Under the pieces are notes generated by a model. That model did not search any database. It was not told where the DNA came from and saw only the letters and a program-made list of their open reading frames with translations. DNA of 64,000 nt from NCBI RefSeq assembly GCF_910593725.1, contig NZ_OU343031.1:124001-188000 (forward strand). Direction: 5' to 3'. This DNA is from Candidatus Vallotiella hemipterorum (GTDB lineage Bacteria > Pseudomonadota > Gammaproteobacteria > Burkholderiales > Burkholderiaceae). How positions within the stretch are numbered: the stretch's first letter is position 1; each line of letters opens with the position of its first letter. A program made the position numbers and the translations under genes. Of the stretch, positions 1 through 64,000 are shown piece by piece.

Positions 1-543
1 AGCACGTCGAGATGCGATTGGATTGGGTACTATTTGATTAGGCAGCAACTAGCGCTAGTTGCTCTAGATTAAGTAGGATACACGGGGTAGAAAAGCGCAG
101 AAAACAGTTGCTATTTAAGCTTGGGAGTAAAGGGTTCCTTATGCACTTATATATGCTTGAACTTCGTAGATTTTGCAAAATTTACCAGTCATTTTCTACC
201 CGTACTGATCAGATGTAGCTCGTTTAAATATAAGTTAGTAGTCAGACCTAGGGTCGAGCCTTCTGGGCGCGGCTATATAGTCCACCATGGTACTAATCAG
301 GAGGACGTTTATAAGCGTTAGTAAATAATATAGTGTCTATGTATAGATGCGGTATTTATACATTCGAGGGTCTATTTCAGGCCTTGGTTAGCAGTATATC
401 GGGAGAAGTTATTTTAGGTGTACATATTTTATTTATAAATAAGCTTTCCTATCTATAACTCACTTGTTTGGCATAGCGCATGAAAAGTATAGCTATCGCT
501 TATTACCGAAGGCCTTGCCAGATCTAAATCAATCTATTCATAG
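1..543. other. Spacer upstream of mutY, possible mutM ghost
   Basis: No intact gene is visible. In free-living Burkholderia, as I recall, mutM lies just upstream of mutY on the same strand. An open stretch at about 121-321 on the plus strand contains YIVHHG after a basic KYKLVV segment, which faintly resembles the KYLL...FIVHLG part of MutM. The mutM zinc-finger C-terminus is not seen and there is too little room for it. Treat this as eroded spacer with at most a mutM scrap. Confidence 0.3.
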
Positions 544-615
544 GGGTACAATATAGAATCGGTTAACTTTGCGCTGCATCTAATCGCATGGCAACGTATT
601 CATGGACGGCATCAC

Positions 616-1677
616 TTGCCGTGGCAACACAACCGGGATCCATATCGGATATGGTTGTCTGAGATTATGTTGCAGCAAACGCAGGTCTCAACAGTAATTC
701 CTTATTATTCAAGGTTCCTCGCGCGTTTTCCTAATGTTCACACCTTAGCAGATGCTGCATCTGATGATGTGATGGCACTATGGAGTGGACTGGGTTACTA
801 CGCTCGCGCGAGAAACTTGCACCAGTGTGCAAAAATTATTGTGCAGCAGCAATATAACGGTGTGTTTCCAAGGACTATTGAGCAACTTAGATCACTACCG
901 GGCATTGGCCGATCAACGGCAGCGGCAATTGCTGTATTTGCATATGGCATACACTCGCCCATTTTGGATAGCAATGTCAAGAGAGTACTCTCCAGGATTT
1001 TTGGGATTAACGGCTTCCTAGGTGATAAACGTGTAGAGACCACGATGTGGACGCTAGCTGAATCATTGCTGCCTGCAGTTTATAAGCCCCCCCTAGCAGG
1101 AGCTATGAATAATATCGAGCAATGCACCGGCACGCCGGTCGAGCCCATTATCGCCTATACGCAAGGACTGATGGATCTAGGGGCAATGCTATGCCTACAC
1201 AGCCGCCCAGATTGTAAATGCTGCCCATTCACGCACGTGTGCGTAGCCAATTTAACGAATCGACAGAGCGAGTTACCGACTCCTGCTCTCAGGAAGTTTA
1301 TACCAACGCGTCGCACAAAAATGCTGATGCTGCGCAGTACTAATCAGGTACTGCTTGAAAAACGACCACCGTTTGGTATCTGGGGCGGGCTCTGGAGTTT
1401 ACCTGAGGCAGATGATTTATATAAGCTCGCTGAGCGTGCTAAGCAACTTAGTGGAAAAGCCGTCGTACTAACACCTCTTGCGTCGCTGGTACATACATTT
1501 ACGCATTTTCGCCTAGAAATTGAGGTGCAGTTTGCGCAACTAGCTGCTGACGCACCGAAGCCCGATTCTCAAGCAGATATAGCATGGGTTCGATTCGATA
1601 TTATTAGCGACTATGGCTTGCCTTCGCCGGTAAGAAAGCTCCTTCATAGGACCTTAGCTAGCCTCAACCTAGGATAA
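616..1677 (+). CDS. mutY: Adenine DNA glycosylase MutY, start codon uncertain
   Basis: MutY removes adenine mispaired with 8-oxoguanine in base-excision repair. Counting from the TTG at 616, the catalytic Glu is E16 (LSEIMLQQTQV), the helix-hairpin-helix is LPGIGRSTAAAI near residues 94-105, the catalytic Asp is D118 (LDSNVKRV), and the 4Fe-4S cysteines sit in C-x6-C-x2-C-x5-C within CLHSRPDCKCC. A NUDIX-like C-terminal domain follows (GIWGGLWSLPEA). Homology to other MutY N-termini clearly continues upstream in the same open frame to about 565 (LIAWQRIHGRHHLPWQ), but there is no ATG, GTG or TTG there; the frame opens after a stop at 541. A segment after LLPA (about residues 154-175), containing a run of seven C at 1087-1093, appears longer than I expect. 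The gene is probably functional, but its translation start is abnormal. Confidence 0.88.
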   Translation: MPWQHNRDPYRIWLSEIMLQQTQVSTVIPYYSRFLARFPNVHTLADAASDDVMALWSGLGYYARARNLHQCAKIIVQQQYNGVFPRTIEQLRSLPGIGRSTAAAIAVFAYGIHSPILDSNVKRVLSRIFGINGFLGDKRVETTMWTLAESLLPAVYKPPLAGAMNNIEQCTGTPVEPIIAYTQGLMDLGAMLCLHSRPDCKCCPFTHVCVANLTNRQSELPTPALRKFIPTRRTKMLMLRSTNQVLLEKRPPFGIWGGLWSLPEADDLYKLAERAKQLSGKAVVLTPLASLVHTFTHFRLEIEVQFAQLAADAPKPDSQADIAWVRFDIISDYGLPSPVRKLLHRTLASLNLG

Positions 1678-1778
1678 GTCCCACAAAGTCGATAGCTATT
1701 CATAGCCGCGGCTGATTAGCTTTAACTCTATCTTGATTTTTTTAAACCTCGAGTCGTCGTATGCTGCACTAAGGGTAG

Positions 1779-1806
1779 CAAGAAACACGACATGTAGTGT
1801 TTCTTG
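1779..1806 (+). repeat. Inverted repeat downstream of mutY
   Basis: CAAGAAACAC and GTGTTTCTTG form a perfect 10-bp stem with an 8-base loop, 102 bases after the mutY stop. There is no T-run behind it, so it is at best a degenerate terminator. Confidence 0.5.
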
Positions 1807-2919
1807 AGGTACTCAGACGCGTGATATATAGGCAGCAAGCTGTAGGTAGTGGCTATACAAAATTAACATGGTAAATAGTATAATAGAGTAGTACATACAT
1901 CAAAGCAGTAATTTTAGCACTGCTGCTGCACTTCCATCTACAACTAAAGCAGCGCAGTTCAATCACAATTAGCTGCCCAGGCATGTTGCAAAAGAGATCC
2001 TTATTGCTTTAACCTTAATGGTAATTAATCGCAGTTCCACCTAGAACTTGACTCCCGTTTGAATAGATTAGCTTTGAGTAGTGAAGCAAATCAGGCCTGG
2101 AGGTTATATTATTAGTGGTTTCCGCGAGAAACCAAGGTCCCGGCCTTCATGGCCCGTGTCAGCAAACTAAGCTTTAGTGAAGTGGCGAGTTATCGTCTAA
2201 TATACTTCGCTCGTTAATGCTAGACGTATATATGGTATTCTTTCTTGTTACCTAGTCCGGTGCTGCTCATTGTCAAATAGACACGTATTAGTTTTAGGCG
2301 ATTAAGGTTGCCACTAAAATTTAGAGCTTTTTTCCTATACTTAGTATTAATGCTGAAAGGGGTGCTTATGGAAAGTATCCAAGTCGTAATTTAAATATGG
2401 TTATATTCGTATAGGTTTAGCTGAAGCACCCAGTGTAGATCGTACTCCCGCAGTGCAGGAAAGATTCCGGTATAAACGCGCTTGCGCGACTAAGATGTTT
2501 TAGATTAAATAATCTACCTCTTACAGTTATAAATATAATAAGTTCCTGCCTACATCATTTTGGCTACTACGTGGCATTTTGTATATAGGTAGTTGATACA
2601 CGGTCAGGATATAACCTCGTATCCTGATATTAATTACCATCTCTTTAGGGGGTATATATAGATTTAGAGTAAGATGTTTCGTTCGAATCAGTGATGACCT
2701 TCAGGTATTTGCGCAGGTATACAAGGTTACGCATAGAATACCCTGATTTCAGTTAAAAAATTTGGCTTTAGGCATCTAGGTGCGAGAGTACCTAAACATT
2801 CTTTAGATCAAAACGGTTAAAAACCGTGCGCGAGGACTTACGTACTAATCAGTATCTATATCAAATGATAATCACAAATTTAGGGTTTTATTGTGGTCTT
2901 CGCTCATATTATTATTGTA

Positions 2920-2940
2920 ATCTCTAATTTAATTAGAGAT
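2920..2940. repeat. AT-rich perfect palindrome
   Basis: ATCTCTAATT and AATTAGAGAT flank a single T, giving a 10-bp stem with almost no loop. It lies in non-coding sequence. Confidence 0.5.
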
Positions 2941-3224
2941 ATTATTGGCGCTAAGAACAATTCAGCACTACTATAATACTGGTATTTAGTATACTAGCTA
3001 ACTTTTTCTGAAATTTGACTAAATATAGCTTGAGTGGGTGGATTGTCTATTGCAATTTTATTTTATTCAACTGCTATTGCTGAGAACAGGAATGAATGTT
3101 GACTTCAACGTCTATTAGTAATCTTTTAGGGCAGGCGGCCCTTGTTTGTATTATTTTTATGAGTTAGTTAAAGCAGCATTTACTGCTAAGATAGTGATGT
3201 AAAATCCAGGTTTAGCAATAGGGA

Positions 3225-4043
3225 TTACATATAAAAATGTTCGCCTAAATAAACACGGCGCACACTATCATTATTAATAATTTCCTTAGGTGTACCAGCT
3301 GCAAGCACGCTACCATTACTAATTATATACGCGTGATTACAAATGTCTAGTGTCTCGCGCACACTATGATCTGTAATTAATACACCGATGCCTCGCTCTT
3401 TTAAAAAGTTTACAATCCTCTGGATCTCTAGAACGGCTATTGGATCTACTCCAGCAAAAGGCTCATCCAGTAAAATAAAAGTTGGATGGGTGGCGAGCGC
3501 GCGTGCGATCTCAACACGACGCCGCTCGCCACCAGATAATGAAATTGCAGGATTATCGCTCAAGTGGCTAATTTGTAGCTCTTCGAGTAACGTGTTTGCC
3601 TGTATCGATACCGCTTGATTAGAGAGTAATTGGTTATTCTTGTCTAATTGCAACTCCAAAACAGCACAGATGTTATCTTTAACAGATAGATTACGGAATA
3701 CTGATGCCTCCTGAGGCAGGTAAGACAATCCCATCCGGGCGCGTCTATAGATCGGCAGCTTGCTAATTGACCTATTGTCAAGCATAATTTCACCAGAATC
3801 AATTGGCACTAACCCAACAATCATATAGAAAGCAGTAGTCTTACCCGCTCCGTTTGGTCCAAGTAGCCCAACTACTTCGCCACTTTTCACATCAAGCGAC
3901 ACATCTTTAATTACGGTGCGCGCACCGTAATGCTTTCTTAGGTTTCGAACAGACAGTGTGCTAGTATCCGCAGTCTTAGCTGATTCTAATGGAATTAGTG
4001 TATGCATATGTCTATATTCTTTTAACGTTTTATATAGCATCAA
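3225..4043 (-). CDS. lptB: LPS export ATPase LptB
   Basis: ATP-binding subunit of the LptB2FG transporter that extracts LPS from the inner membrane. All ABC motifs are intact in the 272-residue frame: Walker [10 protein letters not shown] (62-70), Q-loop Q111, signature LSGGERRR (169-176), Walker B ILLDEP (190-195) and the H-loop His226 in ITDHS. The first ATG (4043) is ten bases after the lptA stop. Family alignments favour the ATG at 4007 (MHTLIPLES), which would remove 12 extra residues. It is the third gene of the lptC-lptA-lptB unit. rpoN, which normally follows in Burkholderia, is gone. Confidence 0.95.
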
Positions 4044-4053
4044 CAGTACATAC

Positions 4054-4713
4054 CTAGAATGGAGGGGCGTGCTGTTTCTCTATTCTAGGTATAAGCATAG
4101 CATGCACACGACCACTTGGATTTCCAGGCCCCGCGATATCCTTACCCGATTGAGCGGTATAAAAATTTGTCTGGCAATTATAGGTTATTACACTACCGTG
4201 CACTTCATCAAGGACCTGAGACATCCCATGTAAGCGCCTAATAGCGGCGTGCGTGGTTAACGTCGTTAGGTTCTGCTTTCCGTCATAGTGAATGCATACT
4301 GCATTGCCTTCAATATATTCATCTATACTGTCACGCTTTTTCCGGAAGTATGATAATCTATTGTCAGTGCTGATACCGGTAGCATATTGATAGCGTTGTG
4401 GATCTTGTCTAACATCTATGCGATCGGCCCGAATTAAGATTTCGCCTTTAGTTACAATAACGTGACCAGTAAAAACAGCTAGCTGACTTAGAACGTCATA
4501 TGTCATCTGATCAGCTTCGATGTTAAGTGTCTGATCATGAGCTATATGCGAAGCGTGCGCAGTAGGTAGCACTAGTGCAAGCAGCAGCAAGCCAATGAGC
4601 GATGCGATAATCGATTTATATGCGGAGCTGGCGCGATTCATCGCCTTATATTGCTTCGGATGCAGTATGTGCGTAGGTGTCTGGTGGTTAAGAATTAGGT
4701 TGATGAATATCAT
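4054..4713 (-). CDS. lptA: LPS transport periplasmic protein LptA
   Basis: LptA forms the periplasmic beta-jellyroll bridge that carries LPS from LptC to LptD. The frame opens at 4713, overlapping the end of lptC by 26 bases, but the likely start is the ATG at 4641 ([10 protein letters not shown]), which is preceded by AAGG and begins a normal signal peptide with hydrophobic core [15 protein letters not shown] and an AHA cleavage site. The OstA-type core contains [11 protein letters not shown] and [11 protein letters not shown], and the C-terminal [14 protein letters not shown] segment is typical of Burkholderia LptA. The gene is intact and probably co-transcribed with lptC and lptB. Confidence 0.93.
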
Positions 4714-5341
4714 GCGAGAAAAAAGTATCAGTCATTAACTGACGTGGTTTTCTAGACGCCGGGCTGGATGTAGTAGGAAGCACACCATGTACCTGAGCAA
4801 GTAGACGTATTTCCCGGATTACATTATCGTAGATCATACCATTAGCTTTCATTTTTAATGAGCCATGCAGTAATTTAACTGGCTTTTCGGTTTTAATAAT
4901 CTTGTCATGGATTAACACGCAGAAGTGCTGAGAGTCAGCCTGTATCAGAGGATCTGTTTGACTCGCTTCTCGTACGATGCGTGCATCATTGTATAGATCT
5001 AAAATTAAGCCATTATCATTGATGCGAGCACGCTTGCCGGTAGCAGTAACGATTGGCTGACCTGGTGTAAAGGCTCGTATTGCTAATAGCAGCGCATACG
5101 TTTCTGGATCGTCCTCATAGTGAATCATTGACGCAGCTGCTATCCGGTACTGTGTTATGCCACTTTTATTTAATATCGAAAGTGAGAAATGGTCAGCAAA
5201 ATAGTCCGGTATATGTAACTTAGCGTCTGATATTACCTGCATCGGATACGGTAGCGTATTCTGTAGTAGCCAATACGTACCAACGGTGAGCAATCCCATA
5301 ATCATAAGTGAAAACCAAGCATAGGAACGCATTTTTAGCAC
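4688..5341 (-). CDS. lptC: LPS export protein LptC
   Basis: Single-span inner-membrane protein that accepts LPS from LptB2FG and hands it to LptA. It has one N-terminal membrane helix (residues about 8-26, AWFSLMIMGLLTVGTYWLL) followed by a periplasmic LptC domain with PDYFADHFSLSIL, IHYEDDPE, QADSQHF and TEKPVKLLHG, all typical of the family. The start is GTG at 5341 or ATG at 5332; neither has a clear Shine-Dalgarno sequence. In Burkholderia kdsC precedes it directly; here that slot (5342-5763) is eroded. Confidence 0.92.
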   Translation of the reverse strand: MLKMRSYAWFSLMIMGLLTVGTYWLLQNTLPYPMQVISDAKLHIPDYFADHFSLSILNKSGITQYRIAAASMIHYEDDPETYALLLAIRAFTPGQPIVTATGKRARINDNGLILDLYNDARIVREASQTDPLIQADSQHFCVLIHDKIIKTEKPVKLLHGSLKMKANGMIYDNVIREIRLLAQVHGVLPTTSSPASRKPRQLMTDTFFSHDIHQPNS

Positions 5342-5763
5342 TACTGCATTTTTGTATGATACGTCTAGATGGTTGCTATACTAATTTTAAGCGTATAGCA
5401 ATAAAGTGTTGATGACTTTACACATAGTACGAGTCTTATGTGAGCCTGATTTTATTGACGCAATTAAATACCTAAAGTCTCAGTACTTAAGAACCTTCTT
5501 AGCAAAACTTAAGGTATACCTGTCTATCAAATCAGGCTAGTCTTATATGTGCTATTTATCTACAGTATCACTAGTAAATATCCAGGCACCCTATAAAATT
5601 AATCTCTTGACTATAAAAGGGTAAGATCACGGTCTTGAAGACAGTCTTTTCGGATGTTTTTTTACTTTCATTAATAAGCGCGCTCTCTACCACCCCCTAA
5701 AAATTATAGGCTTGATATACGCAACATGCTTAACTCTACATTCCTATAAGGATTATTCTGGAG
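5342..5763 (-). pseudogene. kdsC: Probable kdsC remnant (eroded slot)
   Basis: Between kdsD and lptC, where KdsC (Kdo-8-phosphate phosphatase) sits in Burkholderia, there are only 422 bases, less than a kdsC gene. No open frame or DxD phosphatase motif is seen. One minus-strand stretch at about 5405-5455 reads SGSHKTRTMCKVINTLL, similar to the usual KdsC C-terminus (SGGHGAVREVCDLIL) with one gap. That is weak, position-dependent evidence for a kdsC ghost. Confidence 0.35.
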
Positions 5764-6747
5764 CTAAATAACTTTAGCAGAAAAAAGGTCGTGCATATTT
5801 AGCGCCCCGATTAACACGCCATTAGTAGAGACGACCGGAATCTGGCTAATCTGGAATTGCTTCATTAGCTTTATAGCCTCTATAGCCAGCTGACCGCCAC
5901 TGATCGTACGTGGCCTACGTGTCATGACATCAGTAATAAGCAGATTAGAGATATCGCCTGTTTGCGTTAATACACGGCGCAAATCACCATCAGTGAAGAT
6001 GCCTTCAATGCGAGAATTTTTATCTACGACTACCGTCATACCCAGTCGTTTTTCTGTGATTTCAAATAACGCGTCCCGAACTGTTGCAGACAGAGGTACT
6101 CGCGGCACTTGGTCATCAGTACGCATTACCTCGCATACATAAGCTAGCAGGTGCCGACCCAATCTACCACCTGGATGCGAGCGCGCAAAATCACCTCCAG
6201 AAAAGCCACGTGCGTCGAGTACTGCTATAGCTAGCGCATCGCTAAGTGCAAGTTTAGCTGTAGTGCTAGCTGTTGGTGCGAGATTTAGGGGACAGGCTTC
6301 TTTCTCCACTTGTGCGTTTAAGTGCGCGTCAGCTAACTTGGCCAGACTTGACTCTGGCTGTCCTGTTACCGCGATCAATTTTGCGCCAATTCTCTTAATA
6401 AGAGGTAGTATCGCAACTAGTTCCTCTGATTCACCGGAGTTGGATAAACTAATAAATACGTCGTCAGTTGTAACTGCGCCAAGATCACCGTGGCTTGCCT
6501 CAGTCGGATGTACAAAGAACGCAGGTGTGCCAGTACTTGCCAGCGTAGCAGCTAGCTTCCTTGCAATATGACCTGACTTACCAATGCCGGAAACCACTAC
6601 ACGCCCCTTGCAAGTCAGTAACATTTCTACGGCAGTAATAAACTCGCAGTTTAGATGTGCACTCAAGTTTCGGATAGCATTTGCTTCGATGTCGAGCACA
6701 TGCTGCGCTAGCCATAATGCTCGATTACCATCGATTTTTACCATCAT
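5764..6747 (-). CDS. kdsD: D-arabinose-5-phosphate isomerase KdsD
   Basis: Converts ribulose-5-phosphate to arabinose-5-phosphate, the first step of Kdo synthesis for LPS. The 327-residue protein has an N-terminal SIS domain (GRVVVSGIGKSGHIARK, HPTEASHGDLG, SLSNSGESEE) and a tandem CBS pair (about 205-325; IEGIFTDGDLRR and the second CBS with QISQIPVVS). Length matches KpsF/KdsD proteins. It heads the kdsD-(kdsC)-lptC-lptA-lptB cluster and appears intact. Confidence 0.95.
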   Translation of the reverse strand: MMVKIDGNRALWLAQHVLDIEANAIRNLSAHLNCEFITAVEMLLTCKGRVVVSGIGKSGHIARKLAATLASTGTPAFFVHPTEASHGDLGAVTTDDVFISLSNSGESEELVAILPLIKRIGAKLIAVTGQPESSLAKLADAHLNAQVEKEACPLNLAPTASTTAKLALSDALAIAVLDARGFSGGDFARSHPGGRLGRHLLAYVCEVMRTDDQVPRVPLSATVRDALFEITEKRLGMTVVVDKNSRIEGIFTDGDLRRVLTQTGDISNLLITDVMTRRPRTISGGQLAIEAIKLMKQFQISQIPVVSTNGVLIGALNMHDLFSAKVI

Positions 6748-6838
6748 ATGTGGAGTATTAAATATTCATGTAACACGCAGCAAATCTATCAATAATATAT
6801 GCAGCAGGCTTATGCAACGTGCAGCATATAAGTTGCGC

Positions 6839-7921
6839 CTAGAGTACGTTAGAGAGTACTAATTCACGCTTGATATACGCATAGAAGAGCGGCGCAGCGA
6901 TTACTCCAAACAGCCCAAACGCTGCTTCCATGACCAGCATTGCGGCTAGCAGTTCCCATGTTTTGGCCTCTATTTCGCTACCGATAATATGTGCGCTTAC
7001 AAAGTATTCTAGCTTGTGGATTATAATAAGGAATATAAGTGAATAAACCGCTATACCAATACCAGAAGTCAAGGAAACTAGAACAATCATAGTATTGGAA
7101 ATCAGGTTTCCAATAACCGGCAATAATCCGACTATAAATGTGAAAATCACTAATGTTTTAGACAGAGGCAGTCTTGAATGAAATAGTGGTAATGCAACTA
7201 GCAAATAAAGCCCGGTAAAAAATGTATTAAGCGCTGAAACCTTAATTTGTGCGAATACAATGCGCCGAAACGCCTCAGTAAAACGCGTTATTCTCATGAC
7301 TAGCGCTGCGGGCAATGGTGCACGATTTGACTTATCTAGCACGCTAACAGCTATGATCGAACCAAGGACCGTACCGACCAGAATATGTGAGACACTTCGA
7401 AGTATGATCTTGCCGCCTTCTTGCAGCTGTGTTGCATGAGAATATAGAAAGATAGAAATATTTGATTTTATTTCGGCAGTATTGATTGGCAAATATTCTA
7501 ATATCCAGGCCGGAAGTTGCGTGACTTTCTGCTCTAAGTAGCATACTACGTGCTCGAATAGTTCTTGAGTGCTAGTAACGCTATGCTTGAGATGCTGCGC
7601 GATTTCCAGTGAGATGCCAGTGAAGCCAAGGACCACGATGCAGGCGATAAGGACGACTGAAAACCACCGTGCACTCTGGCTAGATAGGTAATGCTCCAAG
7701 CATGGCGATATTTGCTGAACGATCTGATAGGCAAATAGCCCAGCAAGTAGCGCACTAAGTAGTTTTAGCTTAATAATCAGTAGCATAGCAACTGCCATTA
7801 ACAGGTAGCTGATAATATCTACTATAGCGAACTTGGGAAATGGATAGCTTACTGAACACTGCCCATTTGCCGAGTCGGCTCGGTCATTGCTTAGACGTGC
7901 TATTTTATATTCTGTTGCCAT
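6839..7921 (-). CDS. AI-2E/PerM family membrane permease
   Basis: A polytopic membrane protein of 360 residues. Hydrophobic segments occur at about 33-70, 85-110, 170-195, 225-250, 255-300 and 310-350. The C-terminal region, including LPVIGNLISN and a final hydrophobic hairpin ending FYAYIKRELV, is typical of the AI-2E transporter (PerM) family. Substrate is unknown; family members have been linked to autoinducer-2, Na+/H+ exchange or small-molecule export. It lies upstream of kdsD on the same strand with about 90 bases between. Retention in a shrinking genome suggests a useful function, but I cannot name it. Confidence 0.82.
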   Translation of the reverse strand: MATEYKIARLSNDRADSANGQCSVSYPFPKFAIVDIISYLLMAVAMLLIIKLKLLSALLAGLFAYQIVQQISPCLEHYLSSQSARWFSVVLIACIVVLGFTGISLEIAQHLKHSVTSTQELFEHVVCYLEQKVTQLPAWILEYLPINTAEIKSNISIFLYSHATQLQEGGKIILRSVSHILVGTVLGSIIAVSVLDKSNRAPLPAALVMRITRFTEAFRRIVFAQIKVSALNTFFTGLYLLVALPLFHSRLPLSKTLVIFTFIVGLLPVIGNLISNTMIVLVSLTSGIGIAVYSLIFLIIIHKLEYFVSAHIIGSEIEAKTWELLAAMLVMEAAFGLFGVIAAPLFYAYIKRELVLSNVL

Positions 7922-7999
7922 CCCTAACCTATTTGTTTATGTACGAATCGGGCTGCACACCATATGTGTTAGGCCTGTATCTAGTATGTATCAAGCAGC

Positions 8000-10640
8000 G
8001 GTGATATGTATATTTTCTGTATAACTATAACTTATCTTTAATTGTACTAAGTATTCAGGCATTCCTTGCATAATAGCTTGATCCAAGATCTAGCAATGCT
8101 CTAATCTAAGGTCTTGATTACGTCGAGATTATGCTTGACAACAAAATTATACTTTCATAGTCATGCGATCGGTAAACGACCCATTATCATGATAATAATA
8201 GCTTCGTCATCAGCTGGTCCAGCATATAGAGTTGTGACCAGTATCTTTCTTGTTTAGTTCTAGTGAAGGCTTGATCTATTACGCTGTTCGTTTTTAGACT
8301 AGCCTAGCTAAACCTAACTAAGTTTTACATCGAATAGTATTATGCGTTTTCGCAAAAAACTGGTGCCGATCAAAAATTGATATATATATTCGACTGTCGT
8401 GTCAAGAATCTTATTGATATCGCTACTTTTGTGCCGTATTTCAGGCGTCTCTTGGTTATACCGCTTGCTGTAGTACATATCGCATAGCATCATTGTACAT
8501 CCCTAATTTCAGCACGCTTACCCTCTTGGAAGAGGATTCTAAGAAACTGCCTTTAATGTTGAAAAAATCATCCTAGATGATAGCTGAGTTTTTAGTCACA
8601 CCAGCAAACATTAAGCTTTGAGTGAACAGGCTGATGTAAGTTGCTAAGTTTACACTCGGCGTATGCCTGACTAAGGCTAGTTAATATTAATTACCCCGTC
8701 GAAATACTTCGGTTTATCCATGGAATCACACGAGACAGGTTCAGCAGTCGAGCTGCATAGATAGTGCAAGATCGCATAGTACAGAGTATCCTTGATCTAG
8801 GGTAGGCCTACCCGAACCAGACACGACGATTATATAGGTAAGTATAAACCCACTGGGGAGTACATATCACAGATTGTTATTATAGGCTTTTCCCGATTTT
8901 CAGCCGTCGGTCGTTCCATTATATGAGATATAATCGTACTGCGATCTGCTCTCGATAACAGATATTGCCTGATGATCGAGAAGCGGTCTTATCTTTAATA
9001 TGATTTGATGTGCCCGTATAATTGCTATTTTCTGCCTCGCTTGCTAGCGCGCAGGTTTATAATTACTACGTAATTAGCTCTCTATATGATGGCATCGATG
9101 TACCCCACATCCTCAATATGGACTGAGTTATCTAGATCGCGCAGATTTTTAGTGTCTCCATTAATCGCTTGTTATCAGGTTAATATAGCTGGATTTATGG
9201 TTCATCGAGAATATACATTATGCCCCCCAGTTAGCCTCGACCCCAAGAAAAAAAGTATTTGTACTGCGATCTAGCAATCGCTAATAGCGCCTAAAAATTT
9301 TGTAGAAATATTAAGCGTGCGTAATATCCTTAATTACTTTTTTATTTATTATGCACTTATCGTTCTTTAGCCGAAGCATTTAGAAAGTAACCGGTTCCTA
9401 TCCGTACAGCGGCCAGCTACTCACCTCATAGGTTGTCTGTGCGTTTATGTTAGAGCTGATCTTTGCATGGGGTACGCCTCACGCTGTAGTCTGGCATCCC
9501 ATGTTCGGGGGGGCACACTTGTTGATTCTGGTACTTAGTTATTACTTCTCGCACTATTGCTGCATTAGTTTCCCAGTAGCGGTGTTTTAAACTCTAATAA
9601 TGCCTTAGAGCATATTCGACCATATCGCAGCGCTGCTAAAGTCCTTTATATATATAAGCATTACATAATCTATTTGTTAGAATTATACGGCACGTATTTT
9701 CGTACTGGATTAGGCAGGCCCTCGAAATCTATTTCGATATCAAATTTGTAGAATGTCGCTAAGCTCTGCAACTCCTTAAAATAGAGCTGATTTCGATAAC
9801 CCTACCCTTTCACTGCGCTGTCGGCTAACTGTAGCTATGGGTACGAAACCACCTGTTTTGAATAAAAGAAGGGGAGGTTTCTGTTCTCAACTATCGCATT
9901 ACTAGTAGGCACCCATCGGATTATTCAGTGAGAATAAGTGCGGCTCGAGTAATAGAAAAGACCGAGCATGCAAACTTTTCGTTGAACAATGCTGAGTGTT
10001 ATTGTCTATCTATAGTAAGATTTTAAGACTGCCGGCGAGTAGCCCCCGCGATCTTCAACGACTCCGCGCGACGCCCGATGCATTTCTACACATACTTTGT
10101 GCTGATCTATGACGACCTCGATCGTATGTTTGTCATTCTTTTAACCTGAGCAGTATATTGATTTCATAGCTTCACGCCTGCATATGCTCGCATATTTAGG
10201 CATACTAGCTCTTTCAGTTAACTTTAATTGACCTAAAAATCATTAACTTTGTGTTTTTTAGGCAGCATCAGCATAGTGTCGACCATGTAAGACAAGATTT
10301 ATGTCTGCAGGGCAATATAGTAGTTTGGATTGATGCAGCATACACCCTTGCGTGCAATAGCTGTAAGTAATTGGAAATTTTCGTGACTGTGCCAACTATG
10401 TAGCGTGGGTTGTGGGACGTCTATTTTCTTAATTGATATAGCTAGAGACAAATCATTAATCAGGTAAAAATTAGGTTTTCCGGCACTAGTATAAACTAAC
10501 TGGTATACTAGGAAAGACTTTATTCATTGCGTTGTTATCCCCATGTAACTTATAGCGCGGCAGATTAAAGTTAAAACTTTTTAAGTTGTAGGTACGTGCT
10601 CTACGGATACGGATTTCTTTTATTGAGTAAGAGCGACAGC
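8000..10640 (-). pseudogene. uvrA: uvrA pseudogene (excinuclease ABC subunit A)
   Basis: No long frame exists, but minus-strand UvrA sequence can be read in order in all three frames. The N-terminus is at about 10616-10560 (EIRIRRARTYNLKSF, cf. EIKIRGARTHNLKNV). The first ABC signature/Walker B region is at 9280-9100 (GSRLTG, YILDEP, RLMETLKNLRDLDNSV). The second half includes HNLDVIKT at 8139-8110 and GMPEYLV near 8055. Many stops and frameshifts separate these pieces. The span is about 2.6 kb, close to full length, so decay is by point changes and small indels, not by one deletion. Nucleotide excision repair through this copy is lost. Confidence 0.87.
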
Positions 10641-10769
10641 TATGCGAGAATCCCACCAAATTCGACCTTATAATAAATGGTAATCGGTTTTATGCTAGCT
10701 TCTAAGCGGCCATTTAATTAATTTCTATTCATAGCGCCCACTCCTCCTTCTATAAAGAGGGCATTAAAG

Positions 10770-11450
10770 TTATGCGTAAACTTCTCACTTACATCAGTTT
10801 TTTACCATCAGCATTCTCTATCTATGCTAGGCATGATTATAGGAAGCGATACTGAGTAGTCTATTTCCCATAAGGAGTCTCGTTTGGTATCTGTAGCTTG
10901 ACTCGGCTCGTCGATATTTTCTGAGGATAGAGGTTTATCTACCTAGATTAAGCACGAGCCGATGATCATCTCTGGATTGGCGATCCTCGAGCCTTGCTGC
11001 AAAATACCTGTGCTTTCGGATAATATCCACCGGATTAGAGTCGGAAGTGTACGGTACAGTACCCAGATCTTTCCTTAGCCATGCTTGCGCTAATCAGCGA
11101 TTTCTACACGCAGTATAATCACACGCTAAGACGATACGGATCGTGGTTGGAGGCAGTATTGGAGCCTGCTTAGGGATGGTTATTATTAGCCTACTGCTAT
11201 ATCTATATGCAGTGGGCCGCATGAGTAGTCTGCTTGCGGCGGTCAGAGTAACATCAATGTTATAAATTTAATTATGCTGCAGATCGTCCTTATCCTGTAT
11301 TAACGCTTACTCACGTTAAGACGTATTGCTATAGAGTTTTGTATTAGCCGAGCTGATTAAATGCACTCAGTGCATGCGCGTTACATTCGACGCAAGGCGT
11401 ATTGTTTATTATTATGCTGAAAATTATAGTTAGTATAAATTGCAGATTAC
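10770..11450 (+). pseudogene. MFS transporter pseudogene between uvrA and ssb
   Basis: In Burkholderia a major-facilitator transporter sits between uvrA (opposite strand) and ssb. Here plus-strand fragments in that order can be read: an N-terminal LPSAFSIYAR at about 10801-10830 (cf. MPVFSVYAK), ALLQNTCAFG near 11000 (cf. SLLQIPFG), ALISDFYTQYNHT near 11085-11125, and VVGGSIGACLG near 11142-11175, followed by a hydrophobic stretch. Frames shift between them. The C-terminal half appears deleted. It is too degraded to infer substrate. Confidence 0.7.
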
Positions 11451-11481
11451 ATCACGCCAAAGGAGCTTTATTGCCAATTAT

Positions 11482-11505
11482 AGCATCAACATGTATGTTG
11501 ATGCT
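11482..11505. repeat. Perfect inverted repeat
   Basis: AGCATCAACAT and ATGTTGATGCT form an 11-bp stem around GT. It lies just past the readable end of the MFS pseudogene and has no T-run. Confidence 0.6.
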
Positions 11506-11536
11506 GCTAGAATAGTGATCGGGGACAAGAAGTAGG

Positions 11537-11593
11537 GAGGGTCAGGATAAGAGGATCCATAATACTTTGGAGTATTATGGTGTGGTCACCCTC
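11537..11593 (+). repeat. Nested inverted repeats, candidate structured element
   Basis: A perfect 10-bp hairpin (CCATAATACT / AGTATTATGG, loop TTGG, 11557-11580) is enclosed by a second pair, GAGGGT (11537-11542) with ACCCTC (11588-11593). A short GGAT/ATCC pair (11545-11548 / 11555-11558) competes with or extends it. It could be a terminator remnant of the MFS gene or a small structured RNA about 400 bases upstream of ssb. Confidence 0.45.
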
Positions 11594-11987
11594 AATTAAA
11601 TAACTTGTTCTATCCCAGGTCGGTTACAAGATAATAAGTAGCCGCTACTATAGCTATATAATTATTTGTATTTTACGACCAGAAAGTGTGTTTCGGTTGC
11701 CGATCCTATCGGGGCTTACGAATAGATGTATACCAAGGCGCTAAGATGAGCTCCTATAATATAATGCTAGCGCTCTTAGGATAAGCGCACTAGGCTCGTA
11801 ATTAGCTGCTTAAGCTGTATAGCGGATAAATGGTATTCTTGTTTATTTCAAGCTAATATTTGCATAGCTTATAATCATACACCCAATAAAAGTGCAACTA
11901 ACAGCTAGTAGCTGCAGTGTGACGCATTAACCTTATATCCGATGCCTCGTGTAACGCGTATCGAATTAAACTGGAAAAGGGCATCAT

Positions 11988-12491
11988 ATGGCATCCGTCA
12001 ATAAAGTTATTCTTCTCGGAAACCTCGGCGCCGACCCGGAAACTCGCTACCTGCCAAGCGGCGATGCGATGACTAATCTACGCCTAGCAACAACAGAGCG
12101 GTATAAAGATAAGGCAACAGGTGAATTTAAGGAGCTGACTGAGTGGCATCGTGTAGTTTTCTTTGGCCGATTAGCAGAGATTGCTGCCGAGTATTTAAAG
12201 AAAGGTTCATCCGTCTACTGCGAGGGACGTATCCGCACTAGAAAATGGCAGGACCAGAGCGGCCAGGACCGTTACTCTACAGAAATAATTGCAGACAACA
12301 TGCAGTTGTTAGGTAGCCGTGGGGGGGATAGCCAAAGTAGCACTACCTCGAGTACCCCCCGAAGGGGAGAAAGTGCAACCCCTGCCCCCCCCGGGGGTAG
12401 CGCCCGTCAGGGTGCGAGCGGAAGTGTGAATCGTCCCAGCTCACCTATCGGCGGTGGATTCGAGGAGATGGATGATGATATTCCATTCTAA
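11988..12491 (+). CDS. ssb: Single-stranded DNA-binding protein SSB
   Basis: Binds single-stranded DNA in replication, repair and recombination. It has an N-terminal OB fold ([20 protein letters not shown] through about residue 110), a low-complexity linker rich in G, S, P and T, and the conserved acidic tip MDDDIPF that recruits partner proteins. Length is 167 residues, normal for the family. The start is supported by AAAGGG about ten bases upstream. The linker DNA holds several homopolymer runs: G7 at 12321-12327, C6 at 12355-12360, and C8 directly followed by G5 at 12385-12397. These are potential slippage sites, but the frame is intact here. Confidence 0.97.
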
Positions 12492-14579
12492 ATAGTTAAT
12501 TTCTATGTACATAAAAGCAATCGGTGAACCCTATATCTCGTTTTTACGGCGCACGATAACCCCCCACGCTTTAATAAAACTAGATGTACTATGCTAAATA
12601 ATATACACACATTACTACGTGTCTTATCGACAATAAGAGCAAGTATTTTTTAACATCTTTTATATTAAATACTTAAGAAGGATATGTGCTTGTAAACTTA
12701 GAAAGTTATATTATTGAAGTCTGCAAGCACACCTTAAAACTCTATCGTTAATATACTACACACTTTATGATATATAAATCACTTCTAATATAAGCACTAA
12801 TTTTCACTATAACTATCTGAGATTAAGTAGGCAGTAAAATTACTATGTTTCTTAAAATAGTCATTCACTGGATCGCTAGTTTAGGCTAGCCATTCTATAG
12901 AAACCCTAATAAGTCTATATAAATAATAAGTTAGTTATCCATAAATAATGAATATGACGTTCTCTCATAAAAATAAAATACTTAGTTGCTATGAGCTAGT
13001 GCTGTATTCTAATCATCAGCATTAAGTCAGAATATTCGCTTATGCGTAATTCGCGTTACTGGAATTAGAGGTGGTATAAATTGATATTCTAAAAAGAAGT
13101 ATTAGTGCTAAAGTAAAATACTTTGTGTCCATATAGTGCGTTAAATTTTAATAGTGCACCGAGATTAAAACAAGCATTAAGAAGATGGAAGATTTCCTAG
13201 CACAACGATTTAGTAGGACATTACCCCACTTATCGTGGGTCACGTAGCGGGTTATTGTTTTCTAGTGCGTTTAAGATATAAGGTAATAGTATAGAGATCA
13301 CTTTCTTTTAGATAAATCGTTAGGTAAATCAGTATCAATTCTTCATTCCTAGTATGGGTTACTGTCGGATAATTGTCTGATGTTTATGCTGCTGATTAGA
13401 GCTACTTAATTGAGTATAATAGCTAAAATGTTAAGATATAAGGCTTATATTCGAGCATCTATAAAGTGCCATTAAAGATAGCAGAAAACATAACTAGCTC
13501 AATATTTTATACAAAATTATATATGCGAGAAATCCTAAAGATATATCTAAAAAGATTTAGATTTAATATGTTAGACGATTTAAATTATTTAAATATTATA
13601 CTATAGCTTAGTCTAATAACAATTCACGTGCTGGACTAAACATTTTATTTTAACTAATGCTGATAGCCTACTAGAACAAAGCTCTATAGAGAGTTTCTAC
13701 CATGATAGTGAATATCATACATCTACCTGTGTTGTACACTGAGCTCGTTCCGTATATCTATTAAAACTAGAGACTCTCTAAAGCTAATTATTAGCTAGAA
13801 ACAGTACTACTAAACCCACAAAAAAGTCGTATATCTGTCTAGATTCTAGTTATGTGTCCTGACATACCTCTACATATTAGATTCTATTTCATAAAGAGTT
13901 GGAAAAGATCAGAAAGCAGTAACTATGTTGTGATGCATCCTAGTTTTGACCTTGACATCGATTGCATTTAATAAAAAATAAAAAGTCTGAATCAATTTCT
14001 AGTTATGCTTAATATTGGTAGTCTTATTAAGATAGTCGCTTATCGGCACAGAGATGCTATTCTCTGCTGTATGGTGGATTCATACTTTGCCATATTTTTA
14101 TATGCTGTTTAGCATCGATATTTTCGGCGCGTGAATATAGCAATCCTAAAATTGACTCAATCAATAGCAGATTCTCTTTCCGATGTGCTGGTGTGCTAGT
14201 AAAGATACCGTTATCGTAGTGAACTTTATACTGTACAGTATGCAACTGTTCTGTACAGCTAGTGCCTAGCTATAGGCTACATTTATAGAGTACCTATAGA
14301 TATGTTTGATATCAATTAATATAGTTATTAGTCGGGCTTAGTTGGTTACTTCTTTTTAAGCCGAAGTTTTTCGAAGAGCATAATTCTGCCGTCTATTTAT
14401 AGGATTTCTGTATGATCTCTCTCGATCTGCGCAGCATCCTAGTAAGCCTATCTTGCAATAGCAAGCACGAATGGTACCGCCCTAATAAATGAAACTACTC
14501 GCGCGCCGTTTATTATCAATAGATTTCTATGTATATTACCGTGATGTATGTCGCGCTTTTTACTTGAGGGGCTATTGCT
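12492..14579. other. AT-rich spacer, no recognisable gene
   Basis: About 2.1 kb downstream of ssb with no convincing gene on either strand. Base composition is more AT-rich than in the readable pseudogenes next to it, which suggests older decay. A 62-codon open stretch on the minus strand (14057-14245) is not recognised and has no coding support. Confidence 0.6.
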
Positions 14580-15302
14580 ATGACGAGGACCAATTTTGAT
14601 TATCAGACTATCAATTAAAGTGAGAAAGCTAGCAAAGTTACTAGAGTGTTTCATACTAGCGCATCACGCTATGACTTAATGAATAACCTAATGTCAGTCG
14701 GACTTCATCGTATATAGAAAGCGTTTGTCATTGATAAAGCGGCCGGCATACGTTTAGACTACGTGTGTTAGATTTAGCTAGCGATACAGGCGGCTTAGAG
14801 CTATTTTTTAAGCAATTGGGGTCATCTGGACAAGTATAGCAACCGATGTTAATAAATCAATGCTATGCCCAGGACGCAACATCTGCTCGATTAAGGTATC
14901 GTTATACCGATGATATGCTACGATGCAGAAAAAGTCCTATTTCCTGACAACTACTTCAATGTAGTAAGTATCGCATCGGTCTGCGTAATATGATCAACAA
15001 GGCAGTTACTCTGGCTGAGATGCGCCGAGTATTATATGCCAGGCACCAGCTATTGTACTAAAACTCTCTACAGTGCGGCAACCACTCAAAAGCTTACGAT
15101 CTGTATTCATTTAAACTACTACCTTGGCTCGGCCAAAAAGTGGCTTATGAGCTAGAAAGCTATCAGTATCTAGCTAAATCGATTCAGCTACATCTGGACT
15201 AGAAAGCTCTAAAAACTATGATGGCATAAGCCGGACTAGACAACGTCAGATATTAATCTGACAGGTGGTATTATTGCATTGCACGTCGCCACTAAATACT
15301 AG
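14580..15302 (+). pseudogene. ubiE: ubiE pseudogene (ubiquinone/menaquinone C-methyltransferase)
   Basis: The whole gene can be followed from an ATG at 14580 to the terminal THRKY-like end ATKY at the TAG ending at 15302. Readable pieces in order include [105 protein letters not shown] and GLDNVRY, then GGIIALHVATKY. At least eight in-frame stops and several frameshifts interrupt it. Overall length is near normal, so inactivation is fairly recent. The gene is followed by a Tim44-like pseudogene, ubiJ and ubiB, the usual Burkholderia order. Confidence 0.92.
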
Positions 15303-15399
15303 TATCCGCCCAGGAAATTAGGTGTTAGCCTACACCCTATTTTCTAGTAATTTTCTATATTTTCTTACTGCCGTCTCACGGCTATTAAGTGCGCTTATT

Positions 15400-16315
15400 C
15401 ACTATCAGTTCAGTGCGATTGCGGAAACTAGCTTACTAGCTTACTAGCTATTGGTTCGTTTGGCGTATGCGATGCTGCAGCAAGGCGTATAGGTAGTAGA
15501 CGCTTGATCGGTAGGAAGTTGCAGGTTGATTATTTACTGCCTATACAATTCAATGCGCAATCACAAGGTGCAAAAGCGTCCTCACATGCTCGCACACCTC
15601 AGTCTTTGGCGGTCGAGCCTAAGTGTAATTAGCTCAGGCCACTTTTGTGGATTAGCGGCCAGTTTTTGGTTGACGGCATTATTGTCACAATTTGGATTTG
15701 GTAGTGCCTTAGCTAGTGTACTAAGCAATACAATTCTTATTATCTTAGTGGCCCTTCTTAGTCTATGGCTATTCCGTAAGTCTAGATAGCAATGTGCGAT
15801 CTCTGCCCATATTTATACGCATAGCTGCTTCGATCCAGTGTCTGGTAGATCGCCAGATTAATATAAAGCTAGTGTAGTTGCCCATGACAAAAAGCACTAG
15901 TCGAACGGTCATCGAACCCGATAGCAAATATGCGTCTCCGTAAATTCTAGTATCCTAAATACCTCTGCGATGCTTACTGATTGTAATATCGATGCACTTA
16001 TATGCGAAGTAAAAGCACAGTTCTTGCGCCTGCAAGCAGCCCGAGACGCCGTAAATTTTAACGACATCCGTGAGTTCACGACACTAGGAATGTTTACCAA
16101 GATCAAGCTAGCTCTTGATGCGAGTAATAGCTAAAATCGCACTGATGTGCTACAACTAAACGCTAATCATAGTAATAAGTATGTTACGTCAGTCTAATTC
16201 TATGGACTACTGCGTAAAGTAGATGGTAAGGCAGCCGAGCTGGTTACTAAAATATGGAATTTGAGCGAAATCTGCGTAGCAGTAAAGGCTGGGTGCTAGC
16301 TAGGAATTCGGCCAC
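15400..16315 (+). pseudogene. Tim44-like domain protein pseudogene
   Basis: Between ubiE and ubiJ, Burkholderia carries a membrane-anchored protein with a Tim44-like domain. Here the N-terminal part reads DAAARRIGSRRLIGRK at 15471 onwards. The membrane helix reads LLSQFGFGSALASVLSN and LLSLWLFRK within 15690-15788, where a stop cuts the frame. The Tim44-like domain then reads LICEVKAQFLRLQAARD and NDIREFTTLGMF near 15990-16095, with TDVLQLNAN and KGWVLARNS further on. Several stops and at least two frameshifts separate these pieces. The gene is dead, but nearly its whole length is recognisable. Confidence 0.85.
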
Positions 16316-16433
16316 TACCCTGACGATGAGGTCATATTCAATCAAGCCGAGAGGTTGGTGACTAGTTGCTATAAGCTGTAATATAACATACCGAGCAGGT
16401 TCCCTCGTAAGGTTTTCTTCCTACCCCTTGTCA

Positions 16434-17179
16434 ATGACTATTGTTTCTATATTTTTAGTTACTTTCATCAGCCATTTGTTGATTCGAGAAATATGGGGGC
16501 GCCAGTACCTGCTAGCGTACACCGGGAAAACTGTAAGGCTAGCATTAGTTTCAACTATGTTTGAGTTGGTTATTGGAGACGATGGCACAGTAGCTGTGCT
16601 ACATCGACCGCTCACGCTTGCCAGCTCTACTTCGCTAGGAATAGTCTCGCGTCTACTATATCGCGCGAAGTGCAGGTTGAGGTGCTAAAAGCTACCGTTC
16701 CCTTGATAGCTGATGTCACGATTATGGTATCGGCGCCAGTATTATTTGCATTTGCCACTAGCGAGAAAACGACGATTTTTAAGTATGTGCGAATCTATGG
16801 TGACCCAGAATTTTCGGCGATAGTTACTAAACTCGCAAAATATTTACGCTGGGACCTAGAAGAGGATCTCGCTCGCCTACTCAGTGACGCGTCTGCTCGC
16901 CGTATTATGTTGCTAGAACGACTTTTTTCAGCTTACATACACCGTGCTGTACTAAGCGTACCCAGATCACTAACTAAATACCTACTGGACGACAATCTAC
17001 AATTAGTTCACCGAACTCGGTTTGATCAATTCAGCAATGAACTTGCGAACATATGCGATATGCTTGCTTGGATAGAAAATAGTATTTCATGTATCATCAC
17101 GAGATATCCGAGTACAAATTTATCTATAAAAGCATCCTTCTATGCGGCCGACGACCCGCACTCATTCGGTCGCCCATGA
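16434..17179 (+). pseudogene. ubiJ: ubiJ, split by a frameshift
   Basis: UbiJ (SCP2-domain accessory factor) helps assemble the ubiquinone biosynthesis complex in many proteobacteria. The N-terminal half (ISHLLIREIWGRQYLL, GKTVRLAL, ELVIGDDGTVAV) is in one frame from the ATG at 16434. The C-terminal half (ADVTIMVSAPVL, FKYVRIYGDPEFSAIVTKL, KYLRWDLEEDLARLL) is in another frame, open from about 16670. The switch lies between about 16586 and 16700. The second half ends in a TGA that overlaps the ubiB ATG (ATGA at 17176-17179). Unless a sequencing or slippage event explains it, this is a young pseudogene. Confidence 0.85.
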
Positions 17180-18750
17180 GAATTTTACGCCTATTCAAAA
17201 TATTATTTACCGTCTATCACTTCGGACTCGATGAGATAATACTAAGCTATAGTGTTGACTGGCGTGTAAAGCTGCTAGTGCGCATAATGACATTTGGAAG
17301 ACCGATGCTGATTCCTCGCACGCGGCGACTGCGATTAGCATTGGAAAGCCTCGGCCCAATTTTTGTGAAGTTCGGCCAAGTCCTGTCGACCCGGCGTGAC
17401 TTATTACCGATAGATATCACCATCGAACTGTCAAAATTGCAGAATCAGGTCCCGCCATTCGATTCTACAATAGCAATTAAATTGATCGAAAACTCGCTAG
17501 GCCAATCAGTTGATGTCCTATTTGACGAATTCGAGCGAATACCAGTAGCAAGCGCTTCAATTGCTCAGGTGCACTTTGCAAGGCTGAAGAGTGGCGCGCA
17601 CGCAGGGAAGCCTGTAGCAATAAAGGTGTTGCGACCGGGTATGCTGCCGGTAATTGACTCTGATCTTGCTCTTTTGCGTGATATTGCGCGCTGGGCAGAG
17701 CGGCTATGGGCCGACGGCAAGCGATTACGGCTTTGTGAGGTAGTGGAAGAGTTTGCTAAATACCTACACGACGAGTTAGATTTGATGCGTGAGGCTGCAA
17801 ACGCAAGCCAACTGCGCCGAAACTTTTCTACACTAGATCTTCTTTTGGTGCCAGAAATGTACTGGGAGTATTGCACATCGACGGTAATAGTGATGGAGCG
17901 GATGATTGGAATGCCAATCAGCCAGGTAGATAAGCTACGCTCAGCTGGTGTTAATATCCAGAAACTTGCGCAGGAAGGTGTTGAGATATTTTTTACACAG
18001 GTGTTTAGAGATGGGTTATTCCATGCTGATATGCACCCAGGTAATATCCAGGTGAGCTTAGACTCAGACCATTTCGGTCGCTATATCGCCCTGGACTTCG
18101 GGATTATTGGCGCTTTATCAGATTTCGATAAAAACTATCTAGCACAAAACTTTCTTGCTTTCTTTAAACGTGATTATCATCGGGTTGCGACGTTACACTT
18201 AGAATCTGGGTGGGTCCCCTCACATACACGAGTTGAAGAACTGGAGAGCGCGATCCGTGCAGTATGTGAGCCCTACTTTGGCCGCGCTTTGAAGGATATT
18301 TCTCTTGGCCAAGTGCTAATGAGACTTTTTTCAACATCGCGCCGCTTTAACATTAAAATTCAACCGCAATTAGTACTATTGCAAAAGACGATGCTTAATG
18401 TTGAGGGCCTAGGCCGAGTTCTGGATCCAGAACTCGATCTATGGACAACGGCTAAGCCGTATCTAGAACGTTGGATGAATGATCAGATCGGTTGGCGAGG
18501 TTGGATAGAGCGACTGAAAATTGAATCCCCTCAATGGAGTAAAACTCTTCCACAAGTGCCTCGCTTAATTCATCATATGTTATCTGATCATCATAATCAT
18601 CTATCACGTACTACAGAGGATATGATGCTGAAAATACTTGTCGAGCAGCGCCGAACTAACTATTTAATACAAAGGATAGTAGTATTCGGGATAGCCGTCA
18701 GCGCTGGCGCGTTGCTTGCTTACTTCGGGCTATATAGTGCCTCTAGGTAG
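17176..18750 (+). CDS. ubiB: Ubiquinone biosynthesis atypical kinase UbiB
   Basis: Member of the ABC1/ADCK/UbiB kinase-like family, needed for ubiquinone synthesis or lipid access in proteobacteria. The ATG at 17176 ([13 protein letters not shown]) is chosen over an earlier in-frame codon because it matches relatives and overlaps the ubiJ stop. The protein has 524 residues: the KxGQ signature KFGQ at 65-68, the Ala-rich nucleotide loop [10 protein letters not shown], the kinase Lys in [17 protein letters not shown], and DFG in [10 protein letters not shown]-terminal hydrophobic helix lies near residues 497-520. The frame is intact and highly conserved although its neighbours ubiE and ubiJ are broken. 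Confidence 0.95.
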
Positions 18751-20118
18751 TAAGAACCATATATTAAGGTTTTTTATAAAGTGTTAAGTATATATACCGT
18801 GGGATACTAGTCGATAAGAGGATGTGTCGCGTTCTATTGTTAGAGTTCTGATCAACGCGGTTAACGCTGCGAGACTAGCACGAGCCCGTATACTTAAATA
18901 AGATTTATACCTCGTGTACTCTGCATTTCGTGTCATAATGGGCATATAAGTATGTTTTCCTGTTTCCTATTTTAGTCTGGGCATCTTAAGTCTCGATAGT
19001 AATATAATAGTAGCTCGCTGTATTTCTTAAAATGTTTGTTTATGGAACAGCTTAAAGCTCCATTTGTTGATATAGCATAAGGATACTACTTAGATATACC
19101 TCAGCCTATTATTTAAATACGTTAGCCAGCATGCAGTAAGTAAGCTGCCAGCAGAAAACGTCTGATATAAGTTCTAGTCTCTAGGCCAGTGTTGTTCTAT
19201 TCGAATACCAATTCTGGCCTAGGCTATAATTAATGAGATTTTTAGGCAGACGACACCGATTTATACGCTCGCCCCTAAGCTCCTAAAACTAGGGATTCTA
19301 TACACCGTATCAGTAATAAAGTGACTGCATCTAGACCTAAGTTAGAGGAGCTCTTTGATGATTTATTGAGTAATTTATATAGCGGTAACTATACATATAA
19401 CAGAGCGGCGATACGATAAAACATGGTAAAAGTGATGGGAGGTATATCTCACGACTGGCTCAACTATTCTAAAAATCTGTCTAAGCATCTATCTATCAAA
19501 ATTCAGCCAATTAAAGTGTAAATTGCTCCCCTAGTGCTTCTTTATATAAACACTAAGTCTCCAATGATCGGGTTGTATGCTATAGATAAAGTGAATAATA
19601 GTGAGTGCGCATGTGTAAATTCTGCCCAGATATTAGGTTTATTCTCTTATATCTGTATTTGTACTTAATATATTAATTTAGAATCTTATAAAGATAGACC
19701 CCCCGTCAATTCCTAGGGAAAACTCTTGGCTTATTAAGCATTAATTCTTTTTATATTCATGTTCAGAAAAGATAGCTAACACACTGACACTATTAATGGG
19801 TAATGTTTATACAAAGTACCTTAAACTATCTGATAATAAGAACGCATATTATTAATTTTTTAACTGAGATCCCGATCTGCAGCATCGACAATCATTAATT
19901 ATGTAGACGTCTATATTATGCGTCAGCCACGCTGTAGTAATAAGACTAAATATAATGACGCTAGCTAAGATGGTACTAACCAGGCTAGTAGCTCTTATAT
20001 TAATGAGTATAGAATCAGCTAACTACTCCGTAGGGGAGCTAATGCTAGCTAATTAACGGCTAATCTAATTCATATGGGCACATCACGTGCTTATTTTTAC
20101 AAATAAAAGACAAATATC
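18751..20118. other. Eroded spacer between ubiB and aspS
   Basis: Burkholderia usually has an FmdB-type zinc-ribbon gene and a DUF502 gene here. I could not read either with confidence in 1.4 kb of AT-rich sequence. A 42-bp quasi-palindrome is at 19181-19222. A gene-free leader precedes aspS. Confidence 0.5.
19181..19222. repeat. 42-bp quasi-palindrome
   Basis: CTAGGCCAG (19181-19189) pairs with CTGGCCTAG (19214-19222). Inside, GTTG pairs with CAAT and the centre is the perfect palindrome TATTCGAATA. Only a few positions are unpaired. No adjacent gene explains it. Confidence 0.6.
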
Positions 20119-21921
20119 ATGTCAATGAGATCTGAGTATTGCGGTCTAGTGACTGAAAAACTGCTTGGGAAATTAGTATCGCTATGCGGCTGGGTGCATC
20201 GCCGCCGCGATCATGGTGGTGTCATCTTTATCGATCTACGCGATCGTGAGGGATTAGTACAAGTAGTGTGTAACCCGGATCGGCCGGATATGTTTAAGAT
20301 CGCCGAAGGCGTGCGGCATGAGTTCTGTATACGTGTGGTTGGCATGGTGCTGGCTCGCCCTGAAAATGCCCTTAACTCGCATATCACGAATGGACAGATT
20401 GAGGTTTTATGCCACGAGCTGACCGTACTAAACGCATCGATTACGCCGCCAATAAAACTAGACGACGAGAACCTATCGGAGAATGCTCGTCTGATGCATC
20501 GCGTATTAGACTTACGCCGGCCGCAAATGCAGCATAATCTGCGTTTGCGTTATCATGTAGCAATGGAATCTCGCAAGTATCTTGATAAGCATGGATTTAT
20601 CGATATTGAGACTCCAATACTCACAAAGAGCACACCAGAAGGCGCGCGGGACTACTTAGTACCATCTCGTGTGAATGCCGGGATGTTCTTTGCGTTACCG
20701 CAGTCGCCGCAACTGTTTAAGCAGCTGCTAATGATAGCGAATTTTGACCGATATTATCAAATTACAAGGTGTTTCCGAGATGAGGATCTACGTTCGGATC
20801 GGCAACCAGAGTTCACTCAAATTGACTGCGAAACCTCATTTCTAGACGAGCGGGAAATCCGAGATCTTTTCGAGGCGATGATTCGCCATGTGTTTAAAAA
20901 AACGATTAACATCATGCTTGTTAATCCATTTCCAGTTATGTCTCATGCAGAAGCGCTACGACGATTTGGTTCCGATAAGCCCGACTTGCGTGTAAGGCTA
21001 GAATTTACAGAGTTGACCGATGTAATGAGGGATGTGAATCTTAAAGTATTTAGTATACCGGCGAATATGAAAGATGGCCGCGTAGCCGCGTTATGTGTGC
21101 CACGCGGAGCAGAGTTAACGCGCCGAGATATTGATAGTTATACAAATTTTGTAAGTATCTATGGCGCAAAAGGTCTTGCGTGGATCACCGTTAATAAAGT
21201 GGCTAAAGGGCGAGATGGCTTGCAAGGCCCGATTGTAAAGAATCTACATGATACGTGTATTAATGCCGTCTTAGAGCGTACTGCCGCGCAGAATGGTGAT
21301 ATTATTTTCTTTAGTGCGGGCCGCTCTAAAGTTGTTAACGACAGCCTTAGCGCTCTGCGATTAAAAATTGGTCACTCAGAGTTTGGGCGCGCCGTTGGGC
21401 TATCCGAAGAAGGTTGGAAACCTCTGTGGATCATAGACTTTCCAATGTTTGAGTACGATAACGAGGTAAATCGTTGGGTTTCTGCACATCACCCATTTAC
21501 TAGTCCAAAGGATGAATATCTCGAATACCTAGAGGTTAATCCAGGTCATTGTCTTGCAAGAGCGTATGATATGGTTCTTAACGGTCAGGAAATTGGCGGC
21601 GGCTCAGTGCGGATCCATCGTGAAGATGTACAAAGTCGGGTATTCAGGGCGATGAAGATTAGTGCTGAGGAAGCACGCACAAAATTTGGTTTTTTCTTAG
21701 ACGCCTTGCAATATGGCGCGCCACCACACGGTGGTATTGCTTTTGGGCTAGATCGAATTGTTACTATCATGGCTGGTGCTGATTCGATTCGAGATGTAAT
21801 TGCATTCCCTAAAACGCAGCGCGCGCAGTGCCTACTCACTCAAGCACCAAGCCGAGTAGATAAATCTCAGTTGCATAATTTACATATTCGGCATCAAAAC
21901 GCCGAGCCCGAAAGCGCCTAG
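20119..21921 (+). CDS. aspS: Aspartyl-tRNA synthetase
   Basis: Charges tRNA-Asp (and in some lineages also tRNA-Asn). The 600-residue protein has an N-terminal OB anticodon-binding fold ([20 protein letters not shown]), class II motif 2 ([18 protein letters not shown]), the bacterial GAD insertion, and class II motif 3 ([10 protein letters not shown] near the C-terminus). Length is normal and no lesion is seen. Whether it is discriminating cannot be told from sequence alone. It is followed after 24 bases by nudB, as in Burkholderia. Confidence 0.97.
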
Positions 21922-21945
21922 CGCAATGCGCATTAAAAATTATTA

Positions 21946-22416
21946 ATGTCTAGGCTATTTAAGATACCGGAGTCGGTGTTAGTAGTAATTCACACCGTTT
22001 CGCTTAACGTATTGATTATAAATCGTGCGGATTTCCCCTGTTTTTGGCAATCCGTAACAGGCTCAATTAATACTTATGACGAACCACTTCTACTAGCCGT
22101 AGAGCGAGAGGTCTTTGAGGAGACAGGTATTATAGTCAATACGGCACAGATACCGGTTAATGCGCTACTTAATTGGCAGCATTCTGTTAAATATAAGATC
22201 TACCCGCAATGGCGCCATCGCTATGCACCTGGTGTCAAGCTAAATATTGAGCACTGGTTTAGCCTCTGCGTGCCAGAAACTATTAATATCACTCTAGCGC
22301 CGCAAGAGCACATCTCATACATGTGGCTTCCTTATCGGGATGCAGCCAAACGTTGTTTTTCAGAATCGAATTGTAATGCTATCCTGCAGTTACCAAGGAG
22401 ACTCGCCTACAACTAA
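21946..22416 (+). CDS. nudB: Dihydroneopterin triphosphate diphosphatase NudB
   Basis: Nudix hydrolase that removes pyrophosphate from dihydroneopterin triphosphate in folate synthesis. The 156-residue protein starts with IPESVLVVIHT and carries the Nudix box around GSINTYDEPLLLAVEREVFE followed by ETG. WQHSVKYKIYPQWRHRYAPG, EHWFSL and APQEHISYMWLPYRDA are typical of the NudB branch next to aspS in betaproteobacteria. It sits 24 bases after aspS and is probably co-transcribed with it. Confidence 0.93.
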   Translation: MSRLFKIPESVLVVIHTVSLNVLIINRADFPCFWQSVTGSINTYDEPLLLAVEREVFEETGIIVNTAQIPVNALLNWQHSVKYKIYPQWRHRYAPGVKLNIEHWFSLCVPETINITLAPQEHISYMWLPYRDAAKRCFSESNCNAILQLPRRLAYN

Positions 22417-24117
22417 ATAGAACACTACAGTAGCTTTATAGTAGCTCATATGCTTCAGGATCTTTGATATACGATAGACAAACTCTGAGCAGGCTATCAT
22501 ATCTTTAGGACCTGGAATAACTGTGATTTTATAGATCTAGAAGTGTGTTTTAATACATCATTATAGGGTTTATAGAGAAGTATTGACACAATCAGCATAA
22601 GGCCTTGTTCGGGCTAGGTATTTTTTAAGCCTTGCATATATATACGCTTTTCCGAAAGACATGCGCATGCAGTAATCAATAAAAATTGATACATATATAA
22701 TTATGACTATACCATTACATAGTAAATCTATGTTTTGTAGTGCTACTTTAGAATTCATTCTAACTCACTATAAGCCGATGAGAATTAACTCCATTATTTT
22801 ATAGGGTATATAAAATTTTATATAACGAAATACTAGTTTAAGGCCCCCCTTTTTTATTCATTAAATATACCTGTTACTTTACACTGCTAAACTAATACTA
22901 GTTTGCTCAGCACTATGCTATTTATGAATATAAAATTATCTAGTGCTTAACCAAAATTTCTTAATTAGCCGCTAGATGCGGCGTAAGTTAATTTGCGCTG
23001 CAGGTCATGGTGAGCGAATATTTTTAATAATTAAATATAGAATAAATGTGTTTCGCTTGAGTGCGAGCTAGCATTTTATATATTAGTTATCAAGACGTAT
23101 AGGTATATTAATATTGTGCTACAAGCGTACTAATTCATAATATGATCGTAGTAATCTATACCGGGCGCGCCACCTTATTATCTAATCTCAAGCTTAATTA
23201 TAAGATAACAAATACCCAGGATGGGGTTACCTGCACACTATTTTGAGTACGCCTTAAAGCGTTTTGAGGCATTTAATTGGAGCTTTTGCTATTTAAAGTC
23301 ACCGCATACTAAGCTATATCTAATATTAGTAATACGTGTACAACAGATATTATCTTGTATTCCAACTAATAGATGAGATTCAAAAAAACCTACATAACTT
23401 AATGATGAGCTATTTTTCATAGTATTCTAGATAAAAATCTAGATTTTCTATCTTTTTTATCAAAAATATTTGAGATTCTTGATTAATTTAAAAATATTTG
23501 TCATTGCTTAATTACGGGCACAGTCTGTGCCATTACTTAGCACTTTAAATGCATGCGATAAATCTCAATACTAGCTGCTTACTAATTGTTAGCACAATAT
23601 AGTAAAATTATTTTTATAGTGTGTTATTACATAGATTGTATTGCCTACAATTATTTGTAATTATTTTCTTTTCGGTATAATAAAAAATTATTATGTAATA
23701 AACAAGTAAATCTATATTTTTATCTTAAGTGCCGTGTGGGAAAGACTAGAGATCTAAAATAGATACATTGATAATCGGACTTCTAGTTAATTTTATTCAG
23801 GGCATGCAGATATACGGATAAAAAACAGAGTCATCTCGCATGCCTGCGAGGGCTGGTAAAAGTCTATCCAAGCAGTAAATACTAGAGAATTACTTTGTAC
23901 GTATTGCCTAGATATGCATAGACACTGTAACAACTGGTATGCGGGATGCTAATAACTAGACTCCAGTTATTCTATGCTCGAATATATAATGTACTATATG
24001 TTATAGGTCTATCTGATAGAGGGGTATGTAGCTAATCTTGAGACAACTAAATTTTTAGATATCTACGTATAGCCTGACATAGGCATTATCAAATCTATAT
24101 GGAATCCAGTTAAATAT

Positions 24118-24144
24118 TACTGTCGCCCTTGTTAGGCGACAGTA
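24118..24144. repeat. Perfect 10-bp hairpin
   Basis: TACTGTCGCC and GGCGACAGTA flank a 7-base loop. It is unusually GC-rich for this spacer. No T-run follows. Confidence 0.65.
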
Positions 24145-24308
24145 GCCTTATTGTCTAGCATCTACTACTCTATGCGTCGTAGTACACGTATCTAGAAAAC
24201 ACATGAATTGATATTAATATTAATTCTAATCTCAGTTACTATCTATATTAGTACCTGAGCTGTATATCGGAGCTTGAGCTAGTATTGTTAATAAGCTGTC
24301 ATAGCTTG

Positions 24309-24342
24309 TTAACAGCAGCACTAGCGAAAGTGCCGCTGTTAA
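24309..24342. repeat. Interrupted hairpin
   Basis: TTAACAGC pairs with GCTGTTAA, and inside that CACT pairs with AGTG around AGCGAA, with a small internal bulge. No T-run follows. Confidence 0.55.
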
Positions 24343-24673
24343 TCTTTATCTAGACTAGGATTATGGTATTTAATCAAACCTATACTTTAAATAAGTAAAA
24401 ATTAAAAAATAATAATTATTATATCGTTCTTTTATACCTAGTAACTCTATTCTAACTACATCGTAGTGCGTCTGTGCCTTATACTGATGCATACGTTTAT
24501 AATCTTTTATTTTTTTAACACCTTCAGGCTTTTACGTTGTTGTTGTTTAATACTTCCTTCTTTGAGAAAATTTAAGATTATATCCTATATATTCCGATAG
24601 CGCCTTACTATAGCACAGAGCGCTGCCTAAGCGCTGAAATATAGCTAATCTAATTAAAATAGATATTATACTA

Positions 24674-24706
24674 TGCATAAAGCTGGCTTCTAGCCAGCTT
24701 TATGCA
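24674..24706. repeat. Perfect 15-bp hairpin with 3-base loop
   Basis: TGCATAAAGCTGGCT and AGCCAGCTTTATGCA flank TCT. There is no T-run and no flanking gene. Confidence 0.7.
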
Positions 24707-24991
24707 AGCAATAACAATATATTTACTTTGCTTCGGTTAAGTGCTTATCAAGATATTTTTGCTCTATTGCAACATTATATTATCCGGTATTAGCGTTAGG
24801 CATATTGTCCATATAGTAATAAATAAGATTTGCTCATTAATAAAGTAGATTAGTAGTACTCTTAGGGGCTTTGCCTAGTGTTACTATTTAGATGGTGCGT
24901 GCTATGGAACCGATCGCTGACATAAGTCGGCGGAGAAAGCTTTATGATACTTTAATACTTTTGCTAACTCTACGCGTTGCGTATAAATTAC

Positions 24992-25036
24992 CATATCACT
25001 GATAATCTAATCATCAGTTAGATTATCAGTGATATG
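24992..25036. repeat. Perfect 19-bp inverted repeat
   Basis: The arms at 24992-25010 and 25018-25036 are exact reverse complements over 19 bp, starting CATATCACTG, with a 7-base loop TCATCAG. It is the longest perfect stem I found in the window. No T-run or gene is adjacent. Confidence 0.75.
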
Positions 25037-26194
25037 TGCTACTAGCTTAGCGGTCGCCAATGAATATTGGTTATTTAAAGTCAAAATAATTCCCTCAACC
25101 GTGACAACGTAACTGTTTGTGCAAACGATATCAGGCCTATACTAGCGAGCTTAATCTGCGCCATAATCTAGTTGGCGGTTTGGATTTATTGTGTAATTCA
25201 GGGGAATATGCAATGCTATTAATTTAGTGTCGGGTATTAAATTAGGGAGGTGGTCGAAATCAGTTCGACGTATTCGTATGCTAGTTAAAGAATTTTTTTC
25301 TATGACCGCTTATATAAACCAATAAGTTCTGCGCGCTGTTTTTAAAAATGAATATTTATCAACTTTTCTTAAAATTGATTAAGCAAATAATACCTAAACT
25401 ACCTATTAGTATATATAAAATTATATATGCTTAGCATTTGCTTGTTTTCTGAGAATCAGAACACTAATCTAAGCTAAGTATGTTGATTTCGATGAATGTA
25501 TCATTGAACCTATTGTATTTATATACAACCACTCGATGTCATTAGACGTTCAGAACAATTATTTATACTAATAGTAGAGCGCTAGATTAAACTTCTGATG
25601 ATTTATGTGTTATTGCAACCATTAACATTACTGTGTAATAAGGCTGCATATGTTTAATAGCTTTACTATTATTACGGCATATCGTCTATTTATGTATAAG
25701 CCCCTGGCGGGGCAGCATAATGCTGCTGAATATTACAATCTATTTTGTTGTGCGCTATTCCGTGACTATAATTAAGAGTATCGTGGAAAGATTGTGTAGG
25801 GCCTGGTATAACGACTAATGATTGTTGTCTTATAAGAGTTGCCCGCAGCAAACATTAGCGAGCACAATTAAGTTTTCGTCTTGAGCGCGCCTTATGAACT
25901 TTTTTGAGCTAAACCTACGTAGTGTAAGGCGCTTTCACTAGTGGAGGAAGTTATGACTTGATGATAAGCTATCGCTATTATAGCCATCCTATATATTAAT
26001 AAAATACTTATACCGGGAATAAAGCATAATTAGCCGGTTACTATAACTGCGTATGTTTCATTCCTCTAAACATAAGGAACTTGATTAATTTTATTTAACT
26101 AAGTAAGCGTATAAAACCAATCTGGCCGAAAAGGTCAAGGCGACAACTATGACTAGGTTCACCGGCAAATTCCTACTAGATAATATAGCAATGG

Positions 26195-26233
26195 TTAAGC
26201 GGTTATCGATACTTTTTATCGATAACCGCTTAA
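26195..26233. repeat. Perfect 17-bp inverted repeat upstream of gdhA
   Basis: The arms at 26195-26211 and 26217-26233 (TTAAGCGGTTATCGATA and its complement) surround CTTTT. One inserted base separates further GG/CC pairing outside. It lies about 260 bases before the gdhA start, so a leader or attenuator role is possible, but there is no T-run. Confidence 0.7.
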
Positions 26234-26491
26234 ACCACTTCTATAAGATGCGATAGCTAACTAGTTCACGCTCTCGACAAAGATCTGGTTATATTGCAAT
26301 AAGCTAGTGCGTTGCATAGAGATTATAAGTGTGCAGCTAGCAGGAGAACGCGCTGTCTTATCGTATCTCTCGCTTGGAATAATATGGCACTATACATTTT
26401 TCCAAGAAAAACAGAGCATGATAATTTAGCGTTGGATTTAGTCTTGCCGCTTTTTACAATGACGGCCTTCTTGACTGAAGAGAACCTATTC

Positions 26492-27811
26492 ATGTCCGCG
26501 CAGCAAACTGTTTTGAACAATTCATCGATGCCTTCTAAGCACGCTTTGCCTTCCTACTTACATACTGATTCGTTGGGTCCATGGGGCTCTTATTTGCAGC
26601 AAATTGATCGTGTAGCGCCCCATCTGGGTTCGCTTTCTCGCTGGCTTGAGACGCTCAAGCGACCCAAGCGCATTCTAATCGTCGACGTGCCAATTGAAAT
26701 GGACAACGGCACTACAGCCCATTTTGAGGGATACCGAGTTCAGCACAATACATCACGCGGCCCCGGGAAGGGTGGTGTACGATATCACCAGGATGTCACA
26801 CTATCCGAAGTAATGGCGCTCTCCGCCTGGATGTCGATTAAAAATGCCGCAGTTAACGTACCATATGGTGGTGCGAAAGGTGGCATTCGAGTCGACCCAC
26901 GAAAGCTCTCACGAAATGAACTCGAGCGAGTTACGCGCCGGTATACAAGTGAAATTGGCATTATCATTGGGCCACATATCGATATTCCAGCAACTGACGT
27001 CAATACTGATGAGCAGGTGATGGCATGGATGATGGATACGTACTCAATGAATACTGGTCAAACGGCAACAGGCGTTGTAACAGGTAAACCAGTCTCGCTA
27101 GGCGGATCGCTGGGCCGGCGTGAAGCAACAGGGCGTGGGATATTTACTGTCGGTTGCGAGGCGGCACAGCGTATCGGATTAGACATCGCATCAGCTCGAG
27201 CTGCGGTTCAAGGATTTGGCAACGTCGGTGGGATTGCCGCACAGCTATTTGTCGAGGCAGGCGTTAAAGTAATTGCAGTTCAGGACCATACTGGAACGAT
27301 CTATAAACCATCCGGTATCGATGCGCATGCGTTGCTCGAGCATGTTTCTGCTCGAGGCGGCGTAACCGGATTCGCGGGTGCGGAGTCGCTCGTCAACGAT
27401 AATTTCTGGGATATTGAGAGCGATATACTAATTCCTGCTGCGCTTGAAAGTCAAATCAATGAGCAGAATGCATCTCGGATTCGCACAAAGATCATAATAG
27501 AGGGAGCAAATGGTCCAACAACGCCGATCGCCGATGATATCCTGCGCGAGAATAATATACTAGTAATCCCTGACGTAGTCGCTAATGCCGGAGGCGTAAC
27601 AGTCTCTTACTTTGAATGGGTCCAGGATTTCTCCAGTTTCTTTTGGACTGAGGACGAGATAAATCAGCGGCTAGAGCGCATAATGCGAGAAGCGTTTGCT
27701 AGTGTCTGGCAAGTAGCTCAGGAAAATAATGTGTCTATCCGAACCGCAGCCTATATCATCGCGTGTAAACGAATTCTGATGGCGCGTGAGATGCGTGGTT
27801 TGTATCCGTAA
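26492..27811 (+). CDS. gdhA: Glutamate dehydrogenase
   Basis: Interconverts 2-oxoglutarate plus ammonia and glutamate. The open frame extends up to 26312, but the first 60 codons do not resemble the family. The ATG at 26492 ([10 protein letters not shown]) follows an AAGAGAA ribosome site and gives a normal 439-residue protein. The catalytic region shows [21 protein letters not shown] with the catalytic Lys, and DIPATDVNT. The Rossmann motif is QGFGNVGG. The C-terminus [14 protein letters not shown] is typical of Burkholderia GdhA. Its former partners, the gltIJKL glutamate/aspartate transporter, are degraded downstream, so ammonia assimilation probably matters more than uptake. Confidence 0.96.
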
Positions 27812-28659
27812 TTAACTTTCTTAGTCCGTAGTAATCATTACTATGATTAAGATCAACTGTGTGGCAGTCAAGTAGATTGTACTCAAGATAAAATGAAGCG
27901 ACTTGCAGAATAATAAACGTAACAGCTTTTAGCTTAACGTTTTTAATTGTTCTATTTTACTAAAATAACGTAATTTTTTGAGAAGGAAATTATTAATAAA
28001 TTTGCACTCACCCTGATCGTTATAGCTAAGGCCGATTAGTTATAGGAGACAGGGATATTTAAAAAAGTAATTTAGATATAATTACATTAGCGTACTGCGG
28101 GACGCTTTTCTGCTCTCGCACTATACTAATAAGCATTAGATCCAAAATTATTTTCAGGAGTTATCTCATGCAACCTGATGAGTATTAATATATTGTAACT
28201 AAAACGGAAAAGATGCTTAGATTTAGCATCTTTTCCGTTTATTTTCGACATTTGCTTATTATCCGACTTTGCGCGTTTCTGCTATACTCATGGTAACTGG
28301 CAAGTTAATAAACCCGCCTAGGAGCTAAATTAGAATGGCAGAATGCTATTGCAGTGTCTTGTATACATAAGCGGTTTCAGCTAATCTTCGCATTCTGGTA
28401 GGTGTATTATAAACAAGTAGTGCGCCTAAGGTTATATTTTATAACTTAGCACTTTGCTCTAGAAAATTGCGCTATCGTTGAAAACGGTATATGCTTTAGG
28501 TAGTTAATGATGCATACACGTCTCTTCTTAGAATTATTTTATATCTTTAAAAATCTATAACAACCTCAGTTTATGCACTATGCAGTGGGGGGCTACTAGT
28601 AGTATCAGGCGTTTTATATTGCCGCAGACTTTCTTTGGGTTTTAAAGGCTCTAAAACGA
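27812..28659. other. Spacer in place of gltI-gltJ-gltK
   Basis: In Burkholderia gdhA is followed by gltI, gltJ, gltK and gltL. Only about 850 bases precede the gltL remnant, far less than the three genes need, and none is readable. A terminator-like hairpin is at 28202-28240. An AGGAG-preceded ATG at 28168 opens only a few codons. Confidence 0.5.
28202..28240 (+). terminator. Strong hairpin after gdhA, possible terminator
   Basis: AAACGGAAAAGATGCT and its exact complement form a 16-bp stem around a 7-base loop. The right arm ends in TTTTCCGTTTATTTTC, so the T-rich tail is interrupted. It lies about 390 bases after gdhA and could terminate the shortened gdhA transcript. Confidence 0.5.
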
Positions 28660-29407
28660 TTGGATTTGGCATTAACTATCGATTTTCTGGGTTTATTAGA
28701 GACTATAAAGTATTAAAAATAATTGATTGTGATGCGTGCGGATATACCTCACTTATTCTAGTGAAGTTTATTAAAATATTGCACAAACTCGGGTGTCATA
28801 GATTGAATCTATCAAATCAAGAAAAAACATGTTTATTTAAAAATATTAGAGAAAATTACACATTACTAAAACTAGTGTAGCATCACCAGCGCGTGGTAGA
28901 TACTAGCCAATGCGAGTAGTTTACTGCCCCTCTTAATCCTAACCTTATCAGCACTACAACACCGATGTTATAAAAAATCCTAGATGTGTTGTCTACAATT
29001 TATTTTGATTGTGCATCATGATACTTATGTTTTGATTATTTGAGGCGGGCTCTGCTTAGAGATTAGCTAAGTTATTATTAGGAATAGCACGAGGCAAAAG
29101 TAATACTTGTCTACATTGAGTGGAACACGAATACAACAGAACCTTTGTTACTAAGGTTTACCATTTTATTACACTCTGATCTAGAGATAATTAATGAAAT
29201 TCTTAATATAATGGGCAAGCTAGCGCATGAAGAGATAACAATGATGTGCGTCATGTATGAGTACGAAATAGGCTTTGCCAAAAAGGTTGCGAATCGAGTA
29301 ATTTTTATAGATCAAAGGATGATTATTAATGATAATTCTATTAAAAGCTTTTTGCACATCTAAAATTAGACCGCGCTAAAAATTTTTTAGCTAATATTTT
29401 AAATTAA
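28660..29407 (+). pseudogene. gltL: gltL pseudogene (glutamate/aspartate ABC ATPase)
   Basis: Pieces of the ATPase subunit are readable in order. NQEKTCLFKNIREN (about 28813-28855) matches the NDKKTDLAKLRSRV region. LSGTRIQQ (about 29118) is the LSGGQQQR signature. LEIINEILNIMGKLAHEEIT and FAKKVANRVIFID (29180-29310) follow. The end KLDRAKNFLANILN stops at the TAA ending at 29407. Walker A and Walker B are destroyed, and there are several stops and frameshifts. The transporter is non-functional. Confidence 0.87.
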
Positions 29408-30868
29408 TTATTATATTTTTATGCATACTCCGAATAAGTTCAGTGATGTGAACACGATAAAATTAATAGGTGATAACTCGTTAAAAAATATCTAGACGCT
29501 AGGCAAAATTTTCTTAGGCATCCAATTATCTAATTATACATGCAATACCAGATCATAGATTGCATGCATGGCTTTAATAAGAGTAACTACAATAGCTGTC
29601 TGAGCTACTAAAATATTTTTTACTATCTCTAGTAAACATATTTTGTACTAATGTATTTTTCACCGATCTTCTTATCAAGACTACTAAAAAATAAATGAGA
29701 ATCAAGCAGATTTTCTAAGTAGTGTTAAATATTTTTTGCAGTGCCTAGAGAGAGATAAAGTGAAGCCGCCCCAGAGACCATATAGCGGTACCGCGCGGCG
29801 CGTCAATATTATCTATAAAGCGTTTTATCAGTGACATGCAGCATATAATAGACCCTAAGTAGAATCTATAACTTTGTAGTAGTGGTTTTGGGTCGTATCT
29901 ATTAGTAACTAACTTTTTCTTTTTGCTATTTTTACGCTACTGTAGTTCTACCCTTGTGCAATAGATTCTCAACATTGTTTACCACGTCGTCAGGTACTAG
30001 CCACCTTGATACCATACCATAATTAGTCTTTCCAGGAATAGAGTTATATTTTTAGGATAAAGCATTTTTACTTATGATTTTTTGTAAGAAACTGTATCAT
30101 AATTACTAATGCTTTATCCTAACTTCATATATTACATAGAGTTAATACAGCTTCTGTATTAATCAAAACATAATTATATAAGTTAGTTGCACGTGAAGCA
30201 CTTTAAGCTATTTAAGATATCTATCCTCCTAACTTAACCTTAAAAAGTTAAAAATGTGGTGTAAAAATAGCTGGCTTAGCAATACACTGAATGTAGAAAA
30301 ATGGAGTAGGTACTGCATAATAGCGCAGACGCTAATATGTATCGAGTAACTAGTACACACAGTAAAGTTTTAGCGCATATTTTTATATCATCTCTATACC
30401 ATAGGATCTAAGATCCTAAATCAATGAGTTGAGCTAGATGAATAGCTATCCTCAAACATCAGCTAACCCTGCATAGCCCTAAAAATTTCTATGATTACGT
30501 TTTTTTGACTTGTGGAGTATTTCTTTATTATTTAAGAAATCGCTAGTGTCATCTAGTTAATAAAGATAAATGAAGGAATGTTAGTTCTTAAAAAACGCTT
30601 CTAACGAAGATGCCAGCATAATTTATCAAGATTATGCTGCGCTCTGCATAAACCGTCAAAGCCTTATAAGGCATAACATAATTTCTTTTTTCTAGGTGAA
30701 TAGTGAGGGGTAGTGCAAACATATATACTTCACTTATATGCTTAGAGCCCGTATATATAATATATTATTAAAGTATTACACGACTCATCCGTATAAACCT
30801 GGACTAAAGCGGAAACGCATATATTGCCTAGTTGCGAGCACGCCTTTACGAACTTACTTTTGATTAAC
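29408..30868. other. AT-rich spacer upstream of pyrC
   Basis: No gene is readable in about 1.46 kb. It contains a 71-bp quasi-palindrome (30052-30122). Confidence 0.6.
30052..30122. repeat. 71-bp quasi-palindrome with 15-bp perfect ends
   Basis: TTAGGATAAAGCATT (30052-30066) is exactly complementary to AATGCTTTATCCTAA (30108-30122). The interior also pairs (TTATGAT near 30072 with ATCATAA near 30096), leaving a loop of about 17 bases. It looks like a short element with terminal inverted repeats, but no clear target duplication is visible and no second copy was noticed. Confidence 0.65.
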
Positions 30869-31966
30869 ATGAATACCTGCCATCAGCCTACCGAAGCCGG
30901 CTTAGACTCGTTTAGAATTGCTAAGATAACTTTCGCTCGTCCTGATGATTGGCATGTGCATGTTCGTGATGGCTCCCTGCTTAAGGCATTGCTGCCACAT
31001 ACTGCACGGCAGTTCGGCCGCGCAATTATCATGCCGAACCTAAAGCCGCCAGTTATCACGACTGCGCAGGCCGAATCTTATCGGCAGAGAATCCTGGATG
31101 CGCGTCCTACGCAGGGACCTGGCACTACGTTCGAACCTTTAATGACTTTATATCTAACTGATAATACGTCGTCGGATGAGATTCTGCGAGCCCACAAAAG
31201 CGGTTTCGTATATGGTGTAAAGCTCTATCCGGCCGGTACAACGACTAATTCAGATGCCGGTGTTACGGATATACGCCACTGCACGGCTGCGCTAGAAGCA
31301 ATGCAGCAGACTAATTTGCCACTGCTAGTTCACGGAGAGGTCATGGATCCATTAATCGATGTATTTGATCGAGAAGAGGTATTTATCGATCGGGTACTTG
31401 AACCATTGCGGCGAGATTTTCCTGGACTCAGGGTGGTTTTTGAGCATATTACGACACGCAGCGCAATAGCGTATGTGCGTGACGCAGACGCAGCACCGGG
31501 CATGCTGGGCGCAACCATCACTGCCCATCACTTACTGCTAAATCGCAACGCAATGCTAGTCGGCGGCATTCAACCGCATTATTATTGCCTTCCCGTCTTT
31601 AAGCGAGAAGCACACCGCGTGGCACTCGTCGAGGCGGCTATTTCAGGTCATCCGCGCTTTTTCCTTGGTACTGATAGCGCACCACACCCGAAGAACCTTA
31701 AGGAGAACCAGTGCGGTTGCGCGGGTTGCTACACAGCGCTAAATGCGCTGGAGCTATATGCTCAAGTCTTTGAGGAAGCTGGCGCCCTGAACCGATTAGA
31801 GGGCTTTGCAAGCTTTTTTGGTCCTGACTTCTATGGATTGCCGCGCTCTACCGACACAGTGACGCTTGAGAGATCGAGTTGGACGTTACCAGAAGACATT
31901 GAGGCAAGCGGTGTTAATGTAGTAGTATTTAAAATTAGTAAAGCTCTGAGCTGGAAGCTTTGCTAA
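30869..31966 (+). CDS. pyrC: Dihydroorotase (class II)
   Basis: Cyclises carbamoyl aspartate to dihydroorotate in pyrimidine synthesis. The frame opens with a TTG at 30824, but the ATG at 30869 (MNTCHQPTEA) gives the expected N-terminus. Counted from the TTG, the metal ligands are H44 and H46 (DWHVHVRDG), the carboxylated Lys K133 (GVKLYPAG), H170 (LVHGEV), H208 (FEHITT) and D284 (GTDSAPH). All are intact. The CGCAGC motif near the C-terminus is typical of class II PyrC. The gene stands alone, flanked by eroded sequence. Confidence 0.95.
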   Translation: MNTCHQPTEAGLDSFRIAKITFARPDDWHVHVRDGSLLKALLPHTARQFGRAIIMPNLKPPVITTAQAESYRQRILDARPTQGPGTTFEPLMTLYLTDNTSSDEILRAHKSGFVYGVKLYPAGTTTNSDAGVTDIRHCTAALEAMQQTNLPLLVHGEVMDPLIDVFDREEVFIDRVLEPLRRDFPGLRVVFEHITTRSAIAYVRDADAAPGMLGATITAHHLLLNRNAMLVGGIQPHYYCLPVFKREAHRVALVEAAISGHPRFFLGTDSAPHPKNLKENQCGCAGCYTALNALELYAQVFEEAGALNRLEGFASFFGPDFYGLPRSTDTVTLERSSWTLPEDIEASGVNVVVFKISKALSWKLC

Positions 31967-32570
31967 TGAGCAAATCATTATATCATCGCCGAGCAGGTTC
32001 AGTTTATAATATATACTGAGACTATAGTTTGAGTTGTTAAAATTAATATCAGGTATCCTAGATTAAATGCCTAGTACCTATAGGCTTTTATCTACTCTCA
32101 TAAAATAATTGAGACTAGAGAAGCAGTGCCGCATACTTTTGCCAGTATGGCATATTAAATATAATTTAGTTGTATATCCATTCTCGAAAATCTAGACAAT
32201 TTTTTAACATATACATAGTGTGCTATGTTTATCTCTCTCACAGTAAGGGTGATATGACTAGTTATGCGATCTCATTAAGACGCAGCGGTAAACTAGAGTA
32301 AGGCTGCTATATAGTGCAGTTACTTATTTTTGACAAAATTTATGACTTCTGATATTTCGTTAGCTGGAGTGCTGCTTGCTTTTAAAAGCAAACAGCACTC
32401 CATTTTTTATAAGCTCCGTCATTCAGTTAAGGATTTAGCAGTCGTTTGACGTAAATAGCTTGTCAAGTTCGCCCTACAGAACGAAGTTGTACCGCTAACC
32501 ATCCTAGTATAGGGGGGTCGAGTATACTCATTTACCATTTTAATAGAGCACTATAATATTCCTCAGTCGC
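31967..32570. other. Spacer between pyrC and rnpB
   Basis: No gene is seen. A strong intrinsic terminator (32365-32408) lies about 400 bases after pyrC, too far to be a typical pyrC terminator; it may belong to an erased gene or a long pyrC 3' region. Confidence 0.6.
32365..32408 (+). terminator. Intrinsic terminator, orphan
   Basis: TGGAGTGCTG pairs with CAGCACTCCA. One C-A mismatch separates this from the inner palindrome TTGCTTTTAAAAGCAA. A run of six T follows immediately. This is the clearest rho-independent terminator in the window. Confidence 0.8.
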
Positions 32571-32599
32571 TAGTATAGCTTATCTAATGAGGTTATAAT
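32571..32599 (+). promoter_or_regulatory. Putative rnpB promoter
   Basis: A consensus -10 TATAAT at 32594-32599 lies about ten bases before the expected RNA 5' end. The -35 (TAGTAT at 32571, spacing 17) is poor. Confidence 0.45.
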
Positions 32600-32609
32600 A
32601 AGAATGCGC

Positions 32610-33008
32610 AAAGTAGACTAGACAGCCGCGTCTTCCGAAAATTTCGAGAAGACGAGGAAAGTCCGGACTCCACAGGGCAGGGTGATGGCTAACAGCCATC
32701 CGTGGCAACACGCGGAACAGGGCAACAGAAAGTAAACCGCCAATGGCCCGTGTAAACTGGGATCAGGTAAGGGTGAAATGGTGCGGTAAAAGCGCACCGC
32801 GACTACGGTAACAAGTTCGGCAGTGCAACCTCCACCCGGAGCAATTCCAAGTAAGCAGGCGTGCGCTTGCATCAAGGCGCAAGAGTGGACCCACCCTAGC
32901 CTGCGGGTAGGAAGCTTGAGCGCGTCAGTAATGACGCACCTAGAGGAATGGCTGTCACGTGTAGCGGGTAACGTCGCACGCACAGAATCCGGCTTACCGG
33001 TCTGCTTT
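32610..33008 (+). ncRNA. rnpB: RNase P RNA (type A)
   Basis: The catalytic RNA of RNase P, which matures tRNA 5' ends. The 5' end AAAGTAGAC pairs with GTCTGCTTT at 33000-33008 to form P1 (one G-U). Conserved blocks are all present: GAGGAAAGTCCGGACTCC, CAGGGCAGGGTG, GGGCAACAGAAAGTAAACCG, GGGATCAGGTAAGGGTGAAA, GTGCGGTAAAAGCGCACCGC, CTCCACCCGGAGCAA, CTAGAGGAATGGCTGTC and ACAGAATCCGGCTTA. Size (399 nt) is normal. A weak TTCCTT/AAGGAA hairpin just after may help termination. The long minus-strand frame here is only its complement. Confidence 0.97.
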
Positions 33009-33940
33009 GTGTTTCCTTTTATAAGGAAGCCTACAATATACTCATATACCCATAAAGGTATATATTTCGCTTTCTTAGCAATATCATCGCCGAAAAGCAA
33101 TCTCCTATAATAGGGTATTAATAGCTCGCTTCATGCTTACTTCCTCAGTTTAGGATACTCAGACTTTATAGTCGATAGAAGCGATAAATTTTCTTTAGGG
33201 GAGTTGCATTATCATTTACTATTTACCCCGGTGCCCGGTATCTATCAACCTCCAGGCAGTTATTAGAACATGTTAAAGGAATCCTATTAAAAGTACTAAC
33301 ATCTAGTTATTGCCCGCATTAAAACAGCAGCTATTTATCTTTATCAAGTAGATTATAACGCCCCTATATGCTGTCGTATGTTCCTAAGCTTACTTTGAGT
33401 ATACTGAGTCAGCTGATTTGCTAACTTACTATAGCGATGTTAAGCAAGCTGCATATTAACCAAGATTTATACATAAATTCTAATTACCAGAAGCTAAGCT
33501 GGATAAATATAGTAGTAAAATTTTTACAGTAATTAAAATTCTTAGGAAGATTACTTATTTAAAGTACGCTTTTAGCTAGAAATCATAAAGCTATTATTAA
33601 TTAAGGGTTTAGTTTTATTTTTAATAAATAATATCTTTGATATGAGGGAGTAACGTAACGTAGTTTTCCTTGCGACTACTTAGTTTAAGCTCTATAATAC
33701 TCGATGTTAGTCGACTCGATAGCATCCTCTTTTTATATTTAGTACGTCAAATAAAACGTGGAAAAGATTCTACTATAATCATTTAGAGCAAGATTAGACT
33801 GAGCTAGTGCTAGTCTAGCATTTCTTCTATAAAAACTTTTTCGAAAAAATGCTCTCGGAAAAAATTTTTGAAAGCCTGCGCTGCGCTTAATACAAATTCA
33901 TCAGCAGGACTAAAAGCAAAGCATTTTATTGGGATCGATC
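33009..33940. other. AT-rich spacer before rplM
   Basis: No gene is recognised in about 930 bases. The last 150 bases probably contain the rplM promoter and leader, but I cannot define it firmly. Confidence 0.55.
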
Positions 33941-34369
33941 ATGAAGACGTTTTCTGCTAAAGCCCATGAGGTAAGGCATGAATGGTACGTGATTGACGTG
34001 ACGGATAAGGTACTTGGCCGCGTCGCTAGCGAAGTAGCTCGCCGCCTTCGCGGCAAACATAAGCCCGAGTTCACGCCGCACGTCGACACCGGTGATTTTA
34101 TCGTCGTTGTTAATGCCAGAAAACTAAAAGTTACTGGCAAAAAAATGACTCATAAAAAGTACTACTCTCACTCAGGCTATCCAGGTGGCATCCACGAAAC
34201 GGTTTTTGGTAAAATGCAAGAGCGTTTCCCGGGTAGAGCGCTTGAAAAAGCTGTTAAGGGTATGCTGCCAAAAGGTCCGCTTGGATACGCAATGATTAAA
34301 AAACTAAAAGTTTATGCAGACTTAATGCACCCGCATACTGCTCAACAGCCGAAGACGCTCGAGATCTAA
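33941..34369 (+). CDS. rplM: 50S ribosomal protein L13
   Basis: Large-subunit ribosomal protein, one of the first to bind 23S rRNA. The ATG at 33941 ([11 protein letters not shown]) gives the standard 142 residues; an upstream TTG at 33929 is ignored. [32 protein letters not shown] and [10 protein letters not shown] are diagnostic. It is followed after 15 bases by rpsI, the universal pairing, with a GGAG ribosome site in the gap. Confidence 0.98.
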
Positions 34370-34384
34370 GGAGTTATAGTTAGA

Positions 34385-34777
34385 ATGATTGGAAATTGGA
34401 ACTACGGGACTGGCCGTCGAAAAAGCGCGGTAGCTCGCGTATTTATTAAGTCCGGTAAAGGCGATATTATCGTTAATGGCCAGCTTATTGCTGACTATTT
34501 CTCACGCGAGACATCGCTAATGATTATATGTCAACCACTAAATCTTGTAAGCCATACAAATACTTTTGATATTAAAGTCAATGTAATTGGTGGTGGCGAA
34601 ACTGGTCAAGCTGGTGCTGTGCGCCATGGTATTACCCGAGCTCTAATTGATTATGATGAGACATTAAAGCCAGCCTTGTCAAAAGCTGGCTTTGTAACGC
34701 GAGACGCCCGTGAGGTTGAGCGTAAAAAAGTAGGCTTGCATAAAGCGCGTCGTCGTAAACAATTCTCTAAGCGTTAA
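34385..34777 (+). CDS. rpsI: 30S ribosomal protein S9
   Basis: Small-subunit protein whose C-terminal tail reaches the P-site tRNA. It has 130 residues. [19 protein letters not shown] opens it, [15 protein letters not shown] is in the middle, and the basic tail [11 protein letters not shown] is complete. It forms an operon with rplM. Confidence 0.98.
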
Positions 34778-34903
34778 GTACATCTGTATACCGCCCGATA
34801 AATCTCATAAAAAGTTTTGATAAGTTTAAATATAGATACACAGACTTAAATGCGTGATATGTAACAGCCTTAGGAATAGTATTAAAATTTTGGCGGGAGC
34901 TCG

Positions 34904-35272
34904 ATGAAGGCTATAACTAGTATACCCTCTATGACTAAAACTCCAATCTTACTTATTTTTACAGATGCAGCCGCCAAAAAGGTAAAACAACTAATCGATG
35001 AAGAAGATAACCCAAAACTAAATCTCCGGGTATTCGTTCAAGGTGGCGGCTGTTCAGGGTTTCAATATGGTTTTACGTTCGATGAAGAAATCAACGAAGA
35101 TGATACCGTAATCAATAAGAATAATGTCCGCCTATTAATCGACGCGATGAGCTATCAGTACTTAATAGGTGCTGAAATTGACTATAAAGACGATTTAAAT
35201 GGCGCTCAATTTATAATTAAAAACCCAAACGCGACTACTACTTGTGGATGTGGCTCATCTTTTTCTATATAA
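34904..35272 (+). CDS. erpA: Iron-sulfur cluster insertion protein ErpA
   Basis: A-type carrier that delivers 4Fe-4S clusters to targets. It has 122 residues. The ligand cysteines are C50 ([11 protein letters not shown]), C114 and C116 ([10 protein letters not shown]). A GGGAG ribosome site lies about six bases before the ATG at 34904. It follows rplM-rpsI as in Burkholderia. Its retention fits the presence of the 4Fe-4S protein MutY and probably other Fe-S enzymes elsewhere. Confidence 0.96.
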
Positions 35273-35798
35273 ATATTATTGACTACTTAAATAAGTCAAC
35301 TTGTTTATTTAATAATAATAAATGTGATCTACTAAAATCACAATATTTTGTTATAAACATATATTTTTTATGTAAAACCATAGTAGCAATATTTTATAAT
35401 TAGTATTATCTACTATATAAACTTGTGCTTGCAGTACTTTTATAAAAATACTATATAAATATCTATAATTTATTTGATATAAAGCTACGCTAGCTTAGCG
35501 TAGCTTTATAGTGCCTACTAATACATACTAAAAATTAGCGCACTCCTGTTATAAGCTTACCCAAGGTTCTACATAATTAGTCTATTTTGAGCAAAGTCAC
35601 CACCCTACACTCGTTAATATTTTCGCTAGACATTAGGTAATATGTGCCTATAACTTTTCAGGTCAGCCATCCCCTAAACTGGGGTTCTATTTATATAAAA
35701 ACTCCGTAGCATTGTGAACTATATATCTATTAGAAGAATAATGCTCGAGAACGATGCAGCCTATGACGCAGGCAGCATTGCTATCACTAACTATAATG
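35273..35798. other. Eroded spacer between erpA and the M23 gene
   Basis: Very AT-rich, especially 35280-35480. Burkholderia has a bactofilin gene and anmK about here; neither is readable. A 15-bp perfect hairpin is at 35478-35510. Confidence 0.55.
35478..35510. repeat. Perfect 15-bp hairpin
   Basis: TATAAAGCTACGCTA and its exact complement flank GCT. It lies between the convergent erpA and M23 genes. There is no T-run, yet the position would suit a bidirectional terminator. Confidence 0.65.
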
Positions 35799-36788
35799 CT
35801 ATATGTTAGGTAGGCTATTTTCATTAATTAATAAAGTATTTAAGTATCGCTTAAATGCGTGTAGCGTAGTGCCGTGTAACGATGCAGGTTTACCGACTGA
35901 TATTGAGAGTGGATTTATATGGTGGCCTTGATACCGTACTTCATAGTGTAGATGCGGACCAGTCGCCCGGCCGGTCTTGCCTACGTAGCCAATCACGTCA
36001 CCGCGCATGATTTTTTTTCCGACTTTTAGTTTTAGTGGGGTTCTCGATAAATGGGCATAGATAGTTTCATATTGTTGATTATGGCGTATGATGACTGTCT
36101 TGCCATATCCATGTCTCCACCCTGAAAATGTAATAATTCCAGGCCCGCTTGCCCATACTGGTGTGCCATACGGCGCGGCCCAATCAACGCCACCATGAAA
36201 CGAATAGTGCCCAGAAATCGGATGTATGCGTTTACCAAAGCGCGACGATAAGCGAGCGCTAATAACAGGACGAGGGTTAAGTGCTTGCTGTAGCGAGTGC
36301 CCATTAACGCTATAGAAACCGTCGACGCGTATGAGAGATGGACGATACCAGATAGCTCGGATAGGTTCGGCATTAATTGCCTTCGCTTCTAGAAGAAGGA
36401 TTCGTTGAGTGTGACATGGTTCACCAGCTGCTGCGCCAACTAGCACGCGGTAGCGCTGTCCTCGTAGAGGTCCAGCTCGTGTGCGCATACCTGGTAGAGC
36501 ATCAATCGCTTCGTCGATTGAACTACTTAGTACACCAGCTTGCCGCATGATGCTAGCGAACCTGCTATCCAGTACACCTGATAAAATCCGCCTAGATGAG
36601 GAGTCTAACTTAGCAGGCATATAATATGAACTCAGTGCTGTTCTATACCAACCTGTAGTACAGACTGTATTGCTGGTAACTTGCGCTTGTATGGCTGTTG
36701 AGTAGGATGATGTATATACTACATGCGTAGGTATCAATAGTGTAGATACTGCAGCGAAAGCGTACGGGATCGTTATGCTCAAACTCAC
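35799..36788 (-). CDS. M23 family metallopeptidase (murein hydrolase)
   Basis: LytM/M23 zinc peptidases cut peptidoglycan cross-links. In the 329-residue frame from GTG at 36788 the metal and catalytic residues are intact: H198 and D202 (FHGGVDWAAP), the YAHLS motif, and H279/H281 (GPHLHYEVR). The N-terminal third is poorly conserved. Burkholderia relatives next to tyrS are longer (about 450 residues, as I recall), so the N-terminal region looks shortened. It begins with a hydrophobic signal-like segment (SITIPYAFAAVSTLLIP). It is divergent from tyrS. Confidence 0.88.
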   Translation of the reverse strand: MSLSITIPYAFAAVSTLLIPTHVVYTSSYSTAIQAQVTSNTVCTTGWYRTALSSYYMPAKLDSSSRRILSGVLDSRFASIMRQAGVLSSSIDEAIDALPGMRTRAGPLRGQRYRVLVGAAAGEPCHTQRILLLEAKAINAEPIRAIWYRPSLIRVDGFYSVNGHSLQQALNPRPVISARLSSRFGKRIHPISGHYSFHGGVDWAAPYGTPVWASGPGIITFSGWRHGYGKTVIIRHNQQYETIYAHLSRTPLKLKVGKKIMRGDVIGYVGKTGRATGPHLHYEVRYQGHHINPLSISVGKPASLHGTTLHAFKRYLNTLLINENSLPNI

Positions 36789-37034
36789 GGATACAGAGAT
36801 ATTCGAGTAATTAATTATTTAACAGAGTGCTATGTTCCACAGTGGCGTAGCGCTATAGTGCGGCTGAACACGAGTGTCAAACCCGCCGGAAGTAGTGCCA
36901 CATAACGTAGCATCTCATTTCTATAATAAAAAATAATTCCTTTAAGGGTTATTGTAGATAAAACTGCAAAACGCAATACGTGATGCGTTGCTGTATATTA
37001 TTTGTGCAACAGTATCGTGAAAAGTTCCCAACTA

Positions 37035-38279
37035 ATGAGTGCTACATCTAGCGTTCCTGTGCCATACTTTCCTATTACTGATGAAGTCCACGCCATCCTG
37101 GCTATAGTGCGGCGTGGCTGCGAAGAGCTTCTAATTGAGGATGAGTTCGTACAGAAACTGGCAAGGAGCGCACAAACTGGCAAGCCATTACGTGTCAAGC
37201 TAGGACTTGACCCAACTGCACCAGATATCCACATTGGACATACAGTGGTACTTAATAAGATGCGGCAGTTACAGGATCTGGGGCATACCGTTATTTTTCT
37301 AATTGGTGATTTCACCTCGTTAATTGGTGATCCATCTGGGCGAAACCAGACGCGTCCGCCGCTCACTCGTGAGCAAATCGAAGTCAATGCAAAGACTTAT
37401 TTAGCACAAGCTGCGCTAGTCCTCGACTGTAAAAAAACTGAGATTCGCTATAACAGTGAATGGTTAATGCCGCTAGGCGCTGATGGTGTAATCGGGCTTG
37501 CGTCTCGCTATACTGTAGCGCGCATGCTCGAGCGTGAGGACTTTACTAAGAGATTCCAAGGAAGGGTGCCAATCTCGATCCATGAATTCTTATATCCTCT
37601 AATACAAGGATATGATTCGGTTGCGCTCCAATCGGATCTTGAGGTGGGCGGCACTGATCAAAAGTTTAATCTATTAATGGGCCGCGAGTTGCAGAGGCAG
37701 CATGGCCAGGAGCCTCAGTGCATTCTGACAATGCCGCTGCTCGAAGGGTTAGACGGTGTCGACAAGATGTCTAAATCTAAGAACAACTATATCGGTATTA
37801 GTGATAAGCCATCTGAGATATTTGGGAAGCTTATGAGCATCTCAGATACACTAATGTGGCGTTACATTAAATTACTTTCGTTTCGAAGTCTTGATGAGAT
37901 TACAGACTGCCAGCGGCAGGTTCAAGCCGGTTATAACCCGCGCACGCTAAAAGCGCTATTCGCGCAGGAAATTGTTGCTCGTTTTCATTCCCAGGCTGAT
38001 GCGCGGCGCGCTTTAGAGGATTTTAATCTGCGCGCGAGAGGCGGGGTTCCTGAATATATTACAGAAATTGAGTTAGGTGGCGCACCGCTTCCTATTAAGC
38101 AATTGTTGAAACAGGCTGGTCTAGTTCCATCTACCAGCGAAGCATTGAGAAATGTTGAACAGTATGGTGTAAAAATAGATGGCACGATAATTATTGACAA
38201 AGAGTTAAAGCTTGAGTCGGGCGTATACGTTGTTCAGGTCGGCAAGCGACGTTTTGCACGTGTGACCCTACGTGCCTAG
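37035..38279 (+). CDS. tyrS: Tyrosyl-tRNA synthetase
   Basis: Charges tRNA-Tyr. The frame opens at a TTG (37002), but the ATG at 37035 (MSATSSVPVPYFPITDEV) fits relatives and gives 414 residues. Class I signatures are HIGH (66-69, PDIHIGHTVV) and KMSKS (244-248). The KMSKS-type large-subunit architecture plus a C-terminal S4 domain (LKQAGLVPSTSEALRNVEQ, KIDG, VVQVGKRRFARV) matches the TyrZ-like form usual in Burkholderia. Intact. Confidence 0.96.
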   Translation: MSATSSVPVPYFPITDEVHAILAIVRRGCEELLIEDEFVQKLARSAQTGKPLRVKLGLDPTAPDIHIGHTVVLNKMRQLQDLGHTVIFLIGDFTSLIGDPSGRNQTRPPLTREQIEVNAKTYLAQAALVLDCKKTEIRYNSEWLMPLGADGVIGLASRYTVARMLEREDFTKRFQGRVPISIHEFLYPLIQGYDSVALQSDLEVGGTDQKFNLLMGRELQRQHGQEPQCILTMPLLEGLDGVDKMSKSKNNYIGISDKPSEIFGKLMSISDTLMWRYIKLLSFRSLDEITDCQRQVQAGYNPRTLKALFAQEIVARFHSQADARRALEDFNLRARGGVPEYITEIELGGAPLPIKQLLKQAGLVPSTSEALRNVEQYGVKIDGTIIIDKELKLESGVYVVQVGKRRFARVTLRA

Positions 38280-38559
38280 TAATGGTTGTACGAGGCTGAT
38301 GATTTTATCGCTTATGCACGGCGGTTATCATATTCTCCCAGAGATCGATGCAAACACAATCCCTATAATGCTCGTATGGGCTTTACTATGCTCTATAAGC
38401 ATATAAGGATTATCTTTAGTTATTATTGAGCTAGAACTTTTTTATCAATTTAATAATACCCTGCTAGTCAAATCTTTTGTCAAAGAGAGTGGCTATACTG
38501 GCTTACCCCGTCCTAACTAAAGTTGGGACTTAATGATTTAGAGATATATCTCCTAGAGA

Positions 38560-39624
38560 TTAACTATTGTCCGATAGCATTTTACGGGTCACGGATTTGT
38601 CTTGTATGCGATCTGTAAGGCCAAAGTAACGATAAGCAAGCAGCGTGGCAACACGTCCTCTCGGTGTACGCTGCAGATAGCCTTGCTGGATTAAATAAGG
38701 TTCAACTATGTCTTCGATCGTATCGCGTTCCTCACCAATTGCGGCAGCTAAGTTATCTAGACCTACTGGGCCACCATCAAACTTATACAAGATCGAGTCT
38801 AGGAGCTTACGGTCCATCACATCAAAGCCCAGGGAGTCGACATCAAGCATTGCTAATCCAGCATCAGCTGTCAGTGCTGTAATTCGGCCGTTAGACTTAA
38901 CTTCGGCATAATCGCGAACGCGACGTAACAGCCGGTTCGCAATACGCGGAGTACCGCGCGACCGTTTCGCGATCTCTAGAGCACCTTCAGGTTCAATTTT
39001 CGTACCAATAAGGTAAGCTGAACGCTCGATAATACGCGCAAGTTCGCTTGCAGTATAAAACTCGAGCCGGGCACTAATTCCAAAGCGATCCCGTAGCGGG
39101 TTAGTAAGCATACCAGCGCGTGTAGTAGCTCCTACTAGCGTGAATGGCTGAAGGTCTAGTTTGACGCAGCGTGCCGCCGGCCCCTCTCCAATTATAATAT
39201 CAATCTGATAATCTTCGAGTGCCGGGTATAAAATTTCCTCAACAACTGGTGATAGCCGGTGGATCTCGTCGATAAACAATATATCGTTTATTTCGAGATT
39301 AGTTAGTAGTGCAGCCAAGTCTCCGGCCCGTTCAAGTACCGGTCCCGATGTCTGGCGCAGGTTAACACCCATCTCTCGAGCAACGATGTGCGCAAGCGTA
39401 GTTTTACCTAGCCCTGGCGGAGCAAGTAGTAGAACATGATCGAGTGCTTCCGATCGTCGCTTTGCGGCTTCAATAAAAATCTCAAGCTGCACGCAAACTT
39501 TTTCTTGTCCGATGTATTCGGCCAGCCGCCGAGGGCGTAGAGCTCGTTCGAATATTTCTTCGTTAGGTGACGCAGAGATTGGCTCAATCAGGCGCTCTGA
39601 GACAAGTTTATCAGTTTCAATCAT
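38560..39624 (-). CDS. ruvB: Holliday junction helicase RuvB
   Basis: AAA+ motor of the RuvAB branch-migration complex. The ATG at 39624 ([11 protein letters not shown]) matches relatives and gives 354 residues; the frame extends nine codons further. Walker B is DEIH (119-122) and sensor/arginine-finger regions ([33 protein letters not shown]) are intact. Walker A reads APPGLGKTT (68-76), with Ala instead of the usual Gly at its first position; this is allowed by the general P-loop pattern. It is the last gene of purH-ruvC-ruvA-ruvB. Confidence 0.96.
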
Positions 39625-39693
39625 AAGCTGATTGTACTGCATTACATCCACTATACTTGCGCCTAGCGCGCTATAATCACACTATTATGTAGT

Positions 39694-40275
39694 TTATAAC
39701 TTTGACAAAATCTTTAAAGCAAGTTTAATACCATCCGATACATTGATGCTCACTGGTATATCTTTCATTGCAATCAGCGACTCTCTCTCGGAATAACCAA
39801 GTGAAATAAGGGCGTGCAAGACATCTGTCGTATAGTTGAGTGATAATGAGGCCGATGTAGTTGTACTGACGTCGTCTCTCAATCTGCCTTTCAACTCGAG
39901 CAACAAACGTTCGGCAGTTTTCTTACCGATACCTGGCACTCGCGTTAGGCGAGTAGTATCTTGTAATGCAACTGTATGCGAAAAATCAACCACACTCATT
40001 CCGGAAAGCACTGCAAGCGCTATACGAGCTCCAATGCCACTAATCTTAAGTAATTCTCTAAAAATATGCCGCTCTTGTTGTGTGAGAAAACCATACAATA
40101 GATGAGCATCTTCTCGAACAATGAGCTGAGTAAATAATGTGACTTTATTACCAGTACCAGGCAGATTATAAAACGTGCTCATCGGCACATCAATCTCGTA
40201 GCCGATACCATTGCACTCAGCCAGGAGATGAGGTGGGGTTTTCTCGAGCAGAATGCCCGTAATGCGCCCGATCAT
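39694..40275 (-). CDS. ruvA: Holliday junction DNA helicase subunit RuvA
   Basis: Binds four-way junctions and loads RuvB. The ATG at 40275 ([12 protein letters not shown]) gives 193 residues; the open frame starts 18 codons earlier without homology. The OB fold is followed by the HhH pair ([17 protein letters not shown] and [17 protein letters not shown]). A short C-terminal RuvB-binding domain ([16 protein letters not shown]) completes it. It is about 60 bases from both ruvC and ruvB. Confidence 0.95.
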
Positions 40276-40337
40276 AGCGAATCTTATAAAGTTAATATAT
40301 ACAAACTGTAGCGTACTATTAACAAACATTACGCTGG

Positions 40338-40880
40338 CTATCTGATTAACCGGCCATGTTTTACGCGACAGCTTTTCTTTGTTAAAACAGGAGTAAGCAT
40401 ACCGAGAGTATTGATGAATTGTCTACTGTGCGCATGACAGATCGCTATACCGAGTGCATCAGCAGCATCGGCGCCAGGCAAGCCGCTTAAGCTTAGCAAC
40501 CGAACTACCATCTTTTGTATCTGGTCTTTAGTAGCATGCCCGTAGCCAACTACCGCTTGCTTAAGCTGTAAAGCGGCATATTCGAATACCGGCACATGCC
40601 CCGATACGAGCCCACAGATCGCCGCACCGCGTGCCTGCCCTAGTAAAAGGGTTGACTGAGGGTTAACGTTAACAAATATTTTTTCGATTGCGGCCTGGTC
40701 CGGGTAATACTCATGAATTAGTCTCATGACACCATCAAAGATGGTGCCTAGGCGACTTGGTAGATTAGTATTCGTAGTGCGGATTACTCCACTAGTTACG
40801 TAAGTAAGCGTGTGTTTATGCTTGTCGATAACGCCAAATCCGGTGATGCGTAATCCCGGATCGATGCCAAGTATTCTCAT
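40338..40880 (-). CDS. ruvC: Holliday junction resolvase RuvC
   Basis: Endonuclease that resolves Holliday junctions. It has 180 residues. The four catalytic acidic residues are present: D7 ([17 protein letters not shown]), E66 (AAIEKIF), D138 and D141 ([17 protein letters not shown]). With RuvA and RuvB this gives a complete resolvasome. Confidence 0.96.
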
Positions 40881-40945
40881 GCTACCACTATAGTTAATCA
40901 GTATTATCTAGAACGAAGTCTGCATTGCAGAGCGCACGCACGGTA

Positions 40946-42511
40946 TTAGTGACGAAAATGCCGTGTGCCGGTAATAACCATCGCAATATTATACTCATTG
41001 GCTGCCGAAATTATCTGATTGTCTCGTATCGAACCACCGGGTTGGATTACACAGGTCGCACCAGCCGAAACAACCACATCAAGACCATCTCGGAACGGAA
41101 AGAACGCATCGGATGCAACTGCTGAGCCACTTAATGATAACTGTGAGTTTTGTGCCTTAATGCCGGCAATTCGAGCCGAATCGATTCGGCTCATTTGCCC
41201 CGCCCCAATGCCTAGGGTCATACCATTCGCGCAAAATACGATCGCATTAGACTTCACAAACTTCGCGACACGCCAGGCGAACAATAGATCATCCATTTCT
41301 TTAGATACTGGATGTCGTTTCGTAACTATGCGAAGCTCATGTGGTTGCACATTCTTTGTATCTGGCGACTGCACTAATAAGCCACCTCCAACACACTTTA
41401 AGTCGTATAAGTTAACCGCATTGCTAAGAGGTACCTGAAGAACGCGTAAGTTCTGCTTTTCGGAAAAGACTTTGCGTGCCGAATCAGTCAAGGATGGCGC
41501 AAGTAGTACCTCGACAAACTGTTTTGCAACTGCCCGCGCCGCTAGTTCGTCAATTTCCCGATTAAACGCGATAACACTACCGAATGCCGAGATCGGATCA
41601 GTCTGACATGCCTTAGCATAGGCGTCAGCTGGTGTCATTGCTATAGCAACCCCGCACGGATTCGTATGCTTGATAATAACGCATGCCGGGACATCAAATG
41701 TCTTCACGCACTCCCATGCTGCATCAGCATCAGCAATATTATTGTAGGATAATTTTTTACCCTGCAGTTGCCGATAGTTCGCTAGAGAGCCTTCAACAGA
41801 TTTCGGATCTTGGTAGAATGCTGCGCCTTCATGCGGATTTTCGCCATAGCGCAGGTCCTGCACTTTCTTAAAGGATAGGTTTAGAGTGGTTGGATACGTG
41901 TTACATGTAGCACGTTGACAGTCCTCGCCGAGGCTCGTGAGATAGTTTGTGATTGCGCTATCATATTGAGCAGTATATGTAAACACCTTAGTTGCCAGAC
42001 GCAAGTTAGTCGTATAGCTGACTGTATTCCTATTCGCGCGCATTTCGTCAAGCACTGATGCATAATCGGTCGGGTCAGTAACCACTGTTACATCGTGATA
42101 ATTCTTCGCTGCTGAGCGCAGCATAGTCGAGCCACCAATGTCGATATTTTCAATAGCTTTATCTAGTGAGCATTTCTCCTGAGCGACGGTTTTCTCGAAT
42201 GGATATAGATTGACAACCAGCATATCAATTGTCAGAATCCTATGCTGTGCAAGTGTCTCCATATGGGCAGATATCTTTCGTCTCGCAAGAATGCCGCCAT
42301 GGACCTTAGGGTGTAGCGTCTTCACTCGTCCATCGAGTATTTCTGGAAAGCCGGTATAGTCGGCCACCTCGGTAAATGGCAAGCCCGCGCGAGCGAGTAG
42401 CTTTGCTGTTCCCCCCGTGGATAATAAAATAACGCCAAGCTGACACAGACTTTTAGCAAAATCGCTAATACCAGCTTTGTCGGAAACGGAAATCAGTGCC
42501 TGCTTAATCAT
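40946..42511 (-). CDS. purH: Bifunctional AICAR transformylase/IMP cyclohydrolase
   Basis: Catalyses the last two steps of IMP synthesis. The N-terminal MGS-like cyclohydrolase domain (about 1-195) starts with [15 protein letters not shown] and includes GGVLSTGGT-like [11 protein letters not shown] and [18 protein letters not shown]. The C-terminal transformylase domain has the catalytic Lys-His pair in [11 protein letters not shown] and ends with [17 protein letters not shown]. It has 521 residues, normal. Upstream fis, usually co-located, is a pseudogene. Confidence 0.97.
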
Positions 42512-42579
42512 GATGAAGAAATCCTAAATTTGCGCTTGTACGAGAGTAACAAATATGCGAAAGACATCAGTACTGTGCT

Positions 42580-42814
42580 ATAACACAGGCTATGCTCTCT
42601 CAGTTTCTTACGCAGCATGTTTTAATAATACCCAGAGATATCCAGGCACTAAGGACTAGTTACTCTGAGCCTGTGCTCGAACGATTTCTAGCGTCGGTTT
42701 CTTGACGAAGAACATCGCTATCCTATAGATGTCATATGGGAAGTATCCGCCTAGATCGTATACATATATACTATGGGTATTGCTAATGCACTGCGAGATG
42801 TTATGCTTTCTCAT
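42580..42814 (-). pseudogene. fis: fis pseudogene (Fis-family nucleoid protein)
   Basis: Reading the minus strand from ATG at 42814 gives MRKHNISQCISNTHSIYVYD, then LGGYFPYDIYRIAMFFVKKP and TLEIVRAQAQSN, matching the betaproteobacterial Fis-like protein upstream of purH. An in-frame TAG replaces the expected Gln after QSN. A frameshift follows before the helix-turn-helix end, which reads NMLRKKLREHSLCY. The order dusB-fis-purH matches Burkholderia. Confidence 0.85.
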
Positions 42815-42858
42815 GCTAATAAGCGGTTAGTGCTGGACGTCATAGCGCGCGCCTGGTA

Positions 42859-43700
42859 TTACTCCGTCTGAGCGTCGAAGAAAAACGCATTGACTACGGT
42901 TAAGTTGTTCTCGGGTCTAGTTTCTTTATTCGATTCCGGGGTGTATTGATACCAGAAAGGCAGTGAGTATACCAAGCAATGTGCTTGTGCGCGGAGCGTA
43001 AACCTGTAAATTCACCATCAATCATAATACACTTGTAAGTGTCTATGCACCTACTATTGAATCTTGCTAATCCGCAGTGGTGTCAAAATCCTCCTAATCA
43101 AGAGGAGGTTCTCGATTTCGCGGAATACGACATCACTAGGGCTGGCCTTGAGTAGCGCGTCCGATCATGACTGCATCGGCAGTAGCAGTGTCGAGAGTAC
43201 TTCACGCGCTTTATGTGCGTCGAGCTATCTCTGTTTAAAGTTACTAAGATTTGCACAGCGACGCCTTAACCGCGAGGATCATGTGATATTCATATTAACC
43301 ATAATAGAGATCTGCACATGTTCGACCATGCATAATAAGCATCGAGATTCCAGTTTTATAAGCAATGCGTTTGATCGTTAGCGAACGTCTTGTATTACTA
43401 TCTTGGCCGATGCGTATTTTAGTGTAATGGGAACGGTATGTAACCTCCCGTGTCAGCTACACGGACGACCGCCTTAAGAATACGAGCTACAAGTACTTTA
43501 TTTTGTAATAACGCGGATTCTACTGCTACGCTGCAGGCTCTCTTAGAGGGACAACCTATCTATAATTTTCTTACCATGCTCGATATTATATTAAGCGGTA
43601 TGTGTCAGACTTTTGAAGTTGGTACCGATGATTTTTACAGCTATTAGTTCGATCTCGCTACCAGAATCAGCTTAAGGCCCTGTTGCTAGAATATCGTCTG
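42859..43700 (-). pseudogene. dusB: dusB pseudogene (tRNA-dihydrouridine synthase)
   Basis: Most of DusB is readable on the minus strand: IELIAVKIIGTNFKSLTHTA and YNIEHGKKIID (about 43660-43570), IGCPSKRACSVAVESALL (43560-43500), LVARILKAVV, TKIRIGQDSNTRRSL, TGISMLIMHGRTCADLY (about 43350-43300), LDTATADAVMIGRATQGQP (about 43195-43140), EFTGLRSAHKHIAWYTH (about 43010-42960) and a C-terminus ending at the TAA 42861-42859. The first 50-60 codons are missing. Stops and frameshifts are frequent. Confidence 0.92.
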
Positions 43701-44678
43701 CCTCGCAAACATTATCTTGACCGGTGGCACAAGGTCTAGTGTGTTAAAAACTAGACCTTGTAGCGACGACATCAGCGAAAAGTCGGCGGTGAAGGCGCGC
43801 ACTAGTAAGTCAGTCGCAGCGATAGTCCCGCGCCGGTCTAGCACGCGACTATCAAAAAAGCCTGTAGTGCAGACAGTCTGGTCCACACTGACAAGTTACG
43901 CTGCCTAACGCGGTGCATCGCGTAGGCCTAAGCTTAGCCCTTGTCTACCGACTGGATGCAGCGTTATGCTGAGTTGCCGATCGATGTAACAGGCTGATCC
44001 GTTAACGTGGTTAGTGCTTGGAATATAAGTGGGAGGCTGCACGCACACCAACCTTTTCGCATCCTATTTCATTGCCAAATGTACTCTACAACTCGTCTAG
44101 CTACTGAGCATCGGATGGCATCATCCGTTGCTCAGCTTGCGCTGGATTGCAACACTAGATAAGGCAAAGTTTGCCTGCCGTATACCGCCAAGAGGAAGTA
44201 GCGTAATGAAGCCTTCTTTCGTAAATCGCTCTCATGTAACCCAAGGTTGTGTAGCGTGATCACGCTAACCATAGCAACTATAGTTGCTTGATGATAGTTG
44301 CATCGGCTGTTCTGGAGGGGGCGCGCGTTAAACCGATTTATCTTTATGGTATTGACTCTCTTCTGCGTTAACGACTAGTCGCGTATGTGCAACGCGTTCT
44401 GTGCCGTATCACTATCAGAAGAATAGGGTAGCCACCAGCTGGGACGATTGGTAGCGCACGCCGAACTCTCCTCCAGCTTTAGCTACTGCCGTAGCTAGCA
44501 CATTTACTGGTATTCTGTAGCGCATTACATAGCAAAGCGCCGGAACATCTTGCTTAGTGCATTCGCTTCCCGATGGTAGATATTTTAACAGACAGTTAAA
44601 TACTTGAGCTGTTGGAAACGTTCGGAGCCAAAAATTGGAAACATCGGAGACAATAAAAGAGTAGACCGGTATCATCAA
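43686..44678 (-). pseudogene. UbiH/Coq6-family FAD hydroxylase pseudogene
   Basis: Two open minus-strand fragments look like one flavoprotein hydroxylase of ubiquinone synthesis. The first (44678-44415) contains QDVPALCYVMRYRIPVNVLA, like the DVPALGYVVRYGDL segment that follows the substrate region. The second (43886-43686) contains TDLLVRAFTADFSLMSSLQG and LDLVPPVKIMFAR, like the C-terminal DGLVRLFAPD...LRGLGLNALDRLPPLKR of the family. The middle is scrambled and the FAD-binding N-terminus is gone. In Burkholderia a gene of this family lies near dusB. The exact paralogue (UbiH, UbiF or UbiM) cannot be assigned. Confidence 0.62.
43729..43761. repeat. Perfect 12-bp inverted repeat inside a pseudogene
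   Basis: ACAAGGTCTAGT and ACTAGACCTTGT flank a 9-base loop. It lies in the decayed C-terminal coding part of the UbiH-family pseudogene (the SLQGL...LDLVPP segment), so it cannot be an ancestral terminator. Confidence 0.65.
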
Positions 44679-44694
44679 GCTTTGATGATACCGG
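44666..44694. repeat. Perfect 13-bp hairpin upstream of lptD
   Basis: CCGGTATCATCAA and its exact complement flank GCT; on the plus strand CAATTTTATC follows. It overlaps the 5' end of the readable UbiH-family fragment and lies about 175 bases before lptD. It could be a weak terminator or a generated palindrome. Confidence 0.6.
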
Positions 44695-44868
44695 CAATTT
44701 TATCATATAATGAGCTATGACTTGCTGAAACAACTACGCCAACATGCGGTATAAATCCCTTAGATGAGGTATGTAACTCCTCCCTAAAGTTATTAAGATA
44801 ACCTAAAGCCGCGAGATGTCGCTCCATCTATTACATCCCTGCCGATCGCACAGTTTATTCAAAAGAGT

Positions 44869-47217
44869 TTGTCACTAGCCCTTAATTTAAGACGAGTGCC
44901 TTGCCTAATGCATGCCGCCGCTATATTGCTTGCGGTGTCAGGGTTCCTGCCGTTCCCCTCTTACGCTAGATTGATTAATATACACGCGCCCTCGACCCAG
45001 TTAAATTCAGCATGGGAGCTACGCGTCGCACCACAGCTTGAAGAGCATTCCTTGCCATCAGGCGTGTCACCCGCAGTGTTCGGATTAAGTGAAATGGTCA
45101 GCGGTACTATGAATCATGACTCGCTACTCGAGGGTAACGCAGAGTTGCGGCGCCACGCGTCTGTGATCAAAGCTAATGTAATCCATTATAATTCGGATAC
45201 CGACTTCGCTGAAGCGATTGGCAATGTGCGTATTATTAATAATGGAAATAAATTCTCTGGATCAGATGCACATCTAGAGATTGGTGCGTCTTCAGGCTAC
45301 ATCACAAAGCCACAGTACTACTTTGGCTTATCTGGTGGCTTTGGTTCTGCCGAGAGGATTGATATAATTGATGGTGCACGCTTAGTTGTACACCACGGTA
45401 CATATACAGAATGCCAATGTGATAGCAGTCCAGCCTGGTACGTGAAGGCTACGCGGTTTAATGTAAATAACAAGACGAATTTATGTGTTGCGCATAATAG
45501 TATAGTGTTTTTCCAGGGTGTTCCGATCTTCGCTAGTCCGTGGCTATTGTTTCAGCTCTCCAAGGGCAGTCGCCAAAGTGGCCTATTGCCCCCAACCGTT
45601 ATGACGAGTTCTAGCACTGGCTTAGCGATATCACTACCGTATTATCTTAATCTTGCGCCTAACTATGATTTAACGATTACGCCTCGGATTATGTCTCGGC
45701 GCGGCATACTTATTTCACCTAATTTTCGCTACTTATCCCAGATTTATTCTGGTAACCTTATCATTGAGTACTTGCCATATGACCATATCACGCACACCAA
45801 GCGTTACGCTGTATTCTTTAATCATAGACAGAACTTTGGTCATGGCTTCGGTGGGTATATCTACTATAGCCGAGTATCTGATAAGACCTATCCCGAGGAT
45901 CTTGTATCGAGCAATTCGTTTCTACTACGCACCCAGGCCCTATATCAGCAAGAAATTGGCATTACTTATAATAATGGGCCATGGTCTGCATTGCTACGCT
46001 GGCAGCATTGGCAGACGTTACAGCCATTAATAGCGCCATATGGCCTTGAACCACAGCTGAACGTAAAATATAGTCGCCATAACGTTAGTGGATTAGACTT
46101 CGGTGCCGAAGTTGACGCAACCCGATTTTCGATTTCAACAGCTGATGCGCTAGAGAGCACGCGCTGTGTTTTTAACCCATATATCTTGTATCCTATCTTA
46201 CGTCCTGGTTACTTCTTTACGCCAAAAATACAGTGGCACTTCGAATCATACAATTTCCCTACGACAAATTCTCGCGACAGTTACCAGATACAGAGTCTCA
46301 ATATCAACGTACCGACGCTAAGCCTCGACTCTGGCTTAATATTAGATCGCAGAGTCCACCTATTCGGTAGGGATTATATTCAGACAATAGAGCCGCGCTT
46401 GTACTATGTGTATACGCCGCACCATCGGAACCAACGGTTCGCACCATTTTTCGATACGGCTAAATCAGATTTCTGCTTAGCTAATATTTTTGAGGATGGG
46501 AATCCTATTGGCAATGACTGTGTTGCCGATATAAATCAATTAACTTCAGCGCTCACATTATGCCTCTTAGACCCTGCGTCCGGTAAAAGACGCTCAAGAT
46601 TTGTGATTGCACAGCAGTATTATTTTCATAATCAAGGCGCGATGTTCACACAATCGCGATCAGCAGTGCAAACCGAACACTCTGATATAATTATGGGTTC
46701 CTCATTTCGGCTTAGTAGCGACTTTTCAACCGAACAAGCCTTCCAGTACAATCTGGGCACTAATCAGCTGGTGCGCGCAAGCCTCGGGTTTTCATGGAGT
46801 CCGGCGGAGCGTCGCGTTCTGAACGCGACGTACAGGTATACACGCTCTAATATAAAGCCATCTGATAAGCTGATTAACCAGTTAGTAATTTCGGCACAGT
46901 GGCCACTAGCACGCCGCCTGTACGGCGTTGTCCGGGTAAATTATGATATTAATCAGAACCATCTAATCGATGCTATGATGGGTTTTGAATATGACGAGAA
47001 ATGCTGGTCATTTGGTATTGGATTACAGAAATACACAAATGGTATTAATAGTTTCAATCAGGCCTTTACTGGAACACGGATACTTGCACAGCTGCAACTC
47101 AAGGGTTTTGCAAATCTAGATAATGGTCTAGTGTCGCAATTTCAGGCGAGTGTGCCAGGTTACCAGCCAGTAACACCTCTACCTGTGCCGCAAAATCGGT
47201 TTACCCACTATCAATAA
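44869..47217 (+). CDS. lptD: LPS assembly protein LptD
   Basis: Outer-membrane beta-barrel that, with LptE, inserts LPS into the outer leaflet. The 782-residue frame starts at TTG (44869); the ATG at 44908 also gives a signal peptide (MHAAAILLAVSGFLPFPSYA). The periplasmic OstA domain (about 90-200; YNSDTDFAEAIGNVRI, GTYTECQCDSSPAW) is followed by the LptD barrel with PRLYYVYTPHHRNQ. Cysteines C182/C184 and one near the end (YDEKCWSF) could form the inter-domain disulfide; E. coli has an adjacent Cys pair there, here only one is seen. The gene heads lptD-surA-pdxA-rsmA. Confidence 0.94.
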   Translation: MSLALNLRRVPCLMHAAAILLAVSGFLPFPSYARLINIHAPSTQLNSAWELRVAPQLEEHSLPSGVSPAVFGLSEMVSGTMNHDSLLEGNAELRRHASVIKANVIHYNSDTDFAEAIGNVRIINNGNKFSGSDAHLEIGASSGYITKPQYYFGLSGGFGSAERIDIIDGARLVVHHGTYTECQCDSSPAWYVKATRFNVNNKTNLCVAHNSIVFFQGVPIFASPWLLFQLSKGSRQSGLLPPTVMTSSSTGLAISLPYYLNLAPNYDLTITPRIMSRRGILISPNFRYLSQIYSGNLIIEYLPYDHITHTKRYAVFFNHRQNFGHGFGGYIYYSRVSDKTYPEDLVSSNSFLLRTQALYQQEIGITYNNGPWSALLRWQHWQTLQPLIAPYGLEPQLNVKYSRHNVSGLDFGAEVDATRFSISTADALESTRCVFNPYILYPILRPGYFFTPKIQWHFESYNFPTTNSRDSYQIQSLNINVPTLSLDSGLILDRRVHLFGRDYIQTIEPRLYYVYTPHHRNQRFAPFFDTAKSDFCLANIFEDGNPIGNDCVADINQLTSALTLCLLDPASGKRRSRFVIAQQYYFHNQGAMFTQSRSAVQTEHSDIIMGSSFRLSSDFSTEQAFQYNLGTNQLVRASLGFSWSPAERRVLNATYRYTRSNIKPSDKLINQLVISAQWPLARRLYGVVRVNYDINQNHLIDAMMGFEYDEKCWSFGIGLQKYTNGINSFNQAFTGTRILAQLQLKGFANLDNGLVSQFQASVPGYQPVTPLPVPQNRFTHYQ

Positions 47218-47286
47218 AAACATGGGCTAGTGGCAGATAATATTCCGCCTGTGCAAGTGTTAACTTGAACGGAGTAATTGTAAAAT

Positions 47287-48618
47287 ATGATGAGGCTGAT
47301 ACGCTTGGCGCTATTTCAGTGCGCGCTTTTACTACTTAACAGTACGCACGCACAAGCACTGCAGTCGCATCAAATTACACAGAAGATAGACCGCATCGTT
47401 GCAGTCGTTAATAATGAGGTGATAACGCTCAACGAGCTTGAGTTGCGTATGGCGCCGATCACACGACGACTACAGCGCCAGAATCTGCCATCACAGGCAC
47501 TATATCATCTGCGGCTGCAGGTTCTGAACCAGATGGTTCTTGAGTGTATTCAGTTGCAGCGGGCTAAAGATAGTGGCATAGTAATTAACGACACGTTGCT
47601 ACAACATACATTAGTTCGGCTCGCGCGAGTGAATAATATGTCGCTTGATATGTACCGTTCGAGACTAGAGAGTGAAGGCATATCCTGGTCGAAATTTCTT
47701 GCCGATGTGCAAAATAAGTTGCTACTCTTAAAGCTTCGTGAGAAAGAGGTCGATAGCAAAATCACTGTATCAGATACTGAAGTGAGCGACTATATCGCAA
47801 GCCAGAACGGGATGCAGAGGCGCGAGCAAGACTTGTGCTTTGAACATATCCTAATTAAAATACAGCCGAATGCACTACCAACTAAAATTCAAGACGCTCA
47901 AAAAAAAGCACTTACTATCCTTAAACGCGCATTATCTAAAGAAGACTTTATACAGCTCGCTACAGCTAACTCGCAGGCTCCTGATGCTTTAAAAGGAGGT
48001 AATTCCGGATTTTGTCCAGAGTCCTTATTACCTAAAGAAATAACCCAGGCTGCAGTTCGGCTACGGCCTGGGCAAATTAATCCAAAAATATTAAGAACTG
48101 TTGAAGGCTTTGAGATTCTGCGCCTTATTGATCGCCGAGTATCAAGTGCTTCTCATAGAAAAGCACTTAGATTTGTTCAAAAGCATGCCAGACACATTCT
48201 AATTCGAGTTAGCGAAGAACGGTCAGAGCTCATAGCACAAAAGAAATTACTAGAACTACGATCACAGATAGAAGCAGGTGGGGACTTCGAAAATTTCGCT
48301 CGAACCTACTCAGAAGACAGTTCGGCACCGATGGGAGGGGACCTAGGATGGCTTAATCCGGGCGAGACCATCCCGGAATTTGAGAGGGCGATGAACAACC
48401 TGGAAAATAATAAGATTAGCCAGCCTGTCCGTAGCGACTATGGTTATCATTTAATCCAGGTAATCGGCCGTCGCGAAGCAAGGGACTCTATTTCAAAACA
48501 ACAAAAAATTGTACGGCAAGCGATTGGCCAGTATAAAGCCAGGAAGGCTTATCTAGACTGGCTATGGAAACTGCATGACATCTCATATATACAGTATAAG
48601 TTAGATGAATCAATCTAA
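47287..48618 (+). CDS. surA: Periplasmic chaperone SurA
   Basis: Chaperone and peptidyl-prolyl isomerase for outer-membrane proteins such as LptD. A signal peptide (residues 1-22, ending THAQA) is followed by the SurA N-domain (IDRIVAVVNNEVIT...), PPIase domain 1 (about 182-284) and PPIase domain 2 (about 301-395). Domain 2 keeps the parvulin motif MGGDLGWLNPGE. Domain 1 has GGNSGFCPES instead, consistent with the non-catalytic first domain known in this family. 443 residues, intact. Confidence 0.95.
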   Translation: MMRLIRLALFQCALLLLNSTHAQALQSHQITQKIDRIVAVVNNEVITLNELELRMAPITRRLQRQNLPSQALYHLRLQVLNQMVLECIQLQRAKDSGIVINDTLLQHTLVRLARVNNMSLDMYRSRLESEGISWSKFLADVQNKLLLLKLREKEVDSKITVSDTEVSDYIASQNGMQRREQDLCFEHILIKIQPNALPTKIQDAQKKALTILKRALSKEDFIQLATANSQAPDALKGGNSGFCPESLLPKEITQAAVRLRPGQINPKILRTVEGFEILRLIDRRVSSASHRKALRFVQKHARHILIRVSEERSELIAQKKLLELRSQIEAGGDFENFARTYSEDSSAPMGGDLGWLNPGETIPEFERAMNNLENNKISQPVRSDYGYHLIQVIGRREARDSISKQQKIVRQAIGQYKARKAYLDWLWKLHDISYIQYKLDESI

Positions 48619-48623
48619 GGCTA

Positions 48624-49664
48624 GTGTCGAAAAGCGTGACAATACCTGTTCACATTGTAATCACCACGGGTGAACCCGCTGGAATCGGTCCAGAACTAGT
48701 GGCGCAGGCGTTCGCACGCAGAGCTAGTCTCTGGTACCGTGCAGCACACTTCACCGTACTTGGCGACCGTCAACTATTAATCGATCGAGCGAAGCAAGCG
48801 GGAGTAGATCCTGCTATATGGTTGATGGAAACAGGAGCCCCCGTTGTGCTACGAGATGTTCCACTCAGCGTGTGGAGTATAGCTGGCGTGTTGGACGCAG
48901 CAAATAGCCGCTATGTATTGTCAATGCTAGATTCGGCGATTGAAGGAGCTCTTGATGGCACGTTCGACGCTATCGTTACTTCGCCAATACAAAAAAGCAT
49001 TATTAATGATTCCGGTGTGCTATTCACTGGTCACACCGAATACCTCGCTAAGCGCACCGGTACGTCGCGCGTTGTAATGATGCTATCCGGCACTGGCAAC
49101 CGGCCGATGCGCGTGGCTCTTGCGACTACACATCTGTCGCTTCGTAATGTTCCTGACGCATTGAATATCGATGGACTAGTAGATACATTAGTTATTATTG
49201 ATCAGGACTTGCGTGCGCGTTTCTGCATTGCGTCGCCACGTATTCTTGTTACGGGCCTTAACCCTCATGCGGGTGAGAGTGGATATCTAGGGCGTGAGGA
49301 AATCGAGGTAATCAAACCAGCAGTGCTGCGTGCGTGTGCATCCGGTGTACACGCACGCGGGCCGTATCCGGCCGATACGCTTTTTCATCCTCGCTACCTG
49401 CACGATGCTGACTGTGTATTAGTAATGTATCATGACCAAGGCTTGCCGGTTCTTAAGTTCGCTACATTTGGTGAATGTATTAACGTTACACTAGGATTAC
49501 CTATCGTACGAACCTCTGTCGATCATGGTACAGCGCTTAACCTAGCGGGCACTGGCCGAGCCGATTGCGGTAGTTTAATTGCGGCAATCGAGACTGCTAT
49601 AGCGATGGCATCTACTGCTGTAGACGGGGCTATGATCCGGGGCACTGCATCTGATTCGAAATGA
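48624..49664 (+). CDS. pdxA: 4-hydroxythreonine-4-phosphate dehydrogenase PdxA
   Basis: Oxidises 4-phosphohydroxy-threonine in pyridoxal phosphate synthesis. It starts with GTG at 48624, five bases after surA. It has 346 residues. [32 protein letters not shown] (metal His), [25 protein letters not shown] and [11 protein letters not shown] are all typical. The last codons overlap the rsmA start (ATGA). Confidence 0.95.
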
Positions 49665-50491
49665 GCAGATCCATACATCTAAATAAGTATCAAGGCCACT
49701 ATGCACGAAAGCGATTCGGCCAGAATTTCCTTATTGATATAAACGTAATTAACAAAATAGTGGAAATAATATGCCCACAACCCGAAGATAGGCTTGTAGA
49801 AATCGGGCCGGGCTTAGGTGCATTAACTGCGCCGCTCCTTGAGCGAGTAAAGATATTGCATGCAGTTGAACTAGATCGAGATCTAATCGATCGGCTGCGG
49901 CATCGTTTTAGCAGCAGACTTGTTTTACATTCTAGCGATACCCTGGCGTTTAATTTTTATGCGCTAGCTAATTTTGCGCACGCTGGAGCATCAATCCGGG
50001 TAGTTGGGAATTTACCGTATAATATCTCGAGCGCGATACTATTTTATCTCACCTCATTTTCGAATAGTATCGTCGATCAGCATTTTATGCTGCAGAACGA
50101 AGTAGTGGGGCGAATGATTGCTAAACCAGGTAGCAAGGAGTATAGCCGTCTAACTGTAATGTTGCAGTATCAGTATACGATTAATAAACTAATTGAAGTA
50201 TCCCCTGAATCATTTAAGCCGCCTCCCAAAGTAACTTCTGCAGTAGTGCGGATGATTCCGCGCATAGTGGGTGATATGCCATCAGTCGATGTCTCCTATC
50301 TTAGTAAAGTCGTGACGGCTGCATTTTCTCAGCGCCGTAAAATGTTACGAAATGCGCTTGCAGCTTATAGCAATCAAGTCGATTTTGATGCGCTCGGTTT
50401 TGATCTTAAGCGTCGTGCTGAGGATGTGCCACTGCTTGAGTATGTAGCATTAGCACAGCAACTTAAAGCTAACACTAGCCCAGAAGACTAG
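49661..50491 (+). CDS. rsmA: 16S rRNA dimethyladenosine transferase RsmA (KsgA)
   Basis: Dimethylates two adenosines at the 3' end of 16S rRNA. It has 276 residues. [10 protein letters not shown], the SAM motif [10 protein letters not shown], and the catalytic motif NLPYNISS are present. The C-terminal domain ([10 protein letters not shown]) is complete. It overlaps pdxA by four bases, so translation is probably coupled. Confidence 0.96.
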
Positions 50492-51335
50492 TGCGGTACA
50501 TTCCTACACTTAAGGATTCCGACAACATGCTAGATTGGTGACCCGCCTGTCTAAAAACACTTCCGTACACGTATAAATACACACAACTTGCAAAGCAACG
50601 TAGTTGGGTTATAATCCAGCCCACATTAACCGCAATATTTATATTAGTTAATAACTCTGGGCAGCAGATCCCTCTAATTAAAACCCATCTTCCAGTACAC
50701 TAGCTACGCTTTTAACAAGTAGCCTTGTTCTATCAGACTTTAAGATAAAACCTAAAAGTTTTTAGATTCTCTTCAGAGTCAGAACTTTTCTGTAGCCCAC
50801 TATACTTGAAGAAAATATAGTGGGCTAGTTAATTAGCAAATCTATATTTGCAGATTTCCTAGAGTTTTACTACTATATAATAGTATTATCTACATAATAG
50901 TGCCTACTCTACTTCCGTGTATTTAAATACTTACATATAAATTTTATAGAGGCTTTATGCATGACTCGTTAACACGTACATTTATTTATACGTGACGATA
51001 TTAAGCATTAATTAACAGCTCGAATTAAATCGAGCCTCCACCAGTTACCGGCCTTTTTCTTATTACTAAACATGGCCTTAATGAACTTGATAGCTATGTA
51101 CGGGTCTGGAGGGATTTTCTTTATGTCTAACTCTGTATAGAAAATATTTCGTAGAGCCCGGATAAATATTCGGGAATATTGCAAGCTTAATAACGTATTA
51201 CTACCGTCAAACAGTGGGTTAGTTGCAATAAGCCGCATGAGTGCTTAGGTGGGGTTGTAAAATTTTCCCAAAAAGCAGAGTCTACTAAGGCCGCTTTAAA
51301 AAAATAGACTGTTGTCATACATCAAGCATATTCTA
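50492..51335. other. Spacer between rsmA and plsC
   Basis: Burkholderia has gloA and a YgjP-type metallopeptidase gene about here. A 76-codon open stretch on the minus strand (51008-51238) begins MRLIATN and contains IFYTELDIKK, faintly like the GloA N-terminus, but the match is too weak to name it. A 12-bp hairpin is at 50793-50827. Confidence 0.4.
50793..50827. repeat. Perfect 12-bp hairpin
   Basis: TAGCCCACTATA and TATAGTGGGCTA flank an 11-base loop, 300 bases after rsmA. No T-run follows. Confidence 0.6.
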
Positions 51336-52064
51336 TTATGAAGGATTTGAATGCGTAGAGATTCGGCACATCTCGGTCTCAATCCATTCTTCGACGAGCT
51401 CTATAATTTCATTAGCATTCATATTAAAAGTATCGATGGGTTTACCGATTGAGACTGTAACTATACCCGCATTTTTTAGAAAAGAGTTTCGTGGCCACAC
51501 ATATCCGGCGTTATGCGCAATTGGTACAACAGGCACTCCAGCAGCTACTGCCAATCGTGTTCCACCAGTCTGATACTTGCCACGCTTTCCTGCCGGCATT
51601 CGCGTTCCCTCCGGGAATATAATTATCCATGAACCTTCAGCTATCCGTTCCATACCCTCCCGAATTATAGATTTGAATGAGCTATGCCTTTTATTGCGGT
51701 CAATATGCAGCATTTTTAGCATCCTGAGGACCCATCCAAAAAATGGTAGGTACAACAGCTCTCGCTTAAAGACATAGCATAACGGACGCGGCATAATTAC
51801 TGGGAATGCTAACGTCTCCCAGGCGGATTGGTGCTTTGGCAGTAGAACAGCTGGGCCTTCTGGCAAATTTTCTATACCTTCAATGCGCCAACTTGCGCCA
51901 ACTATATGCCGCAGAACCCATAGCGTCGAGTGACACCAGCCGATAGCTATCTGATAGCGCTGACGTACATTTAAGAATGGGAACATAATGCAGCAAGCGC
52001 ATGCATATAAGATCGTATAGATGATCAGATAGACAAAGAACAGCATCGAGCGAATTACGCGCAT
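51336..52064 (-). CDS. plsC: 1-acyl-sn-glycerol-3-phosphate acyltransferase PlsC
   Basis: Makes phosphatidic acid, the second acylation of phospholipid synthesis. It has 242 residues with an N-terminal membrane helix (about 5-30). The acyltransferase motif is KHQSAWET (H78; E83 takes the place of the usual Asp, as in related betaproteobacterial PlsC). FPEGTR (motif III) and VPVVPIAHNAG are present. It is the last gene of glyQ-glyS-gmhB-plsC, 19 bases after gmhB. Confidence 0.93.
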   Translation of the reverse strand: MRVIRSMLFFVYLIIYTILYACACCIMFPFLNVRQRYQIAIGWCHSTLWVLRHIVGASWRIEGIENLPEGPAVLLPKHQSAWETLAFPVIMPRPLCYVFKRELLYLPFFGWVLRMLKMLHIDRNKRHSSFKSIIREGMERIAEGSWIIIFPEGTRMPAGKRGKYQTGGTRLAVAAGVPVVPIAHNAGYVWPRNSFLKNAGIVTVSIGKPIDTFNMNANEIIELVEEWIETEMCRISTHSNPS

Positions 52065-52083
52065 GATAGTCTATATAAAATCC

Positions 52084-52665
52084 TTAAGTAGCATGGGATA
52101 TGCCATCTCTATCGGCTGCAGTGGTAAAGCAGTCAAGAGAGAATGTGTTCAAATCCGAATAGACTGTTGTGCCTACTGGCAAATCTCCTGAGCCCAGTGT
52201 TTTATAGCCATTGCCAGTCAGCACTAAATATCGGCTGCATCCCACCGCCGCTGCGGCTTGCATATCATGTCTGGAATCGCCAACTACTAGTATACTAGTG
52301 GGGTTTATCCTAAATCGCTGGCTGATTTGCATGAATAAACCGGGTTTCGGTTTTCGGCAATTGCAATGGTCAGTGGAAGTATGTGGGCAAAAAAAGATAG
52401 CATCAATACGCCCACCTATTAATTCTAACGCGCGATGCATCTTCTCGTGTATAGCATTAAGTGTATCTATATTACACAGGCCGCGACCGATAGCTGACTG
52501 GTTACTCGCAATCACAACATAGTAGCCTGCGTGGTTCAGCCGAGCGATTGCCTCTAGGCTTCCCGGGATTGGAATCCACTCATCAGGTGACTTGATAAAT
52601 TCCTTAGAGTCGTAATTGACAACGCCATCGCGATCTAGAATCACGAGTTTTTTTAGTATAGTCAA
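52084..52665 (-). CDS. gmhB: D-glycero-beta-D-manno-heptose-1,7-bisphosphate 7-phosphatase
   Basis: HAD-family phosphatase of ADP-heptose synthesis for the LPS core. It has 193 residues. The nucleophile motif is LDRDGVVNYDS (D11, D13). SNQSAIGRG, the zinc-binding FCPHTSTDHCNCRKPKPG and VVGDSRHDMQAA are all present. The gene lies between glyS and plsC, as in Burkholderia. Confidence 0.94.
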   Translation of the reverse strand: MTILKKLVILDRDGVVNYDSKEFIKSPDEWIPIPGSLEAIARLNHAGYYVVIASNQSAIGRGLCNIDTLNAIHEKMHRALELIGGRIDAIFFCPHTSTDHCNCRKPKPGLFMQISQRFRINPTSILVVGDSRHDMQAAAAVGCSRYLVLTGNGYKTLGSGDLPVGTTVYSDLNTFSLDCFTTAADRDGISHAT

Positions 52666-52712
52666 TTTATATAGTTAATGTACCGGTACAATACATTAGA
52701 CTCCTATTCATG

Positions 52713-54815
52713 TCATGTCTTAAGCTTAGAGATATCGGCTACGCAGTTCATCTGCTCGTACAGCAGCGCTAATAAGCCAAGTCGATTCGCTCTCAATGCG
52801 GAATTATCCGTATTAATCATTACATCTTTAAAAAACATATTAACCGAATCGCTCATCGACGCGAGTGCCAACAAAGCACCCGTGTAATCGCGTGAGTGCA
52901 GCCGGTCTTGAACGGTTGGCGTAATATTCTGCAATTGCTCAAACAACGTGAATTCTGCGCACTCTACGAATAGCTGCGTTTTAATATGCCGTGGCGCGCT
53001 GTTTGATTTCTTTAGGATATTCATAATCCGCTTGTTAGCTACCGCTAGCGATTCTGCTGCAGGCAGCGCAGCGAATTCACGTACCGCATCGAGTCGGCTG
53101 ATAATGTTATCAATACGGGTAGGATTTTGGCTCAGTACCGCCTCTACCTCCTTGGCATTATAGCCATACCCGCGCAATAAACTGCGTAGGCGGTCGATAA
53201 AAAAGTCGTACAATGCACTAGTTGGATCAATAACTTGTGTATGGGTCGAAAATTGGGTATATGTATGCCGTAATAGGTCTATAAGATCTATAGGTAGCCG
53301 CTTTTCAAGAATAATACGCAGGAGACCAAGTGCATGTCGTCGCAGAGCATAGGGGTCTTTTTCCCCAGTAGGCTGCAGGCCGATACCCCAGATACCGACT
53401 AGCGCCTCGATTTTATCAGCAACTGCAATTATGGTACCAATTGTAGTTGACGGTAACTCGTCGCCCGTAAAGCGGGGCCGGTAGTGCTCTAAACACCCGA
53501 TGGCGATCTCTTCAGATTCACCATCGTACCGCGCATAGTAAGCTCCCATTATACCCTGCAATTCTGGAAACTCACCTACCATATATGTGAGTAGATCTGC
53601 CTTAGCTAGACGGGCTGTTCGTGCTGCTAAACGTGCATCTACACCGACGATAGGCGCAATTAATATAGCTAGAGCCTCTATGCGCTCAGTGCGCTGTAAC
53701 TGAGAGCCAAGCTTGTGATGGTACACTACGCTAGCTAGCAGCGGTACGCGTTGTTCAAGAGTCTTTTTCTTATCCTGTTCGAAGAAGAACTTTGCATCGG
53801 TTAGTCGTGAGCGTACGACACGCTCATTGCCTATCACGATTTGCTTGGGTGTGTCGGTCTGCAAATTTGAGACTACTAAAAAACGTGGTTGCAATTTGCC
53901 GAAAGCGTTAGTTAGCACAAAATACTTTTGGTTTGTCTGCATCGTTAAAATCAAGCATTCCTGAGGCACTTTCAAAAATACTTGATCAAAATGGCATGCA
54001 TAGACAATCGGCCATTCAACTAGCGCATTTACTTCATTAAGTAGAGTTTCGGGCATTAGGACATGGTCAACGCCCGCGCGCTCGAGTAATTGTATTCGGA
54101 TCGCCTCTTTGCGTTCTAGCATACTCACAATAACCTTACCACGATGCTTAAGCACATGTTTATAGTTATCTGCATGTAAGACCTTGATCTGACCTTCCGA
54201 CAGAAATCTATGGCCTAGCGTGATATTATTAGCTCTTAATCCGAGTGCTGTAATCGGAATAACACGATTAGCATGTAGTGCGATAAGCCGGTGTATTGGG
54301 CGTATAAACTGCACATTCGTGCCGTCTGGCCGCTGATACGTCAAAATCTTATGAGTCGTAAGCTTAGTTAGAGTTTCGTCTAGAGCGTTCTGCAGACCAT
54401 CTTCTAAGGTTACACCTGGCGCAGTGTACTTCAAGAAAAACGCTTCGATTTTGCCGTCAATTACCCGTTCTAGTCGCGTGAGTGGTATATCTGGAAAGCC
54501 AAGAGCTATAAGCCTTTTTATTAGCTGATCGCTCGGTTGCCCGTTAGATTTTAGCGCAACGGAAACTGGTAGCACTTTTTTATATATCCAGCGCTGTGGT
54601 GCTACTGTACGCACGTTATGGATTATAACGGCTAGCCGACGTGGCGTACCGAACGGCTCGAACGAGGGTACTCTGCCTTTGTCGATGTCTATTAGGTCGT
54701 GTATAGCTAGTTGTTCAACTAAACAGTGAGAAAAGACACTCGATAATTGATTGAGAGCTTTTGGTGGTAGCTCTTCTGTTAGCAGTTCAATGAGTAAGGT
54801 GTCTGAATGACTCAT
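52713..54815 (-). CDS. glyS: Glycyl-tRNA synthetase beta subunit
   Basis: Beta subunit of the bacterial alpha2beta2 GlyRS, which binds tRNA. It has 700 residues, normal. LLIELLTEELPPKAL opens it. FGTPRRLAV, VEWPIVYACHFDQVFLKVP, YFVLTNAFGKLQPRFLVVSN, LRRHALGLLRI and the HD-like middle are typical. It lies 103 bases after glyQ. Confidence 0.96.
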   Translation of the reverse strand: MSHSDTLLIELLTEELPPKALNQLSSVFSHCLVEQLAIHDLIDIDKGRVPSFEPFGTPRRLAVIIHNVRTVAPQRWIYKKVLPVSVALKSNGQPSDQLIKRLIALGFPDIPLTRLERVIDGKIEAFFLKYTAPGVTLEDGLQNALDETLTKLTTHKILTYQRPDGTNVQFIRPIHRLIALHANRVIPITALGLRANNITLGHRFLSEGQIKVLHADNYKHVLKHRGKVIVSMLERKEAIRIQLLERAGVDHVLMPETLLNEVNALVEWPIVYACHFDQVFLKVPQECLILTMQTNQKYFVLTNAFGKLQPRFLVVSNLQTDTPKQIVIGNERVVRSRLTDAKFFFEQDKKKTLEQRVPLLASVVYHHKLGSQLQRTERIEALAILIAPIVGVDARLAARTARLAKADLLTYMVGEFPELQGIMGAYYARYDGESEEIAIGCLEHYRPRFTGDELPSTTIGTIIAVADKIEALVGIWGIGLQPTGEKDPYALRRHALGLLRIILEKRLPIDLIDLLRHTYTQFSTHTQVIDPTSALYDFFIDRLRSLLRGYGYNAKEVEAVLSQNPTRIDNIISRLDAVREFAALPAAESLAVANKRIMNILKKSNSAPRHIKTQLFVECAEFTLFEQLQNITPTVQDRLHSRDYTGALLALASMSDSVNMFFKDVMINTDNSALRANRLGLLALLYEQMNCVADISKLKT

Positions 54816-54918
54816 TGGGATGGCTTTTCTATCGTCTTAAGCATTATTTTGAAGCTTTCATCTAACTCTTTTAACTCTTTTCGTTAGTAGCACCTAATAA
54901 AGTGCCGCGGCATTCTTC

Positions 54919-55863
54919 CTAAGTAGCGATGGTGCTACACGCATGTGCGCATGCTACTTCGTATAACATCGGAAATCCGAGTGCTTTCCTCGAATTGTAG
55001 TATGCTTGCGCCACTAGTCTAGATAGATCGCGAATGCGGCTAATATACGTTGCACGTTCAGTTACGGAAATCGCTCCGCGTGCCTCGAGTAAGTTAAAGG
55101 TGTGTGCTGTTTTTAGAACCAGCTCGTAGGACGGCACCGCGAGGTGCTGCTTAACAATGCGTCTGGCCTCACTTTCATAGGCATTAAATAGCATAAACAG
55201 TAGCTCAACATTCGATTGCTCAAAGTTGTATGTTGACTGTTCAATCTCATTCTGGCGGAATATGTCACCGTAACTTAATTGGTGCAACAACTTTCCAGTT
55301 GGGCTAGTTTCTTCCCATTCAGACCATACTAAATCAAATACATTTTCAACCTGCTGTACATACATAGCTAGACGCTCGATACCATATGTGATTTCACTGA
55401 GTACGGGCTTGCAATTAAGCCCCCCAACTTGCTGGAAGTAGGTAAACTGCGTGATCTCCATCCCGTTAAGCCACACTTCCCATCCGAGCCCCCAGGCTCC
55501 TAGAGTTGGGTTCTCCCAGTCATCCTCAACAAAGCGCACATCGTTCTGCTGCAGGTCGAGTCCTAGCACCTGAAGCGAGCCTAGGTATAAATCTAAGATA
55601 TTTTCCGGTGCTGGTTTAAAGACCACTTGGTACTGATAGTATTGTTGCATTCGATTTGGATTCTTACCGTAACGGCCATCCTTCGGACGCCGAGAGGGCT
55701 GTACATAAGCGGCACGCCATGGTTCAGGTCCAATTGCCCGCAGGAATGTCGCGATATGCGAAGTTCCTGCGCCTACTTCCATATCGTATGGTTGCAGGAG
55801 TGCGCAGCCCTGTTTATCCCAGTAAGACTGCAATATCAGAATAATTTTCTGGAACGTGAGCAT
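54919..55863 (-). CDS. glyQ: Glycyl-tRNA synthetase alpha subunit
   Basis: Catalytic alpha subunit of tetrameric GlyRS. It has 314 residues. [59 protein letters not shown] and [20 protein letters not shown] are nearly invariant family blocks. Intact. Confidence 0.97.
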
Positions 55864-56849
55864 AAAATGCTTTTAGAGAAAGACAGGTAGACGTACATGC
55901 ACCGGCATACGCCGCCGCTCTAGACCGGAAAGTACCACAAAAGAAAATGGTAGCAAAAAAGGCTTAAACTTGAGTTAAGTGCCTGCATAAAAATTTACCG
56001 TTAATATCGGTATATACGGGTTTCCAGTTGTCAATAGTAAGTTAAAGGCAAGTAAGCAGACAATTAATGTGCTCACTGCACTTCGTGGTCTAGTCCAGAG
56101 TGCATGTTACGTTATGCTAGGTAGAGATATAGCTAGCTACCTAATATTTTATATCGCCTTATGCTTATCGCTGCATCTAAGTAGAAGACATGCGGATTTA
56201 AAGAGTAAAAAGCGACTTGCTGACCGTCAAATTCTATTTGAGATGTTTAAAAAAACTTCCTGCATTCTTAGCTATTTGAGAAACATCTATGCCTACTACT
56301 AGGTAGTAGTACCTGTAAAACTATTTTAGTATTTACTCAAAAGAAGAATACAGAAATCTAGGTTTTAGAGATTTTTCTCAGCAACACCTTTTATCAAGAC
56401 AATTCTTGAGTGCATACATCAGTTGGATTCTGATTGAGTATAAGAATACATGAGCTTATCTAATCTCATCTCTCTAAAAGCATATCTTATTTGGTTAAAC
56501 AGCGGATTTTGTCTATTGACATAAAAGTACATATAACTAAGCTCAGTAGTAAAATCTACCACAGATTCAGTAACAACAATAAACCCGGAGGTAAGCTACC
56601 TAAGCTATCTCGCAAATAATTTATACAGGTTATTTAACTGATTTCCGCGCTCTTGCAAAGCACATTAATAGTATAATGCAGCATTTTATATCGCTAATAT
56701 CAAAGCAGGGTAGTAGCCGAAAAATTAATTTTATACACTTACAATTCCGTAAATAGTAGAAGTCTAATATCTATAATAGATCGAGTGTATATAAAATATG
56801 CAGGACAGAGTTAATGTCTAGAAATAATTTTCGGAAAGATAAAACATTG
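55864..56849. other. Gene-free gap between glyQ and lnt
   Basis: I recall glyQ and lnt as near neighbours in Burkholderia, so a gap of almost 1 kb is unexpected. One plus-strand open stretch (56069-56302, 77 codons with a hydrophobic segment LIFYIALCLSLHL) is unrecognised and lacks a ribosome site. The right half is AT-rich. No pseudogene is recognised. Confidence 0.5.
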
Positions 56850-58496
56850 CTACTTATGCGCGTATGCATCCCCCCTGCCTACCATCCAGAACCTAATAGC
56901 TAGCCCAACTAGTGATATTATTAGTATGGGTGTATTACCAGTAACGATATAAGGTGTTATGCCATTGCGGCCTTGTACACAGGCATCGAGGCTGTTTAGG
57001 GTAAAGCGGTTTAACTGGGCCGCGATTGATCCGTCTGCATTAATCATCGCAGTCACGCCGGTATTAGTTGCGCATAACATTGGCCTCCCGGTCTCAAGCG
57101 TGCGCATTTGTGCAATCTGCAGGTGATGTTCCTGTGCAATCGTATTGCCAAACCAACCTAGGTTTGTCGAGTTGACTAGAATACTAGATTGAGACGAATT
57201 TTTGCGTAGAGAGCAAGAAATTTCTTCGCCAAAAATATCTTCATAGCAAATGTTTGGCAAGATTAACTGCTTGTGTACGATAAACGGTGGTTGTGTTTGG
57301 CTACCACGCGAAAAGTCGCCCAATGGCATATTCATCATGTTTACAAACCATCGAAAACCCCACGGAACAAACTCGCCGAACGGCACTAAATGATGTTTCT
57401 CGTACTGATATGGAATCGACGATCCTGGTGTGATCCCGTATAGCGAATTAGTAAAATTCTTTAGCTTGTTTGAGCCCATTGTGATACCAACTGTACCAAA
57501 CAAGACTGAGGCGTGTGTAGTGTCTGAGAAGTGCTGTATCGCTTTACAGAACTGAGGCGATGCTTCATATGGCGGCAATGGAATACTAGTTTCAGGCATT
57601 ACGATCAGATCAGCCGGCTTTTCCATTATAAGTTTCTGATATAACGCAATAGCATGACGTATACTTACTGGCTCAAATTTCGAGCTCTGCTCGATATTAC
57701 CTTGCAGCAAACGCACCGAAAGTCTAGGCCCGCATTGCTGGGTCCATGTTATGCGTGAGAGCAGCTCTCCGCTTAATAGCAGTGCTGCTGCAATGACGCC
57801 AGACATAAGCCATATAGCTATACCACGTTCACTGCCAATATATATCACCGTCTGTACTATTAACGCGCTGACGAGAGCTAGGATCCAGCCAATTCCGTAA
57901 ACGCCGATAAGTGGAGCAAAACCGGCTAGCGGACCATTAACTTGCGCATAACCACTAGCTAGCCAGGGAAAGCCAGTGAAGAGTGTCCCGCGCAGCCATT
58001 CTCCTAATGTCCATGCACAGGCGAATGCTATGCTAGCATACCAGCTCAGCGTTACCTCCGTCTTCCATGGTCTGCTCAGCGTGTAGCACATATACCATAG
58101 TCCAGCCGAAAAAGCTGGATAAAGGGCTAGATAGAGCGCAAATAGAACAACTATGGTACCGGCTATAAGCGAAGGCATATGGCCATAGAAGTGCATACTT
58201 ATGTATAACCACCACACCCCGCTGACAAACTGACCGAAACCAAATGTACCACCAGCTAGCAATGCAGTACATAGCGTACGCGTTTGTGACAGCAACCAGA
58301 ACATACAGAAAAAAATCACCAGCTCTAGCCAGCCCCCATGTTGCGAGGGCGCGAACGCAAGCGTATTTAGTGCACCCAGTATGCTCATCAGAATTAAATT
58401 CAGCACCGTAGTACGATGTTTGTATGAATTATGTGATGGCGTTGGACTAAATAAATCGGTTTGGTACGCGGGATCCTGAATCCGATTATTAATCAT
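56850..58496 (-). CDS. lnt: Apolipoprotein N-acyltransferase
   Basis: Inner-membrane enzyme that adds the third acyl chain to lipoproteins. It has 548 residues: six to eight membrane helices in the first 250 residues, then a nitrilase-like periplasmic domain with the catalytic triad E302 (VMPETSIPL), K367 (YEKHHLVPFGEFVPW) and C417 (NICYEDIFGE). A final membrane helix lies near 520-540. It is 55 bases after corC. Confidence 0.95.
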   Translation of the reverse strand: MINNRIQDPAYQTDLFSPTPSHNSYKHRTTVLNLILMSILGALNTLAFAPSQHGGWLELVIFFCMFWLLSQTRTLCTALLAGGTFGFGQFVSGVWWLYISMHFYGHMPSLIAGTIVVLFALYLALYPAFSAGLWYMCYTLSRPWKTEVTLSWYASIAFACAWTLGEWLRGTLFTGFPWLASGYAQVNGPLAGFAPLIGVYGIGWILALVSALIVQTVIYIGSERGIAIWLMSGVIAAALLLSGELLSRITWTQQCGPRLSVRLLQGNIEQSSKFEPVSIRHAIALYQKLIMEKPADLIVMPETSIPLPPYEASPQFCKAIQHFSDTTHASVLFGTVGITMGSNKLKNFTNSLYGITPGSSIPYQYEKHHLVPFGEFVPWGFRWFVNMMNMPLGDFSRGSQTQPPFIVHKQLILPNICYEDIFGEEISCSLRKNSSQSSILVNSTNLGWFGNTIAQEHHLQIAQMRTLETGRPMLCATNTGVTAMINADGSIAAQLNRFTLNSLDACVQGRNGITPYIVTGNTPILIISLVGLAIRFWMVGRGDAYAHK

Positions 58497-58551
58497 ATAT
58501 CACTATAGAAAAAGCGCATACGCGACGCGCTCTCTAGATTCAATGATTATC

Positions 58552-59439
58552 CTAGTCGCGGTATGAGACCGTCGTGCCAGGAAGTACATGCTTAGCAAGC
58601 AGCATATGAACCTGTCGAGCATCGCTGCGCAAAATCACGAATACAAAATCATCGATCTGCACCTTTTCGCCACGATGGGGAACACGCCCTAAATGATGTG
58701 TGACCAAGCCACCGATCGTGTCAGCCTCGTCATCGCAGTACTGTGTATTAAACATCTCATTAAACTGTTCGATCTCAGTTAGTGCACGTACCCGATAGCC
58801 GCCGTCCGGCGTTGCGATAATGTTGCCTTCTTCTTCGTCAAAATCATATTCATCTTCGATGTCACCAACGATCTGCTCAAGTACATCCTCGATAGTAATC
58901 AATCCAGCGACACCCCCGTATTCATCTACTACGATCGCAATATGATTATGGTTCTCTCGGAAGTCATGCAAGAGTACGTTTAAGCGCTTTGATTCAGGAA
59001 TAAACACAGCAGGGCGTAACATGCCGCGCACGTCGAATTCCTCTTCTGCATAGTAGCGCAGAAGATCTTTCGCGAGCATGATGCCAATCACGTTGTCGCG
59101 ATTACCGTCATATACTGGATAGCGTGAATGTGCTTTCTCTAGAACGAACGGAATAAACTGATCGGGCCTATCAGCGATATTAATCGCGTCCATCTGAGCC
59201 CTTGGCACCATGACGTCGCGTGCACATAAATCAGCAACCTGGAATACGCCTTCAATCATCGATAGCGAGTCGGCATCAATCAAATTACGTGTGTGCGCAT
59301 CCTGCAGAATTGCGAGCAATTGCGCACGAGATTCCGGCTCGGGCGAGATGAGATTGGTCAAGCGCTCGAGTAACGAGCGTGGTTTATCTGGATCTTTCGA
59401 GTAACTTTTCCGACTGGGATACGGGTCGTTCATTTGCAA
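58552..59439 (-). CDS. corC: CorC-type CBS-domain protein
   Basis: Cytoplasmic CBS-pair plus CorC_HlyC domain protein, linked to Mg2+/Co2+ efflux in enterics. It has 295 residues. CARDVMVPRAQMDAI, HSRYPVYDGNRDNVIGIMLAKDLL, HIAIVVDEYGGVAGLITIED and the C-terminal DTIGGLVTHHLGRVPHRGE are typical. It sits in the ybeY-corC-lnt order common in proteobacteria. Confidence 0.94.
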   Translation of the reverse strand: MQMNDPYPSRKSYSKDPDKPRSLLERLTNLISPEPESRAQLLAILQDAHTRNLIDADSLSMIEGVFQVADLCARDVMVPRAQMDAINIADRPDQFIPFVLEKAHSRYPVYDGNRDNVIGIMLAKDLLRYYAEEEFDVRGMLRPAVFIPESKRLNVLLHDFRENHNHIAIVVDEYGGVAGLITIEDVLEQIVGDIEDEYDFDEEEGNIIATPDGGYRVRALTEIEQFNEMFNTQYCDDEADTIGGLVTHHLGRVPHRGEKVQIDDFVFVILRSDARQVHMLLAKHVLPGTTVSYRD

Positions 59440-59828
59440 GCGTCCCGCGAGACCGGACGCGCGATAGGGATAATCAAGGATACACTAAATAGAATATGTA
59501 TTTGCATACCACTCGATTGTTACTGGCTAGGCACCGCCAGCACAGAATAATGCGTAACCATGGGAAATCTCCTTATAGACTATTAGAAAGCGTACTCCGC
59601 AGCTATATTTACGCGTCCCACCGTTAGAGTGCTACTTGATAAGTACCTAGCTGAGCATCAATTCTGCCATCGTGTTACATACGACCTACTGTATAAGTTA
59701 GCGCACTGCGCGAGATAAGCACAATTCTCCTATATATTAGGATCAAAATATTGAAGGCCGAAAAGCTATAAATCTCTTATGCAGTCCCGATGCGTACGGG
59801 ATTGTTTAATATATAAGTTAATGCTTAT
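59440..59828. other. Spacer between corC and ybeY
   Basis: Nearly 390 bases without a readable gene. A hairpin just below ybeY (59782-59805) is listed separately. Confidence 0.5.
59782..59805 (-). terminator. Hairpin downstream of ybeY, possible terminator
   Basis: CAGTCCCG and CGGGATTG pair over 8 bp (one G-U) around 7 bases, 24 bases after the ybeY stop in the direction of its transcription. The T-run is poor. Confidence 0.35.
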
Positions 59829-60302
59829 TTAGCCCCGTTGAATATACGGGTCTAAATAACCGAGCCTATCTAGAGCATCTTTTTCAATCAACTCCATCTT
59901 ACGTGCCTGCTTATCATTTGTATGATCGAAACCCTGAGCATGCAGAACGCCGTGTATAATGAGGTGCGCGTAGTGTGCATCTATCGGTTTATACTGTTCA
60001 TTCGCCTCGTTTTCAACTACCGAACAACAGAGCACTAGGTCGCCACTGATAGTCCGGTTACGCAATCTCCCATACGAAAATGTCAGAACGTTAGTTGGAT
60101 AATTCCTACCTCGGTAGCGATAGTTTAACGTACGGCCTTCTTGCTCATCGACGAAACGAATTGTTAAATCGGCGTGCTCCAAAAGCGCGGCCCGAACCCA
60201 TCTAGTAATTCTAGTCTGCGTTAACAATGCTTTATGAGCGCTAAACATTTTAGCCTGGAACTGCAGGCTTAATTTAAGCTTTAGAGAACAGGATGCTTTC
60301 AT
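59829..60302 (-). CDS. ybeY: Endoribonuclease YbeY
   Basis: Metal-dependent RNase in 16S rRNA maturation and ribosome quality control. It has 157 residues. The zinc motif is HGVLHAQGFDH (H-x3-H-x5-H), and NYRYRGRNYPTNVLTFSYG and GDLVLC are conserved. The normal upstream partner phoH is not found intact in the next 2.3 kb. Confidence 0.93.
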   Translation of the reverse strand: MKASCSLKLKLSLQFQAKMFSAHKALLTQTRITRWVRAALLEHADLTIRFVDEQEGRTLNYRYRGRNYPTNVLTFSYGRLRNRTISGDLVLCCSVVENEANEQYKPIDAHYAHLIIHGVLHAQGFDHTNDKQARKMELIEKDALDRLGYLDPYIQRG

Positions 60303-62663
60303 ACTAAATATATCTAGGGGAAATACTGTGCCTCATTAGCACGTATATAATGCCTGAGCGCAATGTTATATATTTTGTACTGAATCCGTGATGCCACTAC
60401 TAATAGCTCGCCCTTATTATCCATGGAGATATATTAACTTTAGTGAGGTTATTAGTCATCTGACTGACCCTAACCCAAAACCGATTTATGTAACAATATC
60501 TTTATCTGCTTCGTTTATAATGAAGTGTGTAAAATGAGCATCCTATCTTAGGGGTAGGAATATCTTCTACGTTGTCATAAGTTCAGTTAAAATACCCTAC
60601 AAGAAATTAACAGCATGCAAATCGATCGGCGTGGTACTTCGTAGCCTAAATTACGACTCTCTAACGGCAGAGTTGCTAGCCTGGATTAATAATATCCCGA
60701 GAGAGATTAGAGCATTCTGATTAAGAGTAAAAATGTAGCAGGTAATTATTAGTGACCTCCTAAATTATTTTATATCTTGCTCGCGTTGCTAATTAACCGG
60801 CTAGCTAGGTCACATGTGAATTAAATAGGGCGGAGTCCGCGGATTTAGTATAGGCGGTGGCGTACATCCAGTCTCTGACTCGTTCTAACTGGGAACACAT
60901 CCCTGTATATTCCTAAGAGGCGTAAAGCTGTAGCTCGCTCTTAGCGCAATAATATGCAGAGAAGCTTGCTGTAGGAGCGAAAAGTACTGCAGAACTTGTT
61001 AAACTAGCTAATACTTATAGTATACGAGAGATAGAATGGCGAGCTATAGATCACAGTTTAGGACTAGCCGAAGAGATGCGTGCCTTAAGATTATCTTACA
61101 CACACCCCGTGCACTCTCAGACTCCGGCTTGTTGCATCCCATAGCCATGCTCGCGCTATTTCGCTGACGCCAGCGACTTCTACCTATATATTTTTGTATA
61201 TAGCAGTATTTCTACTCGGATTCTACACCTTGCTTATACGCATTTAGCAAAATTAAATGCATTATTTTACTATGTACAGTATAGTATTACTAATCTAATT
61301 TAGCGTAATAAAACTGTGTCTATTAATGGCACTAATTTTTAGAATCAAAGTCTCTAGAAATCAAAAATATGTCTTGACCTTTTTGGGTTATGTTGGCTGA
61401 ATTTATTCCATTTCTAATGGAAGCAGCTACAAATTTATATGGATCTAGAATTATTATTTCTGGGCGAGGTAGATTAGTAGTCATTGCGATCGTTTATTCT
61501 AAGCAGAATCAGCTATAGAAATGAGGCGCTATAATTTTATCATCTGTCATATATGTATAGACTAACAGGAGTTTCTGTGGGCTTATATTGTAGGAATAAA
61601 TATCCTTCAAAAGCGGGCTAAGAATAGTAGTGATATAAGCATGCAGTCCTGATAATATATTTATCCGAATTTAACTAGCGGGGGGGGGAGGTAGATAGTA
61701 GGGCCTATTCGCAGAATATTTATGCCATCTTACTAAATACCATGCATCTATAAATAAGATATAAAACCTGTCTTAAGTGAACAAAGTGCACCAACAAAAA
61801 ACTTCTAAACTTTAAGTGGGTCTGCCTACTAGGACCACTCGGTGTACGTCTTGAATAGTAGTTTTCTGATATCTGGGCATCGCAAGTATAGAAGTCGTAT
61901 ATTCTACTTGAGAGGCCGATTGGTGCATGGTCATCCTTAAATTGACGACATAAAACAATCTCTATCTCGCCGACTACCTTGATCACGCTGGCGACCAATG
62001 CGTTTCGTGATGAGAGAGTGGCGTTTAGCACAGTCTTTCATGATCTCCATGACGTTAAGTATTTATAATGACGGGTGGGCCCTAATAGAAATCAGTATGC
62101 GCTCTGCTTCCTTGGTGATTGGATATGGATTAATAAACAGCTCTGTCTCGTCTAAAGATTGTGCTAATGCAGTGCTTTTCTCTTAAAATATATATTGGAA
62201 TGTAGTATACGATACATTTTAAAAGCTGATAGACAATATGCCTCTCCATAAGAGTGGGGAAATTCACTGCAGTAAGCTAGATCACCACCTAATACCGAAT
62301 CGGCGATAGAGTGCATGAAAACTCGTTGAAAGGTATAACACCTTCCTGCTAACTATAGTTGAGTAACTTTTTCTAGTGTGATTGAGTATGATATACAGGT
62401 CTACCGAGACATATTTTGATTAGGCATAGTCGCGAAGCGGCTCGGGTCTGCATATATTGCAAAAATGTGAATTTGATATGCATCAAATATTTTGTTCGGG
62501 ATATTAGAACTACCCAAACAAATATCTAGACTGACTAGTCAGTGTCGGACATAGCACGTTAAACTGCAACCGATACTACGTAGTTTTTATGCGGAAGCCC
62601 TAGTACTTTGATTAAGCACTGCGTGCATGCCGCAGGTGTGCCAGGGCATGCTTCGGAGAAAAA
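60303..62663. other. Eroded region in place of phoH and miaB
   Basis: In Burkholderia phoH and miaB precede ybeY on the same strand. Neither is readable here. The region holds a nine-G run (61680-61688), a 50-codon minus-strand ORF (61332-61484), and decayed minus-strand coding-like sequence at about 61720-62175. One piece near 62175-62065 reads ELFINPYPITKEAERILISI before a stop; I do not recognise it. Confidence 0.5.
61332..61484 (-). CDS. Small unrecognised ORF, 50 aa
   Basis: An open frame from ATG at 61484 to TAG at 61332 encodes MTTNLPRPEIIILDPYKFVA followed by a mixed hydrophilic sequence ending DFDSKN. Composition is protein-like, with an even spread of residues. There is no clear ribosome site and no membrane helix or known motif. 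It could be a chance frame or a fragment of an erased gene. No function can be given. Confidence 0.2.
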   Translation of the reverse strand: MTTNLPRPEIIILDPYKFVAASIRNGINSANITQKGQDIFLISRDFDSKN

Positions 62664-63491
62664 ATGGAAACCGACATCCAAACTATGTTGCCATGGCGTA
62701 TCGAGGATATCGATTTATCGCAGATTGTTCGTTTGCGTTCTGCTATGAATGAGGATTTGCTGCTGCTGTTATGTGCGGCGTCATTTATTGAAAGTGGTTC
62801 AGATTTGTACACTAGTAATCTAAGCACATTCTTCAAAGGCGATTTAGAAGTATCGGGCTGGCTAAACCAGCATTGGGGAAATGAGGAATTGCAGCATGGC
62901 CGTGCGCTAAAGGCTTATATAAATTACGTCTGGCCAGAGTTTAATTGGGATCTAGGGTTTGAACATTTTTTTGATGAGTATTCCAACACATGTTCTTTAG
63001 AAGCTTTTGAAAAAACCTGGGCGCTGGAAATGGTCGCACGCTGTGTAGTAGAGACTGGTACAGCCACATTATATCGAGCGATCAACGAGTATTCAGACGA
63101 GCCAGTTCTCAAGGTGATCACTGATCATATTCGCAATGATGAAGTGCGCCACTATAAATATTTTTTTAGATTTTTTAAAAAGTTTAATCAGATTGAGGGC
63201 AATAATCGTTTTTCTGTGCTAGGCACATTAGTGCGACGCGTAATGGAAATTAAGAATGAAGATTTAGAGATTGCGTTACGACATGTATTCTTAGTTAGAT
63301 ACCCTGCGCTATTTTATAGTAGCACCTATATGCGCGAGAAGGTAGCGCACGTGAATGCACTAGTTCGTACGCATATGTCTGCTGACATGTGCGTGAAGAT
63401 GCTACTTAAGCCGCTCGGCCTGCCTGCACAGATACAACCCATCCTACAGTATCCGATGACTCAGATTGCGCGGCATGTATTCTTTCGCTAG
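62664..63491 (+). CDS. Ferritin-like di-iron four-helix protein
   Basis: A 275-residue protein with the ligand pattern of di-iron four-helix bundles: E43 (FIESGSDLY), E75 and H78 (EELQH), E130 (VVETGTATLY), E160 and H163 (DEVRHYKYFF). The spacing E...ExxH...E...ExxH resembles the ferritin-like/ribonucleotide-reductase-like superfamily, including acyl-ACP desaturase and rubrerythrin relatives. The C-terminal third (about 195-275) is an added helical part. A GGAG ribosome site lies six bases before the ATG. Substrate unknown; oxidation of a lipid or cofactor, or iron/peroxide handling, are possible. It is the only intact gene in 3.7 kb. Confidence 0.8.
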   Translation: METDIQTMLPWRIEDIDLSQIVRLRSAMNEDLLLLLCAASFIESGSDLYTSNLSTFFKGDLEVSGWLNQHWGNEELQHGRALKAYINYVWPEFNWDLGFEHFFDEYSNTCSLEAFEKTWALEMVARCVVETGTATLYRAINEYSDEPVLKVITDHIRNDEVRHYKYFFRFFKKFNQIEGNNRFSVLGTLVRRVMEIKNEDLEIALRHVFLVRYPALFYSSTYMREKVAHVNALVRTHMSADMCVKMLLKPLGLPAQIQPILQYPMTQIARHVFFR

Positions 63492-64000
63492 CGATATAAT
63501 CACTATTTCATCAAAAAAATTAAAAACGAATTCATAGAATATAATGATATATGTCGTATATGGCAAATAATCTACAATAATTTAAAAGCAACAATATAAT
63601 AAGACCTTGTTTTGGCCTTATGATCGCCTATTGTTGCCTTAAGCAGCTTGTTGTATGTTGTTGGTTAATAAAATTACACTCGCCTTTGTTTTGGGGCAGA
63701 CGTAGTATCCGGCATCCTTGACGTAAATAAGATACATAGCCGTGTTAACATCGTCCTAAACGCAGAGCAATAGCTAACGTTTCTATATGTTTCTATGTGT
63801 TCCACATATAGTTAGTAGGGCGTTTAAACCACGATAGCAACTATCTTATTAATACTTGTTCTAAGACTTTCTCTAGAAATAAGTATCTTAACGTAGTGCT
63901 CTAAGCATCGCGCTTTAGCTGAATGTTGTTTAGCTCCGCTCTCATGGAAAAGGACTGCGGTATGCGCGCTGTAGTCATGCTTATCGGATAATTCGGCCTA
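63492..64000. other. Spacer at window end
   Basis: No gene is seen in the last 509 bases. An 8-bp hairpin (ATAAGACC/GGCCTTAT, one G-U, 63599-63621) lies about 110 bases after the ferritin-like gene; it lacks a T-run. Confidence 0.5.

Follow-up and report, generated by a model that had tools for sequence, protein, structure and literature searches.

Long perfect palindromes were found to be spread over the genomes of four Vallotia species, and they were probably left behind by template-switch mutation ('quasipalindrome correction') acting on short inverted repeats in unselected DNA. This explanation is supported by the excess of such stems over chance, their genome-wide spread, the missing link to gene ends, their short loops, the spectrum of mismatches within them and the imperfect counterparts in related genomes. 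The simplest view is that of an ordinary template-switch process in unselected DNA. The sequence studied (referred to as the window) is a stretch of 64,000 nucleotides comprising bases 124001-188000 of contig 1 from a genome of 1,196,295 bases, which is represented by two contigs (1,123,864 and 72,431 bases). Vallotia is an adelgid symbiont with a coding density of 64.9%, according to the accessible text of PMC8692619.

The first-pass annotation had described mismatch-free stems of 10, 15, 19 and 17 bp within 2.1 kb of the span 22417-26491, and had counted, for the window, at least five perfect stems with a length of 14 bp or more. All four stems were present at their sites, and five of the longer class were counted, two of them at 28202-28240 and 35478-35510 (Table 1). 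Such numbers had been judged to be far above chance, and this holds: the three stems of at least 14 bp in the span never appeared in 300 dinucleotide shuffles, four stems of at least 10 bp were observed compared to a shuffle mean of 0.36 (maximum 2), and the five window stems of at least 14 bp stood against none in 60 shuffles. Similar counts in shuffled sequence, named beforehand as the outcome speaking against the observation, were hence not obtained, the shuffles being devoid of stems of at least 14 bp. The span had also been described as lacking a recognisable gene, and no ORF of at least 80 aa was detected within 22416-26312; the sequence is dead. The ORF preceding the spacer (21946-22416) presumably encodes a Nudix protein, and the one following it (26312-27811) is taken by us to be the glutamate dehydrogenase gene. 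In the relative G007, the same two genes are separated by approximately 16-17 kb containing other ORFs, compared to 4.4 kb in the genome studied here; the second flanking gene was located in G007 via an ORF antisense to it. A remnant at window positions 29178-29404, presumably of an ABC transporter ATPase gene, matches the gene that comes after the same neighbour in Mycetohabitans, and the stretch represents a decayed operon. Bacterial RNase P RNA of class A was located at window positions 32610-33012.

Table 1. Perfect inverted repeats and associated features in the window (window coordinates), and the fumarase palindrome (locus coordinates).
Feature	Position	Strand	Remarks
Dead spacer	22417..26311	.	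Between ORF 21946-22416 and ORF 26312-27811; without ORF of at least 80 aa
Perfect inverted repeat, 10-bp stem, loop 7	24118..24144	.	Matches loose terminator pattern on + strand
Perfect inverted repeat, 15-bp stem, loop 3	24674..24706	.	Without anchored ortholog
Perfect inverted repeat, 19-bp stem, loop 7	24992..25036	.	Matches loose terminator pattern on - strand; without anchored ortholog
Perfect inverted repeat, 17-bp stem, loop 5	26195..26233	.	Stretch containing inner stem exceeds its counterparts in G002 and G004 by 17 nt
Perfect inverted repeat, 16-bp stem, loop 7	28202..28240	.	Within decayed DNA following ORF 26312-27811
Perfect inverted repeat, 15-bp stem, loop 3	35478..35510	.	
Perfect inverted repeat, 12-bp stem, loop 9	43729..43761	.	
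Perfect inverted repeat, 13-bp stem, loop 3	44666..44694	.	
Perfect inverted repeat, 12-bp stem, loop 11	50793..50827	.	
48-base near-perfect to perfect palindrome in fumarase	L230:1835-1882 (own genome, within C1:788406-789097); also L228, L229, L233		

To evaluate the prevalence of such stems, 464 kb of the 1.196 Mb of the own genome (G000), 400 kb from each of G002, G004, G005 and G007, 200 kb each from G016 and G018, and 100 kb each from G024, G155, G142 and G020 (24 kb of the latter being N) were sampled. The congeneric relatives fall into genomes of 1.1-1.2 Mb (G002, G004, and G005) and of 3.3-3.8 Mb (G001, G003, G006, and G007); G002 is presumably a Vallotia, and the four larger genomes presumably represent Mycetohabitans. 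In the following, the four Vallotia are G000, G002, G004 and G005, for which pooled figures are sums over the per-genome rows. In the own genome, 41 perfect stems of at least 14 bp were detected, compared to a mean of 0.1 and a maximum of 1 in ten shuffles. Per 400 kb, G002, G004 and G005 contained 20, 37 and 28 such stems (chance 0.0-0.3), and G007 contained five (chance 0.3). The longest stem of this class in the four Vallotia measured 33 bp. The original notion of a cluster specific to the spacer could therefore not be maintained, since the palindromes occur genome-wide in four Vallotia species; the span is a rich spot of this genome-wide feature and not a separate one. Its three stems of at least 15 bp compare to approximately 0.6 expected from the non-ORF density of the own genome (27 such stems in 188 kb), corresponding to a chance of about 0.02 by arithmetic, a value that is post hoc, as the span was chosen because of its stems.

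Regarding location, which was assessed with mechanically called ORFs of at least 100 aa and not with annotated genes, 124 stems of at least 13 bp were found in 666 kb of non-ORF DNA of the four Vallotia, and 33 in 998 kb of ORFs, stems thus being five to six times rarer per base in ORFs. Elsewhere, ORFs contained six such stems per 788 kb (G007, G155, G018, G142, and G024 taken together), four per 162 kb (G016) and two per 64 kb (G020). The higher ORF count in Vallotia may reflect a higher rate, weaker selection, or both. Outside ORFs, the Vallotia density of 11-23 stems of at least 13 bp per 100 kb exceeds that of G007 and G024 (8-9), but not that of G155, G018, G142, G016 and G020 (25-86 per 100 kb, values obtained from small samples).

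Loops were mostly short. Among stems of at least 14 bp in the own genome, 34 featured loops of 0-10 nt and seven loops of 11-20 nt; none had 21-30 nt, one had 31-60 nt, none 61-100 nt, and one 101-200 nt. A loop of 0 was recorded for 20 of the 126 stems of this length in the four Vallotia, an arrangement that, together with the 33 hairpins of at least 13 bp inside ORFs, hardly fits transcription terminators, whether old or working and belonging to lost or present genes. Such an origin of the stems is very unlikely. Two of the four span stems matched a loose terminator pattern, such patterns were somewhat over-represented in 22417-28400 (9 compared to 3.5, sd 1.8), and in G004 a T-run followed 6 of the 37 stems of at least 14 bp (chance 7%). 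However, four T residues after the stem were present in only 2 of 41 cases in the own genome, 2 of 20 in G002 and 3 of 28 in G005, at the same chance level. The position of the hairpins is likewise informative, as an ORF 3' end was found no more than 100 bp away for 13 of the 124 non-ORF hairpins of at least 13 bp in Vallotia, a share matching the 10-12% of non-ORF bases that are situated in this zone. In seven other genomes, 22 of 41 non-ORF hairpins were located in this zone (G018 5/5, G142 3/4, G155 3/4, G007 2/5, G016 4/12, G024 1/1, and G020 4/10), which makes up 24-40% of the non-ORF bases in five of the seven. The earlier statement that the palindromes are mostly not ordinary terminators thus applies to them as a class.

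Individual hairpins do resemble terminators. The same T-tailed hairpin occurs in G000 and G002 (L109:15284-15315 and L124:16664-16699) and is likely a true conserved terminator. At L113:13092-13167, two overlapping long, terminator-like hairpins follow a sequence that we take to be the 3' end of 5S rRNA, and a single 21-bp perfect stem is found there in G002; the arrangement resembles an rRNA terminator that was lengthened by additional hairpin formation.

As REP/REPIN or MITE elements typically take the form of dispersed stem-loops, the stems might be regarded as copies of a mobile palindromic element. This deserves next to no credence in view of their sequences, which had been described as unrelated and mostly are: only one pair among the 56 hairpins of at least 13 bp in the own genome has a 12-mer in common, and the arm 13-mer recurs elsewhere in the 464 kb for 4 of the 56. 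Inverted chimeras are a known amplification error, so that an assembly or amplification artefact also comes into question. It is highly improbable, since the stems are present in the assemblies of four species, are short with short loops, show varied degrees of decay and, in the case of the fumarase gene addressed below, leave an open frame in all four Vallotia.

The mismatch spectrum of the stems pointed to their mode of origin. Pooled over the four Vallotia and compared to one shuffle per genome, arms of 18 bp with 0, 1, 2 and 3 mismatches numbered 41, 25, 31 and 77 (shuffle 0, 0, 0, and 14), and arms of 20 bp numbered 29, 12, 14 and 32 (shuffle 0, 0, 1, and 3). For 0, 1 and 2 mismatches, the corresponding values were 73, 34 and 77 for 16-bp arms (shuffle 0, 1, and 17), and 126, 107 and 270 for 14-bp arms (shuffle 0, 17, and 163). 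In G007, 18-bp arms with 0 to 3 mismatches numbered 0, 1, 4 and 18 (shuffle 0, 0, 2, and 9). By arithmetic, chance or stepwise substitution predicts approximately 48 one-mismatch stems for each perfect 18-bp stem with matching ends, and birth in a perfect state followed by neutral decay predicts nearly equal classes with 0, 1 and 2 mismatches. Stems with one or two mismatches were no commoner than perfect ones, as expected of stems that are born perfect and then decay, and the surplus in the perfect class fits some re-perfecting.

Anchored orthologs in another genome were obtained for 61 of the 205 hairpins of at least 12 bp in the four samples (21 of these in G007); the remaining 144 without an anchored ortholog include the 15- and 19-bp stems of the span. 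Inspection of the ortholog alignments for 39 of the 61 revealed cases with an imperfect version at the same place in relatives. For the 23-bp stem at L151:18106 of G004, many changes and a 5-nt gap were found in one arm, the relatives featuring an imperfect repeat, and further clear cases are the 17-bp stems at L122:17600 of G002 (loop 0) and L167:8552 of G005. Hairpin 26195 of the window, aligned to G002 and G004, has partly retained its outer sequence, the inner stem lying in a stretch that exceeds its counterpart in either relative by 17 nt. Imperfect versions were also seen for the fumarase stem in 13 of 13 non-Vallotia genomes.

Across 95 hairpin-relative comparisons, every aligned pair was retained in only two, and at least 80% in 15 more, indicating that most stems are private to one species and some are partly shared. 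These figures also bear on the idea that the stems are kept by selection as small RNAs, mRNA structures or nucleoid sites. The 17 comparisons with at least 80% of the aligned pairs retained, a stem at L112:16548 that is nearly unchanged between species, and the fumarase stem, held across species with paired changes, would fit it. On the other hand, full retention was confined to the two comparisons mentioned, the classes with one or two mismatches are similar in size to the perfect class instead of being much smaller, no Rfam family reached the gathering score in the span 22417-26491, and the stems are mostly unrelated; selection is thus a most unlikely general cause. The L112:16548-16608 stretch, which we take to be part of ispA, contains a 21-bp perfect stem with a loop of 19 that is nearly complete in G002, too.

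It had been proposed to determine whether both arms change together in orthologous spacers. Such coordinated change was strong in a single case, the fumarase gene, and moderate overall, where it was partly confounded: standard-pair double changes in stems amounted to 94, compared to 47 expected from flank pairs, but non-pairing double changes were raised as well (67 compared to about 43), so that part of the excess reflects higher divergence of the stems. The standard share of double changes was 0.584 compared to 0.525. In this calculation and in the set of 95 comparisons above, comparisons to G007 and hairpins anchored in two pieces only were left out, and the corrected estimate allows for transition bias and counts the fumarase site once (duplicate hairpin 193 dropped). 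For 32 hairpins whose site is spanned by two or more relatives, focal-private changes in the arms were only slightly raised (74 compared to 61.7 expected) and remained within the range of 2000 simulations, and clusters of differences between species, taken regardless of hairpins, exhibited no clear inverted-repeat excess (116, 73, and 109 clusters). That several bases are altered per event is suggested by the mismatch spectrum and single alignments, the cluster and private-change tests showing little or nothing at this divergence.

The fumarase gene piece matches the C-terminus family PF05683, and a stretch of 48 bases in it can form 24 pairs. Of these, 24, 23, 22 and 24 are formed in G000, G002, G004 and G005, respectively, compared to 16-18 in the four Mycetohabitans-like genomes and 14-18 in nine other genomes of the family. 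All four Vallotia thus reach 22-24 pairs, and all 13 non-Vallotia genomes 14-18; in G024, the tenth other family genome searched, no match to the stretch was found. The outer half of the left arm in G005 equals the reverse complement of the Mycetohabitans-like right arm, whereas in G000, G002 and G004 it is the right arm whose outer part follows the left arm. The outermost changes are not polarisable, several outer relatives already featuring the G005 bases. At seven pair positions, two standard pair types exist within Vallotia. The open frame is retained across the stem in all four Vallotia, and among 16 sequences in frame, an amino-acid change from TTATR or TTSTR to TTSSR occurs in Vallotia only.

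In the proposed template-switch process, the growing 3' end would quit its template at an imperfect inverted repeat during replication and pair with a nearby complementary stretch, either on its own folded-back strand or on the sister strand. A short piece of that stretch would be copied before the return to the template, and a single event could thereby convert one arm into the reverse complement of its partner or add a new piece of arm, resulting in a perfect stem. The stems would be neutral and would persist as the DNA is dead. For the polymerase step itself and the choice of the copied strand, we infer this course from the sequences.

Candidate causes were sought among repair genes. Neither SbcD nor the ExoI domain PF08411 was found in any of the eight genus genomes (the control for the latter being positive in E. 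coli only), and xseA and recJ are present in all eight. The mutS gene is whole in the four Mycetohabitans-like genomes, and only short matches with stops were detected in the four Vallotia (G000:C1:775199-775396, and likewise in G002, G004, and G005). In the accessible text of PMC8692619, mutL, recG and recQ are given among the Vallotia pseudogenes. It is conceivable, and put forward here only tentatively, that the template-switch rate of Vallotia was raised when mutS (and, according to the same source, mutL, recG, and recQ) decayed in a lineage already without SbcCD and ExoI; perfect hairpins might then mark dead DNA and indicate its age, and even working genes such as that for fumarase might be rewritten by repeated adjustment of one arm to its partner. 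Loss of mutS alone is not supported as the cause, as G016 with a whole mutS has a similar hairpin density (12 stems of at least 13 bp in 38 kb of non-ORF DNA and four in 162 kb of ORFs) and G018, in which no mutS was found, has no stems in 183 kb of ORFs. Loss of SbcCD does not account for the difference between genomes, SbcD not being found in any of the 11 family genomes searched, large ones included. Rho loss was dismissed as well, rho being present in 12 of 12 genomes.

Quasipalindrome-associated template-switch mutation was reportedly described by Ripley in 1982 and van Noort in 2003. For E. coli, such mutation is documented in PMC7202029 and PMC6357072, and as far as their accessible text goes, an imperfect repeat there likewise becomes perfect, or more so, with one arm serving as the template for changes or for a small deletion; the Vallotia record, in contrast, comes from existing genome sequence across long stretches of dead DNA and not from a reporter. 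The following comparisons also refer to the accessible parts of the sources. Template switching that makes or maintains RNA hairpins (PMC8794818) shares perfect stems arising in one event, later mismatches and paired arm changes with our data, but concerns rRNA and microRNA genes, whereas the Vallotia stems reside mostly in dead bacterial DNA. In yeast protein genes (PMC8604942), repeat arms were also made alike within coding sequence, with amino-acid changes; strains were compared there, and species here, with one gene followed closely. Perfect inverted repeats in protein genes are shared with the mitochondrial palindromes of Nematomorpha, for whose formation and joint evolution template switching was proposed (PMC6649704); these reach up to 284 bp and lie in genes, whereas those of Vallotia do not exceed 33 bp in the sampled DNA and lie mostly outside ORFs. 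An excess of inverted repeats in bacterial genomes was reported by Ladoukakis and Eyre-Walker (2008), as cited in PMC4060949, and surveys name template switching as one cause of their over-representation and count endosymbionts among the rich genomes (PMC4060949, PMC10434271). These surveys consider repeats from 6-10 bp up, whereas a decay series of long perfect stems together with precursors in relatives is available for Vallotia. Template switching making perfect stems, the bacterial excess of inverted repeats and coding palindromes are accordingly already known. Among the matches listed in the open literature, no earlier report of such hairpins in an insect symbiont was recognisable by title or start of abstract, and neither 'palindrom' nor 'inverted repeat' is present in the main texts of PMC8692619 and PMC8857208.

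Template switching has mostly been studied with reporters or in selected genes. A half-dead bacterial genome with its sister species documents the process almost free of selection, from the lengths of stems and sizes of loops to the birth and decay of hairpins, and palindromes pile up across the decaying symbiont genome where selection against them is slight. It also implies a warning, as the two arms of a stem can acquire paired changes by mutation alone, a pattern that is often accepted as proving RNA function. Assuming a steady state, the perfect non-ORF stems of at least 13 bp (124 in 666 kb), each with approximately 32 bases needing to stay unchanged, would correspond to about one new stem per 170 neutral substitutions.
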